Source: a virus
Length of the DNA stretch: 55,770 bases
Virus record (IMG/VR): IMGVR_UViG_3300034198_022322
Location: 1 to 55,770 of that record
Direction: 5' to 3' (one strand)
Shown: positions 1 through 55,770 of the stretch, piece by piece
How positions within the stretch are numbered: position 1 is the first letter of the stretch
How the letters are laid out: the number at the start of each line of letters is the position of its first letter
Notes under the pieces: model-generated
Told to the model about the DNA's origin: nothing
Databases searched by the model: none
Seen by the model: the letters and a program-made list of their open reading frames with translations, nothing else
Position numbers and translations under genes: made by a program

Positions 1-3000
1 GATCTGGCCGGCTTCGATGGCCTTCATGGCCTCGTCGTCGCTGGCAAACTTCCTCTTCTGACCGCCAGGCGCCTTGCCTAGCGTGAGACCGATGATCTGC
101 TCGTGCTTGGGGTTGGCCATGGTCTTGGTGCGGTCCTTGATGGACCAGAGCATGTTGCTGGCCATCATGCGCTCCTGCACGTCCTTGACAGCCTCCGGGG
201 AGGATGGGACGTGGACGGACATGGTGTTCGACAGAATCACTCCGTCCGCACTCATGAACGTCTCGTAGCCAGGGACGGTGAGGTCGTAGCCTGTCTCGCG
301 GATGCCGGTCTTTTGGACGTCTTCGACAGTCGCCCAAGTGATGTGCTCCTGACACAGAATGTCGCGTACCCATCGGCTCAGCAGCTCGGAGTCCAGCGCG
401 CCCCTGTAGGCCGGCAGCGCCTCCATACGTGTCAGCAGGTTCTGGTACCGTCGGGCGCCAAGCACCCCTCCCGCATGCGCGGCGGTCTTCACGATCGCCG
501 CAAGCTTGTACGTCTCTGACGTTTTGTCGCGATCGGCGGAGAACGGTGCTGCAGTGGCGTAGACGCCGTCACGCAGGATTTTGGCGTTGGTCGCAGTCAT
601 CGCGATGTGCCCGGACCGCAACAGCACGAGAGCAGCGTCTCGCGCACTGACGCGACGCGCATACATCTCACCAAGGTGATGCAACACCTTGCGTGCCGAG
701 GTGCGCGAGACGATACCTTCCGTCTTCGCCTTCACCCACTGCGTGCACATGTTCTGCTGGTGCATCTTCCATTCCAGATCGTCTGCTCCTGCCTCGCGGT
801 CCTCCTTGGCCACCTTGGGGTTGACGAGGTCGTTTTGAACGACGTCAAAGATGCAGCGCGGGACGACGGCCTTGTCAAATGACGCAGCTGTGTTTTCCCT
901 GGCCACCTCCGCTTTGACAAAGTTCTCACGCTTGTAGGATGTGGCCAGACGGTCGAACAGGTTCAGCCGCTTGCAGTCCCAAGACGACATCACGAGGATC
1001 CAGCAGTCGTTGCCGGCGATGGTTTCCTTGGACCAGGTGACCGATGCTCGCACGTCCAAGGTCATGCACAGAGCTTGCAGTTCACGGATCAAGCGCAGGG
1101 AGGTGGAGCAGATGCTGAACACATTCCCACCACCGCCCGGCTTGGCGGGGTTGATGGAGATGCTTCCGTCTGTGTCCACCATACCGGAGAGGAACCCGCG
1201 GCGGAACTCTTCCGGAGCGCGGAACAAGAATCCGGGTACGCGCTTGTTCCCGGAACCGGCAGTATTGTCGTCGCGGTCTCCGCCCAGATGGGTCTGCAAG
1301 AACGCGGCGACGTGCTCGCTACCTGCGAAGTTGAAGCTGTGCTTGATGGTATCGCCATAGCGATCGTCGCCTTCCGTTTTTTTACTGACCAGACGGTGGT
1401 AGTAAAGGGTTCCTTCCGGGTCGAGATGGGTTTCAATGAACCGCTTCAGGCGCTCGGAATTGTCCTCCGTGAGGTCGGCTAGGTGGATGGTGCGGAGACC
1501 TTTCTGATTACGCTTAGCGTAGAAATCGTAGTCCTGCTTGTCCCACCAACCGTCGCCGCACATGGCGCCCAAAAACCAGCCGAACTCGAAATCCAGTGCG
1601 GACGAGATCGTCGGCGTGACCGCAACCTCCTCGATAGGTTCCAGCGTGGCGATCAGCTCGCGGAGATTTCGTCCGCACGGGACCGCAATGCGCTTGGCGA
1701 GGGCCTCCGTCGGCGTCCAGCGTCCCATCTCACCAGTGACCGGATCCATGCCGTAGACGGCCCGAGGGTCGTCGTCGGTGAAAGTCTGCCGACGGTTGGA
1801 GAGCGTGACGATCTCGACCGGCGGCGAAGTGTGCTCGCTCCAACCGGAGACGTCAGCCCACACGAGGGAACTTGTCGCCTCGTCAAACGCGATCACCTTG
1901 GTACCCGGCAGGGCGTAAAAGAACTTGATGTAGCTGTTGGTGCCTTGCTTCTCGCCAATGAGCTCAGAGCTGTGCGGGAAGTCTTCCAGATCAATGACGG
2001 CCACTTCGTGAGTTGCCGGATCGACGTGGGGTAGTTGAAGTTTGTTGAACATGTCGGGAGTGTTCCCAATAATTTGAAAACGGTCAATAAGATATGACGG
2101 TAGGTCTGAAATTAGACCTCTAGGAATTGCTGTAACTACTTGATTGTTAGCATCATCGCCGTCGAAATCGGCGTTATGACCTTCTGTAATAAAGGTATTG
2201 ATGCGAATCGCGTCGCCTTTGACCAACCTTGGATTCTGCCCTGTCGCATTGAATTTGTGCCATGCAGGGCTCCGCGTCACGACCACCGGCCGCTTCTTGA
2301 ATTCCTCCTCCATCGCCTTGGTGGCCTGCGGCGTCCGGTCCACGATGTGACGCAGAGCTGCGCCGGCCGCCATCCCTCCGCGCACCAGCGTACGCTGCAC
2401 GTAGTTGCCGTACAGCTTCCACGCCATGTCCTCAGGCAGGCCCACCTCATCCATTCCCAGGTCTGCGTCCGGGATGATGACGCCGCGGCCTACAGTGTCC
2501 ACAGGCTTCGACAGCATCTTCGACTGGTAGAACGAGGACTTTGGTCCGCTGCCGGTGACGGTCTCGAAGAAGCCCTTCACCGCACGAGCCTTGGTCTTGG
2601 GGTTGGGAGAGTCTCCGTACCCGTAGGCTGCCTTCACGGCCTGGTTCATGTCCGCGTACACCTCTCCGGAGCCGGCGCGCCCCATCTCCTTCTCTGTGCG
2701 GTCGTACAGGCGGCGATACTCGATCAGGTCGCGGTACAGCTCGTTTGCGTCCCCGGGGAGGAAGGTGTCTCCGGTCACGGCGAACGGTCTGAACTTGGGC
2801 GGGATGACTGGGACGTGGTTGATCATCAAGTCGGTTGGCTTGATGTCGTTCTTGCGCAACCCGTCCAGGATGTTCAGCAGCCGCACAGCCCTTGGCCTGG
2901 CTGTTTTCTTTTTGTCCTGAATCACCTTCCGCTGCTCGGCTTCAAGCGAGGCAAGGTCCAAGTTGGAGAGGGCGTGCTGGATGGCCTCAGGGCCAGTGAG

Positions 3001-3015
3001 CGGCGGGTTGGTCAT
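1..3015 (-). CDS. rpoC: RNA polymerase beta' subunit, catalytic part, intein-interrupted, 3' end outside window
   Basis: Open from ATG at 3015 to the left edge (1005 codons visible, no stop). It is the phage homologue of RNA polymerase beta', which carries the Mg-binding active site. Visible blocks are HVPVIPPKFRPF (residues 67-78; cf. LPVLPPxLRP), VGRGVIIPDADL and VGLPEDMAWKLY (about 175-202), and the absolute active-site motif NADFDGD (281-287). The next conserved block, TMSVHVPSSPEAV, appears only at residue 931, so about 643 residues of intein intervene (separate entry). The ATG overlaps the upstream stop as ATGA. The first roughly 270 residues of bacterial beta' (zinc site and N-terminal clamp) are absent here, so the subunit may be split as beta is. 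Identity is near certain; how the N-terminal clamp is supplied is unknown. Confidence 0.93.
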   Translation of the reverse strand, partial: MTNPPLTGPEAIQHALSNLDLASLEAEQRKVIQDKKKTARPRAVRLLNILDGLRKNDIKPTDLMINHVPVIPPKFRPFAVTGDTFLPGDANELYRDLIEYRRLYDRTEKEMGRAGSGEVYADMNQAVKAAYGYGDSPNPKTKARAVKGFFETVTGSGPKSSFYQSKMLSKPVDTVGRGVIIPDADLGMDEVGLPEDMAWKLYGNYVQRTLVRGGMAAGAALRHIVDRTPQATKAMEEEFKKRPVVVTRSPAWHKFNATGQNPRLVKGDAIRINTFITEGHNADFDGDDANNQVVTAIPRGLISDLPSYLIDRFQIIGNTPDMFNKLQLPHVDPATHEVAVIDLEDFPHSSELIGEKQGTNSYIKFFYALPGTKVIAFDEATSSLVWADVSGWSEHTSPPVEIVTLSNRRQTFTDDDPRAVYGMDPVTGEMGRWTPTEALAKRIAVPCGRNLRELIATLEPIEEVAVTPTISSALDFEFGWFLGAMCGDGWWDKQDYDFYAKRNQKGLRTIHLADLTEDNSERLKRFIETHLDPEGTLYYHRLVSKKTEGDDRYGDTIKHSFNFAGSEHVAAFLQTHLGGDRDDNTAGSGNKRVPGFLFRAPEEFRRGFLSGMVDTDGSISINPAKPGGGGNVFSICSTSLRLIRELQALCMTLDVRASVTWSKETIAGNDCWILVMSSWDCKRLNLFDRLATSYKRENFVKAEVARENTAASFDKAVVPRCIFDVVQNDLVNPKVAKEDREAGADDLEWKMHQQNMCTQWVKAKTEGIVSRTSARKVLHHLGEMYARRVSARDAALVLLRSGHIAMTATNAKILRDGVYATAAPFSADRDKTSETYKLAAIVKTAAHAGGVLGARRYQNLLTRMEALPAYRGALDSELLSRWVRDILCQEHITWATVEDVQKTGIRETGYDLTVPGYETFMSADGVILSNTMSVHVPSSPEAVKDVQERMMASNMLWSIKDRTKTMANPKHEQIIGLTLGKAPGGQKRKFASDDEAMKAIEAGQI
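226..2154 (-). other. Large LAGLIDADG intein inside beta' NADFDGD motif
   Basis: The in-frame insertion splits NADFDGD from TMSVHVP. The C-terminal splice region is canonical: YDLTVPGYETFMSADG, then VILSN, then Thr as +1. Two LAGLIDADG-type helices are visible, FGWFLGAMCGDGWW and RGFLSGMVDTDGSI. Block-B-like text is VEIVTLSNRRQTFTDDDPRA. The N-terminus is odd: the residue right after NADFDGD is Asp (DANNQVVTAIPRG), not Cys, Ser or Ala. A block-A-like ALPGTKVIAFDEA occurs only about 80 residues later. The exact N-terminal boundary is therefore inferred from extein conservation. The first 110 or so bases of the element are markedly AT-rich. About 643 residues is large for an intein. Confidence 0.85.
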
Positions 3016-3770
3016 GACCTGATGGTAGTCCAGCCGCGTACGGTAAGACCAGCGCAATCATCGGCCTCCTCGACCCTCACAAAGTCAGCCTTCTTAGGGA
3101 CCCCGCAGACGCATTGTCTGGGACTGGCGAGCCTGCCCTGATGCCCCAAGCCCCGATAGTCCGTGGGGGCGTGACGAATCTTGATCTGACAGGGGTGCCG
3201 ATCGCCGCAACTGCGGCACTCCCACGTCTCGACGCAGACAGCTGGCAAGGTTGGGACTCCCTCGCCGCTCGGCAGCGTGCAGCAGCAATCCTGGTCGCTT
3301 CGGGCGGCGCAGATGCAGAATGGTGCGGAGGTGAGCTCCAAGCTTGTAGGATCGAACGAGATACCGAAGTTCATGGGACCGTTCACGCAAATGAACGGGC
3401 TCTCCGGGGTTTCGTCGTTCACATGCAGATGGGTATTTTCACGGTGCTCCAAAGGCACTCCCAGCGCGCGCATGGTGCGATCAGGGTTGTCCAGCAGGCT
3501 TTGCCACTTCGGCGTGACCGGGCGAATGGCTACCCACTTACCGACGCGGTAGTCGTCGCCCCACCCCATGCGGGGGCCGCCGGCGATGTGCCACTCAACC
3601 TTCACCTTGTCGGCACTGACGATTTGGGCTTGGCTGCTGCCCATACGATCCAGCCGCTTCTGAAGCATAGCTTGGGACCGCGCGATACCGGCCGCCTCAA
3701 TCAGCTCAAACCCCTCCGGCAGCCCAGCCGCCGACAACCTTACGTCAGTGAGTGAAGTGTTCGGTAGCAT
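3012..3770 (-). CDS. Cys-rich protein of unknown function upstream of beta'
   Basis: 252 residues, sharing ATGA with the beta' start, so translation of the two is probably coupled. The first 120 residues look globular (IAGGPRMGWGDDYRVG, HLHVNDETPESPF). The C-terminal half is rich in cysteine: FCICAA, DCCCTLP, WECRSCGDRHPC and CVCGVP between about residues 150 and 235, which suggests one or two metal sites. I do not recognise the family. Its position directly before a beta' gene that lacks its own zinc-binding N-terminus makes it a candidate clamp or transcription accessory protein, but that is inference from position and cysteines only. Confidence 0.72.
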   Translation of the reverse strand: MLPNTSLTDVRLSAAGLPEGFELIEAAGIARSQAMLQKRLDRMGSSQAQIVSADKVKVEWHIAGGPRMGWGDDYRVGKWVAIRPVTPKWQSLLDNPDRTMRALGVPLEHRENTHLHVNDETPESPFICVNGPMNFGISFDPTSLELTSAPFCICAARSDQDCCCTLPSGEGVPTLPAVCVETWECRSCGDRHPCQIKIRHAPTDYRGLGHQGRLASPRQCVCGVPKKADFVRVEEADDCAGLTVRGWTTIRS

Positions 3771-3906
3771 AATGGCTGTAACCTCTCAATTCGAGCAGGC
3801 AGGCGCAAGCCTTTTGTAGATTGACGGCCCGTTGACACGTCGGTAATTTGGACTTCCCGACGTCTTGTCTGACCTGCTGCGCGACGGGCCAAGCGCGCAG
3901 CAGCAT
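3745..3906 (-). CDS. Small protein (53 aa), probable gene
   Basis: ATG at 3906 opens a 53-codon frame that fills the otherwise empty 150 bp between its neighbours and overlaps the next start by 26 bp. The product has natural-looking composition with a Cys pair (LPTCQRAVNLQKACACLLEL, then RGYSHYATEHF). No SD is seen, as is usual here. It carries two internal inverted repeats: CTGCTGCGCG/CGCGCAGCAG at 3871-3901, and ACGTCGG...CCCGACGT near 3837-3863. The hairpins could alternatively mean the stretch is regulatory. No function assigned. Confidence 0.45.
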   Translation of the reverse strand: MLLRAWPVAQQVRQDVGKSKLPTCQRAVNLQKACACLLELRGYSHYATEHFTH

Positions 3907-3920
3907 TCACTCAGACAAAA

Positions 3921-4262
3921 TCAGTCGCGTACGTTGCGCATGTTCTCGGTGAACGGATCGTACTCCTGCTGAGTACCGAACTCCCAACAACCCGGATCGA
4001 GGGTGATCGCATCATGGCGCTCTGCATGCACACAGCGGATCTTCGTCGGTACGGAGTTGCGCATGAAGCGGCGCCCTTCCTTCTCGAGGAACTCGACGCC
4101 AGGGAGGAAATCCACCACGTGGTGGTTTCCTGTCGTTTCGCTGTCGGCCACCACGAGGTGGTCTCCAGTAATGGCGATGGGTTGGGCGCCAGCAGGAATG
4201 TCCGCGTGGAACACCATGCACTCGCCGTGGAGAATGACTTCGGGATTGGTATTATTATTCAC
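3921..4262 (-). CDS. Hypothetical protein
   Basis: 113 residues starting MNNNTNPEVILHGECMVFHA. It overlaps the upstream winged-helix gene by 8 bp. The sequence is beta-rich, with alternating hydrophobics such as AITGDHLVVADSETTGNHHV, and looks like a small beta-sandwich or barrel. No cysteine cluster, membrane segment or catalytic motif recognised. Function unknown. Confidence 0.78.
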   Translation of the reverse strand: MNNNTNPEVILHGECMVFHADIPAGAQPIAITGDHLVVADSETTGNHHVVDFLPGVEFLEKEGRRFMRNSVPTKIRCVHAERHDAITLDPGCWEFGTQQEYDPFTENMRNVRD

Positions 4263-4590
4263 TTGTTGCTTTTTGTTTGGTTGTGGATTTTGCAGTATTG
4301 TCTACGGTCATCAAGCGCCGCACAAATTCGACGCCAGGTTGGGTCAGTCTGTAGCTGTGCCAGGAGGAATATCGCTTCCGGTGCATGCTTACCACAAGAT
4401 TTTTGGCAATCATGACTGGTAGGTTCTTTTCTCGATTGCTGATTACTTTCTCAGGGATACCGAGCGATTTGGAGAGCTGAGGTACAGTCATCCCGGTATC
4501 TTGCTTGGCTGACAACTCCATCAGTATCAACGCCCCTTCGACAGTGATTTCCTCAGCTTTCAGATTCTTCAGAAGGCCTACGATAGTCAT
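4255..4590 (-). CDS. Winged-helix (MarR-like) DNA-binding protein
   Basis: 111 residues. The central part reads as a winged helix-turn-helix: EGALILMELSAKQ, then TVPQLSKSLGIPEKVISNRE as helix-turn-recognition helix, then KNLVVSMHRKRYSSWHSYRL as a basic wing ending in TQPGVEFVRRL. This layout is typical of small MarR/PadR-like transcription factors. The C-terminus is Lys/Thr-rich. It overlaps the preceding gene by 38 bp and the following by 8 bp. Probably a phage transcriptional regulator; target unknown. Confidence 0.75.
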   Translation of the reverse strand: MTIVGLLKNLKAEEITVEGALILMELSAKQDTGMTVPQLSKSLGIPEKVISNREKNLPVMIAKNLVVSMHRKRYSSWHSYRLTQPGVEFVRRLMTVDNTAKSTTKQKATSE

Positions 4591-4963
4591 TTGACGTTAC
4601 GAGGTTTGAGGTGTTGACGAGATTGAACTCCGCACTCAGGCGTTTGAATTCCTCTTGCATCGGACTCGCGTGACGCATGACCGTGTCGTGGTCATACTGC
4701 GCGAACTTGCCGGCTGCACTGTTGATATTGAGGAACGCCAAAAGCTGTCCCGCGCAAAGCAGTGCCTGCTGGGCGATCCTTTTGTTCTCCTCCGCGGCAC
4801 CAGATTTCTTTCCGCTGACGTGCGCGTCGGCGATCTTTGCCATGCGGCTCAATTCGCTCCAGGCCGTCGCTTTCGACTCCTTGCTCCCGGACTCCAGCAG
4901 CGCCTTGATCATGGTCAGCGCCTCGGACCAGGTGGGGGTCAAATCAATCGTCGTTTCGCTCAT
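4553..4963 (-). CDS. Hypothetical helical protein
   Basis: 136 residues, mostly helical and charged (SEALTMIKALLESGSKESKA, AKIADAHVSGKKSGAAEENK, QEEFKRLSAEFNLV). It overlaps both neighbours (20 and 38 bp), as expected in this compact block. No recognisable catalytic or metal motif. Function unknown. Confidence 0.72.
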   Translation of the reverse strand: MSETTIDLTPTWSEALTMIKALLESGSKESKATAWSELSRMAKIADAHVSGKKSGAAEENKRIAQQALLCAGQLLAFLNINSAAGKFAQYDHDTVMRHASPMQEEFKRLSAEFNLVNTSNLVTSNDYRRPSEESES

Positions 4964-5537
4964 TGAAGTCGTAGGTGTCTTCGAAATCTGCCAAGGCCCT
5001 TGCGATAGCCTGCTCCTGCGTCAGACCTTCCGTCGATGTCTCGATCTCCACGACGGCGCAAAACACCTTCTGGTTCACGGCATCGTAGGCGACCAAGCAT
5101 GGCGTTTCACCGACCGTCACCTGTTGGCATACCAGCGGCCTTGGCTTGTCAGAAGGCGTCACGACGCCCTCTCCTTGCTCAAGGTCAAACAACTCGTCGC
5201 CTCCGTCGCTGGATACCTTCAACCAACCCGGGCAGTGTCGGAGTGCTGCGCGCAGCACCAGCACCACGGCGGTGTCGTAGGGCTTGCGGGCGGTCTTGCA
5301 GAAGTCCCACACCTTTGCTTTCCGTCCCAACAGGAACGTCTCATGACCATCCTCTTTCTTCCCGTTGAATGTGATGAATTCGTCGTCTGCATGCGGCGGC
5401 TCGTCGGCTCGATCTGATTCTCGGCAGATGACATCTGCGAAACGTTCATAGATTGCGCGAACCTCCCGCAGAAGGTTGCTCCATTGTTCGTCCGTTGGCG
5501 CTGGCCCTATAGGCGTAAAATAGTGTGTGTATCCCAT
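4944..5537 (-). CDS. Phage protein of the MGYTHYF/W family
   Basis: 197 residues from the ATG at 5537 (MGYTHYFTPIGPAPTDEQW); a TTG three codons upstream is also possible. Proteins opening MGYTHYW/F are a recurrent uncharacterised phage family. They typically carry FNG and a block resembling ETFLLGRKAKVWDFCKTARK, followed by a YDTAVVLVLRAALRH-like helix, all visible here. A C-terminal acidic helical extension (TSTEGLTQEQAIARALADFE) follows. No catalytic residues are established for the family to my knowledge. Confidence 0.83.
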   Translation of the reverse strand: MGYTHYFTPIGPAPTDEQWSNLLREVRAIYERFADVICRESDRADEPPHADDEFITFNGKKEDGHETFLLGRKAKVWDFCKTARKPYDTAVVLVLRAALRHCPGWLKVSSDGGDELFDLEQGEGVVTPSDKPRPLVCQQVTVGETPCLVAYDAVNQKVFCAVVEIETSTEGLTQEQAIARALADFEDTYDFNERNDD

Positions 5538-5560
5538 GTTTTTCAAAGGTTGTAGCGGTC

Positions 5561-5986
5561 CTACCGCTCGTTATAATCCGTCTTCAGTTGCATTCCGTAA
5601 CTTTCCGCGTGGTGCTGTTCCTCCTGCGTCAGGCCGCGTTCAATGAACAAACGCTTAGCGTCTGTCAGGTGCGGAAAGGCCTTCTCAATCGTGATCTTTT
5701 TTTCCTCCCAATCCTGCAATTTTGCAGGGTCGGTGAGGAACGTAAACGTATGCTCGACCCCAGTCAGCGGGCTGATCCGGGTGAACGTCGTGGGTGTCAG
5801 TTGCCGATCGTGCCTTGCCGCCCAGTCGTCATAGTCTTCGCGCCTCACCTGCTCAGTCACCAAGTCGTAGATGCGTCCCTGGTAAAGCTGCTTGACCACC
5901 TCGATGTAGTCCGGATCGTAAGCTCCACCGACGCGGCGGAATCCAGTGTCGGTCAGAAAGGCGTAGGCGTGGATTATTTCTACCAT
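5561..5986 (-). CDS. Hypothetical protein
   Basis: 141 residues starting at MVEIIHAYAFLTDTGFRRVG, the ATG that lies just downstream of the hairpin at 6009-6043; a longer reading would run into the hairpin. Charged and mostly helical, with TFTRISPLTGVEHTFTFLTD in the middle and the helical end TQEEQHHAESYGMQLKTDYN. Function unknown. Confidence 0.75.
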   Translation of the reverse strand: MVEIIHAYAFLTDTGFRRVGGAYDPDYIEVVKQLYQGRIYDLVTEQVRREDYDDWAARHDRQLTPTTFTRISPLTGVEHTFTFLTDPAKLQDWEEKKITIEKAFPHLTDAKRLFIERGLTQEEQHHAESYGMQLKTDYNER

Positions 5987-6008
5987 TGGTTGCGATGATG
6001 CCGCCCGC

Positions 6009-6043
6009 AAAAAGGCGGCACCCCGTTACCAGGGCGCCGCCTT
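6009..6043 (-). terminator. Rho-independent terminator-like hairpin
   Basis: Stem AAGGCGGC/GCCGCCTT around an inner CCC/GGG, followed on the minus strand by five T. It sits after the stop at 6064 and only about 22 bp before the next ATG (5986). Its 14-nt core CCCCGTTACCAGGG (6021-6034) is identical to the core of the hairpin at 18498-18533. Confidence 0.75.
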
Positions 6044-6063
6044 GAGGATGCGAGAGTGGTTGA

Positions 6064-6396
6064 TTACTGACAGGATTCGCAGGCCTCACCAAGATTGCAG
6101 GCCGGCGTGCCAAGCGGCTCGTCCAGGTCTGCATCAGGATCCACCTGAGCGGCGGTCTCGGCCTGTCCCGGATTTTCGTCTCCGGAAGCAGCCGAGTTTT
6201 CCAGCTCGAAGTAGTGGATGCTGATCGCGAGCAGAGTCGAGAGGTGCTGCATGACGGAGGCCTGAGAAGCCAGCAATGCCTGCTGTTCCAGGCTGATCGT
6301 TGCGAAGCGCTCGCTATCGGCGAACTCGACAAGTTTCTCAAGGCTGGCGTCGAGATGGGCTTTTTCGTCGATGACGCGCTGCTGGTATGATTCCAT
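6064..6396 (-). CDS. Small phage protein with MESYQQRVIDEK helix
   Basis: 110 residues. The N-terminus (MESYQQRVIDEKAHLDASLE, then KLVEFADSERFATISLEQQA, LLASQASVMQHLSTLLAISI) matches a small helical protein I recall from many unrelated phages, in which a conserved YQQRVxxEKxxLxxKxxKL helix is followed by FxxL...E...L..Q...M..Y...L..R. The C-terminal tail is acidic and ends in a Cys cluster (CNLGEACESCQ). The leader is AACCAAACACACACATG, with no SD. Biochemical role unknown. Confidence 0.82.
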   Translation of the reverse strand: MESYQQRVIDEKAHLDASLEKLVEFADSERFATISLEQQALLASQASVMQHLSTLLAISIHYFELENSAASGDENPGQAETAAQVDPDADLDEPLGTPACNLGEACESCQ

Positions 6397-6499
6397 GTGT
6401 GTGTGTTTGGTTGTTTGCGACGGTTCGATTTCAGGCCCGTCGCAGGCCTTTTATTCGCGGTGAGCGAATGCGTTCGTTCTATGCTGGACCGCCACTTTG
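6397..6499. other. Intergenic stretch with two inverted repeats
   Basis: About 100 bp without a convincing ORF. It contains CGACGG...CCGTCG (6418-6442) and ATTCGC-GGTGA-GCGAAT (6453-6469). On the minus strand these form the leader of the gene starting at 6396. A promoter or leader structure is plausible, but no clear -35/-10 pair was found. Confidence 0.35.
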
Positions 6500-6703
6500 T
6501 CAACCGGGATTGACTTGGGTCGGTGACTTCTTTCCCAACCCGAGCGGGTTGAGTAGAAAATTTCTCAATCCGCGCCAGAACGCACGCTTTTGAGCAGCTT
6601 TCTGCTCGCGGCGTTGAATGGCGGATGTGATGGCGAATGTCAGTGCGGCGTCGGTCCCGATCACGGGAATGCGCGGGCGGATGATGATGGTGTCAGTGTG
6701 CAT
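6500..6703 (-). CDS. Small basic hypothetical protein
   Basis: 67 residues from MHTDTIIIRPRIPVIGTDAA (ATG 6703, 11-bp overlap with the upstream stop); an in-frame upstream start would overlap more. A short hydrophobic patch is followed by a strongly basic helix (QRREQKAAQKRAFWRGLRNF). Could associate with membrane or nucleic acid. Function unknown. Confidence 0.6.
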   Translation of the reverse strand: MHTDTIIIRPRIPVIGTDAALTFAITSAIQRREQKAAQKRAFWRGLRNFLLNPLGLGKKSPTQVNPG

Positions 6704-7043
6704 CTTTGTAGTCGTTGTAGATTTCACGTAACGCGCTGGCGATGGCAATCTTTCGTCTAGCGGCCGGAAGCTTTCCGCGCCACAGGGCGCAGATAGCTTC
6801 CTTTTGCTGTGCGCTTGAAGCGGAGTCCATCGCCAGCTGGATCATGTTGTTCACGAAGGCCTCGGCGGCCGATTCGAAAATGTACACGATCGCCTCTGCG
6901 CTGAACCTCACGCCGTTCTGCTGCTCGAAGTGGGCGATCTCCTCAGCGACTGCCTCCCGGCTAGCGACCTTGCGGTCAGTCGTGAACAGTTTCTCAAGGA
7001 CATCTACCAGCTCAGCCTTTTGCTGTTCTGTGGGTGGTTTCAT
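6693..7043 (-). CDS. Hypothetical helical protein
   Basis: 116 residues, nearly all helical (QQKAELVDVLEKLFTTDRKV, EIAHFEQQNGVRFSAEAIVY, IQLAMDSASSAQQKEAICAL). No metal, nucleotide or membrane motif recognised. It overlaps genes on both sides (11 and 32 bp), consistent with an expressed member of the operon. Confidence 0.74.
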   Translation of the reverse strand: MKPPTEQQKAELVDVLEKLFTTDRKVASREAVAEEIAHFEQQNGVRFSAEAIVYIFESAAEAFVNNMIQLAMDSASSAQQKEAICALWRGKLPAARRKIAIASALREIYNDYKDAH

Positions 7044-7281
7044 TTGTGCCGATTATGGTTGTTTCCAATTCTTTCCAACTTCCAGCGTCAGTGAGCTCCA
7101 TCGTCTCCGTATTGAAGAACGATGCACCCTCGGCGTAGCCGTCCAGCACGTCACAGACTTGCTGGTGCAGCTGCGAGTCCAAGGTGCCGAGCATGACGAT
7201 CACGCCCGACGCCTTGAAATCCCGCAAATACTCCGAGACAGGAACCCAACCGCAGAGCCTGAGAAGATGCTCGGATGTCAT
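7012..7281 (-). CDS. Hypothetical protein
   Basis: 89 residues (MTSEHLLRLCGWVPVSEYLR, then DFKASGVIVMLGTLDSQLHQ). It shares ATGA with the preceding 46-residue membrane protein and overlaps the next gene by 32 bp. Mixed alpha/beta. Function unknown. Confidence 0.72.
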   Translation of the reverse strand: MTSEHLLRLCGWVPVSEYLRDFKASGVIVMLGTLDSQLHQQVCDVLDGYAEGASFFNTETMELTDAGSWKELETTIIGTNETTHRTAKG

Positions 7282-7418
7282 TTCCTCAGACGAATGTAGG
7301 TGTGCTCGCGCCTTGCTTTAGCTCGTCTCTCCTCCAGCAGCCGAACCAGCAGTCTGGAAACGCACAGCGTCGTCACGCAGGCTGCCAGAAGGTAGGTCGC
7401 TTTCCGTTTGTCGTTCAT
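7278..7418 (-). CDS. Small single-pass membrane protein (46 aa)
   Basis: ATG at 7418 overlaps the upstream stop (ATGA) and the stop overlaps the next ATG. The product begins MNDKRKATYLLAACVTTLCV, one hydrophobic segment bounded by basic residues, and ends in a very basic helix (RLLEERRAKARREHTYIRLR). The charge layout fits a short membrane protein with a positively charged cytoplasmic tail. Function unknown; size and topology would also suit a holin-like or superinfection protein, but nothing specific shows it. Confidence 0.68.
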   Translation of the reverse strand: MNDKRKATYLLAACVTTLCVSRLLVRLLEERRAKARREHTYIRLRK

Positions 7419-7870
7419 CCGGGCAGTTTGATGGATGATAGTTTGACGTCGAAAAAGTGATCCCCAGCGTCGTCCATGAGCGCCCACCACTCTTCAGGGT
7501 CGGCGTCTGGGTCCGGCAGCGTTTCGTCCTCGTCGACGTAATCCTCCAGCTTTTCTTCCACGCTACCATCCGGTCCTTCGACCCAACATACCCCCATACC
7601 GTCGGTGCAGACACCCACGATAAAGCCTTCACGACCTGCCCCTTTCGGGAACAGCTCCACTCGTACCAAGTTGCGGTAGCAGAACCTGGGGAAGTAGATC
7701 GTCATTGTAGCTCGGTCGACGTTTCGTTCATCGCTGATATTGGTCTCTGATTCGTCCTGCAGATGATCGTCCTTCAGCCAGTACCCCTTTTCGAGGATGG
7801 CGATGAACGCTAGGAAATCATCTTCCTTCGTGCACTTTACGTGCCCCTCCATTGTCGCGTAAGTACTCAT
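7415..7870 (-). CDS. Hypothetical acidic protein
   Basis: 151 residues with a globular N-terminal half (TMTIYFPRFCYRNLVRVELF, VGVCTDGMGVCWVEGPDGSV) and a very acidic stretch (KLEDYVDEDETLPDPDADPE, then EWWALMDDAGDHFFDVKL). The stop overlaps the next gene as ATGA. An acidic, DNA-mimic-like character is possible, but function is unknown. Confidence 0.76.
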   Translation of the reverse strand: MSTYATMEGHVKCTKEDDFLAFIAILEKGYWLKDDHLQDESETNISDERNVDRATMTIYFPRFCYRNLVRVELFPKGAGREGFIVGVCTDGMGVCWVEGPDGSVEEKLEDYVDEDETLPDPDADPEEWWALMDDAGDHFFDVKLSSIKLPG

Positions 7871-8452
7871 TCAGATGTCTGTCGGTGGTGTTGTTACCAA
7901 GCTGTCGTTCAGGATCTCAGTCGTCGTTTCTGTCAGAGGGCAGTGCTGCTCGGCCGGTAGGCTGGCTGGCGTCACCGTGTACATACACGTCGAGATGTTG
8001 GCCTCAGCGACCGCCTCGTTCAGACCGTGGTTTTCCCCCAAATACTCGCGTAGGGAGGTGGAGCCTTGGTCTGTCAGAGCTTCGAGCACGCTCGCCTCCG
8101 AGACACCCACAGGCACCTCAATGGTGCACGAGGTCTCAAATCTCGACTCACACGTCAGCTTCAGAAGCTTGGTCTCGTGCGTGTCCGGGATACCCTCCGA
8201 CGAGAGGTCTCCAGGCTGCATACCGTTCAGCCACGCCTCCAAGTCCGTCAGAGGTGAGTGACCAGGTTCCCGGGTTGTCTCCAAGCAGATGAGCTGCGCG
8301 TAGTTCGGTGTCAGTTTGGCTACCGCTTGCTTCTCTTGGCGGTCCCACATCACCAGCCCGGCAGAAGGCGGCAAGTCGGGTAGATCAGGGAATGTCTCAT
8401 GAACTGCCCCAACCAGCCACACGAACCTTGGATTGTCGGCGTCGAACTTCAT
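7871..8452 (-). CDS. Hypothetical protein
   Basis: 193 residues from MKFDADNPRFVWLVGAVHET; this ATG shares ATGA with the upstream stop and is preferred over a start 18 codons earlier. Central part beta-rich (LKLTCESRFETSCTIEVPVG), C-terminus Thr-rich. No motif recognised. Function unknown. Confidence 0.72.
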   Translation of the reverse strand: MKFDADNPRFVWLVGAVHETFPDLPDLPPSAGLVMWDRQEKQAVAKLTPNYAQLICLETTREPGHSPLTDLEAWLNGMQPGDLSSEGIPDTHETKLLKLTCESRFETSCTIEVPVGVSEASVLEALTDQGSTSLREYLGENHGLNEAVAEANISTCMYTVTPASLPAEQHCPLTETTTEILNDSLVTTPPTDI

Positions 8453-8697
8453 ACGGGCCAATACCAGCTGGTGGTGGTTTTGAACTTCCTGTCGTGCGCC
8501 TCGCACACCTCCCTCATCGCCTGAGCGAACTTGAACCTCATGGCGGACTCTGCGGCGGTGGCTCGAGCCTTCCAGTGCTTCAAGGATGCCTCCTCCACTC
8601 TGAGAGCTGACTCAAGCTGACGAATCTCGGCTTTCAGGCTGCTCACCTCGTCGCGTAGTCCGTCTGGCTTTCTACTCCAGCCTAGTTTGAAGTTCAT
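8449..8697 (-). CDS. Small coiled-coil protein
   Basis: 82 residues from MNFKLGWSRKPDGLRDEVSS, chosen because this ATG begins just after the upstream stop at 8699. Residues about 17-60 form a heptad-like helix (LKAEIRQLESALRVEEASLK, ARATAAESAMRFKFAQAMRE). Probably oligomeric. Function unknown. Confidence 0.66.
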   Translation of the reverse strand: MNFKLGWSRKPDGLRDEVSSLKAEIRQLESALRVEEASLKHWKARATAAESAMRFKFAQAMREVCEAHDRKFKTTTSWYWPV

Positions 8698-8698
8698 G

Positions 8699-9652
8699 TC
8701 AGTAAACGGAAACGACGTGAGGTTTCGAGGAGCGAATAACCTTGTGGCGGCTTTCCTCAGGATCCTCCGCAATGAGCAGCAGACGCAGCGTGTCGGTCGT
8801 GATGTTCAGCTTGGCGGCAAGCTGAGGGATACGCCACTTTTTACCGTGCTCTGGCCCTGCGGCTGTCGCCGAGAACCATTCACCGAAGGTTCGCCGAAGC
8901 TGTGCCTTATCCTCCAGACTCTTGCGGCCTTTCTTGCGCCCGCTGTAGTTCGGTTTTGGTTTCGCGACGAGAGGTTTCTCGACACTGGGTTCCTCGACGC
9001 TGGACGTCTTGCTCCGGACAGTCTTTCCGGCGTCCAAATCCATGACGAAGCCCATATTTCGAAGCTCATCGCGCAGCAAGCCGAGACTTTGACGAGCAGA
9101 CTCCAGCAACTCCAGTGCCGCATTCTCGTCAGCCAGGGCGATCTGATAGGAGCTCAGGAGCGGGATTGCCCCCTGCAGGTCAGCGCCTGGCTCAACCATG
9201 AATGCTGGCAGCTTCAGCTTGGCGGCTGGTTTTGGAGTTACAGGCGCCGCCACCGGAGTGAACTGTGCAGGCGGTTGATCTACTTTCGCCGCCGGTACGG
9301 GCGGAGGCTCAACAATTGGACTGTGGGGCAGGATCGGCATTGGCTCAGGTTCGGGTCTGTGGTTGTTGTTGCTGTCGGTTTTGAATCGGGCTTGGCGCTG
9401 CGCATCCCGCATTGCTTGCAGGTCCGGATTGCGGGACCACCAAGGTGCTATGCTTTCGATAGGTACGGCGATCACGCCTTTGTGACCCACCGGGTGAACG
9501 AAAGCTTTTCCGGAAGCCAACTCAGTCAGCTTTGCTGGCATCATGTGTTGACGGTCCTCCATGGTCCGAAAACGGACTTGGCGCCCTACGAACAGGTCGG
9601 CTGACAAGCCGCCTATTTTTCTCTCTTTCTGGTTTGCTACACCGGTGTGCAT
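8699..9652 (-). CDS. Hypothetical protein with Pro-rich linker and C-terminal HTH-like segment
   Basis: 317 residues. The N-terminal 70 residues look like a small beta domain (LFVGRQVRFRTMEDRQHMMP, GKAFVHPVGHKGVIAVPIES). A Pro/Val/Ala-rich linker spans about 100-150. The C-terminus is basic (KPNYSGRKKGRKSLEDKAQL) and ends with an HTH-like helix pair (WRIPQLAAKLNITTDTLRLL). A DNA-binding role is plausible; target unknown. Confidence 0.7.
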   Translation of the reverse strand: MHTGVANQKERKIGGLSADLFVGRQVRFRTMEDRQHMMPAKLTELASGKAFVHPVGHKGVIAVPIESIAPWWSRNPDLQAMRDAQRQARFKTDSNNNHRPEPEPMPILPHSPIVEPPPVPAAKVDQPPAQFTPVAAPVTPKPAAKLKLPAFMVEPGADLQGAIPLLSSYQIALADENAALELLESARQSLGLLRDELRNMGFVMDLDAGKTVRSKTSSVEEPSVEKPLVAKPKPNYSGRKKGRKSLEDKAQLRRTFGEWFSATAAGPEHGKKWRIPQLAAKLNITTDTLRLLLIAEDPEESRHKVIRSSKPHVVSVY

Positions 9653-9671
9653 GACATTTTGAACATTTTGT

Positions 9672-9914
9672 TTAAGTATTGTTTAGTTTTTCTCGCATCT
9701 CTTTCGGGGTCATACCGGTCTCCGCAAACACCTGAAAAGCCTCTAGGGCCAGTTCTAGGTGGGCTTGCTTTCTGGTACGCTCCATTGTGACAGGCGCTGT
9801 CAGAACGATCTCGTTGGCTCGCACGAACCCTGGCGGGCTGATGGTGATCAAACTAGCTACGGTCGACAGTCGGTAATCGCCCAGCAGCACGCGCTGCTTA
9901 GTTTCAGAGTCCAC
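9672..9914 (-). CDS. Hypothetical protein
   Basis: 80 residues with a GTG start at 9914 overlapping the upstream gene by 11 bp. Contents: MDSETKQRVLLGDYRLSTVA, a beta stretch, then the helical end ELALEAFQVFAETGMTPKEM. No motif recognised. Function unknown. Confidence 0.62.
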   Translation of the reverse strand: MDSETKQRVLLGDYRLSTVASLITISPPGFVRANEIVLTAPVTMERTRKQAHLELALEAFQVFAETGMTPKEMREKLNNT

Positions 9915-10626
9915 AGGCTTCGAGGTGAACGCCTACCGCCGCACTCACATCCGCCAAGCGGGCCTGAGTGAGCGATAGGTTGTGGGTTGAATCCTTGTTC
10001 ACCTCCTCTGGGCTCGCCAGCAGCAGGAATTTGCGTGGGCTCTCCAACGTCACGAATTTTCCGAGCTTTCGCAGGCTGGCCAAGTTGTGCTTCAGACCAA
10101 ATTCGGCGCTGAAACTTATCTCAGACGGCTGGGGATTTTCGCTCCTTGGGTAAGGCCAGAAAAGCACGCGCCCTTCTGAGACGATGCTGCTGCGGAGTTG
10201 CTTGATACTCTCATCGTCTGTTTCTGGGTTTGGCTCCCATAAGCAAGACACATAGCTGCACTCCGACTGCGTACCTTCAGCGGATGAACAGGCAAAGACT
10301 AACACACCGTCGACCCTCCACCACACTCGCAGTCGCTCTTCTGACTCGACCAAACCACGCTTCGACACTTCCTCATCCAGAGCTAGAGAGAATCCAGCGC
10401 TTCGCACGGCTTCGTCGAATTTTTCCCAAGGCTGATTGGGCGTGCACGTGTCGTTACTCAGTAACATCATCGCTTGGATTTTATCACGGGCCGCCGCCAT
10501 CGTCGCAGCGGCGTCGATCGGATCCCGATCCCCTGCCCCAAATTCCTGTAAAGCTGATCGTATTTCGTCAAACAGCTCCTGCACTTCGTCGATGTACAGA
10601 AGCTCCGTGTCGTAAAACTCATTCAT
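9904..10626 (-). CDS. Hypothetical protein
   Basis: 240 residues opening MNEFYDTELLYIDEVQELFD. The first 70 residues are helical, the rest is mixed with several Trp and Cys (LRVWWRVDGVLVFACSSAEG, CSYVSCLWEPNPETDDESIK). It overlaps the upstream gene by 8 bp. No catalytic or metal motif I can defend. Function unknown. Confidence 0.73.
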   Translation of the reverse strand: MNEFYDTELLYIDEVQELFDEIRSALQEFGAGDRDPIDAAATMAAARDKIQAMMLLSNDTCTPNQPWEKFDEAVRSAGFSLALDEEVSKRGLVESEERLRVWWRVDGVLVFACSSAEGTQSECSYVSCLWEPNPETDDESIKQLRSSIVSEGRVLFWPYPRSENPQPSEISFSAEFGLKHNLASLRKLGKFVTLESPRKFLLLASPEEVNKDSTHNLSLTQARLADVSAAVGVHLEACGL

Positions 10627-11047
10627 CGGGAGAGTTGTCGATCAAGCTTTGAAGGAAGTCTGCTTCGGCGTCGAACCGGGCAACCATGTGGTCTTGAGAA
10701 ATCAGCACGCCTGTGGGTCTTTCTCTGTCTCGGAAGTACCTCCACATGGCTGCGATCGGTATGTTCATCACAGGGAATCGCCCATCCGCCAAATCGTCAT
10801 GGAATGGCGTACCGGCGCAGCCAACCTTGTCGGTATGAAACCCGACCGGGCAACTGAAGCAGCCTCGTTCGTTCGATTTGCCATTTGCGCGATAGCGTAC
10901 ACAGAGCGCGCATCCTGCCGCAGTGAAGCTACTGTCAGTCAGAGTATTATGGCGCCCTTCACGCACGGCGTCAGCAGCGTCCCGATACTTTTGGACACTC
11001 TCATCCAGCCGCTGCCTGTCTTCTTTTGTGAGCTTTTTGTAAGCCAT
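10619..11047 (-). CDS. Hypothetical protein with Cys cluster
   Basis: 142 residues from MAYKKLTKEDRQRLDESVQK; the ATG three codons earlier is also possible. After a helical N-terminus comes CALCVRYRANGKSNERGCFS and CPVGFHTDKVGC, five or six cysteines within about 40 residues that could bind zinc or an Fe-S cluster. The CxxC...CxxC layout resembles small treble-clef or ribbon folds. Function unknown. Confidence 0.72.
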   Translation of the reverse strand: MAYKKLTKEDRQRLDESVQKYRDAADAVREGRHNTLTDSSFTAAGCALCVRYRANGKSNERGCFSCPVGFHTDKVGCAGTPFHDDLADGRFPVMNIPIAAMWRYFRDRERPTGVLISQDHMVARFDAEADFLQSLIDNSPDE

Positions 11048-11049
11048 GG

Positions 11050-11565
11050 TTACCAAATTGTAAGAGCTGCGCGTGTAGTGACCTCGTTGTCGATAACGAT
11101 GATGGTGCCCCTGTCTTCATCGTCCTCCCCAAAGTAACGCACTTCGCCGTTCAGCTTGTACCCCCACGGGGCAAAGAACCTTTCGACGAGGTATTCAAGC
11201 CACTCGACGTATTCGTAAAACTTCTCGCCTCTGTCCCACGAAACAAGGCTGTGATCCTCGCTCCCGGAGCTTTCACACACCCACTGACACCACAGCCCAG
11301 GCTGTGACGAAGGAGGCGTGTTGTACTCCTCGATGGACACGTCACGAGACTGCCCGAAAGGACCAAGTCCCCCTACGAAGTATTCCGCTTCTTCGCCGAT
11401 TGGGAGACCCACCGCTTCACGCAGAGGATCCTCCATGTTTACCGCGATGTCCGGGTAGCGCTTCATACGCCGCGTCTCGCTGAACTGGTTGACGTATGCC
11501 GCGTGCTTTTCTTCAAGCAAAGGTGTGACCTTGAACGAGCCTGCGAAGTTAGTGTCGTATCCCAT
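11050..11565 (-). CDS. Phage protein of the MGYDTNF family
   Basis: 171 residues from MGYDTNFAGSFKVTPLLEEK (ATG 11565). The rest shows the hallmarks of a widespread uncharacterised phage family: FSETRRMKRYPD, DPLREAVGLPIGEEAEYFVG, GQSRDVSIEEYNTPPSSQPG, LWCQWVCE, WDRGEKFYEYVEWLEYLVER, FFAPWGYKLNGEVRYFGED, and a C-terminal DRGTIIVIDNEV. Its conservation across phages implies a real, probably early, function, but none is known to me. Confidence 0.86.
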   Translation of the reverse strand: MGYDTNFAGSFKVTPLLEEKHAAYVNQFSETRRMKRYPDIAVNMEDPLREAVGLPIGEEAEYFVGGLGPFGQSRDVSIEEYNTPPSSQPGLWCQWVCESSGSEDHSLVSWDRGEKFYEYVEWLEYLVERFFAPWGYKLNGEVRYFGEDDEDRGTIIVIDNEVTTRAALTIW

Positions 11566-11836
11566 GATTTTGATTTGTTTTGTTTTTCCAAGTGTGCCCA
11601 ACCCATGCGTGATTGCACTCTGAGCACCAAAATACCAGACACTCTGCGCGCGCTATGACCTCGGTCATGGTGACCGAGACCAAGTCGCTGCAGCAAAGCT
11701 CCTTCTCTTTCAGCAGCTCAGGCGACAGCGCTAACGCACTGCCTGGTGCCATGTAACGCATGCGCACGGATTTTCCGCACCCTCTGCATTTTTCATCGCA
11801 CGGTAGCTGCGAAAGTCTGCCCCTTCTCCGTTTCAT
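11549..11836 (-). CDS. Zinc-ribbon-like protein
   Basis: 95 residues from MKRRRGRLSQLPCDEKCRGC (ATG 11836, directly after the upstream stop at 11838). Two CxxC knuckles frame the protein: CDEKCRGCGKSVRMRY near the N-terminus and FWCSECNHAW near the C-terminus, with an extra CC pair between. This is a zinc-ribbon or finger layout of the kind found in small phage nucleic-acid-binding proteins. Function unknown. Confidence 0.65.
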   Translation of the reverse strand: MKRRRGRLSQLPCDEKCRGCGKSVRMRYMAPGSALALSPELLKEKELCCSDLVSVTMTEVIARAECLVFWCSECNHAWVGHTWKNKTNQNHGIRH

Positions 11837-11837
11837 A

Positions 11838-12101
11838 TCAGTGCTGCACTTGTTTCGATAGAAGCCACCGTACGAAACGTGACAACAAGGCAGCAGCCAG
11901 CAACAAGTACCAGACTGCCCCCATGAACTGCATCCCTCCAAACTGGTAGGTCGTGAGGGTTTTCCAGAATCCGTCGAAACCGTCCCCTTGCGGGAAAAGT
12001 AGCGCGACGGCTAGGCTGCAAACCAGGATTGTCACTGTGACCACTGGCGTAAATACCAGCAGTGCGAGTACGGCGCATCTTTCGACGATGTTGAATTTCA
12101 T
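11838..12101 (-). CDS. Two-pass membrane protein
   Basis: 87 residues. Hydrophobic segment 1 (VLALLVFTPVVTVTILVCSL, about 10-35) and segment 2 (GAVWYLLLAAALLSRFVRWL, about 60-80) are separated by FPQGDGFDGFWKTLTTYQFG. Start MKFNIVERC at ATG 12101, leader AAATCGAAGCAACAGAATG. Small two-span phage proteins include holins and membrane-integrity factors, but no lysin neighbour supports that here. Confidence 0.7.
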   Translation of the reverse strand: MKFNIVERCAVLALLVFTPVVTVTILVCSLAVALLFPQGDGFDGFWKTLTTYQFGGMQFMGAVWYLLLAAALLSRFVRWLLSKQVQH

Positions 12102-12119
12102 TCTGTTGCTTCGATTTGC

Positions 12120-12461
12120 TCAGCCCTGCACCTCGCGGGCTTCCATGATCCTGACGACGCGCATGCGCTTTGCCAAGTACCAGAATGATCCCTGAGCTGC
12201 CGGACGACTGATCAGCTGCGTACCTCGCAACTCCACCTCGCACCAGACCCGACCTTTGGTAGTCAGGTGAGGGGCGCAGGGAGCAGGCGCGGCATGCCAG
12301 CCGGGTCGGTGCTGGTAGCCTGGCGTTGGGTGATCCTCTGCCGGTAGCCACTTCCCGATCGGAACCACCTGCCTGCGGTTGATGAAGAGCGGACCCATAG
12401 TTCCGTTCTTACGCAGGCGCAGCAACTTGTAACCTAGGATGGTCTTCGGTAGGCGCGTCAC
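12120..12461 (-). CDS. Conserved phage protein (GYKLxRxRKxGxxGPLFINRR family)
   Basis: 113 residues. Motifs in order: GYKLLRLRKNGTMGPLFINR, VVPIGKWLPAEDHPTPGYQH, RPGWHAAPAPCAPHLTTKGR, VWCEVEL, and QGSFWYLAKRMRVVRIM. I recall this arrangement from a small family found in many phages and prophages, with a conserved RPGWH and GRVWCEVE. Enzymatic role unknown; conserved His, Cys and Trp hint at a catalytic or metal site. It shares ATGA with the upstream gene. Confidence 0.8.
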   Translation of the reverse strand: MTRLPKTILGYKLLRLRKNGTMGPLFINRRQVVPIGKWLPAEDHPTPGYQHRPGWHAAPAPCAPHLTTKGRVWCEVELRGTQLISRPAAQGSFWYLAKRMRVVRIMEAREVQG

Positions 12462-13102
12462 TCCGCGCCCTCCCGATTCTCTACCGCACGCACCATATCC
12501 GCGTTGATGGTGTCCAGCATGTACTGGAGGTCTTCGGGCGTGCTCAGGTAGAACCCGCTGCAGCCGGCCGCATAGGCCTCTGCGTCTCGTCTGTAGTCGC
12601 TGACGCTGTCGAACACGTCTCCGTTACCGTCGAGACGGGCCTCGTAGGCCGTCACGTAGTACTCATAGACTTCACCGTTGCACCAATCCGAGTAGGCGGA
12701 GCAAAAATGTTTTGCTTGCCCGATCAGCCACAGACGCCGTTCAGGGGCCTTCATTTTCTTAGCGATCGTCAGCATTTCCTTTGAGGGGATCCACAGCCCG
12801 GCGGTGCGGACAGAGTCCCACGGACAGGAAGTTCCAGCCCCTCCGGTACCTTGAGGGAACCAGCTGCAATTGCCGTGCTCGAAGTAGCTCAGAGCCACAC
12901 AGTCTGGGTCATCGTGCCGCTGTTCGAATGTGTCGACGTCAAAATTGCTGTGATTCCGATTCAGGCTGATGATGCGGCCAGCTCCCTGATCGCAGGGGTT
13001 CTCAGCTAGTTCGTCCTGCGAAACCTCCACGAAGACGACTAGGTCGCCTTCGTGGAACATCGTTGTCTTGCCGATATCCGGCAGTTCAGTAAGTGGGGTC
13101 AT
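12458..13102 (-). CDS. Hypothetical protein
   Basis: 214 residues from MTPLTELPDIGKTTMFHEGD; this ATG overlaps the stop of the upstream 52-residue gene as ATGA, so I prefer it to the in-frame ATG at 13147. Begins with a beta segment (GDLVVFVEVSQDELAENPCD) and ends with a helical region (CSGFYLSTPEDLQYMLDTIN). No motif recognised. Function unknown. Confidence 0.7.
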   Translation of the reverse strand: MTPLTELPDIGKTTMFHEGDLVVFVEVSQDELAENPCDQGAGRIISLNRNHSNFDVDTFEQRHDDPDCVALSYFEHGNCSWFPQGTGGAGTSCPWDSVRTAGLWIPSKEMLTIAKKMKAPERRLWLIGQAKHFCSAYSDWCNGEVYEYYVTAYEARLDGNGDVFDSVSDYRRDAEAYAAGCSGFYLSTPEDLQYMLDTINADMVRAVENREGAE

Positions 13103-13257
13103 TTGAATGTGTCGTGTTGAATGGCCGGACGGCTGATCGTCAGCCATACCGAGTATAGAATCGCTTCTAGGTTAGACGTTGGCTTTCGATGCGTGGAGCA
13201 TCGGTCCAAGGTCAGAAGAAGCCCTGCGATTACGATCAGGCTGATCAGCAGCCTCAC
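13099..13257 (-). CDS. Small membrane protein or lipoprotein (52 aa)
   Basis: GTG at 13257 lies 4 bp after the upstream stop, and the TGA overlaps the next ATG as ATGA, the coupling used throughout this block. The product starts VRLLISLIVIAGLLLTLDRC: a basic residue, an 18-residue hydrophobic segment, then Cys. Strictly a lipobox would need a small residue before Cys and here it is Arg, so a plain membrane anchor is more likely. The tail is STHRKPTSNLEAILYSVWLT. Function unknown. Confidence 0.58.
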   Translation of the reverse strand: MRLLISLIVIAGLLLTLDRCSTHRKPTSNLEAILYSVWLTISRPAIQHDTFK

Positions 13258-13261
13258 GGTT

Positions 13262-13522
13262 CTAGCTGAGCTTCTCACTGTGGTGCTTCTTCATGGTTTC
13301 CCAAGCCAGGTCCGGGATCAGGTCCCGCAGGATGGTGTCGAGCAGCCTAGCGGTCGCGTAGGCCTCTCCGAAGAGCTTTCGGCGGTACGAGCTCAGCACG
13401 GCCCTCAATCGCTTCCTGTCGGCGGCGTAGGCCGCCTTCATCTGCCTGTCGTCCTTGGGGTGAGCTTGCCACGCCTGAATGCTGCGCTCGAACGCGGTCA
13501 CGGATTCGTCAAACTTCTTCAT
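13262..13522 (-). CDS. Hypothetical helical protein
   Basis: 86 residues, ATGA-coupled to the upstream HD-domain gene. All helical and basic (MKKFDESVTAFERSIQAWQA, KDDRQMKAAYAADRKRLRAV, KLFGEAYATARLLDTILRDL). No motif recognised. Function unknown. Confidence 0.7.
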   Translation of the reverse strand: MKKFDESVTAFERSIQAWQAHPKDDRQMKAAYAADRKRLRAVLSSYRRKLFGEAYATARLLDTILRDLIPDLAWETMKKHHSEKLS

Positions 13523-13944
13523 GAGTCGAGTAGCTCGAGGGCTGTATAGTACTTAATCAACTGCCGCAGCGTCGGGGAGTCGCTCAGGTTGTGGTGGATG
13601 TCCGCAATCTTCACTTTCTTCGCAATCGGGTTCGTCACCACCGTGTCCAGGTAATCGTCGTACGACTGTCCCTCGGTCTTCGTGAGGGCCACTACCGCGT
13701 CGATCACCTCCCATGGGATCCCGGCGTTGCGAAGCTGTACGTACGACGTCTGCGTGTCCTCCAGCACGTCGTGCAACCAGGCGGTCGCCACGACGTTGGG
13801 CTCTTCCCCTTCCAGAGAGCGAGCGACCGCCTCCGGATGCGTGATGTATGGCGTGACTCCGTCTCTTCGAAACTGACCCTCGTGGGCCTTTCTGGCGATA
13901 CTCTGCGCCAGCTCTACTACATCGATGTCTTTTTCAGGTTCCAT
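13519..13944 (-). CDS. HD-domain hydrolase, SpoT/MESH1-like (p)ppGpp hydrolase candidate
   Basis: 141 residues. Motifs of the RelA/SpoT hydrolase fold are readable in order: ARKAHEGQFRRDGVTPYITH (His of box 1), AVARSL, VATAWLHDVLEDTQTSY (HD pair), WEVIDAVVALTKTEGQSYDD, and VKIADIHHNLSDSP (second D and N). Stand-alone HD proteins of this type hydrolyse ppGpp, or in some cases NADPH or other nucleotides. Length fits a single-domain hydrolase with no synthetase half. In a phage it could relieve the host stringent response; that role is inference. Confidence 0.85.
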   Translation of the reverse strand: MEPEKDIDVVELAQSIARKAHEGQFRRDGVTPYITHPEAVARSLEGEEPNVVATAWLHDVLEDTQTSYVQLRNAGIPWEVIDAVVALTKTEGQSYDDYLDTVVTNPIAKKVKIADIHHNLSDSPTLRQLIKYYTALELLDS

Positions 13945-13957
13945 ATTTGATAGATTT

Positions 13958-14164
13958 TTACGCTCCTAACTTTTCCAAAAACGACTCGAAGGCCCGCGGA
14001 GGCTTTGCGGCGCCGCGGTTCCTTCGAGCGATTGATTGCTGGTACTGAGCTAGCTGCGCCTTGTTGAACTCCCGCAAACCTTTCGGTAAATCGGGGTCCT
14101 CGGAGCGCTGTCGAAACAGACCCAGGATCATGTCCTCCTGCTTCAGGTTGCGCTGGACAGGCAT
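13958..14164 (-). CDS. Small basic hypothetical protein
   Basis: 68 residues (MPVQRNLKQEDMILGLFRQR, then REFNKAQLAQYQQSIARRNR). It overlaps the upstream gene by 22 bp and is rich in Arg, Gln and Lys, which suggests nucleic-acid or protein contacts. Function unknown. Confidence 0.66.
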   Translation of the reverse strand: MPVQRNLKQEDMILGLFRQRSEDPDLPKGLREFNKAQLAQYQQSIARRNRGAAKPPRAFESFLEKLGA

Positions 14165-14502
14165 GGCTCTACCAGCGGTATTGGTTCGAGTAGCGCGGAG
14201 TAACCTGAAATACGCGGCTCCCAGTCGGCACCCGTGTCGATTTCCGCCAGCATTTCCGGTACCGGATCATCTTTGCGCAACGGGAAGCATCCGAAGGCCA
14301 AGCCTCCCTCCCAGTCCGCTTCCCACGAAGATTCTACGGCACCCGCACCGCAGATGTGGGCGATGGTCGCGCCCAGCATATTGCACAGATCAAGCCCGCG
14401 CGCGTGAATTTCAGCAAGCCTAGCGTCCAGCGCCGGGTCTTTGGCTTTGTGGCTATGCTCTCGCAGGGCGTCGAATCCCTCGGACAGTGAGATAATTTTC
14501 AT
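14143..14502 (-). CDS. Hypothetical protein
   Basis: 119 residues opening MKIISLSEGFDALREHSHKA. Leader TACCTTTACACACATG lacks an SD. A helical N-terminus (ALDARLAEIHARGLDLCNML) is followed by a Trp-rich segment (VESSWEADWEGGLAFGCFPL). It overlaps the next gene by 22 bp. Function unknown. Confidence 0.72.
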   Translation of the reverse strand: MKIISLSEGFDALREHSHKAKDPALDARLAEIHARGLDLCNMLGATIAHICGAGAVESSWEADWEGGLAFGCFPLRKDDPVPEMLAEIDTGADWEPRISGYSALLEPIPLVEPCLSSAT

Positions 14503-14717
14503 GTGTGTAAAGGTAGGTTGAATGCCTCTTTCCTTATCCGTACCAGCTTCAGGATCTTCTTGTCTTTGTCCTCCACGAACTTGCTGCTCAGTATTTTCTC
14601 AGCGATCAGCAGCGCTGTTTCTGCGGACATCGCGCAGGACGCGAGTGGTTGCCTCACCAGCGTGAAGTCCTCGACATTGAAGGCGAAGATGCCCTTGAAG
14701 GCGTTGCGTCTTCTCAT
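14499..14717 (-). CDS. Hypothetical protein
   Basis: 72 residues from MRRRNAFKGIFAFNVEDFTL, the ATG that forms ATGA with the upstream stop; the longer in-frame opening upstream would overlap that gene by 200 bp and is not credible. Helical with a basic end (VEDKDKKILKLVRIRKEAFN). Function unknown. Confidence 0.65.
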   Translation of the reverse strand: MRRRNAFKGIFAFNVEDFTLVRQPLASCAMSAETALLIAEKILSSKFVEDKDKKILKLVRIRKEAFNLPLHT

Positions 14718-15154
14718 GGTGTCTGGTCTTCGAGCGGGTGATATTCCATGGCGTTGGCCTCGAACTGTTTGACCAGGCCACGGGCCACGATGCCTTGGCG
14801 GAACGAGTAGGTCCGGTCCGGGGCGTTCGCCCAGTGGTTCCATAGCGCCGTGAGTATGCCGATACCGGCGTTGATGACGCGGTGGTTGTTGCCGCTGTCG
14901 TGGGTGTTGAACGCCGCCCACCCCGGGGGAAGGTGTTTCACGGCGTCGAACCTAGAAGACGGTACAAACTCTCCGGGGCTGAAGCCCAGCCGCGCCGATG
15001 GGATGGCCTTGGCGGGCGGCTTGGCGGCGGTGACCAGTTTGCCGATCTGGTGGCAGGCTTCGTCGTAGGCCCCGAAACTGGGCCGCTTCGGGTTGTCGGC
15101 GAGCCACTTCAGGATGAACTGCTTCTGAGCGTCGTTGAGATGGTAGGAGATCAT
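14714..15154 (-). CDS. Hypothetical protein
   Basis: 146 residues opening MISYHLNDAQKQFILKWLAD. Includes LGFSPGEFVPSSRFDAVKHL, PPGWAAFNTHDSGNNHRVIN and a Trp-rich helix (GILTALWNHWANAPDRTYSF). The start lies only 8 bp beyond a strong hairpin. No motif recognised. Function unknown. Confidence 0.74.
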   Translation of the reverse strand: MISYHLNDAQKQFILKWLADNPKRPSFGAYDEACHQIGKLVTAAKPPAKAIPSARLGFSPGEFVPSSRFDAVKHLPPGWAAFNTHDSGNNHRVINAGIGILTALWNHWANAPDRTYSFRQGIVARGLVKQFEANAMEYHPLEDQTP

Positions 15155-15161
15155 GGGTAAG

Positions 15162-15190
15162 AAAAAGGGCGGGAAACGCTCCCCGCCCTT
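15162..15190 (-). terminator. Rho-independent terminator after thyX
   Basis: Perfect 9-bp stem AAGGGCGGG/CCCGCCCTT with an 8-nt loop and a T-run on the minus strand. It lies 43 bp after the ThyX stop and 8 bp before the next ATG at 15154. Confidence 0.8.
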
Positions 15191-15232
15191 GAGTTTCAGT
15201 CGATTTTCACGGGCCGGTGAGACCGGCTTGGG

Positions 15233-16036
15233 TTACAGCTTGGCGTTGGCGAAGGTGTATTTCAGCAGCCCGTCGATCAGCTCGGTGTGCGCGTCGGCGA
15301 ACAGCGATGGATACTTGGCTTTGACCAGGTCGGCGATCTGGTTGAAGACCAACCGAATCTCCCATTCGGCGTGTTCCGACGTGCGCATCACCAAGGTGTT
15401 GCGCAGCGTGCGGAGGCTGAGGCTGAAGCCCATCTCGTTGGCCTGCCCGTTGGGGAGCATGCGGCGGAGCGCCGAGGTGATCTTCTTCTTGGTGGAGAAG
15501 GGCAGGCCTTCCTTGGCCAGGCCCATCTTCTCGACCGCGGCGTCATACCACTTCTCGAGGATTTCCTGCAGGTCCATGATCTCGACATTGATCGGGTCCA
15601 GAATCGGGTCGACCACTAGGTCCAGCTTGTCGGTGCGGACGTAGCGGCCGGACGTCTGGCTGAAGGCCGTGCCGACCCGGTGGCGCACCAGCTCGTGGGT
15701 GAACACGCGCGAGCAGTTGCTGACGATGAAGTTGAGCTGGCAGTGCTCGAAGACGCTACCGTGACCAGACTCGATGGTGCCGAGGAGGTTGGCGTAAATG
15801 TCGCGCACGCGGCTGATATTCTCGTTCTTCCGGGTGGTGAGGGCGGAGTAGCACAGCTTGGCGTACATGCTGCACAGGATCTCGCCGTCGGATAGGCCCT
15901 CTTTGCAGGCCTGGTGCATGGCCTCGGAGAACTCAAGCTGGTCGGTGTCCGTGAGGTAGCGGATGATCTCGTCGTAGTTGGCAGCGGTGGCGCCGGTGAA
16001 GTAGGTCTTCGGTTGTACGAATTGGCCTTTTGGCAT
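15233..16036 (-). CDS. thyX: FAD-dependent thymidylate synthase ThyX
   Basis: 267 residues. ThyX converts dUMP to dTMP using methylene-THF, FAD and NADPH. The signature RHRxxxxxSxxSxR is present at residues 118-131 (RHRVGTAFSQTSGR), and the preceding family block SGHGSVFEHCQLNF at 90-103 is intact. Length is typical for phage ThyX. It is followed by a terminator, so it ends a transcription unit that also carries the dNMP kinase, both supplying dNTPs for phage synthesis. The leader CCAATTACCACCATG has no SD. Confidence 0.96.
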   Translation of the reverse strand: MPKGQFVQPKTYFTGATAANYDEIIRYLTDTDQLEFSEAMHQACKEGLSDGEILCSMYAKLCYSALTTRKNENISRVRDIYANLLGTIESGHGSVFEHCQLNFIVSNCSRVFTHELVRHRVGTAFSQTSGRYVRTDKLDLVVDPILDPINVEIMDLQEILEKWYDAAVEKMGLAKEGLPFSTKKKITSALRRMLPNGQANEMGFSLSLRTLRNTLVMRTSEHAEWEIRLVFNQIADLVKAKYPSLFADAHTELIDGLLKYTFANAKL

Positions 16037-16090
16037 GGTGGTAATTGGATTGGGGTGGATTGTAGGATTCTAGAGGCGTCTGTCTGACTT

Positions 16091-16189
16091 TTACAGCCAG
16101 TGATCGATGACGGGCTTCAGGGCTGGTTCTGGATTGTAGATCTCGGGTCAGTCGTCGAGGACGTCCTGAAGTAGTTGATGGTTATTCAC
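16091..16189 (-). pseudogene. Possible 33-codon mini-ORF interrupted by TGA
   Basis: From a GTG at 16189 overlapping the HD gene stop, the frame reads VNNHQLLQDVLDD, an in-frame TGA (16150-16148), then PEIYNPEPALKPVIDHWL and TAA. The text on both sides of the TGA has protein-like composition. It may be a decayed small gene, or chance. The rest of 16037-16181 holds nothing I can identify. Confidence 0.25.
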
Positions 16190-16835
16190 CGAGCAGAAGC
16201 TGCCCGTCGGTAGGTGGTTTTTCTTTCATGACCCCGAAGTGGGCGGACAGGTAGTCCGCTTGGTGCAGGATGGTAGCCTCCAGCGTTTGCGGCTCCTTCA
16301 CCGATCCCCAGCCAGGAACTGGTCCGTGGTGGGAGACGATGCAGTGACCGACGTCCAGTCTCGTCTTTTCGTCGACGGCGTTCAGCCGGGCGTAATGGTC
16401 GAACAGAGAGTAGGATCCGGAAACGTGGTGAATTTTCTGGTAGAAGTCAGACAGCACCCACAGCACCTCCTCCTGCCCCAGCTTCTCGCTGAACAAAGAG
16501 CGCTTCGGTTTGTCCTGACCAGGGAAGAATCCCCTCAGGACGTAATCGCGCTTCTTCTCCACGTCGTGGCACAACGCAGCAGCCACCAGCGCGTCACGGT
16601 CTACGGCTGGAAGTGCCCTCGCGATATACCACGCCAGCTGCGTCACCTCGAGCGTATGCACCAGCAGACCACCCTCGTAGGCGTGGTGATGCCCCAGGCT
16701 ACCCGGCGTACGCACCTCGTGAAAAGCCTCGTCCTCCATGAGCTGCGCTACGGCGTTGCGCAAATCGTCGGATTCGATGCGATTGATCCAGACCTGCAAC
16801 AGGGCCTCAAATTTGATGTTCTTCATTGTTTCCAT
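16182..16835 (-). CDS. HD-domain phosphohydrolase (YhaM-like)
   Basis: 217 residues from METMKNIKFEALLQVWINRI (ATG 16835, next to the upstream stop). HD superfamily motifs: HHHAYEGGLLVHTLEVTQLA (about 49-68), ALCHDVEKKRDY (HD at about 90-91), and VSHHGPVPGWG further on, with a final Asp in ILHQADYLSAHFG. The order H...HD...H...H...D is that of YhaM-type 3'-5' exoribonucleases and related phosphodiesterases, lacking the OB domain of YhaM. The substrate could be RNA ends or a nucleotide; sequence alone does not decide. Confidence 0.84.
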   Translation of the reverse strand: METMKNIKFEALLQVWINRIESDDLRNAVAQLMEDEAFHEVRTPGSLGHHHAYEGGLLVHTLEVTQLAWYIARALPAVDRDALVAAALCHDVEKKRDYVLRGFFPGQDKPKRSLFSEKLGQEEVLWVLSDFYQKIHHVSGSYSLFDHYARLNAVDEKTRLDVGHCIVSHHGPVPGWGSVKEPQTLEATILHQADYLSAHFGVMKEKPPTDGQLLLGE

Positions 16836-16836
16836 A

Positions 16837-17148
16837 TCACTCCTCCTCAGTTTCAAACTCCTCTGACTCGCGGCAATCTTCGAGCTCGGATTCTTGCAGC
16901 TTGCGTCTCCGACTAATGTTGCTGGGCAAGAATCGACTGTAAGAGCCTTTCAGCGCCATGCGGTAATCGTACATCTCCTCATCCTCCGGACCGGGTCCGC
17001 TGTAGCGTGGTTGAGCCGGAGGGGGTTGCCTGAAGAGTCGCTCGGTGTCGACGGCGTCTCTCGCTTTGATCATCTTGGCGACTTCCAGTGTCTTGGCCGT
17101 GATTGTTGGCGGAGGATTTTCTTCGCCCGATTTTTTACTTTTTCGCAT
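16837..17148 (-). CDS. Hypothetical charged protein
   Basis: 103 residues with a basic Pro-rich start (MRKSKKSGEENPPPTITAKT), a middle with EDEEMYDYRMALKGSYSRFL, and a strongly acidic tail (LQESELEDCRESEEFETEEE). Probably flexible. It overlaps the HNH-like gene by 14 bp. Function unknown. Confidence 0.62.
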   Translation of the reverse strand: MRKSKKSGEENPPPTITAKTLEVAKMIKARDAVDTERLFRQPPPAQPRYSGPGPEDEEMYDYRMALKGSYSRFLPSNISRRRKLQESELEDCRESEEFETEEE

Positions 17149-17566
17149 AGGGTGGTGGTTTTGAGTTACTCTGTACCGCCATCTTCATCAGAATCTTCAA
17201 GGCCTGTGCCTCCGTCAGCGTACGACGCTCGACGACAGGTTCGGCCTTCTTCTTCTCGCGCTTCTTCTTGGGTGCGGCAATCTGTCCCGTCACCCAGTCC
17301 AGATTGTCCGGCCGACAGTTGGCTGGATCTCCGTCCTTGTAGTGCACCCTCAGGGCAACCCTGAAAGTGCGACAGAATGCCTCACCTACAAGCCGCGACA
17401 GACGCCGCGTCGTGTACTCGCCTTTGACTTTGACGTTCGCAACCCTGTGACCGTTGGTGGGTTTACCGACGGTCACAAGTTCCTTGCCTCTGCGCAACCT
17501 ACCAAACGTGCTGACCTCGTAGCCCGGTACACTGAGTACCGGGCGCCAGAATTCCTCCTCGATCAT
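17135..17566 (-). CDS. NUMOD4/HNH homing endonuclease-like protein
   Basis: 143 residues. The N-terminus matches a NUMOD4 module (EEEFWRPVLSVPGYEVSTFG, then RLRR), followed by a region ending RRLSRLVGEAFC and an HNH-type core RVHYKDGDPANCRPDNLDWV with His, Asp and paired Asn. A Lys-rich linker (KKKREKKKAEP) leads to a C-terminal helix (LTEAQALKILMKMAVQS) that could recognise DNA. Free-standing endonucleases of this kind are mobile in phage genomes. Confidence 0.85.
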   Translation of the reverse strand: MIEEEFWRPVLSVPGYEVSTFGRLRRGKELVTVGKPTNGHRVANVKVKGEYTTRRLSRLVGEAFCRTFRVALRVHYKDGDPANCRPDNLDWVTGQIAAPKKKREKKKAEPVVERRTLTEAQALKILMKMAVQSNSKPPPYAKK

Positions 17567-17569
17567 CGG

Positions 17570-18094
17570 TCAGTTCAGCCAGTTGAATGCGGACAGGATC
17601 TTGTCCCGCAGGTCAGCCTCGCTGGAGTTGTTGTCGATCGTGGTCGTGATCAGGTGATCGCTCACACCAAGCTCGCTGGCATGCGCCATCTGAGCGACCC
17701 CGGGTCGATTGATGCGGATGATCACACCGCCGGCGTTGAGGATCGCCTCAGCCTCATTGTCGAAGCGCACGTCGTCGAACACCACGCCGTATCCGCGGAT
17801 CATGACGTCCCTAGCTTCATTCATGGCAGCGTTGGTCCAGGTGTCCTTGTGGATCATGTCGCGTCCCCAGTTGGTTCCCAGGGTCTGCAAGGCGTGCCTT
17901 ACCGTGCAACCGCCCAGCACGTCGGGTGTGGCGTTCTTGTCATTCAGGTCAGGTACCAGGACGCTCAGCATACGCTTGAGAGGTGCCGCAAACGACACGC
18001 GCCAGAATGGGTGGTTCGACAAAAGGACGTCGGCCGCGTGAGTTTTTCCAGACCCTGCGAGACCGCTGAAACCGATTAGATTGATAGTTCTCAT
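17570..18094 (-). CDS. Deoxynucleoside monophosphate kinase
   Basis: 174 residues from MRTINLIGFSGLAGSGKTHA (ATG 18094). The P-loop GLAGSGKT is at 11-18. Further blocks fit the phage dNMP kinase family: VSFAAPLKRML, VRHALQTLGTNWGRDMIHKD, TW, VVFDDVRFDNEAEAILNAGG, and IIRINRP followed by a lid-like HASELGVSDHLI. It phosphorylates dNMPs, including modified bases in some phages, for dNTP supply, and belongs with ThyX. A longer in-frame reading upstream overlaps another real gene and is rejected. Confidence 0.9.
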   Translation of the reverse strand: MRTINLIGFSGLAGSGKTHAADVLLSNHPFWRVSFAAPLKRMLSVLVPDLNDKNATPDVLGGCTVRHALQTLGTNWGRDMIHKDTWTNAAMNEARDVMIRGYGVVFDDVRFDNEAEAILNAGGVIIRINRPGVAQMAHASELGVSDHLITTTIDNNSSEADLRDKILSAFNWLN

Positions 18095-18114
18095 AGCGGG
18101 ATCAGCATGCACGA

Positions 18115-18477
18115 CTACTCCGGGATGGGAATAGAAATTGTGAACGGCTCGCCAAAATCTACCGACGTCCTCACTGAATCGATCTTTTGACGTACAGCGC
18201 CTAGGCTCTCCAGGCAATCCTTGACGGCCTCCATGTCGGCTTTCCCGCACTCGATCACGAGCGCGGCTCCTATCTGGACGTCTTTCAGGGGGGATATACT
18301 GCCCTTCTTGATGACGCCTGACACGCCCTGAAACTCGCGCAGGGTAGGCAGCCTTCTTTGCAAGATCGGTAACGCCGAGTCGCGGTCCTCTGGGCTGACG
18401 AATCGCAGTCCTATGCACGCACTGTAGGTTCCCAAGAACCTGTGCCGAAGTCTTCCTTCCGCGTTGATTGATTTCAT
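18115..18477 (-). CDS. Hypothetical protein
   Basis: 120 residues opening MKSINAEGRLRHRFLGTYSA; mixed alpha/beta (SISPLKDVQIGAALVIECGK, CLESLGAVRQKIDSVRTSVD). The start lies 21 bp downstream of the 18498-18533 hairpin. No motif recognised. Function unknown. Confidence 0.7.
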   Translation of the reverse strand: MKSINAEGRLRHRFLGTYSACIGLRFVSPEDRDSALPILQRRLPTLREFQGVSGVIKKGSISPLKDVQIGAALVIECGKADMEAVKDCLESLGAVRQKIDSVRTSVDFGEPFTISIPIPE

Positions 18478-18497
18478 AAATGGTTGATTTATAACGC

Positions 18498-18533
18498 AAA
18501 AGAGCCGGCCCCGTTACCAGGGCCAGCTCTTTT
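18498..18533 (-). terminator. Rho-independent terminator-like hairpin
   Basis: AAAAGAGC-C-GGCCC/GGGCC-A-GCTCTTTT with an 8-nt loop, symmetric A/T runs, and TTTT on the minus strand. It lies between the stop at 18548 and the start at 18477. The core CCCCGTTACCAGGG is shared with 6021-6034. Confidence 0.82.
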
Positions 18534-18547
18534 GTACGGATTGGCTA

Positions 18548-18799
18548 TCAGGCGACGGCCGCAACCTTGGTAGCCTTCTTGGCAGCCTTGGTGACTTCCT
18601 TGAGGGCAGCCTTGCCGGTGTCGGTCAGCGTGTAGAAACGACCCTTCTTCGGGCAATCGGTCTGCGCAAGGTAGCCCTTGAGGACAAGGTAGCTGACCGT
18701 GCGACCGTTACCCCCGGAGGAGATGGCCTGACTGTAGGATGCCTTTTTGGCTTCGCGGACGGCGTTCAGAACGCTCAGTTGATGCTGGTTCAGTTTCAT
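18548..18799 (-). CDS. Small winged-helix DNA-binding protein
   Basis: 83 residues. MKLNQHQLSVLNAVREAKKA, SYSQAISSGGNGRTVSYLVL and KGYLAQTDCPKKGRFYTLTD (the wing) read as a minimal winged helix, followed by a Lys/Ala-rich tail (KAALKEVTKAAKKATKVAAV) like those of nucleoid proteins. It starts ACACACATG after a 93-bp gap with a promoter candidate and ends at a terminator, so it may be a monocistronic, well-expressed DNA-binding protein. Confidence 0.74.
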   Translation of the reverse strand: MKLNQHQLSVLNAVREAKKASYSQAISSGGNGRTVSYLVLKGYLAQTDCPKKGRFYTLTDTGKAALKEVTKAAKKATKVAAVA

Positions 18800-18827
18800 G
18801 TGTGTTGGCAGCTTGTGCTGACGCGCC

Positions 18828-18856
18828 TATCCAAATAGAAATAGACTGCAGCGCAA
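18828..18856 (-). promoter_or_regulatory. Candidate sigma70-like promoter
   Basis: TTGCGC (18856-18851), a 17-bp spacer and TGGATA (18833-18828) on the minus strand, within the 93-bp gap before the 18799 start and downstream of an A/T-rich run. The -10 match is poor, so this is tentative. Confidence 0.32.
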
Positions 18857-18892
18857 GAAGTTTTTTTGATTTTTCGATATAGCCTATCGGGC

Positions 18893-20575
18893 TCACTCGC
18901 AGATGATCTCGATCTCCGCCGGTTTGCCCTTACACTCACGGGTGATCTTGATTGTCAGCGAGGTGTCCCACGCCGACCCGTACTCGTAAACCGAGACAAG
19001 ATCGTCCTTGAGCTTGGACTCAATCCAGTTCCTCAAAGCGGCCTCAGGGGTCGAGCAGCGCATAGCAATGTCTTTGCGCGCACACTCCCTGAAATACTGT
19101 TCCTGAGTTTCGTCGCTATCCGAATCGTAGTCTTGAAACGGACGGAAGAGCTTCTCCGCGCAAAAATCTTCGATTGCTCCGACGTCGTCAAACCCTTCAA
19201 CGCGGACGAAGTTGGTGTTGAGCGCGTCATAGTCACCGCATTCCCACTCCTTGCTGAGGACGACAAACTCGCGGGCTTTGACTTCCGCAATGTCATCCAG
19301 TGACACTTGGATAGGGGAGCTGACCACGAAGTCGTCGTTGCACTGGTTCAGCAATTCCGCAACGCTTTCACCGTCGACTCTGATGTGCATCTCGGTGCGC
19401 GGCAACGCATCGTAAGAGTCGTAGCCTACCATTTCCGCATTAGGACGAGCCAGCCGGACCGTAAAGAACAATTCCGTGTAGTGCGAAGCGCAGAACAGAT
19501 CGTCGTCCGGGTCGTTGTCGGCCATCAGGTAGATCGGCTTGGCTTCCCACTCGGCAATGTCCCCTTCCCGATAGCTGGGAGGACACTCATGCCCAGGGAA
19601 GAATTTGAGGCTGCTGTTGAGGTCGGCATCAGGCAACTGCACGCCTACCTCTGAAGCGATCAGCTTCCACTTGTGAGGTAGCACGTGGGATTTTGACGCC
19701 AGTTTCCTCAGCAACATGGCTTTCACCCACACGAAGAACTGTCGAAGATCCTCCGACCAGATCATGGCGTTACGGGCAGGCAGCACCATCTTGAGCCTCT
19801 TGGTGTGCAACAGCTCTACGTTGACCGTATGGTCGCAGATACTCAGCAGCTCTGACAGTTCGTTAGCTTCTTGAGAACCGGCGAGCGTATGCGTCAATTC
19901 GATGCCGTGGAAGTTGAATCTCAGCTGATTGCTCCGGCTGTGGAAACTTACAGTGTGCGTCGCGACGACCCTCACACCCAGTTCTTCATGTGTCATCACA
20001 TTCGGTTTGTTCTCCTCCACCAGCTGGCCTGAGCTGGTGGCGTTACCGTCGACTGTGACCTCGCGAATGTTCGCGTACAACACGGCGCGCCGAAAGGCCT
20101 CGGTAGCCTCGTACTTACGGCTCTGAGCGCAGAAGATAATTTCCACACCCTCGACGCTTTCGTCGGCGTTTTCGATCTCCGCCTCCGCGAGCCCTGCGAA
20201 TACCTCCTTGGTCAGGTTGACCACTTGATGACCAGAGCGGATGCGAACGACTCCCTCCATGTTGCTGAGGCAGAAGATGCCCATACCTGCCGGGTCTTCT
20301 GCTTCTTCGATGTCAACTTTCCAGCCGGATTCAGAGAGCTCCAGAAGAGCAGTCATATCCTGAATTCCCCGACCGTTGTCTCGGAAACAAATGAGCGTGG
20401 AGTTGCGACCATCTGTGACCTCCTGCTCGGTCGTCTCCAGTTCGATCCGAGAAGCGCCAGCGCGCCTCGAGTTCTGCACCAACTCCGAGAACACCGTCCC
20501 AAGGTTGCTGTCAAAAAGACGGCTAGCCTTTGAGAGGAAATTTTTACCAACCCTTGCTGTAATAGTATTTTTCAT
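18893..20575 (-). CDS. GHKL-family (Hsp90/MutL/histidine-kinase fold) ATPase
   Basis: 560 residues. The N-terminal 120 residues show the Bergerat ATP-binding fold: N-box FSELVQNSRRAGA (about 29-41), G1 box FRDNGRGIQDM (about 64-74), and G2 box DPAGMGIFCLSNM (about 93-105). The remaining 440 residues match no HisKA, MutL C-terminal or topoisomerase motif I know. They include KRLKMVLPARNAMIWSEDLR and an acidic C-terminal third. Some phage proteins with this ATPase alone (T4 rIIA-like) act in exclusion or lysis control; the similarity here is only to the fold. Leader ATATCAAAATAACACATG, no SD. Confidence 0.82.
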   Translation of the reverse strand: MKNTITARVGKNFLSKASRLFDSNLGTVFSELVQNSRRAGASRIELETTEQEVTDGRNSTLICFRDNGRGIQDMTALLELSESGWKVDIEEAEDPAGMGIFCLSNMEGVVRIRSGHQVVNLTKEVFAGLAEAEIENADESVEGVEIIFCAQSRKYEATEAFRRAVLYANIREVTVDGNATSSGQLVEENKPNVMTHEELGVRVVATHTVSFHSRSNQLRFNFHGIELTHTLAGSQEANELSELLSICDHTVNVELLHTKRLKMVLPARNAMIWSEDLRQFFVWVKAMLLRKLASKSHVLPHKWKLIASEVGVQLPDADLNSSLKFFPGHECPPSYREGDIAEWEAKPIYLMADNDPDDDLFCASHYTELFFTVRLARPNAEMVGYDSYDALPRTEMHIRVDGESVAELLNQCNDDFVVSSPIQVSLDDIAEVKAREFVVLSKEWECGDYDALNTNFVRVEGFDDVGAIEDFCAEKLFRPFQDYDSDSDETQEQYFRECARKDIAMRCSTPEAALRNWIESKLKDDLVSVYEYGSAWDTSLTIKITRECKGKPAEIEIICE

Positions 20576-20578
20576 GTG

Positions 20579-20812
20579 TTATTTTGATATGTCTACAAAC
20601 TTCCAAACGTCGTGATCGACTGGGAATAACTCCCTCAACCGCAGCAACAGAGCTGCGTCTTCTTCTTCTCCAAAACCAGGGTTTGCGAACACTCCGTTCA
20701 CAGACCCCAGAATATACAAAAGAGCGGCGCACAACTCGGGTTCGGCCTTAAAGACCTCCGTCTCGTTGTAGGCACGCATCAGTATGAGCCCAGACAGCTC
20801 CTTAGAGGTCAT
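20579..20812 (-). CDS. Hypothetical protein
   Basis: 77 residues (MTSKELSGLILMRAYNETEV, ELCAALLYILGSVNGVFANP, LRLRELFPVDHDVWKFVDIS), overlapping the upstream gene by 11 bp and ending 4 bp before the GHKL ATPase. Helical. Function unknown. Confidence 0.68.
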   Translation of the reverse strand: MTSKELSGLILMRAYNETEVFKAEPELCAALLYILGSVNGVFANPGFGEEEDAALLLRLRELFPVDHDVWKFVDISK

Positions 20813-21044
20813 GCTCCTCCTCTCCAGCCATCGCTTGAACGGCCCTGTAGCCTGCGCTCATGGAGCGCTCATCCAGCTCTTGCACCTTGCGAGTCAGCAT
20901 CGTGATTGTCGTGTCCGGGTTGTGATCGGACGCCGCACGATTTCGTGACCACTCTGAGATAGTTTCCAAACCTTGGTTCATACGAGTGACTCTTGCCAAC
21001 TTGAACACCTCTGTCAGATTTTGCTCTGCACTCCCCTCACTCAC
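20802..21044 (-). CDS. Hypothetical helical protein
   Basis: 80 residues (NLTEVFKLARVTRMNQGLET, MLTRKVQELDERSMSAGYRA). Predicted coiled-coil character in the C-terminal half. It shares ATGA with the KilA-N gene upstream. Function unknown. Confidence 0.68.
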   Translation of the reverse strand: MSEGSAEQNLTEVFKLARVTRMNQGLETISEWSRNRAASDHNPDTTITMLTRKVQELDERSMSAGYRAVQAMAGEEEHDL

Positions 21045-22477
21045 GCTGTCTCGTCCTGGTTGGAGGTGTAGTAGTTTTCAGCCAATGCCAGCAACGCTTC
21101 GGACAGAGTCTTGGCCGACCCCTGAGCCCTGATGGTCCGCGCTGTCTGCTCCACGTTGCACCACGCGGTCCACGTATCGTCCTCGTAGCGCAGCCGGACG
21201 CCAGCTGCGCGTTCCGTGGGATTCAGTTCATCCCAAGAGTGAGAGTCGTGCTCGAAGAACGAGTAGCGATTCTTGAGTCGGTACATCCTGGTATCCGGGC
21301 GGGTACGGACGAGGCGGCGCAGCATTACTTCAGGGCGCTGAAGCATCCACCGCAAGAGGGGCTCTGCACCCTCAGGCGTGACCAAGATCACGCGACTCTC
21401 GCCGGTGACCTCTACCCCGTTCGAATTGATGACCGGCTCGCACACGCCTTGTTCTGTTTTCCGACGTTTCACGAAGTCGTGCGCGCTGTACATCAGCACA
21501 CCGTTCTCCATCCACTTCTGCGAAATGGCCGATTCCTTGGTCTTGCGACATCCTTTGACAAGCTCCCGGTGCAAGACTCCCAGCGCCCGAAGAACCTTCA
21601 GGCCGCTGATCGGTCCGTGGCCGTGCTCTGACGACGTGCGATTAAGCCACGTGCTGAGCGGGATGGCCTTGACCTCCTTGGCTCGAATGTTCGCGAGATC
21701 CTCAGCCAGCGACACGGCCTCGTCGCGACGCGCCGCAGAATGACTGACCTCAAGCTTCAGGCGCTCCTTGGCGTCCTCGCTGTCCGCCAGAGCCCTCAGG
21801 GCCTCCGAGAAGGTCTGAGGCAGGCGCGCGTCCGCGGAAAGGCCTGAAGACAGCGTGACGCCTCTCGAGAGCCACTCCCGCACCCACTGCGAGACCTGGA
21901 CAGCGAACTTTGCAGAGCACCACTGCGCCACGTGTATGGCGATGTCCGGATGCACCCAAGTCCCTTGGTCCGCGCCGATTTTACCTCTTCGGATGTTGAC
22001 CAAATTGATTGTGGGGATCCCCACAATCAGGCTAAGCTCCTCCATAAACTCTTGAGCGCCAGCGGTTCGGAAATAATCGGCCGTGAATCTACCCACGGCC
22101 TTGCACAGTGCTGTCGCGTTGATGTAACCGTCCGATTGACGCTGACCGACCTCGCAATTTCCGATATTTCGTACAACTATCGCGGATAATTGCGCCGCGT
22201 CATCTTCCTTGACCCTCTTCGGTACTGGTACCTCCATCAGCAGCTGCACACTTCGCTTGGCGCTGTCCAGCGACTTCATAGGCTGGTTATCAATGAAGCA
22301 TTCTTCATCGCGATACCTCAGTGTTCTGAGGGAGCCTTTCTTCTGCACCCACCGCTCGTCGTCATCAAAATCTGTGACGATGTAGTCTCCGACGACCGTC
22401 TGCCTCAGATTGTGCTCGGTCGGCATCAACATGCCATCTTTCAAGACGCATTCCCTACCGTAAATGATGCTGCTCAT
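21041..22477 (-). CDS. KilA-N domain protein
   Basis: 478 residues. Residues about 110-210 hold the KilA-N DNA-binding module: VGQRQSDGYINATALCKAVG, RFTADYFRTAGAQEFMEELS, then GADQGTWVHPDIAIHVAQWC and FAVQVSQWVREWL. The first 100 residues (VVGDYIVTDFDDDERWVQKK) and the C-terminal 250, with a coiled-coil stretch and a second basic region (LLRWMLQRPEVMLRRLVRTR), are unassigned. KilA-N proteins are common in large DNA viruses and phages as DNA-binding regulators or anti-host factors. ATGA overlaps on both sides. Confidence 0.88.
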   Translation of the reverse strand: MSSIIYGRECVLKDGMLMPTEHNLRQTVVGDYIVTDFDDDERWVQKKGSLRTLRYRDEECFIDNQPMKSLDSAKRSVQLLMEVPVPKRVKEDDAAQLSAIVVRNIGNCEVGQRQSDGYINATALCKAVGRFTADYFRTAGAQEFMEELSLIVGIPTINLVNIRRGKIGADQGTWVHPDIAIHVAQWCSAKFAVQVSQWVREWLSRGVTLSSGLSADARLPQTFSEALRALADSEDAKERLKLEVSHSAARRDEAVSLAEDLANIRAKEVKAIPLSTWLNRTSSEHGHGPISGLKVLRALGVLHRELVKGCRKTKESAISQKWMENGVLMYSAHDFVKRRKTEQGVCEPVINSNGVEVTGESRVILVTPEGAEPLLRWMLQRPEVMLRRLVRTRPDTRMYRLKNRYSFFEHDSHSWDELNPTERAAGVRLRYEDDTWTAWCNVEQTARTIRAQGSAKTLSEALLALAENYYTSNQDETA

Positions 22478-22983
22478 TGTGTGATTTCGCGGAGACTTGA
22501 TTCAAGCAACGTCACCCCCCGCAGGTGATCGTGCTCGTGCTGGAATACTTGCGCGGCCAAACCCTGTAGCCGCCTCGTCACCTTGTGACCGGACGTGTTG
22601 ATCCACTCGGCATCAATAGCGTCCCAACGATTCACGTAGAAACGTCTGCTGCCAGGCTCGTCGACGGCCGGTAGAGAGAGGCACCCCTCACCTTCGGCCA
22701 TGTACATGCTGGAACGGTCGGCCGGCTTCCACTTCGGCTGCAGAATGAGGTGACCACCGGGACAACGCAGCAGCTTCACTGAGGACGCCACGAAGAACAG
22801 GTTCATGCGCAGTCCCACTTGATTGGCCGCCAGCCCTAAGCCCCTGTGAGTCCGGCAAAGCCGCATCATCTCGGCGTAGAGACCTGGCTGTTGGGCTGCG
22901 ATGGCCTCGGGCGTCGTTGCAATGCCGGTCAAATCCTCATGCAGGATGTGATTTGGCGTTTCGATTGTTTGTAGCGATAACAT
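22474..22983 (-). CDS. def: Peptide deformylase
   Basis: 169 residues from MLSLQTIETPNHILHEDLTG (ATG 22983; the in-frame upstream extension overlaps another gene). All three motifs are intact: GLGLAANQ at 48-55 (GxGxAAxQ), EGCLSLP at 99-105 (metal-binding Cys), and QHEHDHL at 148-154 (HExxH metal and catalytic site). Length is near the bacterial enzyme, longer than the trimmed cyanophage forms. It removes N-formyl from nascent proteins and may aid rapid turnover or assembly of proteins during infection. Confidence 0.95.
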   Translation of the reverse strand: MLSLQTIETPNHILHEDLTGIATTPEAIAAQQPGLYAEMMRLCRTHRGLGLAANQVGLRMNLFFVASSVKLLRCPGGHLILQPKWKPADRSSMYMAEGEGCLSLPAVDEPGSRRFYVNRWDAIDAEWINTSGHKVTRRLQGLAAQVFQHEHDHLRGVTLLESSLREITQ

Positions 22984-23224
22984 GTTGATAAAGAATAAAT
23001 TGTCCTTCTTTCTCGGCCGTCTCGTAATGACTGCCCTCGAAGTCAAACTGGTCTGGTCTCCCGGCTGGGATCTCCACAAAACAGTGGCCGCGCTTCCCTC
23101 CCCACTTACGCATGGAGGGAAGCGCAAAATGCACGTCGGGCTCTTGAATGAGTCCCTTTTGCGCCAGCCGTCTCAGTAACTTCGAGCTCGTCACCACCTT
23201 CCGGGCGGTGCTGGGCTTCAGCAT
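22937..23224 (-). CDS. Hypothetical protein
   Basis: 95 residues (MLKPSTARKVVTSSKLLRRL, AQKGLIQEPDVHFALPSMRK, GHCFVEIPAGRPDQFDFEGS). It overlaps the deformylase start by 47 bp, rather more than usual here, and the upstream stop by 7 bp. Composition supports a real gene. Function unknown. Confidence 0.6.
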   Translation of the reverse strand: MLKPSTARKVVTSSKLLRRLAQKGLIQEPDVHFALPSMRKWGGKRGHCFVEIPAGRPDQFDFEGSHYETAEKEGQFILYQHVIATNNRNAKSHPA

Positions 23225-23436
23225 GCGTTGATCGCGCTGAGCGGTATTTTACCTTCAGTGAGCAACACCATCAGCCGGTTGTAGAAAACGGCCGGAGTGT
23301 TCCCCTTTCTCTTCAGCTTGGCGTATCCTGACGCCTCGCTATGCTCAGACAGAACTTTCCTCACTTGCTGTACTGGCATTTTCCTCACGCGCTCAATGAG
23401 CGCCTTGTCCTCTGTTTTCCACGATTCAGTGTGCAC
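23218..23436 (-). CDS. Small hypothetical protein
   Basis: 72 residues (MHTESWKTEDKALIERVRKM, PVQQVRKVLSEHSEASGYAK, FYNRLMVLLTEGKIPLSAIN). Basic helical protein, overlapping neighbours by 7 and 11 bp. Function unknown. Confidence 0.66.
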   Translation of the reverse strand: MHTESWKTEDKALIERVRKMPVQQVRKVLSEHSEASGYAKLKRKGNTPAVFYNRLMVLLTEGKIPLSAINAC

Positions 23437-23752
23437 GTCTTTTGGTTATGATATAGTCGTCTAAAAATTCTACGCAATCGTCAATACCCTCGACCGTCTC
23501 CTGTAGCGCCCCGTCATCAAAATGAAGCACGACCGGTAAGTCGTGCTGCACAAGCTTCAGGTTCGGAAATTCACACTCCTGTACGATCGCCACTTGGAAC
23601 GTGTAAGAGTCGCTCAGCCGCTCAATTTTTCGCAGGCAGTAGGCCTCGAATACGTTTGAGTTTCTGTCGTCCCCCAGCGCAACCACCAGCAGGTCTCCCT
23701 CCACAAGAGCGATGTCTTCTTGAGGTGAAAGATCGTACAGCATATCCAACAT
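23426..23752 (-). CDS. Hypothetical protein
   Basis: 108 residues, beta-rich with acidic surface (MLDMLYDLSPQEDIALVEGD, LLVVALGDDRNSNVFEAYCL, VVLHFDDGALQETVEGIDDC). Might be a small SH3/KOW-like barrel, judging from the alternating pattern. Function unknown. Confidence 0.7.
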   Translation of the reverse strand: MLDMLYDLSPQEDIALVEGDLLVVALGDDRNSNVFEAYCLRKIERLSDSYTFQVAIVQECEFPNLKLVQHDLPVVLHFDDGALQETVEGIDDCVEFLDDYIITKRRAH

Positions 23753-23795
23753 GCGGGCGAGTGTATAAGCCGACTACCGGGTCAGGTCAAGGTGA

Positions 23796-24131
23796 TTACC
23801 AGTCGGCTTGGTATTGATCCGAGAGAAGGCCGATCGCCGCTTCCACTTTCTCGACTGCCGTCATGCGCTGGCGGTTCGCCCGGATGATCTCCAAGAGTGC
23901 GGCTGCGATGATCGTGTCTGGCAGCTCCTGGGTCTCCCCTGTGGCCATAGGCAACTTTGCGTGCTCCGCCACGATACCCTCGCAGCCCTCCATGGGGCCG
24001 TCGTAGGCCTTCTTCAGCTTCAGGTAGGCCTTGGCTGCGGCCTCTTGCATCTTGAGGTCTCCGACCTTGAGCTGAATGGCTCTCAGCAGCGAAGACGGCT
24101 CTTGGCGATTGTTGTGAACAGTCGTTTTCAT
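23796..24131 (-). CDS. Hypothetical helical protein
   Basis: 111 residues (MKTTVHNNRQEPSSLLRAIQ, KMQEAAAKAYLKLKKAYDGP, DTIIAAALLEIIRANRQRMT). Helical, ATGA-coupled to the HNH gene upstream. Function unknown. Confidence 0.68.
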   Translation of the reverse strand: MKTTVHNNRQEPSSLLRAIQLKVGDLKMQEAAAKAYLKLKKAYDGPMEGCEGIVAEHAKLPMATGETQELPDTIIAAALLEIIRANRQRMTAVEKVEAAIGLLSDQYQADW

Positions 24132-24562
24132 TTTGTTTTATCAGCCGCTACAGTGCGGCGAACTTGCCGCTCCTCGGCGGTCTTTTTGTCGTGACAACCT
24201 GCGCAGATGGCCTGAAAGCCATCCGCCTCTACGTACAGCCTGGCGATGAATGTGTTCCAGTCCTGAAAGCCTTCAAACCCGACGACGGGCTCGATATGGT
24301 CGGCCTTCATTTGCTTGGCCGGGAACTGTCCCTGACAGGCCGCGCACCGGAACATCTTGCACTTCCTCCCTGTGGCTGGATTGACACCTTGCCCGACGAA
24401 CGCTTTGTCGATGCACACGTACTTCGGCGGCCACATGGCGCCACGCAGGGCGCCTTTGACGAACGAGTTGAATCGGGCCTCCGTCCACTCGCCACCATTT
24501 CTGGTGCGCTCGACGTTGGACCGACGCTTGACTACTTTCTTGGTAAATTTTGGCAGTTTCAT
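24128..24562 (-). CDS. HNH endonuclease
   Basis: 144 residues. A basic N-terminus (MKLPKFTKKVVKRRSNVERT) leads into a classical HNH core: FRCAACQGQFPAKQMKADHI with the Cys pair and catalytic DHI, EPVVGF, then GFQAICAGCHDKKTAEERQV with the second CxxC and His. The gap between the two knuckles is typical of phage HNH enzymes linked to packaging or group I intron mobility. No terminase gene is adjacent, so the role is open. The ATG lies 1 bp from the 17-bp hairpin at 24564-24604. Confidence 0.9.
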   Translation of the reverse strand: MKLPKFTKKVVKRRSNVERTRNGGEWTEARFNSFVKGALRGAMWPPKYVCIDKAFVGQGVNPATGRKCKMFRCAACQGQFPAKQMKADHIEPVVGFEGFQDWNTFIARLYVEADGFQAICAGCHDKKTAEERQVRRTVAADKTK

Positions 24563-24563
24563 G

Positions 24564-24604
24564 AATAGAAAGGGCAGCGCCTTGCGAGCGCTGCCCTTTC
24601 TATT
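24564..24604 (-). terminator. 17-bp perfect hairpin, terminator or start-site hairpin
   Basis: Perfect 17-bp stem beginning AATAGAAAGGGCAGCGC with a 7-nt loop. The right arm ends 30 bp after the stop of the 65-residue gene (24634), and the left arm ends one base before the HNH start codon. A T-rich end (TTTCTATT) on the minus strand fits termination. Its position would also occlude initiation on any read-through transcript. Confidence 0.75.
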
Positions 24605-24633
24605 ATAGCCTTGTGCAGGTCTGTCCAGACCTA

Positions 24634-24831
24634 TTACGCGCCGGCTTCTTCAACCATGAGTCCGGTGGCGAGGACCTGGGAGAGAGCGGCGAGCTTGGTG
24701 GTTTCACCGTTGGGCCAGGCGCCTTCGAGCACTTCGGCCTGTTCCGGAGAACCGGAGGCCTTTTTTTCGAGCACGGAGAAACCGGAGTGGACGGCAGCTT
24801 TGACCAGATTGGATCGTGTAGTAGCGTTCAT
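24634..24831 (-). CDS. Small hypothetical protein downstream of beta-C
   Basis: 65 residues (MNATTRSNLVKAAVHSGFSV, LEKKASGSPEQAEVLEGAWP), 15 bp after the RNA polymerase beta C-terminal gene and before a terminator, so it closes the structural/RNAP unit. Contains a KKAS motif resembling the KSA motif of neighbouring proteins. Function unknown. Confidence 0.65.
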   Translation of the reverse strand: MNATTRSNLVKAAVHSGFSVLEKKASGSPEQAEVLEGAWPNGETTKLAALSQVLATGLMVEEAGA

Positions 24832-24846
24832 GACGGCGACATACTA

Positions 24847-26787
24847 TCAGCTGCCGTCGGTCGGTTCAAGACCAATTCGTTTCCTGAGGCGCTCCGGAAG
24901 CTCAGCTCTGGAAGCCAGAATGTCCTGCAGCTCGTTGTTTGTCAGACCGAGAAGCACGCGTACGCTGTCCTCCATCGCCGGGTTGATCACCGGTCTCGGT
25001 AGTTTGATCCTACCCCATCTATCGCCCGTGACGATGCGCGAGTCAAATAGGCCTCCTTGGATGGGCTCCAGCGTGTTGATGTTCACGATGTCCCCATTGT
25101 CGACATCGATCGGCTGCTCTGCCTCCAGATCCTTGTCGGTGAACGGAGCGAGCCTATAGCGGCCCTTTCCTACTTCGCGTGTGCTCATGCCGGCGCCGCT
25201 CAGCAGCGCCCTGAACTTGTTCCAGACAAACGGTACGCCCGGCTTCGGGAGAGGCTTGCCTGCCCGCAGATCGCGCCAGTACTGGTCGTTGCGGGCTCCG
25301 CGTAGCGTGGTGTGCTCTCGCATGAGGGCGTAGGCTCCGCTGGAGAGCGCAGCGTAGTTCTCCAGACCGGAGAATCGCTTGGCCTGCGCGTTCTCGCCGC
25401 CGCCTCTGGCTGGTTGCTCCGACTGGTCGTAGCTGCCTGTACCGCGCGCCGAAAGCTTTCCTTCGCTCGTATGATGTAGCTTGTGGATGAAGCCGTAGCC
25501 GACCGTCACAGGATTCGTCAGGAAGCGGTTGGCGACCGGATCGTAGATGCGCTCCTTGGATTTGACGCCTGCCTCAGCTTCCTGTTGCGCAATGAAGTCG
25601 TTCCAGCTCTGTCCCTTCAGATACGATGGGATCTTGAGCGGTTCGCCTTTGGCCTTGGCGACCTTGCCGAGCCGGATCTCATGCTGCGAAGCCGGGTTGG
25701 CCCGGGACACCAGAGACAGCGGGTTCAGCAGCACATCGAGAGCCTGCCCATCTTCCGTGCGCGGCATCTGGTCGTCTGGGATCACCCTCGAGACCGTGGC
25801 TTTGGCTCCTTGCCGCAAAACGATCTTGTCGCCTTCCGAGGTCGGCTTGGTGTAGCGCAGCACGACCTTTGTACCATTTTTGGTACGCCTCGCGTCGATG
25901 ACTTCAGCCGGTTGTGAGCCGTCCCAGGTGATGGATGAGTCTCTGCGCGCTTGGCGCAAGGACTTGGAAAGTTTGCCGATGTTGGCTCCGGCGGAGGAAA
26001 GTGTGCGCGGCATGGACCCGAGGATAACCGGATCGCCTGGCTGCAACACCGTGCCCGGTTTGACCATTCCGTCGTTCTCTATGGTACCCAGCTGCTCCTT
26101 TGAGAAGCGGGTAGGGAACAACGCCCGGAAATGGTTGAGGTCCTGCTTGAGGTTGTCGCTTTGATCCTGCGTGACGACCTTGTACTGCACCGCGGCGAGA
26201 CGCTTGGCGAAGCTTTCGCTGATCGGTACTGCGTCATCCATGGAGAAGCCCTTCCACGGCACAAGGCCGATCCTGGCGTTCAGACCCATGTTCTGGACGC
26301 CGTTGTCGTCGGTGTAGCTCGAAGCTGCCACCACTTGGTTGGGCTTGAACACAGAGCCCTTCTGCACCAGCGCCCGCGACGTAATTCCGGACTTCTGGTT
26401 GAAGCTCTGGTTGTTGTAGAGATCGAGATCTGCTTTGTCTCCGTCGTCATACTGCACGCGGATGTAGTCCGGCGTCACGTCTAGGACACGACCGCCTTTC
26501 TTGGCGCGGACGGCACCTAGCTTTTCGCCAGCGAGCTCATCAAAGCTGCGTCCCAGCTTATCGCTCGTGTCCAAGTTCTGGACCAAAGGGGCCTCGCCGT
26601 TTTCCACGGCCAAGGCCTGGTTTACGAATCGCCCTCCGTAGAACAGTCGGGGCGGCTGCACCGCTGACTGCAACGGGATTTGATTGGTGTGCGATCCGAA
26701 CTGCCGGGAGGCGTCGGTCAGCTCAAAGTCGATGTCGTCGTCCGCGTCATCGACTTCTTCCAGACGGTTCTTTCTGACTACGTGCAT
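24847..26787 (-). CDS. rpoB: RNA polymerase beta subunit, C-terminal fragment
   Basis: 646 residues equivalent to the C-terminal half of bacterial beta. Readable blocks: VRAKKGGRVLDVTPDYIRV (about 103-121), GLVPWKGFSMDDAVPISES (about 184-202; cf. PWxGYNFEDAIVISE), EGDKIVLRQGAKATVSRVIP and DDQMPRTEDGQALDVLLNPL (cf. GDKMAGRHGNKGVVS...MPyLxDGxPxDIVLNPLG, both catalytic-cleft Lys retained), VGYGFIHKLHHTSEGKLSAR and GTGSYDQSEQPARGGGENAQ (cf. VGYMYMLKL.H...DK.HARSTG). It lies 3 bp after the GNAT-fusion gene and about 12 kb from the N and middle fragments, from which it is separated by virion genes. Confidence 0.94.
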   Translation of the reverse strand: MHVVRKNRLEEVDDADDDIDFELTDASRQFGSHTNQIPLQSAVQPPRLFYGGRFVNQALAVENGEAPLVQNLDTSDKLGRSFDELAGEKLGAVRAKKGGRVLDVTPDYIRVQYDDGDKADLDLYNNQSFNQKSGITSRALVQKGSVFKPNQVVAASSYTDDNGVQNMGLNARIGLVPWKGFSMDDAVPISESFAKRLAAVQYKVVTQDQSDNLKQDLNHFRALFPTRFSKEQLGTIENDGMVKPGTVLQPGDPVILGSMPRTLSSAGANIGKLSKSLRQARRDSSITWDGSQPAEVIDARRTKNGTKVVLRYTKPTSEGDKIVLRQGAKATVSRVIPDDQMPRTEDGQALDVLLNPLSLVSRANPASQHEIRLGKVAKAKGEPLKIPSYLKGQSWNDFIAQQEAEAGVKSKERIYDPVANRFLTNPVTVGYGFIHKLHHTSEGKLSARGTGSYDQSEQPARGGGENAQAKRFSGLENYAALSSGAYALMREHTTLRGARNDQYWRDLRAGKPLPKPGVPFVWNKFRALLSGAGMSTREVGKGRYRLAPFTDKDLEAEQPIDVDNGDIVNINTLEPIQGGLFDSRIVTGDRWGRIKLPRPVINPAMEDSVRVLLGLTNNELQDILASRAELPERLRKRIGLEPTDGS

Positions 26788-26790
26788 GCG

Positions 26791-28830
26791 TCACTCAAGG
26801 TTTGGCTGCCTCCACCAAGACTGAGCCTGGTCCGAGATCGAAGAAATCATACCCAGCTTGTCTGGGTTGTTGAATGCGGCCGCGCCGCTGAGAGTGGCAT
26901 GGCTCGGCCGTAGCGCGTTGGGGCGGAGGAGGTTCTTGTAGACGAAGTCCCCGATGGGGCCGTAGGACGCGCGGTAGAGCCCAACCTGAGGCATGTGACC
27001 GGCGGCCATGAAACTCATCCCATTGTCGTTGATGTTTTGCGCCTCCATCGGCCTGTAGACCTTGGGCTCGGGCGTCTCGCGCTGACCTGTGGTTGGGTTC
27101 AAAGGCAGCGACTGGTCTTCCTCGGGCTGACCTGTGGTCGGATCCAATGTCGCAGACTTTGCCATGCGCTTGCGCACCCGGTCGAGGCGGCTGGAAATGA
27201 GCTTTGAGAGACGCTCGTCGTGCGCTCCGGACTGCGAGCCTTCAGCAGCGCTGCGTGCGTCGCTCAGCTCGCTGTGCGCCTTGTGCTTGGCCCTTTCCAG
27301 ATCGGACTCAATCTTGGTCTTTTCCAGCTGCATCTTCAGCATCTGGTTCTCCATCTCGACCTGCTGCTTCTGCTGGTCGGCTTGCGCCAGCTGCTGACGA
27401 CGCTCCTCGTCCTTCTGCATCACCAGCTGCTGCTGGGATTGCTCGGCTTGGGCGACCTGCTGCTGCGCCTGCATGGAGGCCTCTGCGGCTTCCTGCTGGG
27501 CTTTCGCGATCTGAGGGTTGGCCGTCGTCGACGTGTCGATCGAATTGGCCTGCGCCTGTTGCTGCTGCATCTTCATGGCAGGGCTGCCGCCGGGAGGAGA
27601 TGGGACGGTGGGCTGCGGCATGGCACCAGCAGACTTGCCAAGGAACCAAACTGGGTCCAGCTCCTGCAGCAGGGGCAAAATGGCGGCCTCCTTGTCGAGC
27701 ATCGCCTCCTCTTCGTCGAGCGCGGCATCCTCCAGCTCCTTCTCGGTCGGCTGGTCCGGGTTCTTCGGCTTGCGGCGTGCCGTCCGCTGCTTGGTCTCCG
27801 AGTAGAGGCGGCGGCGAGTGTCGCGGCCGAGGCGTGAGCGCAGGGCGTTGCTGAGCTTGATGTCTTCGACCGGCAGATCCAACACCGTCTCTGCGTCGCC
27901 AGGAGCCTTGGTGGGCAGCGTGACGCGCACCCTACCGGCCCGGCTGGCTTCCAGTTGCGCAGCATCGTTGTCAGACTTTTTCTTGGCGGCGTAAGCGGCC
28001 AGGCCCAGACCGCCGGCTCCTACGCCGAGCGCTCCGAGCAGTAGAGGTTTGGGGATCTGACTCAGCCATGACGCTGGCGTCGCTGGCGGACGGGAGATCG
28101 CCTCGCTCGCCGTATCGGACAATTTGTCCAGCTTGCTAAGCGACCCCATGCTCTTCAGCACCAAGTCCTTGGTCGGCGCGAGGGCAAAAGACGTGAGCGC
28201 AGGTACGATTTTGCGCTCAGCCACTTGGTTACCGGCCAGTGCTCCGAGGCCCAAATTCATCGCACCCATCAGTCCCCGCTGCTTGTCCCACTTCCACGGC
28301 TGAAGGGTGCTGCTGAGAGAACGACCTTCCGGGTCTGCGGCTTGGTCCGCGAACGCGGCTGTACCCAGCGCTCCCAGCAGGTGAGCTGCGACGCGCGCCT
28401 TGCCGGTCATGGCGGATTTTTCAAAGATTGTGAGGTTCACCCCAGGCAGCGACTTCGCCAGGCTCTGCGATGGCTGGTTGTGAGAGCAGACGAGTGCGCG
28501 CACTTCGTCGACATTCGCCGACTTCTCTTGAAGCATGACCTGCACGGCCTGCTTGGCGAATCCTTGGCGGCGATGTTCCGGGAGCACTCCAATGGCGTAG
28601 TAGCCGATGTTGCGGCCGCCTTCCTGACGCTCCTGCCAGCCCACGAAACCGACAGGCTCCTCGCTGGCCGACTTGCTGATCAGGTACAGCCCGCCGTCGA
28701 ACTGATCCAAGTTCAAGCCGTACGGCCAGTAGGTAGGCTCCTCGTGCAGGATCCTATTCATGATGTCGACGGCCACGCCGCGGTCGTTTGCGGAAGCTTG
28801 CTTCGCGAAGAACATGCTCGGTTCTACCAC
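26791..28830 (-). CDS. GNAT-acetyltransferase/coiled-coil fusion, probable virion protein
   Basis: 679 residues (GTG 28830, or ATG 28815 giving MFFAKQASANDRG). Residues about 10-125 look like a GNAT N-acetyltransferase, with the acetyl-CoA loop YAIGVLPEHRRQGFAKQAVQ. Then come hydrophobic Gly/Ala segments (KPLLLGALGVGAGGLGLAAY), a Gln-rich coiled coil around 430-530 (QQQVAQAEQSQQQLVMQKDE, EMENQMLKMQLEKTKIESDL), and a C-terminus with repeated DPTTGQ/NPTTGQ. Five KSA tripeptides occur. Placement among portal and membrane-type proteins suggests a virion or internal protein carrying an enzyme domain. Confidence 0.75.
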   Translation of the reverse strand: MVEPSMFFAKQASANDRGVAVDIMNRILHEEPTYWPYGLNLDQFDGGLYLISKSASEEPVGFVGWQERQEGGRNIGYYAIGVLPEHRRQGFAKQAVQVMLQEKSANVDEVRALVCSHNQPSQSLAKSLPGVNLTIFEKSAMTGKARVAAHLLGALGTAAFADQAADPEGRSLSSTLQPWKWDKQRGLMGAMNLGLGALAGNQVAERKIVPALTSFALAPTKDLVLKSMGSLSKLDKLSDTASEAISRPPATPASWLSQIPKPLLLGALGVGAGGLGLAAYAAKKKSDNDAAQLEASRAGRVRVTLPTKAPGDAETVLDLPVEDIKLSNALRSRLGRDTRRRLYSETKQRTARRKPKNPDQPTEKELEDAALDEEEAMLDKEAAILPLLQELDPVWFLGKSAGAMPQPTVPSPPGGSPAMKMQQQQAQANSIDTSTTANPQIAKAQQEAAEASMQAQQQVAQAEQSQQQLVMQKDEERRQQLAQADQQKQQVEMENQMLKMQLEKTKIESDLERAKHKAHSELSDARSAAEGSQSGAHDERLSKLISSRLDRVRKRMAKSATLDPTTGQPEEDQSLPLNPTTGQRETPEPKVYRPMEAQNINDNGMSFMAAGHMPQVGLYRASYGPIGDFVYKNLLRPNALRPSHATLSGAAAFNNPDKLGMISSISDQAQSWWRQPNLE

Positions 28831-28854
28831 AGCAGCCTTGATAGGTAAAGAGGA

Positions 28855-28891
28855 ACCGCCCCCGCCGTGAGCGAGTCACGGCGGGGGCGGT
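28855..28891 (-). terminator. Strong hairpin between 28898 stop and 28830 start
   Basis: 16-bp perfect stem beginning ACCGCCCCCGCCGTGA with a 5-nt loop; the minus-strand downstream sequence TTCCTCTTTACC is only moderately T-rich. Probably an intrinsic terminator or mRNA-end hairpin. Confidence 0.7.
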
Positions 28892-28897
28892 AGAATG

Positions 28898-29686
28898 TCA
28901 CTTCTTAGCATTCTTCTCCGCACGCTTCTGCTGGATCAATTGATCCAGAATGGCGCGCTGCTCCGGAGAGGAGCGATTGTAGAGGTCCTGGAATGAGACC
29001 CCCGGACCGCGGTTGTTTCCATAGCGCTGTTTCGCGCGCTGCTGACGCGCGTCCCGTTCCCTCCTCTGAACGACCAGCAACGGCTCTGCGGGCTTTGACT
29101 GGACGGGCGGGAAACAGTCGCAGTCGACTCCGCCGATCGAAAACGCCATGGTCTTGAGCATGTGCCACGCCGTCGGCTGAGACGACGCGAACAATGCGGC
29201 CGAGGTGGCGAACACGAACTTGGAACCAACCGGCTCCTCGTCCCCGTTCGTCACATTCCATGTTTGCTGGTTGAGCGCCATCTTGGTCACCTCAAATTGA
29301 GGGCGCGTTTTACCGCGACCGAATACGAGAGCGGCCCAGCGCCCGCCCGGAGAGGCAGACTCAATGAGCGCCGTGTATTCAGCGTTGTCCTCAATCCGAC
29401 ACCGATACCGGCCCATTCGCTCTGGCCCCGAGAGGGTCAGCACTTCAGGCGCGACGTTGTCCATTGCTGGATTTTCGCTGTTGCTTTCGACAGTCTCGAA
29501 AGCGGCCCAGAGAGCCGCCGGGGTTATTGTGAACACCTGGTCGGTGGTCGGGTTGACACCGAATCGTGCGACCGCGCCCGCGCATGCTACGAGCTCGTCC
29601 GCCTCGTTGTAGCGCACGAGCGCTACACCGGTGGCGGTGGCGAGATTTGCAAAGTGGACACGTGAGTAGGCTTTGTTGGTTTGCAT
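28898..29686 (-). CDS. Hypothetical protein, probably structural
   Basis: 262 residues from MQTNKAYSRVHFANLATATG; a TTG six codons upstream would also work. A beta-rich body (VALVRYNEADELVACAGAVA, RFGVNPTTDQVFTITPAALW, GGRWAALVFGRGKTRPQFEV) and a basic tail (RRERDARQQRAKQRYGNNRG, ILDQLIQQKRAEKNAKK). No family recognised. It ends at a strong hairpin. Position suggests a virion or assembly protein. Confidence 0.74.
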   Translation of the reverse strand: MQTNKAYSRVHFANLATATGVALVRYNEADELVACAGAVARFGVNPTTDQVFTITPAALWAAFETVESNSENPAMDNVAPEVLTLSGPERMGRYRCRIEDNAEYTALIESASPGGRWAALVFGRGKTRPQFEVTKMALNQQTWNVTNGDEEPVGSKFVFATSAALFASSQPTAWHMLKTMAFSIGGVDCDCFPPVQSKPAEPLLVVQRRERDARQQRAKQRYGNNRGPGVSFQDLYNRSSPEQRAILDQLIQQKRAEKNAKK

Positions 29687-29725
29687 CAATTTATTATGAC
29701 GCAAGCAGCCTGATTATTGCTTACC

Positions 29726-30061
29726 CTAGTCGGTGATTTGAAACTTCCTCGGGCGCCGGTTTACATCGGACACATGCCTCAAAACAGCCGCAGCGGAATC
29801 AGCTTTGAGTCTGGATGAAAAAAACTCAGGCCGTGTAGACCATGAGGCAGACCGCCTATGACGCCCGGGTCGTTTGATGTACAAGGCGTCCAGCCGGTCT
29901 TCTCGCAGCAGTAACAGGTAGGTCATACCTACCGGAAAAGCAAAGGCTGGCATAAAGCCAGCCTCGCTGCAGACCCTCTCGATTAGACGCACGTCGGTCA
30001 CACGCAGTGAACCGTAACACGTCAGATAGTGAGGGTCTTCTTTCTTTTCTTGCTCAGCCAT
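29726..30061 (-). CDS. Hypothetical protein
   Basis: 111 residues from MAEQEKKEDPHYLTCYGSLR (ATG 30061, 8-bp overlap with the upstream stop); a TTG seven codons upstream is less likely. Mixed fold with MTYLLLLREDRLDALYIKRP and a basic C-terminus. Function unknown. Confidence 0.7.
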   Translation of the reverse strand: MAEQEKKEDPHYLTCYGSLRVTDVRLIERVCSEAGFMPAFAFPVGMTYLLLLREDRLDALYIKRPGRHRRSASWSTRPEFFSSRLKADSAAAVLRHVSDVNRRPRKFQITD

Positions 30062-30569
30062 TGCTGTGGCGTGCCAAGACAAGCGCCCGGTTCACGCAAG
30101 CCAGGTACGGAACGTTAGCGGCGGCTGCACGGAAAGTGTTGCTTGCGAAAGGGGTGTCGAGGACGACAACCTGAGCAGGCTTCTTTGCAATCAGAACCAG
30201 CTTATTTGCACGCACACCTGCCAAAGCCGCGACAAGGTTCTCGTCGACTTTGGATGCAGGGACGTAGCGGGTGAGCAAATCGCGCACGTGCTTCTCGGCG
30301 CGCGCACTGAGCGTCACAACATCCGCCTGCGCCGAAGGGGCGACGGGGGTTTCTGCGACAGGCTGCGCGACAGGAGTTTCAACGACGGGGACCTCTGCTG
30401 CGGGAGTTTCGACGACGGTAGCTGCTTCTGCTTCCGGCTCAACGGGGGTCTCAGGAGCTTCGACCTCGTTCGACGGCTCGTTAGCTGACGCGACAAGTTC
30501 TGCTGGTTCCTGGGTGGATTCGGCGGCGGGCGATGGTGTTGTCATTTGTTTGGCTTTCTTACGGCTCAT
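30054..30569 (-). CDS. Pro/Glu/Val-repeat protein
   Basis: 171 residues. Residues about 10-85 are a low-complexity acidic stretch with repeated ETPV/ETPA units (APETPVEPEAEAATVVETPA, PVVETPVAQPVAETPVAPSA). The C-terminal 85 residues look folded and basic (TLSARAEKHVRDLLTRYVPA, ANKLVLIAKKPAQVVVLDTP). A flexible arm plus folded domain could suit a decoration, scaffold or linker protein. Unrecognised. Confidence 0.7.
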   Translation of the reverse strand: MSRKKAKQMTTPSPAAESTQEPAELVASANEPSNEVEAPETPVEPEAEAATVVETPAAEVPVVETPVAQPVAETPVAPSAQADVVTLSARAEKHVRDLLTRYVPASKVDENLVAALAGVRANKLVLIAKKPAQVVVLDTPFASNTFRAAAANVPYLACVNRALVLARHSNG

Positions 30570-30588
30570 GGTGCGAGGGGTGGGTGGA

Positions 30589-31236
30589 TTAGACCGTCAC
30601 CGCCAAGCCTTTCTGGAAGTCGGTGAACTTGTAGACCATAATGTCCGGGTCGAGGGAAGTAAAGGCGAAAGGGTCGACTGGGTGACCGGCCGCCTTGTGC
30701 GACTTTGCGCTCACGTTCTTCCACATCTCATCAAAGAACTTGTCGTCGATCACCTCCGACACGCACGCGTCCTCCACCTTGGGGTAGTCATCGTTCATGT
30801 CGGTCACCAGGTAATCGATCGCGCGCCGAGGTTTCTCCCAGCGCTTCCAGAGCTGCATCGCCAGCTTGACCGACGATTTGATGTCAGGCGGAGCATACAC
30901 GAAATACTCCCGCCGAACCGGCTCCAGCTGGAACTTGCTCGAGTACACCAAGAGGGTGACCAGGTGAGGCAGCTGCGCCCGGCGCAAGTCCTCACGATTC
31001 GCCATCACTTGCAAGCCGTCCTCAATCACCACCTCGTTGATGTCCACGGCACGAAAAAAAACGCCACGGCAGAACGACGCCGTCAGAACCCTAGGCAGGC
31101 CCACGGCGATCGGTTTTCCTTCTGAATTGAGCAGCTGCATGTGCGCATTCATAGCCGCGGCGCGTCTGACGTCAACACGCAATACTGTCTCGATGGCTGG
31201 GCGGTCATATCGTGCACCGACGATATGACCGCCCAT
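30589..31236 (-). CDS. Hypothetical protein with hairpin in 5' region
   Basis: 215 residues if ATG 31236 is used (MGGHIVGARYDRPAIETVLR). A second start, ATG 31152 (MNAHMQLLNSEGKPIAVGLP, 187 residues), is possible and would place the 13-bp inverted repeat at 31201-31232 in the leader instead of the coding sequence. The body is alpha/beta (RREYFVYAPPDIKSSVKLAM, YLVTDMNDDYPKVEDACVSE). Function unknown. Confidence 0.72.
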   Translation of the reverse strand: MGGHIVGARYDRPAIETVLRVDVRRAAAMNAHMQLLNSEGKPIAVGLPRVLTASFCRGVFFRAVDINEVVIEDGLQVMANREDLRRAQLPHLVTLLVYSSKFQLEPVRREYFVYAPPDIKSSVKLAMQLWKRWEKPRRAIDYLVTDMNDDYPKVEDACVSEVIDDKFFDEMWKNVSAKSHKAAGHPVDPFAFTSLDPDIMVYKFTDFQKGLAVTV

Positions 31237-31327
31237 AGTTTGTAACCTACTTTACATCAATGCTTCCAACGGTCATGACCGACAGTAAAAATTCAGAAAA
31301 AGGCGGTCATACCCTACCGAAACGGTC
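31201..31327. repeat. Cluster of GGTCAT half-sites including a 13-bp inverted repeat
   Basis: GCGGTCATATCGT-6 nt-ACGATATGACCGC at 31201-31232, palindrome CGGTCATGACCG at 31270-31281, GCGGTCATA again at 31302-31310, and ACGGTCA at 31322-31328. Five half-sites in about 130 bp around one gene start resemble operator sites for a dimeric regulator, or an RNA hairpin. Confidence 0.5.
31232..31260 (-). promoter_or_regulatory. Candidate promoter within the GGTCAT cluster
   Basis: TTGATG (31260-31255), 17-bp spacer, TATGGG (31237-31232) on the minus strand, overlapping the 31236 start codon. If used, the transcript would begin near 31225 and translation would have to start at 31152. Weak -10; tentative. 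Confidence 0.28.
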
Positions 31328-31883
31328 AGCGCAGCACGACCCTGTCGAATTTACCGTCCTCCAACTTGATCACGTGCACGTAGTTCTCTGTGGCCAACCC
31401 CAAGGCTTTCTTGACCGCAGCTTTCACGACCGACGGCTTTGCTCCGACCGCCACCTGCACGGGCGTCTGGTCCTTGGCTTCGCTGACCAGGCGCAGCACA
31501 TAGGCGACACCTTCTGCGGATGCGAGAGTACAGACAGAGCTGCCCTCCCGCACCGGCTCGTAAGCCGCCTGCGGTCGACCGGTGTCCTCGCCCGCCGCAG
31601 GGCTCAGGCTCTTTGTCAACGATCCGATGACGTCGCTGAGAATGTCGGCAATCACCGCTCCCTCGACGTTCTCGATCTGCGGAGGCCGCTTGGCCGCTTC
31701 GATCGCCGTGTTCAGCGATTCCTCCTGCAGCTTTCGGTAACCGTCCCTCGAAAGCAGCGTGAGCTCCAAATCACTCTTCTCGCCCTTCGAGTTGATGTAG
31801 TCAAAAACGCTCAGCTGCCGCCCTTCGACGAACTCTCCTGCTTCCTCGATCACTTGCTTTGCTGATTTCAGTTCAATGCTCAT
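31326..31883 (-). CDS. Hypothetical protein
   Basis: 185 residues opening MSIELKSAKQVIEEAGEFVE, with leader ACACACAAACCACAATG and no SD. Middle alpha-helical (QEESLNTAIEAAKRPPQIEN), C-terminus beta/alpha (LGLATENYVHVIKLEDGKFD). Contains KSA at residues 6-8. It starts 25 bp after a strong terminator. Function unknown, probably within the virion gene set. Confidence 0.72.
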   Translation of the reverse strand: MSIELKSAKQVIEEAGEFVEGRQLSVFDYINSKGEKSDLELTLLSRDGYRKLQEESLNTAIEAAKRPPQIENVEGAVIADILSDVIGSLTKSLSPAAGEDTGRPQAAYEPVREGSSVCTLASAEGVAYVLRLVSEAKDQTPVQVAVGAKPSVVKAAVKKALGLATENYVHVIKLEDGKFDRVVLR

Positions 31884-31908
31884 TGTGGTTTGTGTGTATG
31901 TGTGTACG

Positions 31909-31942
31909 AAAAAGCCCCAGCAGAGCGGGCTCTGCTGGGGCT
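31909..31942 (-). terminator. Rho-independent terminator
   Basis: 14-bp perfect stem AGCCCCAGCAGAGC/GCTCTGCTGGGGCT with a tiny loop, then TTTTT on the minus strand. It follows the stop at 31965 and precedes the start at 31883. Confidence 0.88.
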
Positions 31943-31964
31943 TGGAAAATCAATTCTCTACCGA

Positions 31965-33359
31965 TCAGTGCTTGGGCGGAGGAACGCTTTTAGGGTTCTC
32001 CATGAACGCGTCGATCACGTCCTTGTCAGCCTGGGACTCATCATCCGAATCCGGATCTTTGTTGTCCCCTCCTTCGAAATCTTCGCCCATGGATCCGGAC
32101 AAGTCAGATGTCATCGCGACGTCTCTGTCTTCTTCATCCTCAGCAAGGGCATCCGGCTTCTGATGCGGACTGTGACGCAGCGAGCCGATCAGTTCTCTCA
32201 AAGCGGTCGGCATGTGCTCAGACGAAGCGGCCTTCGAGAATTCCTGAAGGATTTCATGGCGACTCAGGCTGATGTGCAGCAAAGCACCAAGACCAGCAGC
32301 CTTGTCCATGCGCTCCTCATCCATCGAAGCACAGGCCTGTGCGACTCCGGGAAGCATGTCGATGTACTCGGCTGCAGCGATGCACGATACCAGCGGCGAG
32401 AGTCTTGCGCTCTTGAAGATGGCAGCCGCAGCAACCGCCTTCATGCCGGAGTCGGCGGGTTGATCTGACGCTCCCTTGACTGCGTAAGTGATGGCTTCCA
32501 AGTTCTGGTCGTGAGCGAACTTGGCAAGCTCACCCACGCCTCCTTTGGCGACGCTATTGAGGATGTCCGAAGTGATGCAGGTGGCTTTCTTTTTCATGGC
32601 CACCCGATCAGTCATCAGGGCCAGAAACTCGAATGCAGCGGCTTCGCAGTCTGCTTCCGACGCGGACTTGATCGCCTGCTGAGCGATGTCCTTGTCCAGC
32701 GGCTCGACTTCACCAGAAGGTGTGACAGCACGGATGCGCTTCGGATACTTCGACTTCGTGGAGCCCACGGTCGGGAATGCTTTGTTGAGCGCGGCGTATG
32801 CGACCCCGCCGGTGGCGAGAGCAGCCAGAAGAGGGACTGCGACAGGGAAAGCTGTGACGAGGTCCGAGAACGTCATTGATGCTCCGGCCGATTTCGTGGC
32901 TTCCAAATCGGCTGCGGCGAGCGTCTCGCCTTGAGCTTTGTCGAGAAGCTGTTGACGATGCTTCTTCTGCAGGTAGTTGTAGACCGCCTGTGTCAGTGCG
33001 TAGGCTCCGCCTGCCGAAAGAATTCCTCCAGTGATGGCCAATCCTGGCGCTGTCCATCGATCCACCGTCGCTGCGTCCATGGCCTGCTTGATGGTGTTCT
33101 TTGGCTCCGGGATGTAAAGCGTTTCGTCGTCCAGCCTCGACGCGTTCTCAAGGTCGCCTTCTTCCGACATGGACTTGAGGTAGTTGGCCAGAGCCACGAG
33201 CGCCCCGGTGCCACCGCCAAGGGCTAGACCTCCGAGAGCTAGGTTCTTGATCAGGTCGTGCCCTCTCGCGCGCTGACGATCGGCGACTTCCTGCCCGACT
33301 CCAATGCCGGGCAGGCTATTCTTGAGGCCGCGAGCGGCGCTTTCGATGATGGAGGACAT
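31965..33359 (-). CDS. Large hydrophobic Gly/Ala-rich membrane-type protein
   Basis: 464 residues from MSSIIESAARGLKNSLPGIG (ATG 33359, 2 bp after the upstream stop). Hydrophobic spans: LALGGLALGGGTGALVALAN (about 40-60), APGLAITGGILSAGGAYALT (about 100-120), and FPVAVPLLAALATGGVAYAA (about 170-190). A helical middle follows, then a very acidic tail (GDNKDPDSDDESQADKDVID). KSA occurs three times (TKSAGAS, IKSASEA, FKSARLS). Similar in style to the next three genes; perhaps an internal or membrane-interacting virion protein used in DNA entry. Not recognised as a known family. Confidence 0.78.
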   Translation of the reverse strand: MSSIIESAARGLKNSLPGIGVGQEVADRQRARGHDLIKNLALGGLALGGGTGALVALANYLKSMSEEGDLENASRLDDETLYIPEPKNTIKQAMDAATVDRWTAPGLAITGGILSAGGAYALTQAVYNYLQKKHRQQLLDKAQGETLAAADLEATKSAGASMTFSDLVTAFPVAVPLLAALATGGVAYAALNKAFPTVGSTKSKYPKRIRAVTPSGEVEPLDKDIAQQAIKSASEADCEAAAFEFLALMTDRVAMKKKATCITSDILNSVAKGGVGELAKFAHDQNLEAITYAVKGASDQPADSGMKAVAAAAIFKSARLSPLVSCIAAAEYIDMLPGVAQACASMDEERMDKAAGLGALLHISLSRHEILQEFSKAASSEHMPTALRELIGSLRHSPHQKPDALAEDEEDRDVAMTSDLSGSMGEDFEGGDNKDPDSDDESQADKDVIDAFMENPKSVPPPKH

Positions 33360-33361
33360 AG

Positions 33362-33826
33362 TCAGAGTTGCTGGTACAAAATCTTTGCGTACGTGAGATA
33401 CACGTACCATACCCCGTCGTGGAAACGGCGATCAAGGTCAACGATGCTACAAAGTGGTCCGTCTGAATGAGCCGCCAACTTTTGAACTTCGTTGAGCTTC
33501 TTCAGTTCGGCTGGGACGCTGAGGTTCAGCGTCAGTGTCACTGGCGCCGCGAGCTTCACCGTCCCAGGATGCTTGGCGGCCTGGTCGGACACCGAAGGCT
33601 TGTCGCGCCATACTTTATGCGGCGACCTTGGAGGGCGGACAATGTCCGGCTCCTCTTCTTCATCGTCTGCCTCGTCCGAGATTTCCTCGGCAGTTCGTGA
33701 CGATAGCCTCGACGGCGCAAATGCTCCGAAGTCTTCAAACTCGATCGAGCTGACTTCCAGCGAGGCGAGCGCCTGCACCTCATCCGAAGTGACTTCTTGC
33801 GTAGGTTGTTCGACCTCCTCAGACAT
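33362..33826 (-). CDS. Hypothetical protein
   Basis: 154 residues from MSEEVEQPTQEVTSDEVQAL (ATG 33826, 8-bp overlap with the upstream stop); an earlier start overlaps more. The N-terminal half is acidic and disordered (EEISDEADDEEEEPDIVRPP), the C-terminal half globular (VTLTLNLSVPAELKKLNEVQ, LDRRFHDGVWYVYLTYAKIL). Function unknown; lies within the virion block. Confidence 0.7.
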   Translation of the reverse strand: MSEEVEQPTQEVTSDEVQALASLEVSSIEFEDFGAFAPSRLSSRTAEEISDEADDEEEEPDIVRPPRSPHKVWRDKPSVSDQAAKHPGTVKLAAPVTLTLNLSVPAELKKLNEVQKLAAHSDGPLCSIVDLDRRFHDGVWYVYLTYAKILYQQL

Positions 33827-34391
33827 CGTAGCGCGTGCGTGGTTTCTTGGCTTCTTGGGCTTCAAGCACGCTCTTGGCGTGCATGTCCTCTTCGATATCC
33901 TGTCTCAGCTGTTTGAAGGCCTTGATTTTTTCCAGCAGGGCGGCGTTCTCAGCGGACGATTGCGACGCGTGACGAGACAGCAGGAAGCCAAGCGATCCGA
34001 CTCCAAGGCCTCCCAGCGCGCCGAGAGCCAGTAATGACTGAGTCGGTCCTCCGATCGCGTCTTTGGATGCCAAGAATGCGGGCAGTGCAGCAGCGCTCTT
34101 GGCCAGGGCACATTTGACGCTGTCGGTGAACTTGTTGAACTCCGGGTACCACTTGTCCGCCGTGGCCAGCTTCTGAAACAACTGACCGCCGACCGTGTGA
34201 CCGGCGTTGTCGCTCTCGAATGCTGCTGCCGCGATCTTGCACAGCTCCCGGTTGAAAGGCTCCGCTTCCTGACTTTCCATGACCCTGTGGGCGTGTGCTG
34301 CGCGCTTCACCGTCTCAGCATCCACGCCGAGCATAGCTGCGCCAACTAGGATTCCGAAATCTCTGTGAGCGTTGGTCGAGGAATGGTTCAT
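33819..34391 (-). CDS. Membrane-type hypothetical protein
   Basis: 190 residues. Opens MNHSSTNAHRDFGILVGAAM. Contains a hydrophobic Gly-rich span (QSLLALGALGGLGVGSLGFL, about 125-145) followed by a helical basic tail (KIKAFKQLRQDIEEDMHAKS). One KSA (ALAKSAAALP). It shares ATGA with the upstream gene. Same general build as the other hydrophobic proteins here. Confidence 0.73.
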   Translation of the reverse strand: MNHSSTNAHRDFGILVGAAMLGVDAETVKRAAHAHRVMESQEAEPFNRELCKIAAAAFESDNAGHTVGGQLFQKLATADKWYPEFNKFTDSVKCALAKSAAALPAFLASKDAIGGPTQSLLALGALGGLGVGSLGFLLSRHASQSSAENAALLEKIKAFKQLRQDIEEDMHAKSVLEAQEAKKPRTRYDV

Positions 34392-35191
34392 AGTGCGAGC
34401 TGACCGATAGCGTTGAATTTGTGACCGGCTGAGCCGCCGGCGAGCAGTGAGCCGATGATACCACCGGCGGCGAGGGGGAGCAATCCTTTAGCTCCTAGGA
34501 ATTTCATGATCAAGACACCCAAAGCTCCTCCGCCGACGGACGACAGAAGGGACCCCAGCTGAGACTTGTCTTGGCTACTGGCGGCTGACAAAGCTCGAAG
34601 GCACGCAAGCTTCTCGTTCTGACTCAGTGACGGGTCAGACATGATCGCGTTGACGATCTGATCGTCGAAAGACGCCTGCTTGTGAAGGGCAGCTTGCTGC
34701 GCATTGTGGCTGTGCTGCATTGCGGCCGTCGCCCCTGCCCCTAGACCTCCCGCAATCAGAGCGTACAGGAGACCTCTGGACACTGGATTTTCATCTTCCT
34801 GCCCCATCTTGAGGCCTGCTGCTCCGCCGGCGAGAGCCGACAAAAGCGCAGCTGTTCCGACGGACTTACCCTGCGAAGACGTTCCCCAATCCCAACCCCC
34901 TCGGATTTTGTCTCCCAACCACTGAGTGAATTGGGTCGACGGACTGGCTGGGATCTGCGGCATGCCGTATTGCTCATGCACTGCTTCGTTGAGGTTGTTG
35001 AGCCGATAGTCCCGATCAAACGTCTGCTTGAATTGCTTGTCCGACAGCATCTTTCGATTTGCCTCGGGTCCGAAATTACCCACCGCGGCGTCGTCGTGGC
35101 GGAAGCTGACGCCTCCTCCCGGCTCGTATCGGAAATCCTCAACTTTGCCCTCGAGATGTGCCGGGATGTATGTGGGCTGAAATGAGCTCAT
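34388..35191 (-). CDS. Glycine-zipper membrane-type protein
   Basis: 267 residues. A soluble N-terminal 110 residues (YEPGGGVSFRHDDAAVGNFG, QKTFDRDYRLNNL-like helix) precedes three Gly/Ala hydrophobic spans: VGTAALLSALAGGAAGLKMG, GLLYALIAGGLGAGATAAMQ and LLSSVGGGALGVLIMKFLGA, then PLAAGGIIGSLLAGGSAGHK. GxxxG spacing is evident, as in glycine-zipper channel or tape-like internal proteins. A KQA motif (LHKQASFDD) lies between spans. Probably a virion or membrane-penetration protein. Confidence 0.75.
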   Translation of the reverse strand: MSSFQPTYIPAHLEGKVEDFRYEPGGGVSFRHDDAAVGNFGPEANRKMLSDKQFKQTFDRDYRLNNLNEAVHEQYGMPQIPASPSTQFTQWLGDKIRGGWDWGTSSQGKSVGTAALLSALAGGAAGLKMGQEDENPVSRGLLYALIAGGLGAGATAAMQHSHNAQQAALHKQASFDDQIVNAIMSDPSLSQNEKLACLRALSAASSQDKSQLGSLLSSVGGGALGVLIMKFLGAKGLLPLAAGGIIGSLLAGGSAGHKFNAIGQLAL

Positions 35192-35427
35192 CGTGGTCCT
35201 CCTGATCCGTTACCGATGTGAGGGCTGTTGGGGCCTGGATAAGGCGCCGCTCCGTAATGGAAGTCTGGGTTCTCCTGCGGTGGTAGCGGGTCGCGCTCCA
35301 CATCGAACTGAATGCTCTTCACCGGCACCTGTCCGCGTTCTTTCGCATCCATCTCCCGAAGTGCGGCATTCCGCAAATCGATGATGGCTTTGCTGACTAC
35401 GTTCGGTCTTAGTGTGCTACGGCTCAC
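35188..35427 (-). CDS. Small Pro-rich hypothetical protein
   Basis: 79 residues, GTG start (35427), sharing ATGA with the next gene. A helical start (VVSKAIIDLRNAALREMDAK) and a Pro/Gly/Asn-rich end (FHYGAAPYPGPNSPHIGNGS). It lies directly after the portal gene. Function unknown. Confidence 0.68.
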   Translation of the reverse strand: MSRSTLRPNVVSKAIIDLRNAALREMDAKERGQVPVKSIQFDVERDPLPPQENPDFHYGAAPYPGPNSPHIGNGSGGPR

Positions 35428-35474
35428 GGTTTTATGCTACCACGAATGAATGGCTGCGCCAAGCGGGTTGTGTG

Positions 35475-37328
35475 TCACACCTGCTGGGCGACGGCGGCGC
35501 GACCCTGAGAGGCTCCCTGCGCGCGCATCTTTTCCATGGCGTCCTTGGCCGAAGCGTAGAGAGTCGGGTTGGTCGACTCGCAGCGCTGCATTTCTTTGCG
35601 GTGAGAGTTGGGCTGCTGAGCGTGCAGTCGAAGCCACTCGGTGGCGATCTCCTGCGCGCGCTGCTGAATCTGGAGCGGGTCTGCTCCCTGATCGATCGAG
35701 TAGTCCATATTGCCACCACCAGCTCCGCCAGGAGCGGCGCCTCCTCCGCCTCCGGCTGGCGCTGCCTGCGCTCCTTGCTCTGCCGCCATGATGGCGATGT
35801 CTGCCATTGAACCCTGGGTCTTCTCCTTCTCGAATTTGACCGCCAGCTCGTTGGTGCGACGCTGAATCTCTTGATCTTCCATTGCCGCACGGACCGCTGC
35901 ACCTTCCGGGTCGGAGATGCCCATTTCCGGATAGACGTCGCTGCGAGGAACTTCGCGGTTTGCAGCCAGCTGCATCTTGATGTTCATCCACTCGGCGTCG
36001 TAAGCCATCACCGGACGCTTCAGGCGCACCTCGATCTCGTCGGTATCCAGCGCCCTTTGCACTGTGCCTGCGATGAACTTCAACAAGCCGTTGAGCGTCT
36101 GGAAGAGCCACTCGTACGAACGCTCGAACATCCTGATCGCATTCGGAGCCTGGTCGACCTGCAGCGTACCTCGGAACAACTCGACAGGCATTCCGATGCC
36201 GTCGAACAGTTGCTGGATGTGCGCCTGCACGAGTTCGTGCATGACCATCTGCTTCCCGTTACCGCCGTGCTCATTGTAGTCGGCCTTGAACGGTAGGGCA
36301 TGGATCGCAGTGCGGTCCGCACGGTGCGTGGCGATCATCTTCTGCATTTCCGAGCGCCACTGCGACATCAGGAGGGTCATGACCGAGTCCCCGGCACTAT
36401 CGCCGAAGTTCGGCGTGAAAATCCTGAAAGGCAGGAGGTAGTCTTGAGCCACCGCGAAGTCCGCTTTGCGGTAGATCTGGATCTGATACAGCGTGTGGTA
36501 GTGCAGCAGAATTTCTGGCACACCCCATCCGCTGTCCGAGACGCCCATGACCGTAGGTGCCCGGAAGTGAAAAACCTCACCTTTGTGGAATCTGAAATCT
36601 TTGTTGTAGCGCACCGCCTCAAGCAACCCGCGCGGCGTGTTGTTGATCTCGTGTAGGATGTTGCTCTTGATCCGCTGCTCCATGTTGGGCGGGATCGTGT
36701 ACACGTACTGAATGGAGTCTGAGTGGTGCGCCTTGTCCAGCGACACGTAGCGCGGGTCCAAGAACACGATCGAGAATCGGTCAGGAGCCGCAGCCGGCTT
36801 GTCCTTGAACTCGAGCTCGACCATCGGGACGCTTCCTTTGCGCTGCTCGGCCGACATCTTCGAGGCTGCCTCAAGATCAGGTACCGTGTAGGTGAGGCGG
36901 TCCCAGTTGTAGGTGACCATGTGCTCCGGGAATGAAGACAGAGCGACGACGCCTCTGTACTCGCCATCCTTCTTCACGACCAGCCAGCGGTCAAACGGCT
37001 CCACGCAACGGACGAATCCGTTACCATAGACCGCCCATTCCAAACCTGCGCGCTGCAACTTTGCGAACACGCCGAGCGTATCGATGAGCAGACTCTTGAG
37101 GCTGTCTCTCTCCTTCTTGTCGGCCTCGCCCGTGAATTCTAGGTCGGTGATGAAGTATGACACCACCCGGTTCATCGCCGCCCCGTACATACGGTTCAGA
37201 CCGTACAGGTACAGGCATAGGTCGAGCGTACCGCGGATGTCCCGCGGGAATGAATCGGTCGACGGGAGGATGAACGGGTCGGCGAATTTCTTCGGCCCGG
37301 CCATGAATGACGGCGCAAGGATCGACAT
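35475..37328 (-). CDS. Portal protein
   Basis: 617 residues. Size and internal text fit a phage portal, the dodecameric ring at the DNA entry vertex: AVYGNGFVRCVEPFDRWLVV, FRFHKGEVFHFRAPTVMGVS, DSGWGVPEILLHYHTLYQIQ, VELFRGTLQVDQAPNAIRMF, then a helical C-terminal domain ending in a Gly/Ala-rich low-complexity stretch (APAGGGGGAAPGGAGGGNMD) and a Gln-rich end. Portals share little sequence, so this rests on overall pattern and the neighbouring virion-type genes. No terminase is in the window. Confidence 0.82.
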   Translation of the reverse strand: MSILAPSFMAGPKKFADPFILPSTDSFPRDIRGTLDLCLYLYGLNRMYGAAMNRVVSYFITDLEFTGEADKKERDSLKSLLIDTLGVFAKLQRAGLEWAVYGNGFVRCVEPFDRWLVVKKDGEYRGVVALSSFPEHMVTYNWDRLTYTVPDLEAASKMSAEQRKGSVPMVELEFKDKPAAAPDRFSIVFLDPRYVSLDKAHHSDSIQYVYTIPPNMEQRIKSNILHEINNTPRGLLEAVRYNKDFRFHKGEVFHFRAPTVMGVSDSGWGVPEILLHYHTLYQIQIYRKADFAVAQDYLLPFRIFTPNFGDSAGDSVMTLLMSQWRSEMQKMIATHRADRTAIHALPFKADYNEHGGNGKQMVMHELVQAHIQQLFDGIGMPVELFRGTLQVDQAPNAIRMFERSYEWLFQTLNGLLKFIAGTVQRALDTDEIEVRLKRPVMAYDAEWMNIKMQLAANREVPRSDVYPEMGISDPEGAAVRAAMEDQEIQRRTNELAVKFEKEKTQGSMADIAIMAAEQGAQAAPAGGGGGAAPGGAGGGNMDYSIDQGADPLQIQQRAQEIATEWLRLHAQQPNSHRKEMQRCESTNPTLYASAKDAMEKMRAQGASQGRAAVAQQV

Positions 37329-37342
37329 GGTCGTGGTGCGGT

Positions 37343-38089
37343 TTAGCCCCTAGGCTGATCCCAATCGCGAGTAGGGCTCTTGACGAGAGCTTCTTTCTGC
37401 ATCTCGCTCAGTTCTGTTGCTCGCTCGGTGTTGAGCACCGGCTCGCCTCCTTGCACGCTGTTGCTAGCTCCGCCCGAAACGACGGATGGAGCTCCTTCTT
37501 TCAATCTACCTGTCTTTTCCACGAGGCGATTGTGCGCCATGAAGCACAGCAAGTCAACGCCCGGATACAGACGCTGAGGCTCCGCTAGGCACACTACAGA
37601 CACGACTCGGTCAGGGTAACCATCGAACCCGACGTCGAATGTCGCCCCAGGTTTTGGGGTGAACATCATGTCGCCGGCTCGGACCTTGATGAAGAACATC
37701 CCGTCCACCTTTATGTCGGATGGTGCGCAGCTGATCCAGTTGATCCTGCAGCGAATATCACCGATCGGCGTCACGAATCTGATGTAGCGGAAGGACTCTG
37801 CCTCCGCGTCCAGCAACTTTGCGATTTCGATGAATTCTTGGCGACAGGCTCCAGCAAGAACACGAGCCACGACCTCAGGAACGTTCACGCCGGGAGAAGG
37901 TGTTGCGGTGGGTGCTGTGATCGGATCCGAGCGCTCCGGTTCTGACGATGTAAGCGAGTCGTCGAGGTCGTCATCGAAACCGTTTCGCAGATCGCGAAGC
38001 AGGTTTGCTGTGGCGTCTTCGTTGGTGGGGTCGCCGTGCCGTAGGCTATCCAGATCGGTGGGTCTTGTTGTTTTTCGCGGAGTTGCCAT
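37343..38089 (-). CDS. Hypothetical protein next to portal
   Basis: 248 residues. A Thr/Ser/Asp-rich N-terminal 60 residues precedes a folded core (VVARVLAGACRQEFIEIAKL, YIRFVTPIGDIRCRINWISC, MFFIKVRAGDMMFTPKPGAT). It overlaps the upstream gene by 44 bp. Position 14 bp before the portal suggests a head-assembly or packaging-related role, but no motif shows it. Confidence 0.7.
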   Translation of the reverse strand: MATPRKTTRPTDLDSLRHGDPTNEDATANLLRDLRNGFDDDLDDSLTSSEPERSDPITAPTATPSPGVNVPEVVARVLAGACRQEFIEIAKLLDAEAESFRYIRFVTPIGDIRCRINWISCAPSDIKVDGMFFIKVRAGDMMFTPKPGATFDVGFDGYPDRVVSVVCLAEPQRLYPGVDLLCFMAHNRLVEKTGRLKEGAPSVVSGGASNSVQGGEPVLNTERATELSEMQKEALVKSPTRDWDQPRG

Positions 38090-38711
38090 TGCTACGTTTG
38101 ATAGTTTTGAAGATTTTGTTGATCAGAGCGTTATCAGCGGAGTGATGCCTCAGAACCTGCCCTTCGCCAGACACCGAATAAGACATCCCGATTTTGCCGG
38201 TACCATCAAAATCTTTCAGGATGATGTGGTGCTTGGCTCCGTCGGCCGCCGTCACTTCCAGAACCACGGAGGATGGTCTACCGTTCAGGCCGTGCGAGAC
38301 GGCAAGGTCACACACTAGGTCGTAACCAAACGATGCTCTCGCAGACAACTGCGCCGCAGCGGCCATCGCTTTGCGCCTAGCCTCCAGCTCGCAGTCAACC
38401 GGACTCCACAGGTTCAGACGTGAGTCTGCAGCGGGAGACCGGTCTGCTCTTCCGCACAAAATGTTCAGAGGGATACCGGTAGCCTTTGCCGCCGACACAG
38501 CATAGCACCTGCGCAGCCTTGGAAAATCTTCCTCGGTTTTCGGGTGCAGCAACCGACGCGCGGTGCGCCTGCTGCACCCGACAATTCTTGCGAATGCAGC
38601 GGTAGCGCACCTCGCGTTACCGACGAAGTCTTTGACGCTTCGGACAAGCTTTACCGAGGAGGCTGGAGTCAACAGGCGGCTACCTCGCGGTAGGGTCGCT
38701 GAAGAGCTCAT
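38046..38711 (-). CDS. Hypothetical protein with HTH-like N-terminus
   Basis: 221 residues. Residues about 35-60 read FARIVGCSRRTARRLLHPKT, similar to a helix-turn-helix. Later text is KAMAAAAQLSARASFGYDLV, VTAADGAKHHIILKDFDGTG and a basic tail (KIFKTIKRSNGNSAKNNKTH). Could be a small-terminase-like or regulatory DNA-binding protein; neither can be shown. It follows a 60-residue gene with a 2-bp gap. Confidence 0.68.
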   Translation of the reverse strand: MSSSATLPRGSRLLTPASSVKLVRSVKDFVGNARCATAAFARIVGCSRRTARRLLHPKTEEDFPRLRRCYAVSAAKATGIPLNILCGRADRSPAADSRLNLWSPVDCELEARRKAMAAAAQLSARASFGYDLVCDLAVSHGLNGRPSSVVLEVTAADGAKHHIILKDFDGTGKIGMSYSVSGEGQVLRHHSADNALINKIFKTIKRSNGNSAKNNKTHRSG

Positions 38712-38713
38712 GA

Positions 38714-38896
38714 TCAGCCTTGGCCGCGGATGGCTCCCACAAAGTTTCCGATGTTGCGCTCACGCCTTGCATCCTGCGGCCGGTAGCTGTTGTACAGCTT
38801 TTCGACAATCTGCTTGGGGCGATGCTGCGTGAGAGAATTGACGAAGCCGGTGTGGCGGGCCTGGCGAATCTGTTCCTGCGTGATCTGTGTGCTCAT
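38714..38896 (-). CDS. Small hypothetical protein
   Basis: 60 residues (MSTQITQEQIRQARHTGFVN, SLTQHRPKQIVEKLYNSYRP), tightly fitted between its neighbours: start 2 bp after the beta-middle stop, stop 2 bp before the next start. Basic helical. Function unknown; co-transcription with RNAP beta fragments invites a transcription-related guess only. Confidence 0.66.
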   Translation of the reverse strand: MSTQITQEQIRQARHTGFVNSLTQHRPKQIVEKLYNSYRPQDARRERNIGNFVGAIRGQG

Positions 38897-38897
38897 T

Positions 38898-40025
38898 TCA
38901 ATCGGGTAGTTTGAGTGTTTTGCCTACCAGATCCGAAGGGCTGACCCACTGCTTCTTACCGGTCTTCCGGTTGAGCATGACTTGGTAGACGCGACCATCA
39001 GAACCTATTCTGGTCCCGTGTGCAAGTCTAACATCGATACCTGCCTTGTCCGAATTGCCAGTCCAGAAGCCTGGATGGTTCGACTTACCTCGCACGTACA
39101 GCATTCCACCCGGGACAGTCGCGCAGTAGACCATACCGTTGAAGCTTTCTGAGCTCCAGCACTCCGGTAACAGACGCTGACTTTCGAGTCTGAGCCCGGA
39201 TGTTTCGTAACTTTTATCGAGCAAGTCTAGCGTCGGACTCGTAGGGATGTAGATGTCAGCTCCCGACAGGTCCGAAGCGAATGTCACAGACAGCTCGAAC
39301 GCTTCAGGGTCGCGCTTGAATACCACTCGATGTGACGGCGTCACCATCATGTGAATGTTGGATGAGGAACCCACAATCATCGGGCCGGAATACAATTCGC
39401 GCACCACCCTGGACGCGCGATGCCACTCAAATCGGCCAGACACGTTGCAGGCAAAAACGTCGTCGTCCTTGACCGCGTCCCATCTCACCCAGCCGCGCTT
39501 TGTGTAGACCTCGGAATCCCCGGGCATGCATTCTGGGCCAGAAATGGGATCCACGAATCCGAACTGCGAAGCATGAACGGATTGCATTGAGAGCGTGATC
39601 GCGCTTGGGTCGCCAACACCTCCAGGTCCCATCTTTGTCACGCGCCGCTTCTGCTCCAGGATGTGCATGGGATTGATTTCCTCCAGCGCCGGAGCCAGCG
39701 GGTTGCCTGCGAGGTAGCCCACAGTGTAGGGCGCGAACACATCGGCGCCCATGGGTGTGAGGCTCTTGGATCGACTCAAGCGGCCCATGAGGGTTCGGAG
39801 TGTACGCCCGTGATCCAGCTTCACACGTTCCGCCATCAGGCGGTCTGGGGTGTGGATTCGGTCGTTCGGCAAACTGTCCCGCTCGTCCGGCTCGGCCAAC
39901 CCTCGGTTGACCGCCAGCAGCTTTTCGGTAGCGGACAGCAAGCCGTCCAGACCTACCGAAGCATACGTTTCGTGCTCGTCGTCGTCGGCGAGGTATCTGT
40001 GGTGCGCGGTCGGGTTCGTGGTCAT
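38898..40025 (-). CDS. rpoB: RNA polymerase beta subunit, middle fragment with mini-intein
   Basis: 375 residues. The extein carries the beta fork/Rif-like region: HILEQKRRVTKMGPGGVGDP (cf. HKRRLSALGPGGL) and VHASQFGFVDPISGPE (cf. VHPTHYGRVCPIETPEG), residues about 121-165. A 159-residue intein follows (166-324), then SDKAGIDVRLAHGTRIGSDG. It shares ATGA with the beta-N gene, so the two fragments are probably made together. The corresponding region in bacteria lines the RNA exit and Rif pocket. The C-terminal fragment is encoded 12 kb away. Confidence 0.92.
   Translation of the reverse strand: MTTNPTAHHRYLADDDEHETYASVGLDGLLSATEKLLAVNRGLAEPDERDSLPNDRIHTPDRLMAERVKLDHGRTLRTLMGRLSRSKSLTPMGADVFAPYTVGYLAGNPLAPALEEINPMHILEQKRRVTKMGPGGVGDPSAITLSMQSVHASQFGFVDPISGPECMPGDSEVYTKRGWVRWDAVKDDDVFACNVSGRFEWHRASRVVRELYSGPMIVGSSSNIHMMVTPSHRVVFKRDPEAFELSVTFASDLSGADIYIPTSPTLDLLDKSYETSGLRLESQRLLPECWSSESFNGMVYCATVPGGMLYVRGKSNHPGFWTGNSDKAGIDVRLAHGTRIGSDGRVYQVMLNRKTGKKQWVSPSDLVGKTLKLPD
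39054..39530 (-). other. Mini-intein in RNA polymerase beta (159 aa)
   Basis: Begins CMPGDSEVYTKRGWVRWDAV (block A, Cys1) and ends with block F/G NGMVYCATVPGGMLYVRGKS and FWTGN, then Ser+1. Block B is NIHMMVTPSHRVVF (TxxH). There is no LAGLIDADG or HNH motif, so it is a minimal splicing element. It interrupts beta immediately after ISGPE, the equivalent of bacterial IETPE. Confidence 0.9.
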
Positions 40026-41518
40026 GACAAATCTTCCGGTGTCAGATGACCCTCCAGAGCCATGGTCATCAGCTGTCCTGCGTCCGGCTTCTCCCCATCA
40101 AAGGAGGCTCCTCGGCTCTTGGCTACGGCTCCCAGCTTGGCTGCAGCGTCATCGTCAAAGTCGTGCCGCTGCATGTACCAGCGCATGAATTCCTTCCGGC
40201 GATACGCGTCCATCTCCTTTTCGAAATCATCGCGACTCTCATCCGGTAGCATCTTGAGCGGATCAATTGCCCAGTGCTTGAGGGCGTAGGCTCGCCGCGG
40301 CGTGGGGTTGTTCACGAACTGCGCCCCGTGGCGGCTTTTGAACGATTTCCACCTTTTGATCTGCCTCTCGTCGCTGTCCGATCGCCGGCCGCTCGCGTAG
40401 TTGCGATACCATTCCAGCCAGCCCATTGAGTCCTGGTCATCCAGCCAATGGCTCGGCCACTGACGCATGGATGCCAAGCGAGGACCGTGCTTCCCGTAGA
40501 TGGAATTGTAGGCCTCGCGCATGTCCTCCGGAGACAGATCGGGGTCGAACGAAGCGGACTTCTCAGCAGCGAGCAGATCGAAATCCAGCTCCTGCCAGGC
40601 GTCCACCATCTCGTCCGGCGACAGATCCGGAGCAAACCGGACCGATGCGCTCTTGGCCATCTCGTCTGCGACCTCAGTCGCCCGGCCTGCTTGGCGCCAG
40701 AACGCAGCCTTCTCACGGCTGTACAGGTTCGGAAGGTTTGCCTTGAGTACACCCTCCGCCACCTGCGCACGGTTGAAGGCGTCCAAGATGGCCTTAGCCT
40801 TTTCCTCTCTGGGTAGCTGCGGGTCGCGCTGCCACTTCGGTACAGCTTTCAGGTAGGCCCGATCCACGGCATCCTTGGAGTACTTGCTGCGGTTCACCTC
40901 CAGAATCTTCGGCCCCCACCGTCTGGCGAGCTCATCGTCGGACACGCCGAGGTCTTTGAACACTGAGTAGGCGTGGAGGTCGGACGTGCCGATCTTGAGT
41001 CGATACTGGGCGGTCACCGGGTCCAGCGATACGCGCATGGCTGAGCCAGTACCCGGTCGCACGTTGAAGTGCGTCTCCAGTTCTCCATTGTCTCTCCGCC
41101 GCGTGTAGGCACCTGGCAGAAGTCTAGACTGTGAGATCAGCGCGAACTCGGAACCGTTGTTGATCAGGGTTCCGCGCTGAGTCAGGTATGGCATTCGAGC
41201 CAATGTGAAGTTCTTCTTCTGATCGATCACCTTGTTGGTGGCTGCGTCCACAAGCTTCACGTTCCCACGCAGCCTTCTCGAAAGCAGGCGGTCCGACATC
41301 AGAGCTTCCTTTTGCTCCGCGAGAGAGTACTTCTCCTTGTCGGCGTAGTGCAGGTTGTCCAACTCAAGCCTGACGCCTCCGTACTCGTAGCCGTGCACGT
41401 AGCGCTGCATCGAGTTCAGCACTCCGTCCTCCATGTCTTTGCGGAGCGTATCGGAGTCTTCGGGGTCTCGCAACCGCACACCATTGGGCGGTGGCGGAAT
41501 GTCCGGGTCGTCAGTCAT
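40022..41518 (-). CDS. rpoB: RNA polymerase beta subunit, N-terminal fragment
   Basis: 498 residues from MTDDPDIPPPPNGVRLRDPE (ATG 41518, preceded by GGAAGAGCGGG, one of the few SD-like leaders). Homology lies in the protrusion region: FTLARMPYLTQRGTLINNGS, EFALISQSRLLPGAY (cf. GTFIINGTERVVVSQLxRSPG) and RPGTGSAMRVSLD. The second half is phage-specific and contains two tandem copies of a unit, AKSASVRFAPDLSPDEMVDA and AEKSASFDPDLSPEDMREAY, each with KSA. Forms beta with the middle and C fragments. Confidence 0.9.
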   Translation of the reverse strand: MTDDPDIPPPPNGVRLRDPEDSDTLRKDMEDGVLNSMQRYVHGYEYGGVRLELDNLHYADKEKYSLAEQKEALMSDRLLSRRLRGNVKLVDAATNKVIDQKKNFTLARMPYLTQRGTLINNGSEFALISQSRLLPGAYTRRRDNGELETHFNVRPGTGSAMRVSLDPVTAQYRLKIGTSDLHAYSVFKDLGVSDDELARRWGPKILEVNRSKYSKDAVDRAYLKAVPKWQRDPQLPREEKAKAILDAFNRAQVAEGVLKANLPNLYSREKAAFWRQAGRATEVADEMAKSASVRFAPDLSPDEMVDAWQELDFDLLAAEKSASFDPDLSPEDMREAYNSIYGKHGPRLASMRQWPSHWLDDQDSMGWLEWYRNYASGRRSDSDERQIKRWKSFKSRHGAQFVNNPTPRRAYALKHWAIDPLKMLPDESRDDFEKEMDAYRRKEFMRWYMQRHDFDDDAAAKLGAVAKSRGASFDGEKPDAGQLMTMALEGHLTPEDLS

Positions 41519-41565
41519 CCCGCTCTTCCTACCATTTGCAGGCCCCAATTGCAACCCAGACCACG

Positions 41566-41595
41566 TAAAAGAAAGGGGGAGTGTTACCTCCCCCT
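41566..41595 (-). terminator. Rho-independent terminator after recQ-like gene
   Basis: 8-bp stem AGGGGGAG/CTCCCCCT with a 6-nt loop, then TTTCTTTT on the minus strand, between the RecQ-like stop (41601) and beta-N. Confidence 0.8.
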
Positions 41596-41600
41596 CCCCG

Positions 41601-43304
41601 TCACCGGTTCAGGTGTTTCTCCAAGAAGGCATGCTTCTCTTCGTCAGCCGTGGCGCAGTAATCGAGCACCTGCTGCAAGTTACTGTTCGCGGTATCAGCC
41701 TTGTGGTTGAGACGCTCAAACGCCTCGCGGCTCACTTCGTCAATCCCACGCTGCAAGCGCAAAGGCTTGGTCGTCGAGGGTCTGACGTAGTGAATCTTGC
41801 CGTTACCGCCCATACTCCGCAGCCGGGCCATGATGGTCGCTACTTCCTTGCCGGTGCATTCGGCCAGAGCATTCTGGTCTACGTGCAGCCATCCATCGTT
41901 TTCGACGTCGACACCGACCGCGTAGATCGCGTCGCGCATCTCGGCCTCAGCCTTGGTGAAGCTGACCGTACAAGGGTCGAACCTGATCCGCATCTGCTTG
42001 GCTGCAGCCATATCGTAAACGAACAGCGACTCGCCCAAACAGAAAGCCATGATGGCCTGTACCGTCATCACGTCCAGCCCGGCTTTACGAGCAATGTCGT
42101 CACGCTTCGCTGTGATCGTGCCGTCCCTCCCAGAGCGCATGGATGCCGCCGCCTTAACGAAGTCGCGGATGTCTCTTTCGTCAGGGTTCCCGCAGCGGAT
42201 GAAGTGCCGCTGTGTGCGGACGCCTTCCGGAGTGGGAATCATGTAGCACCAAGCATCTGATCCGTCGCGTCCTGCGCGGCCGATCTCCTGAGCGGTAGCC
42301 AGCAGCGTGCCCGGGATATCGTAGTGCACCACGTAGCGGATGTCCTTCTTGTCGACGCCCATTCCGAACGCGTTGGTAGCGAATATGATACCGTCCTTTG
42401 AGCGCATGAATTCGTCCTGGCAGCTGCTGCGCTCGGACGTCTTCATACCCCCGTGGTAGCAGAACACCTGCCGGCGCGTGTAGTTCTGCATCAGTGAGGC
42501 GTACATCTCGACTCGCTTGCGGGTCGATCCATAAACAACCGTCGGACCATTGCAGTTGGCAGCCACCCATGGGTGCGCATCGTTCATCGTCTCGAACTCA
42601 ATCGAGCTGAGGTGAAGATTTTCGCGCCGCGGGTAATGGTACACCAGCTTGGCGTTCGGGATCCCCAGGCCGCTGCGGACTTCCTTCTCTGCTTCTTCAG
42701 TCAGCGTCGCCGAAAGCGCTGCGACCACCTTTGGCCGCACGCGCTGGATGAATTCGCCCGCGAACTTGTAGCCGGGACGGAAAGTGTCCGCCCAACCGAA
42801 GGTGTGGCATTCGTCCATCGCCACGAGATCGGGCGGGTACTGCGAAACCACATTCCCCCACTCGACGTTCGAGAACCTCTCAGGCGACACCAGCATGATC
42901 TGCAGATTACCTGTGGCCCAGTCACGCAAGGCCGCGGCGTTGTGAGCGTCAGTCTCCAAGCTGGAGATGCTGGCAGCCGCAATACCCAGTCTTTGCATGT
43001 TCTGCACCTGATCGCGCATCAAAGCGAGCAGGGGGTAGATCACAATCGTTCTCCAGTTCATGCAGAGCGTCGGTACGACAAAGCATGAGCTTTTACCTGT
43101 GGCCGTCGGCAGAATCACCACTGAATCGATACCCATCATGATGGTGTCGACTGCCTTGTCCTGACCAGGTCTGAGGCCGGTGTAACCCATCTTGGCCAAG
43201 ACCATCGGCAATCGCGCCTTACCTTTCCGGTATTGCGCGATTGCCTCGAGAGGGATGTCGCCCGCTCTAGGCTTGATCTCAATTTCTGGTTGATCTTCGT
43301 CCAT
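41601..43304 (-). CDS. RecQ-like DNA helicase
   Basis: 567 residues. SF2 motifs in order: motif 0 YTGLRPGQDKAVDTIMMGID (41-60), Walker A VILPTATGKSSCF (63-75), Ia VIYPLLALMRDQV, motif II VAMDECHTFGWADTFRPGYK (DECH instead of DEAH), III VAALSATLTEEAE, IV VVYGSTRKRVEMYASL, V ATNAFGMGVDKKDIRYVVHY, and VI TAQEIGRAGRDGSDAWCYM. The C-terminal 180 residues may include a winged helix (GWLHVDQNALAECTGKEVAT) but no obvious HRDC. Probably acts with the RecA-like recombinase in phage recombination or fork repair. Confidence 0.93.
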   Translation of the reverse strand: MDEDQPEIEIKPRAGDIPLEAIAQYRKGKARLPMVLAKMGYTGLRPGQDKAVDTIMMGIDSVVILPTATGKSSCFVVPTLCMNWRTIVIYPLLALMRDQVQNMQRLGIAAASISSLETDAHNAAALRDWATGNLQIMLVSPERFSNVEWGNVVSQYPPDLVAMDECHTFGWADTFRPGYKFAGEFIQRVRPKVVAALSATLTEEAEKEVRSGLGIPNAKLVYHYPRRENLHLSSIEFETMNDAHPWVAANCNGPTVVYGSTRKRVEMYASLMQNYTRRQVFCYHGGMKTSERSSCQDEFMRSKDGIIFATNAFGMGVDKKDIRYVVHYDIPGTLLATAQEIGRAGRDGSDAWCYMIPTPEGVRTQRHFIRCGNPDERDIRDFVKAAASMRSGRDGTITAKRDDIARKAGLDVMTVQAIMAFCLGESLFVYDMAAAKQMRIRFDPCTVSFTKAEAEMRDAIYAVGVDVENDGWLHVDQNALAECTGKEVATIMARLRSMGGNGKIHYVRPSTTKPLRLQRGIDEVSREAFERLNHKADTANSNLQQVLDYCATADEEKHAFLEKHLNR

Positions 43305-43306
43305 GG

Positions 43307-43768
43307 TTATCGAGCGCAGGAGGTCACGTGAAAGGCGGTCACCTTGATGTTGCGATCTCCAACTTTCACGTGATTGGAAACCGACCTGTAGGGAAGACCT
43401 TCAAAGTCTTCCGCAGGTCCCGCAACAACTGCCCAGATGCTGTTCTTGGCTGAGCGCAGCTTGTCCCGTACCAAGAGAATTTCTCCCGGAGATGAGATGA
43501 CCTCCGAGAGCAAATCGCACAGGTCGGCTTGCAGCTCGACGCTGAGTATCGAACTCATGACGTCCACCACCCATGGGTACAGGCTGGCGTTGCCTTGGTT
43601 CAATGCCCTGACCAGTTGCCTAGGCGCACCGTCGTCGGTCGCGACCTCGAGTACAATGGCGACCTTATCGGCCGCAGGCACTTGAAGAATCGAAGCCAAC
43701 CAAGAAGCTACCTGACCCTCCGAGGCTTTGAGAGCGGCCACCGGCATGTCCATCTTGCGTTTACTCAT
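43307..43768 (-). CDS. Hypothetical protein between RecQ-like and RecA-like genes
   Basis: 153 residues (MSKRKMDMPVAALKASEGQV, ASWLASILQVPAADKVAIVL, SSILSVELQADLCDLLSEVI). It overlaps the recombinase gene by 8 bp and precedes the helicase by 2 bp, so it is likely co-expressed with both. Mixed alpha/beta, no motif recognised. A recombination accessory role is inference from position. Confidence 0.7.
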   Translation of the reverse strand: MSKRKMDMPVAALKASEGQVASWLASILQVPAADKVAIVLEVATDDGAPRQLVRALNQGNASLYPWVVDVMSSILSVELQADLCDLLSEVISSPGEILLVRDKLRSAKNSIWAVVAGPAEDFEGLPYRSVSNHVKVGDRNIKVTAFHVTSCAR

Positions 43769-45197
43769 TGTCGGCCTCCTCTTCTCCTTCGACCTGTTCC
43801 TCTTCAGTCAGGGCTTCTTCATCCTCATCCTCATCAACCTCATCCTCCGAATCCTCGCTGCGAGCAGCAGGAACGAACGAAGTGTCGCTGTAACCCTCGA
43901 TACCGAGGGCGCTACCGAGGAACTGGACGTTGGCTGGGTCAGCCTTCAACGCATCGTAAAGGCGCTTTGCTGTAACACCCACACAACCCAGCGTATCGCA
44001 CGTGTAGCGGCCGTCGGTCACGGTCGTGCCGAGCAGCTTCTCCTGCGCCATCCACTCGGCGGTCTTGTCCGCGAACGTCAGGGTGTCGTCATACTCAGTG
44101 CCAGTGTCGGCGTGGTCGTCGTAGAAGATGGTCATACCGCACGAACGTCCCGGCGCCGAGTATGCGTTCTTGCGCATCTTGATGTTGACGTGGATGCCGA
44201 TGTTCTTCTTCTGCTTGTTCTTCACCGGACCTGCACTCGTCATGACGAAACGGTAGGATGCAATCTGACGAAGACCGCGGCCGCCGATCGTGGTGTCGTT
44301 GTCCTTCTCGGACTGCATCACCGGGCTCTTGAAGCCGCTCATGTCGACTTTGACGTTCTGGTGATTGAAGAAAACGATCGATGCATTGTAGGTGTCCATG
44401 AACTCCGGCAGCCAGCGCTTCATTGCCTGGGCGTGCTTGGAGTGACCCATGTTTGAACCCGTGCCGGTGTCCTTCACATCTGCCTTCTTGGCTGTGGACG
44501 ACAGGCCCCAAGTCGACTGGCCCTGTGCCTCGGAGGACGATTTGAGGCTGCTCCAGGTGTCGATGAACACGTAGATCGGGTTACCCTTGGTTGCCGGGTC
44601 CTCGTCGCAGCGCTTTCTGAGGTCGGCCACTGATCGCCTGATGATCTCGTCGCACTCGATGAGCTGACGTGCCGAAACCAACTGCACCATGTTCAGGAAC
44701 AGCGTGGCCTTCTTCTTGTCCCGGGACAGCAGGCGCTTGATGCGGGAGGTGTCCATCGGCTTGTTCTCGCACTCGATGTACACGGTGTAGCAGCCAGCTT
44801 CCGCAAGGCGCCCAATCATGTCGAAACAGAACGTCGTCTTACCGACGGCCTCGGGAGCGATGAACTCGATCACGGACTGATTGCGGATGCCGACTGATCC
44901 CAGCATGGACTGGAAATAGATGTCATCGTACGGGAACAGCATTTTCCGGAACGTGGCCGGCGTGTGCATGTTGAGCGGCCTGGTCTTGGAACGGTTGGCC
45001 AAAGTCTCGATACTCTTGCGGACATTTGAGACCTGCCGCGTGTAGATGTCCGACGCGCTTTTGTCGTCAAACTTCCGCCGAAAAACGATCGGCGGCAAAG
45101 CGTCTGGATCCTCAATGTTAACGGATTCTGAGCGCTTGGTGGTAGTTTTCTTGGCGGCCTTCTTGGCAGCCTTCTTGGCAGTTTTCTTAGCTGGCAT
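43761..45197 (-). CDS. RecA/UvsX-like recombinase with basic head and acidic tail
   Basis: 478 residues. The ATPase core has Walker A IEFIAPEAVGKTTFCFDMIG (P-loop 114-121), a catalytic-Glu-type strand YTVYIECENKPMD, Walker B PIYVFIDTWSSLK, DNA-loop-region text (TGTGSNMGHSKHAQAMKRWL) and SIVFFNHQNVKVDM. The N-terminus is a Lys/Ala tail (AKKTAKKAAKKAAKKTTTKR) like histone H1. The C-terminus is extremely acidic (DSEDEVDEDEDEEALTEEEQ). Acidic C-tails regulate RecA loading; the H1-like head is unusual. Catalyses strand exchange in phage replication or repair. Confidence 0.88.
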   Translation of the reverse strand: MPAKKTAKKAAKKAAKKTTTKRSESVNIEDPDALPPIVFRRKFDDKSASDIYTRQVSNVRKSIETLANRSKTRPLNMHTPATFRKMLFPYDDIYFQSMLGSVGIRNQSVIEFIAPEAVGKTTFCFDMIGRLAEAGCYTVYIECENKPMDTSRIKRLLSRDKKKATLFLNMVQLVSARQLIECDEIIRRSVADLRKRCDEDPATKGNPIYVFIDTWSSLKSSSEAQGQSTWGLSSTAKKADVKDTGTGSNMGHSKHAQAMKRWLPEFMDTYNASIVFFNHQNVKVDMSGFKSPVMQSEKDNDTTIGGRGLRQIASYRFVMTSAGPVKNKQKKNIGIHVNIKMRKNAYSAPGRSCGMTIFYDDHADTGTEYDDTLTFADKTAEWMAQEKLLGTTVTDGRYTCDTLGCVGVTAKRLYDALKADPANVQFLGSALGIEGYSDTSFVPAARSEDSEDEVDEDEDEEALTEEEQVEGEEEADNE

Positions 45198-45221
45198 AAT
45201 GATTGTATGATGTAAAAGCGC

Positions 45222-45250
45222 AAAAAGGCGGGGGCCACAAGGCCCCCGCC
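45222..45250 (-). terminator. Rho-independent terminator
   Basis: Perfect 10-bp stem GGCGGGGGCC/GGCCCCCGCC, 4-nt loop, then TTTTT on the minus strand. It follows the stop at 45267. The next ATG is only 25 bp further (45197). Confidence 0.9.
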
Positions 45251-45266
45251 CGAACTATCGAACCGA

Positions 45267-46919
45267 TCAATTACCGATCCCGCCGTCGTACAGAGTCGAC
45301 AGCTCAACCACCCGACCGATGATTTCCGGCGGCAGATTCCCATTGTTGGCAATCACCTTTTCAACAAGATCGTCGATCTCATTGCGTTCTTCGGCCGACA
45401 ACGTCGCGTAGCGTGCGGACGGACAGATCGACTCACGCGTCGATACGACTGCATCCTGCGCAGGACCCGCTGACGCAGGTGCGGCGGAGGCGGCTGGAGA
45501 CTGCTGCACCGCAGGAGCGGGCGGCGCAGTGGGAGCAGGAGGCGCGGCGTGCGTGGGCAACACCGCAATGGCACCCACCCAGTTTCCGCCCTTGTTCACC
45601 TGCAAGCTCGGATCCGACTCAAACGCGACAGCGATTTCGCCGATCGTCATGTGCGCAGGAGGCTGCCCAGGACTGGCCGCCCAGAACTTCTCCTCAACGG
45701 GCGGCGCAGGGGGAGCTGGAGGTGCAGGGGGCGCTGGAGGTGCAGGAGGCGCCGGCGGTGCAGGAGGCGCCGGCGGTGCTGAGGGAGCGGGAGGAGCCGG
45801 CGGTGCAGCGAACGGGGCGGCGGGCGGCGGCACAAGCGGAGCGGGAGCTGCAGGAGCAGGAGCCGGAATAGCATCACGCATCGGGTTGTACGGAGCCGGT
45901 GCGGGCTGACTCTGCTCTGCGCGAGCAGGCGCACGACCTCCACCTTTACGCTCACCGACGTTTGCGCGGTGACCGCACGCTTCCTTGATGATGTCGAGCG
46001 GCACTTCCGTCAGATGCATCACCGCGAAGTCGACCATCTCCTGGTACGTGGGGAAGTTCCAGTTTTCCGGGTCGAACAGGGCGATACGCTTGTCGAGGAT
46101 CTCCTGCGGGATGACGATGCGGCGGAGCGGATCGTCCAGAATTTCCTCGCGCTCGGTGAACGAGAACACGTTGATCTCCTGCGGATCCTTCGGCGACACC
46201 CGGCGCTTGTTGACGTGCCAGATCATGGCGGCGTTCGGATCCGTCGGGTCACCGAGCAGGTAGCGCGGATACTTCGGAGTCAGGACCGGAGAGTTGTCGT
46301 CGCGAATCCAGCGCATCTGATCGATGTTGTAGTAATGCGCTGCGCCGGTGTACGAGAGTACGTCGAGGATGTACTTGTTGCGGTCGGACTTGTTGGTGTA
46401 CCAGCCGAGCGAGAAGTAGCGAGAGCGACGCTGAGGGATCGGGGCGTCGGTGTTGCGGTCCGGCTTGTCCGTGTACATCTTCTTTTCGGCATCGGACATC
46501 CGCTTGTTGAAGCGTACAAACCGAGCCAAATCCTCAAACGCATCTGCACTTTCTTCGGCGCTGACGTTCTCTCCGCCGAGCATTGCGCCGCGGCTGTGCG
46601 GACTCATGAAGTGCTCGTTCTCCGGACCCACGAAGCTGTAGCAGAGCAACGGCACTGCCCACGGGTTGGGCAAGAAGTGCCGAGACGTGCCGTCCGCGCT
46701 GTCACTCCAGCAGGAACCGACCGACTTGAGGAAGCTCGTGTCGCACGTGTCCAGGTCGCAGTCGAACGATGGAAGGAAGACGCCCTCCCAGCGGTCGTTC
46801 ACAGCCGATGCGCCGATGAACTGCACGCGCATGTCCTTGTTCTTGCTGGCCAGCATCGAGCGGCGGTTGTTGCCTTTGTACAGTTCCTCTTCGTTTACGA
46901 TAGGGCGAAATTTTGCCAT
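45267..46919 (-). CDS. Hypothetical protein with Pro-Ala repeat, single-strand-binding candidate by context
   Basis: 550 residues. The N-terminal 330 residues are folded (MAKFRPIVNEEELYKGNNRR, RYFSLGWYTNKSDRNKYILD, FDPENWNFPTYQEMVDFAVM). Then comes a long Pro/Ala linker with about ten APP units (residues about 370-415), a short block (PAHMTIGEIAVAFESDPSLQ), more Pro/Ala, and a helical end (LSAEERNEIDDLVEKVIANN). Not a recognised family. Its place between the replisome and the recombinase, flanked by a terminator, would suit a single-strand DNA-binding or loader protein, but no OB-fold signature is readable. Confidence 0.72.
   Translation of the reverse strand: MAKFRPIVNEEELYKGNNRRSMLASKNKDMRVQFIGASAVNDRWEGVFLPSFDCDLDTCDTSFLKSVGSCWSDSADGTSRHFLPNPWAVPLLCYSFVGPENEHFMSPHSRGAMLGGENVSAEESADAFEDLARFVRFNKRMSDAEKKMYTDKPDRNTDAPIPQRRSRYFSLGWYTNKSDRNKYILDVLSYTGAAHYYNIDQMRWIRDDNSPVLTPKYPRYLLGDPTDPNAAMIWHVNKRRVSPKDPQEINVFSFTEREEILDDPLRRIVIPQEILDKRIALFDPENWNFPTYQEMVDFAVMHLTEVPLDIIKEACGHRANVGERKGGGRAPARAEQSQPAPAPYNPMRDAIPAPAPAAPAPLVPPPAAPFAAPPAPPAPSAPPAPPAPPAPPAPPAPPAPPAPPAPPVEEKFWAASPGQPPAHMTIGEIAVAFESDPSLQVNKGGNWVGAIAVLPTHAAPPAPTAPPAPAVQQSPAASAAPASAGPAQDAVVSTRESICPSARYATLSAEERNEIDDLVEKVIANNGNLPPEIIGRVVELSTLYDGGIGN
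45700..45812. repeat. Tandem Pro-Ala-coding repeat
   Basis: Imperfect 9/18-bp GC-rich repeats (unit GCAGGAGGCGCCGGCGGT and variants on the plus strand) encode the APP tract of the 550-residue protein. Likely prone to length change by slippage. Confidence 0.85.
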
Positions 46920-46984
46920 AATAGTTGTTTTCTAGGGTGGCGCGAATTCAAAGGTGCGCGCCGTCACCATTACTTTCCAAACAA

Positions 46985-47587
46985 TCAGTCTTCGGCGTCG
47001 ACATCCAAGGCGTAGCCTGCCGGGACCGCAGTAGTCTTGCGGTTGGCGAGCTTGACCTCGATGGCGTCGTCTTCGACCAGGGTCACCTTCCCGATATTAC
47101 CGATCTTGGTGCTACCGTTGATGTCCTTTCCAGCTGTGATGAGAGCATCCAGTTCACGGATGACCTCAATGATGCGCTCCGCCTTGGTGTTCGGCGGACG
47201 CTGCGTCACACGACACACAGCTCCATTGAGTAACCACTCGAACCTCACCGTGGTGACATCGCGCTGAGAAGCTGGGATGACCTGCGAGCGATACACCCGG
47301 GAAGGGATGATATCGATGCCGATGGCCTGATTATTGATGTCCTTGTGGATGATGAACTTGTGGTTCTGCAGACGGTCCAGACCGTCCGGAAGCTGCCCTT
47401 CCTCGTTCTCGCCTGCCGCGTAAAGGAAAAGCTCCTTCGTCACCGGCATGTGGTTATGGTTACCCTGCTCATCCACGAACGAGAGAAGCAGCTGCTTCTT
47501 TCCCGTTGTGGGGTTGGGGCGGGTTTCCGGCGAGGTGATGCGCCACGCAAGAACGCGGCGGTGCGTATTTCGTTTCTTCAGTTTCAT
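46985..47587 (-). CDS. Hypothetical protein
   Basis: 200 residues (MKLKKRNTHRRVLAWRITSP, DEQGNHNHMPVTKELFLYAA, HKDINNQAIGIDIIPSRVYR, TTVRFEWLLNGAVCRVTQRP). A basic N-terminus and beta-rich body could suit nucleic-acid binding. It shares ATGA with the zinc-protein gene upstream. Function unknown; in the replication block. Confidence 0.72.
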   Translation of the reverse strand: MKLKKRNTHRRVLAWRITSPETRPNPTTGKKQLLLSFVDEQGNHNHMPVTKELFLYAAGENEEGQLPDGLDRLQNHKFIIHKDINNQAIGIDIIPSRVYRSQVIPASQRDVTTVRFEWLLNGAVCRVTQRPPNTKAERIIEVIRELDALITAGKDINGSTKIGNIGKVTLVEDDAIEVKLANRKTTAVPAGYALDVDAED

Positions 47588-48072
47588 GACTGTGGTGAGG
47601 AGCCTAGCTCCTTCCGCAGCTTATCGGCTTGCTTCAGCCCGCTCAAGGTTTTTTGTTCAATTTCTTGAACCAAATCCAAGTCCCTCACAGTCACGATCTT
47701 GCGAGCGCGGCAGAAGTTCTCATGCTCCAGCACAGGCGTCGCAGAAGACTGCGGCGCGCACCGAGGGCACTTCGCGATGTGGTAATGGCGCCGCCCTTCA
47801 AACTTGAACCCAGTCTTTGCTGTCTGCGGCTTCATGAAGCCCTGAAGTGTTTTGCACCCAAGGCATACGATCCGGGACATGTCGCTGAATTCCTTCCGGC
47901 AATCTGCGCACAGCGTCTCGTCGTAGTTCACCAAGCCGCTGTACCAGCGCGTGGTGTGCTCGTTGACGGTCAGAAGTTCACCACACAGACAACGGCGCAT
48001 GCTGACCATCTCCGCTTGAGAGAACGGCTCAGCCAGCCTGTCCAGAAGCCTTTCTTTGTCCTTTGGATTCAC
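47584..48072 (-). CDS. Zinc-ribbon protein
   Basis: 162 residues with GTG 48072, or 138 from ATG 48000 (MRRCLCGELLTVNEHTTRWY), which has GCGGAG about 10 bp upstream and may be the true start. Four Cys pairs: CLCG, LCADCRKEF, VCLGCKTLQ and KCPRCAPQ, giving one or two zinc ribbons. C-terminal helix (LVQEIEQKTLSGLKQADKLR). Possibly a primase-, transcription- or DnaK-suppressor-like zinc factor; unassigned. Confidence 0.75.
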   Translation of the reverse strand: MNPKDKERLLDRLAEPFSQAEMVSMRRCLCGELLTVNEHTTRWYSGLVNYDETLCADCRKEFSDMSRIVCLGCKTLQGFMKPQTAKTGFKFEGRRHYHIAKCPRCAPQSSATPVLEHENFCRARKIVTVRDLDLVQEIEQKTLSGLKQADKLRKELGSSPQS

Positions 48073-48079
48073 GGCGCTC

Positions 48080-48107
48080 AGCGTAGCAGGGCAATCGCAC
48101 CTGTCAG
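48080..48107 (-). promoter_or_regulatory. Candidate sigma70-like promoter
   Basis: CTGACA (48107-48102), 16-bp spacer, TACGCT (48085-48080) on the minus strand, just downstream of the 48139-48178 terminator and preceded by a T-rich run. Start of transcription would be near 48073, leaderless for GTG 48072 or with a 70-nt leader for ATG 48000. Confidence 0.45.
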
Positions 48108-48138
48108 CTAAAAATCATCCGACGCCCCACTGCCAGGT

Positions 48139-48178
48139 AAAAAGCTCGACCAGCGGGCACCCCCGGGGTGCCCGCTGG
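48139..48178 (-). terminator. Rho-independent terminator
   Basis: Stem CCAGCGGGCACCCC/GGGGTGCCCGCTGG, nearly continuous (29-nt palindrome, 48150-48178), with TTTTT (48143-48139) on the minus strand. It ends the helicase-polymerase-small membrane protein unit. Confidence 0.88.
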
Positions 48179-48218
48179 CTTTGATGCTCCCAACCTCATT
48201 TGTGTGTTAGCCGTGGCC

Positions 48219-48416
48219 TCAGCCCATTGAAGGACGAGCGACCACAGCTATCCCAAGCGCGCATACCGCAAGCGGCGCTACGATGGTCAACATGTTAGCC
48301 AGTACCGACAGTACCAGCCCTGCTACTGCGACAACTCCCGCTGTCGCCAGCACCGCTGCCAAAGTTGCTGCAGTAACTTTGGCGCAAACGGTGATAGTAT
48401 GTAATTTACTACTCAC
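48219..48416 (-). CDS. Small membrane protein
   Basis: 65 residues from GTG 48416; a TTG one codon earlier is possible. Nearly all hydrophobic: TAATLAAVLATAGVVAVAGL, VLSVLANMLTIVAPLAVCAL, GIAVVARPSMG. Two helices with a short turn. It follows the polymerase gene by 7 bp and precedes the terminator. Function unknown. Confidence 0.66.
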   Translation of the reverse strand: MSSKLHTITVCAKVTAATLAAVLATAGVVAVAGLVLSVLANMLTIVAPLAVCALGIAVVARPSMG

Positions 48417-48423
48417 CAAATTA

Positions 48424-51400
48424 TTATGACACCAGAAGCTTCCAATTTCTGAATGCCAGCAGCTTCTTGAGACGCTCTGGAGTCGGGTGCCAGTTCACGT
48501 CATCCAACTGCGCTTGTTCTTCTGCGCTCGGCCGGGTGGACCAACGGTAGTTGAACTCGTTGTCGACCCCGTACTGCAGCACACGCTTTCCGAACTCGTC
48601 GTTGTACTCCCACGTGTTGATTTCCGACATCACGATCGTGTGGATCTTCGCCACGACAAACCGCTCTTCCAGCGGGCAGAGAGTCACGAGGCTGTCGTAC
48701 AAGCAGGTCATCGGGCGAGCCTTCATCCCCAGTTGACGATACAGGGCCAGCGCGTAGTTGCACGCTCTTGCCGACGTAGCGCCCACAGACTCCTGCATGG
48801 GGTAGTTTCTGAGCTCACGACCCAGCGCGGACTCGATCGAGTTGCGCGTGCGCCAGCCAACCCCGGAGTTCGCCGAGTGCGTGTTGCAGTGGCAAATTCG
48901 CCCGGAGACCGCGCGGTAGTATCCCTTGGTCTTTGGGACGTTGCCCATCTCTTCCAAGAACTCAGAAGCCCGGGGCTGGCGTGCCGCGATGGCGTCCAGT
49001 CCCTTCTGCCCAGTACCTGGCTCAGGTTTGACCCCTGTGTCCGACTCGATCTTTCGCTCCAGCGAAGCAGGGGAGGCACCATATGCCGAAGAGTTGGATA
49101 CCAGCACGCCACTACAGGTAAACCTGTGCCGCGGACCGGCATTCAGCAAGTCATACGTTTCCGCCTCCCCGCAACAGTACTGCTCGCATGCCTCGTCAAA
49201 ATCTCGACGTTCGAGAGCCCCATCTTCATGAGGCCCAGAATGGTCTTCCAAGTGTACAGAACGTGAGGGTGGTCCACTAGAAACTGATTTGCCACTCGGC
49301 AGTTGAGATGAGCTCCCAACTGCCTGTTCATCAGGTTGGTTGATCGATCGACCAACCTCAGGTTTTCCGGGCAGTAGTCCCCGTCGTTGTCCTTCCTGTC
49401 GAAGTCCCCCTCCATGATCTGCTGATCTGTGAATTGAAGCGCCCAAGCTATGAACGCCTCCTTGTGCGGAAACTTGACCTTGATTCCTCGACCCAGATAC
49501 CGATGCGACGACACATGCGTGTCCGTCTCGCAACGCTGTTTCATTGCTGCAAACCTTCGCGTCAGAGACGAGATTACCTGAGGATCTCTCCCCGGGTATT
49601 TCACACGGCTCCGCTGAGGGTTCTGACACTGACACTTTGACGACTTTCCTGTCTCCATGTTCCTCAGTTCCTTCCAGCGCTCCTTCCCGCAGTGCAAGCA
49701 CTGGGTCAAGACGTAGAAGTAGCCCGATCCCCTGCGTTCCAGCGAACTCGGTAGAAGCCTCAGACCAGGCAACCGCAACGCTTTGACCCTCTGACGCAGT
49801 GCGGACAAGGGTAAGCGATTCGGCGCACGCCTCTTCGAATTTGACTTTGCCCCGCTCGACTGTCCACACATCGTGGAGCCGGGTAGCACGCAGTCCTTGA
49901 TATTCGATGATTTTCTTTCGGCCTGAGTAGATGACGCCTTCATGACGCACCCACTCTACACCGTCCCATACGAGGTCGTCAACCTTGATGTCACAGATGG
50001 CTACGGAGCCTCGATCGCGCGTGAGAACCATAGAATCACCGTCCACGCAGAAGTTCAATACTTTCCCAGCATTACGATGAACCTTGTTAATCATCTCTTC
50101 TCGTGGACGCTCGTAGGTGCGCTCCACAACTGACCAATGGATATCATAACCCCTATGTTTGACGGTACCATCAGGGTTACGAGCCAGATCGTCTTCAGAG
50201 ACTTTTCCGAGGAACTTTCCGTCCTTCCAAGCAGCCATAACGTACTCAGGATTCTGCTTATGCAACGGAATGCCTGTTTCGGAAGGATCGGAGTAGCACA
50301 CACGTACATACTCCACGCCAAACTTCTTTGGGTCTTTCAGCTCTGCCCATTCAGGATCTGGATCCTGCAAGATACGTATTAAATCCTCATCTCCAGAGAT
50401 AACACCTAATCCGTGCATTTCTGCTGTTTTATAGTCTGATTCACATAACACATAGTTATGTGGAGAGTTAATACATGATCTAATAGATGGCAAACTCTTC
50501 TCATCACAACCAACCCAGCGCATCAGTTCCTCCGGCAGCTCACCCTTCGAATGAGCCTCGTTGATCACCCGCACCACCGTCTTGGCAATTCGAGCATTCA
50601 CGTACGCCGGATAGTTCAGGGTGTTCGGAGCCCATGAGCGGGGACGTGATGTTCCGGTGCAGCTCATCTGGCCGTGGATGCGGCCGTCTGACGCCACCCA
50701 CTGATGCAGCCCGTGCTCCTCGATCTCCTCCTCGCCTGTCTCCGGATCGATCCAGACGTCAGCCTCCTTCAGGAACGCCTTGCAGAGGTTGCCGACCGCA
50801 TTGAGGTTCAGAAGCTCGTCTACGGTCGGGCACTGCTCGCTGAGGATCTGCAGCGTCTGCTTGTCCACAGCCGGCGTGTAGAGCTTCTGACGATCCGGAG
50901 GAAGCTCCAGCACCTTCTCCCACGCCATGGACGGCAGACCCTTCGCTTTCTGGTTCGTCGTCTTGATCGGCTCCAGGTCCTCCACATCGAACAGCCAGGT
51001 GCGCATCTGGTCAGCTGACCGGATGTTGAAGTTGGGGCTGTCGTAGAGGTGCTGCAGCATCTTCTGCCACTGAGGCAGGTCAGAGAGCGGTACGTGCGGC
51101 TTGAGGAGGTTGTAGGCCTCTTCGGTGGTCTCCTTGGCGTAAACCTCCCGCGAGAGCTTCAAAGCGTCCCTGAGGGGTATCAGGGCCATCAGGCGGTTGG
51201 CTACGTGAGCCTTCGCCTCCGAGTGGATTCGATGCTTCAGGTGGACCTCCAGTTGCTGCCTGACGAAGTGGAACAACCGCCTCAGGTCATCCATCAGCGG
51301 AATGTCCATCGGAAGCCCTCCCACACAGAACTCGGTGAACACGTCCGTGACGAACGGGTTGTGGAGTTTTTTGTAGTACTCCCAGAGCTGCTGAGCCTGG

Positions 51401-52731
51401 AGTTGCCGCTTGATGTGCGGGTAGGCTCTCAATGGTACGATGACGTCCCGGGCACCGTAGGGGTGGAGGATCGCTGAGGGGATGTAGCCGTAGCCGTCCT
51501 TGCAGAGGGCGCGGTTCTCGCGCTTCCACATGAGCAGGTCCTGGTTGTACAGCCCCAGCGTCGTGTACTTCATCCCGATGCCGCGCTCCAGCTTGAGCTC
51601 TGAGGCCTCGTCTACCGTCTGCTGGGCGAACTCCGTGTCCATGACGCAACGCTGGTACACGTCCAGATTGAGCCACGTGAGCATCCACGGGGAGTCAGCA
51701 GAGAAGTGGTGACCCACGTAGCGGACGTCCTTCCGGTTGCAGAAGCGCCCCAGCAGCTTGCCGATGTAGGCGTACCGCTTCCGCTCAAAGGCGTCCGGGA
51801 GGTCATCCTCGAGCTCCTCGTCGATCTGGAAGCTCCATTCGTTCTGCTCGTCCCGAAACTCCACCACGACAGCGTCGCTCTCGGTCCAGGCAAACTGAAT
51901 CGATCGGAGGTTCCCATCCACGTGCGTCCTGCCGTGCCACTCGCAGTCCACCGACAGGATTTTGTTCCCATTGTCGTCTGTGATGCCCGGCCAGGGGTCT
52001 GCCTCCTCCATCAGGCTCAGCCAGTCCCGCAGCTGCTGCTCGCTGCGCAAGACCTCGAACCGGACAGGGACGTCGTTGATGTCGCCCCCTTCCAGAATTC
52101 GCCGCTTCCGCTCCACCTCCTGAAAGTCGACCCGGAACACCTCGTAGAGGTCGGGTTTTCCAATCAGAGCACCGGGGGAGTGGGTGACGTAGAGGTGGGC
52201 GTTCGCCTCGGAGGACCAGAACCAACCGCCGTGGGCGTCGTCGAATCCGATCTTCGTGTCGCTGAGCATGTCGAAGACCGGTTTGCCCAAGCAGACGATG
52301 ATCTTCGGCTTCACCCGTTTGATCTCGTCCATCAGGACAGGCAGGCCCCAGTTCAGAACCTTCTTGGAGGGCTTTGAACGTTTCGTCCTCGGGATCAGCC
52401 ATTTGCACAGCGCCGTGTAGTAGCATTTGTCCAGATCAAGGTGGCAGCGCAAGGCGACATCCTTGATCATGCCTGTCGGTCCGCGGAGGTATTCGGCCGG
52501 CTGCCTCATGGTGTAGCCGAACACAGTCTGCTTCATCGTGGTGGCTTCCTCCTCGTCTACCGAGGTGGTCACGAACATCACGTCGTACTCGATCTGGTCT
52601 TCGATCGGCGCCCTGCCTGCCACATAGAAGATCCCATCAATGTGGCGGTTGCGGGTCAGCGTCTTCGGACAACTTTCCCAGTCGTCGTAGTCCGGTTCCT
52701 TTTCGTCAAGTGCTTGGAATTTCTCTGCCAT
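48424..52731 (-). CDS. Family A DNA polymerase fused to UDG-like and 3'-5' exonuclease domains, intein-interrupted
   Basis: 1435 residues (1116 after splicing). Residues about 45-215 resemble the family 4/5 uracil-DNA glycosylase fold (EYLRGPTGMIKDVALRCHLD, CYYTALCKWLIP, KPKIIVCLGKPVFDML, YVTHSPGALIG). Exo I is ILSVDCEWHG (D262/E264), exo II region YVGHHFSADSPWM, exo III YGARD (425-429). Pol motif A is CESDYKTAEMHG (D766). Motif B is RNAGKVLNF (886-894), continuing after the intein as SSAYG. Motif C is CLYDSLV (1344-1350), with YDS in place of HDE. It overlaps the helicase stop by 26 bp. The replicative polymerase of the phage. Confidence 0.94.
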   Translation of the reverse strand: MAEKFQALDEKEPDYDDWESCPKTLTRNRHIDGIFYVAGRAPIEDQIEYDVMFVTTSVDEEEATTMKQTVFGYTMRQPAEYLRGPTGMIKDVALRCHLDLDKCYYTALCKWLIPRTKRSKPSKKVLNWGLPVLMDEIKRVKPKIIVCLGKPVFDMLSDTKIGFDDAHGGWFWSSEANAHLYVTHSPGALIGKPDLYEVFRVDFQEVERKRRILEGGDINDVPVRFEVLRSEQQLRDWLSLMEEADPWPGITDDNGNKILSVDCEWHGRTHVDGNLRSIQFAWTESDAVVVEFRDEQNEWSFQIDEELEDDLPDAFERKRYAYIGKLLGRFCNRKDVRYVGHHFSADSPWMLTWLNLDVYQRCVMDTEFAQQTVDEASELKLERGIGMKYTTLGLYNQDLLMWKRENRALCKDGYGYIPSAILHPYGARDVIVPLRAYPHIKRQLQAQQLWEYYKKLHNPFVTDVFTEFCVGGLPMDIPLMDDLRRLFHFVRQQLEVHLKHRIHSEAKAHVANRLMALIPLRDALKLSREVYAKETTEEAYNLLKPHVPLSDLPQWQKMLQHLYDSPNFNIRSADQMRTWLFDVEDLEPIKTTNQKAKGLPSMAWEKVLELPPDRQKLYTPAVDKQTLQILSEQCPTVDELLNLNAVGNLCKAFLKEADVWIDPETGEEEIEEHGLHQWVASDGRIHGQMSCTGTSRPRSWAPNTLNYPAYVNARIAKTVVRVINEAHSKGELPEELMRWVGCDEKSLPSIRSCINSPHNYVLCESDYKTAEMHGLGVISGDEDLIRILQDPDPEWAELKDPKKFGVEYVRVCYSDPSETGIPLHKQNPEYVMAAWKDGKFLGKVSEDDLARNPDGTVKHRGYDIHWSVVERTYERPREEMINKVHRNAGKVLNFCVDGDSMVLTRDRGSVAICDIKVDDLVWDGVEWVRHEGVIYSGRKKIIEYQGLRATRLHDVWTVERGKVKFEEACAESLTLVRTASEGQSVAVAWSEASTEFAGTQGIGLLLRLDPVLALREGALEGTEEHGDRKVVKVSVSEPSAEPCEIPGERSSGNLVSDAKVCSNETALRDGHACVVASVSGSRNQGQVSAQGGVHSLGASIHRSADHGGGLRQEGQRRGLLPGKPEVGRSINQPDEQAVGSSSQLPSGKSVSSGPPSRSVHLEDHSGPHEDGALERRDFDEACEQYCCGEAETYDLLNAGPRHRFTCSGVLVSNSSAYGASPASLERKIESDTGVKPEPGTGQKGLDAIAARQPRASEFLEEMGNVPKTKGYYRAVSGRICHCNTHSANSGVGWRTRNSIESALGRELRNYPMQESVGATSARACNYALALYRQLGMKARPMTCLYDSLVTLCPLEERFVVAKIHTIVMSEINTWEYNDEFGKRVLQYGVDNEFNYRWSTRPSAEEQAQLDDVNWHPTPERLKKLLAFRNWKLLVS
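49093..50049 (-). other. Intein in DNA polymerase motif B (319 codons)
   Basis: Begins CVDGDSMVLTRDRGSVAICD (Cys1), block B GLRATRLHDVWTVERG. It ends with AETYDLLNAGPRHRFTCSGV and LVSN, then Ser+1, inside the O-helix motif (KVLNF/SSAYG). Between the splicing halves the intein frame stays open for about 200 codons but reads Gly/Ser/His/Arg-rich text with no endonuclease. The endonuclease is in another frame of the same DNA (next entry). Confidence 0.9.
49143..49943 (-). CDS. HNH homing endonuclease nested out of frame within the polymerase intein
   Basis: 266 codons maximum, offset by one from the polymerase frame and wholly inside the intein. Conserved content starts near residue 70: QCLHCGKERWKELRNMETGK with CQC at 104-106, LTRRFAAMKQRCETDTHVSS (cf. 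RWxxMKxRCxNPxxxxYxxY), YLGRGIKVKF, then the HNH core EGDFDRKDNDGDYCPENLRL (178-197). A C-terminal helix (TILGLMKMGLSNVEILTRHA) follows. The true start may be internal (ATG at residue 25 or a TTG near 57). This family usually appears free-standing or in group I introns. Confidence 0.8.
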   Translation of the reverse strand: MKASSTQAERKSSNIKDCVLPGSTMCGQSSGAKSNSKRRAPNRLPLSALRQRVKALRLPGLRLLPSSLERRGSGYFYVLTQCLHCGKERWKELRNMETGKSSKCQCQNPQRSRVKYPGRDPQVISSLTRRFAAMKQRCETDTHVSSHRYLGRGIKVKFPHKEAFIAWALQFTDQQIMEGDFDRKDNDGDYCPENLRLVDRSTNLMNRQLGAHLNCRVANQFLVDHPHVLYTWKTILGLMKMGLSNVEILTRHASSTVAGRRKRMTC

Positions 52732-55603
52732 TACGGTGTTTGGGCTGGGAGCGCACCTTGCGGTAGAACTCCATTACGTGGGGGTCGACGATTACGTCGA
52801 AGTCCGTGGACGTCAACGTCAGACCTTCCGGAGACCGAAGTCGCGACATCGCCACGTACACGTGACCCGGCGCAAACGATCGGCTGAGGTTGATCGTGCA
52901 ATCGTCAAGGCTGATGCCCTGGCTGTTGTGGTTGACGAATCCGTTGCCGACAAATGCGTGACCATCGGGTACGCAAATGTCCCGCATGTCGCCGTCTACC
53001 GTCTCGATGGCTGCGATCTCGTCCAAAAAGCAGCCATGCTCCGCCTCTTCAAATAAGGCGCCAAAAGAGTTTGAGACCGTTTTACACAGCGGCAAATCGC
53101 GCTGCATGGCGGCTAGGTGCGCGTCGGACAGACCGCACGAAGCATTCGCCACTCTGCTCAAAAACCTGGCCCAGTGACTGAACTCGCCGAAACCGACGCC
53201 GCGGACGTGCGGGTAAACGGTTCTGAGGGATTGCTGCCAGGTTTTCGCCAATTTTGCACCGAGGTCGGCCGGGTAGAAGCCGGCCTGGACCTTTGGTACT
53301 TTCTGAGACCGTCGGGTCTTGACCGTTAACGCCTTCGCTTTTCTTTGGATCGAGAACCCGACAGAAAGCTCGAATTTCTTCACGTCCGGTCCTGTAATGT
53401 TGATCCTCCAAGCGTCCTTCATACGTCCGAGCGTTCCGATGATTCCCAGATTCAGCAGCATCACGTGCACTTCGCGCAGCAGTTTTTCTGACGCCGAAGT
53501 GACGTGCACGCACGAGTTAACGCCTCCGTCAGCATCAAAGTAGCCTTGAATGAACGACTGCTGCTGAGATTTTGTCCCCTTCAGGATTACATGAGGTACG
53601 CATTTCTCGCGAGCTGTGGCATACGAAAGACCAATGGACAACAGCCAATTCCGGACCGGCCAGCTGTGCACATAAGCGGTCTTTGCTTTCGTTTTAGACT
53701 TCGACTTGATCGACGCCTTGAGTCCAAACTCGGACCACATGATCTTGACGAACCGGCGGACTACGCACGGATCCATCGAAGTAACGTCCACCCGGGCATC
53801 TCTTTGGTCAGACTGACATCCATCACCCACCAACATCCCGAGCAGCCAGGCGAGATCATTCGAGATCACCGAAGGGAACTGACAAGGCTTGGATTTTTTC
53901 CCAATTTCGACCGAGATAGGCGGCAAACTTCCATCACCAAAAGCCTGAGTGTTGCCCCGCATTCTCAGCGCGTCCCCTACCCTCAGATCGGGAGCTAGAA
54001 CCCACTCCATGCCGCAACCGTCCGTCCTCATCAAAGGATGCCTCACGCTGCACGTCAGCTGGTAGCCGCGGCGCGTTGTGATTCGGAGCCCGGCCTCGCT
54101 CACTCCCACGAAAGGTTCGCAGGTAGACTTGAATTCGGTCAGGCCGCAAACCTCAGGCATTTGAGGGCTGGTACAAACCTCATCGATCGTGAGAAGGCCT
54201 GAAGAGGTCGGCAGCAAAGTATTCTTGTCGACGCACTTATGAATGGTGATCGCGGTAGCCGGGATCACAGGGTACTGGACGTAGCGGTGCTCCAGCGATC
54301 TGTCGTCCTGCGAGGTTCCATTTTCGTTGTCCAAGCAGAAGCTCATCCGCTCAAGCTTCACTCGCACTTCCTCCTGATCGTGCGTGGCGGGAATTCTCAC
54401 AATCATCGCGGGTCCGATCATTCCTTCAAAGAATCCCTTGGTGCCGTTTACGTACTGACCTTGGAAGTCGTTGACGCTGAAGAGCACCGGCATGCCAGGG
54501 CGAAGGTTCAGGATTTCGCGCACAGGCTTGTTCCCGATGATCTTTTCCTTGAGGTTTTGAGGCGTCTCCCAGTCCTTGAGCGCCTTGACCGGGCTCAGGA
54601 TCATTTCACCCTCCAGCGTGACCGTAGGGCCTTCGTACCAATCCAGCGCCAGCTGGTTGATCGAATCTGCCTCCTTGTTGGTAGAGACCAAGAACGAGGC
54701 TCTGCGGACGTCGTCTTCCGTCTGCGGCCGCACGAACCGTGAGACATACTCACGCTCCTCGGCCAACAGAGGCTCACCGACCCTCCGGCGGTTCAAGAAG
54801 TTTGCGAACTTCTCATCGGCCTGGCGGAACACCTTGGTCAGCTCGACGGTGCGGATCTCTGCTCGCTCCCAAGATGGGCTGAGGAATGCCCAGTCTGGTC
54901 GGCTGCCATTGTGGCGATCAACCGGGGGAAGCTGGGCCATGTCCCCGATGAAGATCATCTGGATACCGCCGAACGGTTCGTCTTTGTCCCGCACCGTCCG
55001 GAAAAAGAAATCCAGGTAGCCCAGAAGGCCCACACCTGCGATCATCGACACCTCGTCGAGGATCAAGGCCTCCGTCGACCGGATGCGCGCTTTGACGCCT
55101 TCCCGAGCCTTGGACATGTTGTCCTTTGCCGTGCTCCAAGCGCTGTAGGTGCGCAGATACACAGCCCTGGCCTGTTCCTCAGTCATGTCCGCTGGAGGCG
55201 TGTTGTAGGAGCTGAACACGGGTCCCGTGCGGATACCAGCCCACGAGTGGATGGTCTTGCCCTTGAGGTGGCTTCCGGCGATTCCAGTCGAGGCGGTCAC
55301 GTAAGCGTTGGTTCCGCGGTAATCGAACTCCGGGATCAGGATGTGCTTCACGAACGTGGTCTTGCCCACGCCGGCACCGCCAGTGATAAACACGTTGGAG
55401 TGGTCGCAGAAGATGCTCTCAAAGATGTCGATGTGCTCGTCCGTCAGCTCAATGCCAGCTTCCGACTTGTAATAGGCGACGCGTTCGCGCACCTCGCTCT
55501 GACTCAGTGAAATACGCTTCGGGCGCGAGCTCTGGTTGTCTGCGAGTCTCGACACGTCAAACTTGATGCCGCCTGTGGCGACTGCGAATGGGTCAAAATT
55601 CAT
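52706..55603 (-). CDS. PIF1/Dda-type superfamily 1B helicase with intein
   Basis: 965 residues (528 after splicing). Motifs: Walker A VFITGGAGVGKTTF (71-84), Ia YVTASTGIAGSHLKGKTIHS, II ALILDEVSMIAG (179-190), III FIGDMAQLPPVDRH, IV-type FLVSTNKEADSIN, V AITIHK (451-456) completed after the intein as SQGISLDDC, and VI HVYVAMSRLRSPEGL. Moves 5'-3' on single strands in known relatives and probably serves the replication fork with the adjacent polymerase. It shares ATGA with the upstream partial gene. Confidence 0.94.
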   Translation of the reverse strand: MNFDPFAVATGGIKFDVSRLADNQSSRPKRISLSQSEVRERVAYYKSEAGIELTDEHIDIFESIFCDHSNVFITGGAGVGKTTFVKHILIPEFDYRGTNAYVTASTGIAGSHLKGKTIHSWAGIRTGPVFSSYNTPPADMTEEQARAVYLRTYSAWSTAKDNMSKAREGVKARIRSTEALILDEVSMIAGVGLLGYLDFFFRTVRDKDEPFGGIQMIFIGDMAQLPPVDRHNGSRPDWAFLSPSWERAEIRTVELTKVFRQADEKFANFLNRRRVGEPLLAEEREYVSRFVRPQTEDDVRRASFLVSTNKEADSINQLALDWYEGPTVTLEGEMILSPVKALKDWETPQNLKEKIIGNKPVREILNLRPGMPVLFSVNDFQGQYVNGTKGFFEGMIGPAMIVRIPATHDQEEVRVKLERMSFCLDNENGTSQDDRSLEHRYVQYPVIPATAITIHKCVDKNTLLPTSSGLLTIDEVCTSPQMPEVCGLTEFKSTCEPFVGVSEAGLRITTRRGYQLTCSVRHPLMRTDGCGMEWVLAPDLRVGDALRMRGNTQAFGDGSLPPISVEIGKKSKPCQFPSVISNDLAWLLGMLVGDGCQSDQRDARVDVTSMDPCVVRRFVKIMWSEFGLKASIKSKSKTKAKTAYVHSWPVRNWLLSIGLSYATAREKCVPHVILKGTKSQQQSFIQGYFDADGGVNSCVHVTSASEKLLREVHVMLLNLGIIGTLGRMKDAWRINITGPDVKKFELSVGFSIQRKAKALTVKTRRSQKVPKVQAGFYPADLGAKLAKTWQQSLRTVYPHVRGVGFGEFSHWARFLSRVANASCGLSDAHLAAMQRDLPLCKTVSNSFGALFEEAEHGCFLDEIAAIETVDGDMRDICVPDGHAFVGNGFVNHNSQGISLDDCTINLSRSFAPGHVYVAMSRLRSPEGLTLTSTDFDVIVDPHVMEFYRKVRSQPKHRNGREIPST
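52925..54235 (-). other. LAGLIDADG intein in helicase motif V (437 aa)
   Basis: Begins CVDKNTLLPTSSGLLTIDEV (Cys1) after AITIHK; block B RRGYQLTCSVRHPLM; LAGLIDADG helices LAWLLGMLVGDG and IQGYFDADGGVN. It ends ICVPDGHAFVGNGFVNHN followed by Ser of SQG. Complete splicing and endonuclease parts in a single frame. Confidence 0.95.
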
Positions 55604-55770
55604 TTGTTCTTCTTGGAGTAGGAAAATTTCACGTTCTCAGCTTTCAGGCGCTTGAGCGCCGCGTTGTGCTTGCTACCTGCTTTCCCCATGCCGTGGATCA
55701 GCAGGGCAAAGCTTCCGACGCTCGGATCCATAGCCAGGGAGTCGTCACGATCGATCTGCAGTCCAAGAGC
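55600..55770 (-). CDS. Hypothetical protein, 5' end outside window
   Basis: The last 56 codons of a gene entering from the right edge: GLQIDRDDSLAMDPSVGSFA, LLIHGMGKAGSKHNAALKRL, KAENVKFSYSKKNK, TGA overlapping the helicase ATG. Basic C-terminus. Too little is visible to name it; coupling to the helicase suggests a replication role. Confidence 0.7.
   Translation of the reverse strand, partial: ALGLQIDRDDSLAMDPSVGSFALLIHGMGKAGSKHNAALKRLKAENVKFSYSKKNK

What the first reader, a model, noticed from the sequence alone, without database searches (positions are those of the whole stretch)
226..2154. Intein cutting the beta' catalytic NADFDGD motif, with a non-canonical N-terminus
The insertion separates NADFDGD from TMSVHVP in the Mg-binding loop of RNA polymerase, so no active enzyme can form without splicing. 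The C-terminal splice site is textbook, but the first intein residue by extein alignment is Asp, with a block-A-like sequence only 80 residues later, and block F has Asp at the position where class 3 inteins carry Cys. It fits neither class 1, 2 nor 3 simply. At about 643 residues it is also very large.
Basis: partly seen in the sequence, partly recalled or inferred. Interest (0 to 1): 0.82.

Follow-up and report, generated by a model that had tools for sequence, protein, structure and literature searches.

The report
Phage polymerase intein lacking first nucleophile
A self-removing protein segment interrupts the catalytic heart of a phage RNA polymerase, and a family of at least 29 such segments shares an active site without the usual first attacking amino acid, so they probably cut themselves out by an unusual shortcut that can be tested at the bench.

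Summary
In detail: window 2154..226 (-) is a 643-codon in-frame insertion between NADFDGD and TMSVHVP of a phage RNA polymerase beta' gene. Intein-free relatives read DFDGDTMSVHVP straight through (closest: 67% identical over 369 aa), so the boundaries are exact and intein residue 1 is Asp.

It is not a one-off. DNA pattern scans and follow-ups gave 29 distinct phage beta' inteins at this site, mostly 30-60% identical. Residue 1 varies (Q,D,E,Y,K,L,F,A; Cys in two). All 28 with a visible end finish Leu-Ser-Asn|Thr. Asp F:4 is constant, so class 3 is excluded, and block B lacks His. AlphaFold models match solved inteins, with residue 1 at the canonical position; the 'block A-like' ALPG stretch is an inner strand. 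Selection is strongly purifying.

Most likely mechanism: direct attack of Thr+1 on the Asp|residue-1 bond (class 2-like), then Asn cyclisation. Intein-free relatives carry Ala or Thr at +1; intein-bearing ones only Thr. Splicing itself is inferred.

Extra findings: two members are naturally split after 21-27 residues. Most others keep a start codon plus ribosome-binding site at the same point, although the window itself keeps only the ATG. New variant of a known kind.

The parts
2155..3012 (-). N-extein: RNA polymerase beta' up to NADFDGD (286 codons from the likely ATG)
   Evidence: PF00623 and TIGR02386 matches; 69% identical to L001
226..2154 (-). Intein, 643 aa, D1 to N643
   Evidence: empty alleles
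2053..2154 (-). Residues 1-34: N-terminal segment carrying the first Hint strand; corresponds to the N-fragment of the naturally split relatives
   Evidence: AF2 strand at intein residues 5-11; natural splits L032 and L048 end their first gene here
2050..2052 (-). Met35 codon, homologous to the conserved internal start codon of relatives (no SD-like sequence in the window itself)
1621..2052 (-). N-terminal Hint region, residues 35-178
   Evidence: AF2 and VIA-align; dN/dS 0.107 against L001
1756..1779 (-). Block B, TDDDPRAV (residues 126-133): DDD and R invariant, no His
355..1620 (-). LAGLIDADG homing endonuclease insertion, residues 179-600 (approximate borders)
   Evidence: PF14528 E=2.9e-6; endonuclease structures aligned to model 198-435
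1549..1578 (-). LAGLIDADG motif 1 WFLGAMCGDG, residues 193-202
   Evidence: sequence; alignment A3
1165..1197 (-). LAGLIDADG motif 2 GFLSGMVDTDG, residues 320-330
   Evidence: sequence; alignment A3
256..291 (-). Block F GYDLTVPGYETF, residues 622-633; Asp624 = F:4
226..246 (-). Block G, DGVILSN; Ser642 = G:6, Asn643 = last residue
223..225 (-). Thr+1, proposed attacking residue, first of the C-extein
   Evidence: Thr in 28 of 28 members; Ala, Thr or Gln in intein-free relatives
1..225 (-). C-extein, first 75 codons (TMSVHVP...); cut by the end of the record

Best explanation
It is a functional, homing-endonuclease-bearing intein of a phage RNA polymerase beta' subunit, one of a family that splices without an N-terminal nucleophile. 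Shown: exact borders, Hint fold (predicted), a constant Asp F:4 / Ser G:6 / Asn / Thr+1 set, a variable residue 1, purifying selection, and an intact endonuclease motif pair. Inferred: Thr+1 attacks the Asp(-1)|residue 1 amide directly (class 2-like), giving the usual branched ester; Asn643 cyclises and frees the intein; an O-to-N shift restores DFDGD-TMSVHVP and with it the polymerase active site. The invariant block B DDD.R and block F E-T probably replace the missing catalytic histidines. In most relatives (not visibly in the window) a conserved internal start codon with a ribosome-binding site lets the part after the first strand be made separately; in two relatives the gene is actually split there.
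For: Empty alleles. 29 members at one site. Residue 1 in 23 full inteins: Q8, D3, E3, C2, A2, F2, K, L, Y; +1 Thr 23/23; ends LSN 23/23. Intein-free relatives at 40% identity or more to an intein-bearing extein have Ala 60, Thr 40, Gln 7, Asn 1 at +1, in a set enriched for Thr by the Thr-only scan. Two AlphaFold models match solved inteins with residue 1 in register. dN/dS 0.11 in both Hint parts between window and L001. One member whose endonuclease motifs have decayed (L078) keeps the splicing motifs. No second beta' in 12 of 12 records. Full-length profile homology to archaeal RpoA'' inteins that have Ser1 or Cys1, block B His and His-Asn|Thr.
Against: No splicing was observed. Thr is a weak nucleophile for direct attack on an amide; described class 2 inteins use Cys+1 and need His B:10 (PMC4031507). 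The Thr+1 association could come partly from the homing endonuclease requiring that codon in its target. Profile alignment places the ancestral Ser1 near residue 33-36, not at residue 1, so the position of the N-junction in the active site rests on AlphaFold models of moderate confidence (pLDDT 58-84 there).
Confidence: 0.6

Rival explanations
1. A functional intein in which an internal residue other than Thr+1 makes the first attack (a new kind of block F or block G branched intermediate, for example from Ser642 or a block F Thr), analogous to class 3.
For: Ser642 and Thr616, Thr626, Thr632 are invariant in 23 of 23; class 3 shows that such a detour is possible (PMC4031507).
Against: F:4 is Asp in all. 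The T of YDxTV and the ETF are also present in the class 1 archaeal RpoA'' relatives, so they are not special to this family; Ser G:6 also occurs in class 2, where Cys+1 attacks (PMC4031507).
Confidence: 0.2
2. The element no longer splices: it only cleaves (BIL-like) and beta' works as two non-covalent pieces.
For: Two relatives encode the two halves as separate genes; phage RNA polymerases are often made of split subunits; no His at the usual sites.
Against: dN/dS about 0.11 in the Hint parts; Asn|Thr kept in 28 of 28; a break between DFDGD and the next strand lies in the catalytic core; the splicing motifs persist when the endonuclease decays.
Confidence: 0.12
3. Ordinary class 1 intein whose nucleophile lies elsewhere (residue 81 ALPG, or a sequence error hiding Cys or Ser at residue 1).
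For: ALPGTKV resembles a block A; two of 29 members have Cys1.
Against: Residue 81 column is Ala/Val/Ile/Met; AlphaFold register; 27 of 29 independent members lack Cys/Ser/Thr at residue 1; empty alleles fix the border.
Confidence: 0.03
4. The insertion is removed at RNA level as an intron.
For: None found.
Against: Open frame of about 500-650 codons in all cis members, Hint fold, Asn|Thr, purifying selection at protein level.
Confidence: 0.02

Closest known systems
Archaeal RNA polymerase A'' inteins (class 1; here L052, L056, L060, L063, L064, L065, L067 from Micrarchaeota, Aenigmatarchaeota and relatives)
   Same: Full-length profile homology over 440 columns including the endonuclease (E=4e-31); block F ...TVPG.ETF; Thr+1; an RNA polymerase largest-subunit host.
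   Different: They begin with Ser or Cys, have T..H in block B, end His-Asn, and sit at a different beta'/A'' site (...TQM|TMRTFH).
Class 2 inteins (Mja KlbA type)
   Same: No N-terminal nucleophile, Asp F:4, Ser at G:6, C-terminal Asn (features from PMC4031507).
   Different: KlbA inteins have Ala1, Cys+1 and a required His B:10, and all are KlbA orthologues; here residue 1 varies, +1 is Thr, and block B lacks His.
Class 3 inteins
   Same: No N-terminal nucleophile; phage origin.
   Different: No Cys at F:4 (Asp instead) and no Thr at G:5 (Leu instead); WCT motif defined in PMC7664689 and PMC7891396.
Atypically split inteins with a short N-fragment, and the split class 3 AceL NrdHF intein (PMC7891396, PMC3443213)
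   Same: Natural split leaving a short N-terminal piece (21-27 aa in L032 and L048).
   Different: PMC7891396 reported no split class 2 intein and expected that such might exist; L032 and L048 are split and lack the N-terminal nucleophile (Leu1, Tyr1) and the F:4 Cys.

Membership tests
Intein (general) | In-frame insertion with an exact empty allele | tested here: met
   L112 and L103 read DFDGD-TM straight through
Intein (general) | Hint fold | tested here: met
   AF2 models (pLDDT 77.4 and 78.8) against solved inteins: Z 18.0, rmsd 2.3 over 161 residues (6rpp); Z 16.6, rmsd 2.1 over 139 (1mi8)
Intein (general) | C-terminal Asn followed by a Cys, Ser or Thr | tested here: met
   Asn643|Thr; 28 of 28 family members with a visible end
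Intein (general) | Splicing activity | not testable with these tools
   Needs expression
Class 1 intein | Cys or Ser at residue 1 | tested here: not met
   Asp1; only 2 of 29 members have Cys and none has Ser
Class 2 intein (KlbA type) | No nucleophile at residue 1 (strict: Ala1) | tested here: met
   Non-nucleophilic in 27 of 29, though Ala in only two; the strict Ala1 form is not met in the window
Class 2 intein (KlbA type) | Cys+1 as direct attacker | tested here: not met
   Thr+1 in all
Class 2 intein (KlbA type) | Ser G:6 and Asp F:4 | tested here: met
   23 of 23; F:4 Asp was part of the pattern of the scan but not of the scan
Class 2 intein (KlbA type) | His B:10 | tested here: not met
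   Pro/Glu by ungapped profile alignment, Asp if shifted by one
Class 3 intein | Cys at F:4, Thr at G:5 | tested here: not met
   Asp and Leu in all
LAGLIDADG homing endonuclease | Two LAGLIDADG motifs | tested here: met
   PF14528 27.9 bits, cut-off 22.5; motifs GAMCGDG and GMVDTDG; nuclease activity not tested
Phage RNA polymerase beta' | Rpb1 domain 2 with NADFDGD | tested here: met
   PF00623 61.5 bits, cut-off 25.3; TIGR02386 E=2.6e-44 but below its full-length cut-off

The most novel reading that the evidence does not exclude
A new mechanistic type of intein: direct attack by Thr+1 on the N-terminal amide without any of the three usual histidines, using an Asp-Asp-Asp/Arg block B, possibly with help from the extein's own DFDGD metal site. 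The first Hint strand is supplied by a replaced N-terminal segment, and a conserved internal translation start makes the rest of the intein plus the C-extein as a second product, so that these genes are built ready to split; two already are, which would be the first natural split inteins of class 2 type.
Probability: 0.35. Interest if true: 0.9.

Novelty: new variant of a known kind. Interest (0 to 1): 0.78.

Why it matters
Three intein classes are recognised, and the two without an N-terminal nucleophile are thought to have arisen once each (PMC4031507). A diverse family with variable residue 1, Thr+1 and no catalytic His would show how little of the canonical active site is needed and how Thr could attack an amide directly. 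It would give cysteine-free splicing tools (residue 1 almost free, short N-fragment) and the split class 2 type that the field expected but had not seen (PMC7891396). The site itself, inside the Mg-binding loop of RNA polymerase, ties phage transcription to splicing.

Tried and rejected
ALPG at residue 81 as block A: rejected (column 81 not conserved; AF2 register). Class 3: rejected (F:4 Asp). Other conserved Cys: none in 23 sequences. Origin of the N-terminal segment from a duplicated beta' strand (TMxVHVP): considered only; similarity by eye is too weak. Cultured phages: tblastn of three family inteins found no family member in the phage collection; the one long match (LR745208.1) is a class 1 intein (Cys1...His-Asn|Ser) in a helicase-like gene. 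The search for related loci with two-row alignments chose poor patterns and found only L001. The Thr+1 conservation was tested against the extein's own constraint and is not explained by it. Whether the internal start tracks a live endonuclease: the two members with damaged endonuclease motifs (L078, L039) both lack the ribosome-binding site, but so do several intact ones, including the window.

Full report
WHAT IS THERE. The window (a 55,770-base IMG/VR virus record) holds at 3057..1 on the minus strand the N-terminal part of a phage RNA polymerase beta' subunit (PF00623 61.5 bits; TIGR02386 E=2.6e-44, below its full-length cut-off). Codon 302 onwards, 2154..226, is a 643-codon in-frame insertion between NADFDGD and TMSVHVP. 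It carries a LAGLIDADG_3 match above Pfam's cut-off and Intein_splicing below its cut-off. The observation and its coordinates are correct.

THE BORDERS. Scanning viral contigs for D[FY]DGD-T-M-x-x-H-V-P gave 66 intein-free beta' stretches. The nearest, L112, is 67% identical to the window's joined exteins over 369 aa across the junction, and 81% identical to those of the sister phage L001, which does carry the insertion. The empty site is therefore DFDGD|TM, and intein residue 1 is Asp, without assumption. Presence versus absence at 81% extein identity also shows that the element is mobile or easily lost.

A FAMILY. L001 (184 kb phage) has the same insertion at 76% identity, against 69% for the N-extein. 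A scan for block B alone (DDPRAVYG) and an independent scan for block F alone ([YF]DxTVPGxETF, in viral contigs, in genome contigs) returned overlapping sets at the same site; further members came. In all there are 29 distinct members; 23 complete ones were aligned, with median pairwise identity 37% and only the window/L001 pair above 61%. Position 1: Q 8, D 3, E 3, C 2, A 2, F 2, K, L, Y in those 23; the six others add Q, Q, K, Y, L, Y. Every member ends L-S-N|T where the end is visible (28 of 28). Invariant in 23 of 23: D-D-D-x-R in block B, S-x-H about 20 residues before it, Asp F:4, E and T in block F, Ser G:6, Asn, Thr+1. The two patterns fix some of these letters in their own set, but each set confirms the other's motif, and neither pattern touches residue 1, G:6, the Asn or Thr+1. 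A patterned scan cannot estimate how common the family is.

FOLD AND REGISTER. Two AlphaFold models with different lead sequences (window, pLDDT 77.4; L015, 78.8) align with solved inteins from residue 1: for example model 15..657 to 1..172 of 4e2t and 14..659 to 0..139 of 4kl5, where model residue 15 is intein residue 1 (the same for L015). Strand 1 is intein residues 5-11. ALPGTKV (residue 81) is an inner strand, and column 81 is Ala/Val/Ile/Met in relatives, so it is not block A. A caution: profile alignment with archaeal RpoA'' inteins (E=4e-31 over 440 columns) and with PI-PkoII places the ancestral first residue about 33 residues into the family sequence, at M[TSA]AR[FY]K. Taken together, I infer that a new N-terminal segment has taken over the place of strand 1 while a relic of the old block A follows it. 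This would explain the missing nucleophile, but it is an inference from two methods that disagree on homology.

ACTIVE SITE. Block B lacks His: by ungapped profile alignment B:10 is Pro/Glu, and if shifted by one it is Asp. The block F His and the penultimate His are also absent (Glu/Thr and Ser). Class 1 needs Cys1 or Ser1, class 3 needs Cys F:4, and class 2 as described has Ala1, Ser G:6, Cys+1, His B:10 and Asp F:4 (PMC4031507). The family shares with class 2 the absent nucleophile, Ser G:6 and Asp F:4, and differs in Thr+1 and the absent His. It works most like class 2; by the strict definition it is not a member.

THR+1. In intein-free phage beta' at least 40% identical to an intein-bearing extein the +1 position holds Ala 60, Thr 40, Gln 7, Asn 1 (this set includes a Thr-only scan, so Thr is over-represented). 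All 28 intein-bearing genes have Thr. The extein alone does not require Thr, so the intein, or its endonuclease target, does. This is the best available evidence that Thr+1 is catalytic, with the endonuclease target as the remaining alternative.

FUNCTIONAL, NOT DECAYED. dN/dS between window and L001 is 0.107 and 0.113 in the two Hint parts and 0.154 in the endonuclease. Twelve of twelve relatives' records hold only one Rpb1 domain 2 gene, the interrupted one. L078 has lost its endonuclease motifs but keeps block B, block F and LSN|T.

NATURAL SPLITS AND THE INTERNAL START. In L032 (and the near-identical L022/L034 from another metagenome) the N-extein is followed by 21 intein residues and a stop; then come a TTGACA-16-TATAGT promoter-like site and a new ATG that opens the remaining intein plus C-extein. 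L048 shows the same break after about 27 residues. In the other members the frame is continuous, but at the homologous place 21 of 23 have an NTG start codon (17 ATG, 3 GTG, 1 TTG), 15 of them with an SD-like tetramer or longer at 4-11 nt; the next best of 489 alignment columns has 2. Against synonymous reshuffling 16 SD-like sites were seen and 8.3 expected, P=1e-4 (the column was noticed before it was tested). Three members found or read later all fit (L155 GTG, L156 ATG, L158 ATG, each with GGAG or AAGG). The window, L001 and L077 have the ATG but no SD-like sequence. The likely use is separate production of the endonuclease-bearing part; a role in trans-splicing is possible. GC at third positions also dips in the first 20 codons of most GC-rich members but not in the empty allele L112.

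WHAT IS SHOWN AND WHAT IS INFERRED. Shown by computation: borders, family, motif set, selection, predicted fold, natural splits, start-codon conservation. Inferred: that splicing occurs; that Thr+1 attacks directly; the role of DDD.R; the purpose of the internal start. Literature (open-access library only): no paper holds both NADFDGD and intein; searches for a fourth intein class gave none; PMC7891396 expects split class 2 inteins to exist.

Noticed in passing
window 50049..49093 (-), with ORF 49943..49143 (-): The PolA-family DNA polymerase gene holds a 319-aa class-1-like intein (Cys1 ... Ser-Asn|Ser) whose middle is filler in its own frame; another frame encodes a 266-aa HNH endonuclease (phrog_374, E=3.6e-20). 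An out-of-frame endonuclease inside a real intein recalls the ShiLan element (PMC11855218), which has no splicing domain.
   Followed up: partly
window 54235..52925 (-): 437-aa intein (Cys1 ... His-Asn|Ser) with LAGLIDADG in a Dda/PIF1-like helicase gene; the sister phage L001's helicase lacks it.
   Followed up: partly
L032 9371-9800, L022, L034, L048 8500-9300: Two independent natural splits of this intein after 21-27 residues; in L032 the second gene has its own sigma-70-like promoter.
   Followed up: yes
alignment column of window intein residue 35 (2052-2050): Conserved internal start codon with a ribosome-binding site inside the intein frame in most relatives.
   Followed up: yes
L050 1441-3114: This member's N-extein reads DFNGD instead of DFDGD, so one catalytic Asp of the polymerase is missing.
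   Followed up: no
L078; L039: L078 has lost both LAGLIDADG motifs and the internal start; L039 has GNGW in motif 1 and no ribosome-binding site. Suggestive link between a live endonuclease and the internal start, but intact members without the site exist.
   Followed up: partly
first ~60 nt of the intein in most family members; window 2154-2095: Third-position GC dips sharply at the start of the intein in GC-rich phages (window 0.15 against about 0.85 in the gene), not in the empty allele L112.
   Followed up: partly
window 24847-26787 and 38898-40025 (-): Separate genes for pieces of RNA polymerase beta (Rpb2_6 and Rpb2_3), so this phage appears to encode a multi-piece RNA polymerase.
   Followed up: no
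window 15233-16036 (-); 21041-22477 (-): ThyX-type thymidylate synthase and a KilA-N domain protein.
   Followed up: no

Follow-up and report, generated by a model that had tools for sequence, protein, structure and literature searches.

Inteins are generally taught as one polypeptide in which the splicing and the endonuclease parts travel together. The closest published precedent that we found for the arrangement described below is the ShiLan domain, in which an out-of-frame HNH gene lies in an insertion in a mycobacteriophage methylase and for which splicing domains were not found by the authors (PMC11855218). Homing of the ShiLan domain and of the Pacc40 gp60 insertion was inferred from their patchy distribution (Arsenault, Gosselin, Gogarten 2025, PMC11855218), and another ShiLan-type methylase was announced in 2025 (PMC12613952). 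For overlapping frames, PMC11855218 cites a preprint (Gosselin et al. 2025, Actinobacteriophage Inteins, Non-Canonical Architecture) and Gorbalenya 1998 ('Non-canonical inteins'); these may describe related architectures and may also bear on the present case.

In this study, we analysed a stretch of viral DNA of 55,770 nucleotides (the window), which corresponds to positions 1 to 55,770 of the IMG/VR record IMGVR_UViG_3300034198_022322. The initial annotation of the window had proposed that an HNH endonuclease gene is nested out of frame inside a splicing intein of a polymerase. Our reading, to which we assign a probability of about 0.82, is that the locus carries a mobile intein with an endonuclease encoded by a gene of its own, which is overprinted in another frame and translated from a start within the intein, with splicing, HNH translation, cleavage, and homing being inferred.

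Results

The polymerase and its intein

A family A DNA polymerase precursor with an intein was encoded at positions 48424-52731 on the minus strand (1435 aa; a UDG-like N-terminal domain, a 3'-5' exonuclease, and pol A). The ORF was single and uninterrupted over its full length, and hence the two-ORF host gene of a split intein with a free-standing HEG was not present. Residues 95-190 of the polymerase formed a UDG-superfamily domain fused at the N-terminus.

The intein (49093-50049, minus strand; 319 aa) had exact ends, with Cys1 at 50049 and Asn319 at 49093 followed by Ser+1, and it was inserted in the PolA O-helix motif between KVLNF and SSAYGAS. The N-terminal splicing region (49786-50049, minus strand; residues 1-88) contained Cys1 and block B TRLH, and the C-terminal splicing region (49093-49206, minus strand; residues ~282-319) ended in YDLLNAGPRHRFTCSGVLVSN, followed by S. 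The linker between them (49207-49785, minus strand; residues ~89-281) had no predicted structure and low conservation, and its DNA was shared with the HNH core. In the AlphaFold model of the intein frame, pLDDT was ~97 at residues 1-80, >90 at residues 290-319, and <50 for most of residues 88-267, and the best Foldseek matches of the model were the inteins gp41-1, Npu DnaE, and Ssp DnaB (E 2e-4). From the model, a Hint fold interrupted by ~190 disordered residues is confidently predicted.

Cys1, the N-terminal nucleophile of a class 1 Hint domain, was present in the window and in 126/127 elements of the relatives described below, and block B TxxH was present in all 127. The terminal Asn was found in all elements, with C, S, or T at the +1 position in 126/127. 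The penultimate residue was Ser in the window intein and His in 116/127 relatives; a penultimate His is usual in inteins, not universal, and so is not defining. None of the 35 inteins of this family tested with Pfam was recognised. The conserved motifs and the predicted Hint fold bear out the proposal of intact N- and C-terminal splicing blocks in the polymerase frame, and the region between them was indeed open and of low information, being disordered in the model and little conserved over its ~190 residues.

The HNH protein in the other frame

Positions 49143-49943 on the minus strand, read in the +1 frame relative to the intein, encoded an HNH-family protein of 266 aa, which lay entirely inside the intein and started with the ATG at 49941-49943. 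The out-of-frame position of the HNH gene was thereby confirmed, and the coordinates first given for both the intein and the HNH gene proved exact. The product matched the profile phrog_374 'HNH endonuclease' with an E of 3.6e-20; it was not recognised by Pfam and NCBIfam profiles, and a PDB sequence search did not find HNH relatives.

AlphaFold gave a pLDDT of >90 over most of residues 50-240 of the HNH frame. The conserved core (49314-49721, minus strand) contained C82, C85, C104, and C106, which form zinc-type Cys pairs according to the model and the alignment, and a beta-beta-alpha motif (E179-183, E195-199, and H200-207 in the model) with D182-R183 and N194. Nothing significant was obtained by Foldseek with this model; the HNH enzyme PacI emerged only in a second look (VIA) as the top structural match of the core (Z 6.6, 86 residues, 2.9 A), with a Z under the safe-match level. 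The D-R pair and the N were invariant in the HNH family, in nested and free-standing proteins alike, at the place of the canonical catalytic His. Since free-standing relatives also have the D-R motif, it characterises the family and is not a sign of decay; since the usual catalytic His is replaced, HNH activity is not assured.

Census of relatives

Every reading frame of the fetched loci was scanned with profiles of the intein N-part, the intein C-part, and the HNH. At least 128 distinct elements were found, with the HNH at +1 in 95, at +2 in 20, and absent in 13. In-frame HNH homologues, which would have refuted the initial annotation, numbered 0 among the 128, so that a canonical in-frame endonuclease was found by these profiles in none of the 115 HNH-bearing relatives. 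The mini-inteins without a nested HNH that the initial annotation had suggested searching for do exist (13/128; 107-141 aa). Its premise that an intein endonuclease is normally in frame holds for textbook inteins and fails for the intein family of the window, where out of frame is the rule. Most of the elements were found by HNH queries; at least 45 were obtained from bacterial genome contigs by the intein N part alone, and this HNH-independent set comprised 34 elements at +1, 1 at +2, 10 mini-inteins, and 0 in frame. All these counts are lower bounds and not frequencies, and the elements are related to one another. The carriers belonged to Bacillota, Actinomycetota, Pseudomonadota, Spirochaetota, Synergistota, and one Deltaproteobacterium.

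The nearest relative (L001; 48% HNH identity, 40% G+C vs 58% in the window) had a layout identical to that of the window, with a 319-residue intein and the HNH ATG at the homologous spot. The two-frame layout was also present in L013-L017, in the GenBank records of Gardnerella vB_Gva_AB1, Streptococcus Javan255, Caulobacter GB2A, Pseudomonas MR14, and Salmonella Ent1, and in the records of EBPR siphovirus 2 and Vibrio phage 97.13. Where annotated, the sampled GenBank carriers were named DNA polymerase only, and the Ent1 record mentions an intein encoding splicing domains. Because contigs of 40-61% G+C and several GenBank phages share the layout, indel errors or compensating frameshifts, previously held to be the main alternative, cannot explain it.

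Several individual loci showed further features. In L022 (Streptococcus Javan422), the nested HNH at 3640-3912 was truncated to an ORF of 91 aa and the intein was shortened to 168 aa; this element is an intermediate in HNH loss. The intein frame looked broken in very few HNH-bearing elements, such as L035 (IMGVR_UViG_638275545_000001) and L293, and the apparent break in L035 may be either a sequencing error or real decay. L036 and L039 each had two inteins with a nested HNH, one at +2 and one at +1, and in L036 both lay in one polymerase ORF. The nested HNH ORFs of L014 (5935-7212) and of L016 and L017 (5833-6891) were 353-426 aa long with repeated C-terminal modules, perhaps DNA-binding repeats, and the intein frame was open over its whole length. 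L015 (2370-7175) encoded a different PolA with apparently three inteins, only one of which had a nested HNH.

Other inteins were observed in the window itself. The PIF1-like helicase (52706-55603, minus strand) carried an intein with a conventional in-frame LAGLIDADG endonuclease (LAGLIDADG_3, E 2.8e-17), and both intein architectures thus adjoin in one phage, in the PIF1 helicase and the DNA polymerase. An RNA polymerase beta subunit fragment (Rpb2 domain 3) was encoded at 38898-40025 on the minus strand, and an apparent mini-intein of ~158 aa was seen at roughly 39045-39518, with ISGPE before CMPGDS at its start and TGN before SDKAG at its end; it was recognised by eye, without a profile match. 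Domain 6 of an RNA polymerase beta subunit (E 4.9e-43) was found in a separate ORF at 24847-26787 on the minus strand, so that this phage apparently has its own multisubunit RNA polymerase, the beta subunit of which is split.

Selection on both frames

When the HNH codons of the window were shuffled synonymously, 10.2 stops were expected in the polymerase frame, 0 were observed, and 0/1000 shuffles were free of stops. Over the HNH core, no intein-frame stop occurred in any of the 81 elements of the viral set (81/81), for which shuffles expect 10.9 stops at +1 and 4.7 at +2. As controls, 146 free-standing HNH genes had a mean of 16.9 stops in the equivalent +1-type frame, with none open, and a mean of 9.4 in the +2-type frame, with one open, at a contig end. 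In +1 elements, a polymerase-frame stop arises only from an HNH codon that ends in T before AA, AG, or GA. Such a wobble T was found at 0/4961 sites in the nested +1 elements vs 2680/7695 (35%) in the free-standing HNH genes, and at 0/52 sites in the HNH of the window vs 28% elsewhere in the same gene. A chance second ORF was ruled out by the shuffles, the free-standing HNH controls, and the wobble-T test.

Substitutions were analysed in 55 gapless elements of 310 aa. Intein residues were conserved at codons 1-100 and ~283-310, and HNH residues were conserved from ~60 to 300. The changes at main codon positions 1/2/3 were distributed as 0.27/0.26/0.47 upstream of the HNH start and as 0.70/0.17/0.12 in the HNH core; there, main position 1 coincides with the wobble position of the HNH codons. 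This pattern indicates that the nuclease is selected as a protein and that the intein frame there is merely kept open; together with the conservation, it also indicates that both edges of the overlap (block B and blocks F/G) are coded for two frames. Between the window and L001, the intein-frame identity was 50-80% at codons 21-80, 80% near the end, and 10-40% between, and the HNH-frame identity was mostly 25-60% throughout. As judged from these codon comparisons, purifying selection on the HNH frame was shown.

Start of the HNH gene

The first HNH starts all lay inside the intein. Among the 95 +1 elements, an upstream stop in the HNH frame was present within the element in 94, and an ATG start was available, as the first start, in 91. 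The mean Shine-Dalgarno pairing of the +1 class was -7.7 kcal/mol vs -5.9 with synonymous intein codons, and a strong Shine-Dalgarno sequence preceded the start in several +1 elements, for example AAAGGAGGT in L019; enrichment was not clear in the +2 class. Counts of Tyr and His codons at the start were excluded as circular. In the window (49944-49958, minus strand), the HNH-frame stop TAG (49956-49958) was followed by the Shine-Dalgarno-like GAGTGGGTG right before the HNH ATG, with an anti-SD pairing of -8.7 kcal/mol. Taken alone against synonymous codons, this site was no better than chance (rank 30 of 100). The upstream stops, the internal ATGs, and the mean Shine-Dalgarno pairing suggest internal initiation as the most likely route by which the HNH would be translated, in the absence of expression data. 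The proposal of a linker in one frame and a nuclease with its own internal start in the other is supported by these comparative data, HNH translation being inferred.

At the other end, the HNH stop lay past the end of the intein in 31/95 +1 elements, and in 30 of them it did so by 10-31 nt, in the C-extein (e.g. L019, L208, and L234); hence the last nuclease codons overlap the polymerase itself.

Empty sites, loss, and captures

Intein-less polymerase sites were found in Salmonella phage ER20 compared with the carrier Ent1 and in Streptococcus phage Javan181 compared with the carrier Javan255, both gapless on the joined flanks, with nucleotide identities of 85% and 89%, respectively. The evidence of exact removal rests on these two pairs of relatives and not on the window's own polymerase. 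Mini-inteins were scattered over the intein tree, where well supported branches forced at least 4 changes, indicating that the HNH was lost repeatedly. A quick HNH tree contained three nested groups, namely the window, Streptococcus, and Gardnerella at +1, Jerseyvirus at +2, and a Caulobacter-type group at +1 within free-standing HNHs; these groups, one of them inside the free-standing HNHs, indicate at least two captures. In the gapless 310-aa +1 class, element identity tracked the identity of the flanking polymerase, and therefore no recent horizontal transfer was caught. The top element-vs-flank outliers were rejected as a transfer signal because they trace to L255, in which the downstream polymerase flank does not match.

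Taken together, we consider it fairly probable that an HNH gene was captured out of frame at least twice (in the large +1 group to which the window belongs and the Caulobacter-type +1 group, with the Jerseyvirus-type +2 group perhaps a third), that the out-of-frame arrangement is the stable normal state of this intein family, with ~190 codons kept open only for polymerase read-through, and that the endonuclease is thereby expressed independently of protein splicing.

Discussion

Alternatively, ribosomes translating the intein frame could undergo a programmed frameshift and produce a fusion of the N-part of the intein to the HNH; as the two frames are both open for most of the element's length, the product of such a shift would be long. 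We regard this as very unlikely, since nearly every +1 element has an HNH-frame stop inside the intein ahead of the first start (no systematic search for slippery sites was made), since ATG starts, several behind a strong Shine-Dalgarno sequence, are at hand, and since a fusion would use up part of the splicing domain. It is unlikely as well that the HNH is translated as a relic or in a non-homing role, for example as a nickase or a DNA-binding protein. The D-R in place of the canonical catalytic His, the lack of an observed recent horizontal jump, and the recurrent HNH loss would fit such a role, whereas the strong constraint on the HNH frame at the protein level, the close relatives with exact empty sites, and the sharing of the D-R motif with a free-standing phage HNH family argue against it.

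A further possibility is that the element is an RNA intron, or an insertion that is not spliced at all, as in the ShiLan type, where an open insertion devoid of splicing domains contains an out-of-frame HNH (PMC11855218). This is scarcely credible here, where the splicing motifs are intact and conserved, a Hint fold is predicted, and mini-inteins persist at 107-141 aa without the HNH; an RNA intron was dismissed because intron families were not matched in an Rfam search and the host frame is open. Practically no weight is left for an ordinary in-frame HNH intein hidden by sequencing indels or two compensating frameshifts. One older record, L035, looks broken, but the same layout, with the intein frame unbroken, recurs in 115 distinct HNH-bearing elements from many projects, and stop-forming wobble T is absent; L001 and the phage records in GenBank already refute this explanation.

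According to the reading that we prefer, a mobile intein with an overprinted endonuclease gene, the polymerase would be translated straight through the intein, and the Hint domain, formed by the N and C parts, would excise itself from the polymerase. The polymerase-frame reading of the HNH DNA would serve as a disordered linker that is discarded with the intein. Ribosomes would also enter at the internal ATG and translate the +1 frame into a separate HNH protein, which would cut intein-less polymerase alleles of co-infecting phages, and repair of the cut would copy the intein with its nested gene into the empty site. In this manner, the HNH probably spreads the intein. Splicing, in vivo HNH translation, cleavage of empty-site DNA, and homing are inferred from knowledge of the families, and no expression, splicing, or cleavage data are available.

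In >100 phages and prophages across several bacterial phyla, the splicing and endonuclease functions share one stretch of DNA but are read in different frames, and hence this is a widespread and mostly unannotated kind of mobile element. It offers numerous naturally replicated cases of long overlaps between genes on one strand, in which each frame has a clear function; such cases are rare and would be useful for studying how overlaps originate and are maintained. Searches for inteins or homing endonucleases that translate only one frame miss the whole class.

Compared with known systems, the window element resembles the ShiLan domain and the Pacc40 gp60 insertion in being an insertion in a phage gene that is open in the host frame and has an HNH-type gene in another frame. 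The host-frame reading of ShiLan lacks splicing motifs and is thought to be retained in the methylase, whereas that of the window element forms an intein whose splicing blocks are conserved; in addition, elements of the window type lie in a DNA polymerase, occur in many more phages, and use two frame offsets. With canonical full-length inteins, such as PI-SceI and the PIF1-helicase intein of the window, the element shares the Hint domain, an endonuclease-coding slot between the N and C parts, and a homing cycle that is expected to include endonuclease loss and mini-inteins; the endonuclease of the former is part of the spliced polypeptide, whereas that of the window element is encoded by a gene of its own, which lies in another frame and has a separate start. 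Free-standing phage HNHs (phrog_374 and phrog_3377) belong to the same protein family and have the same D-R motif as the nested HNH, but no second frame is kept open in their genes. Group I introns with an endonuclease gene also have an own-start endonuclease gene nested in a splicing element; unlike them, the window element is inferred to splice at the protein level, with its host frame open and no Rfam intron match.
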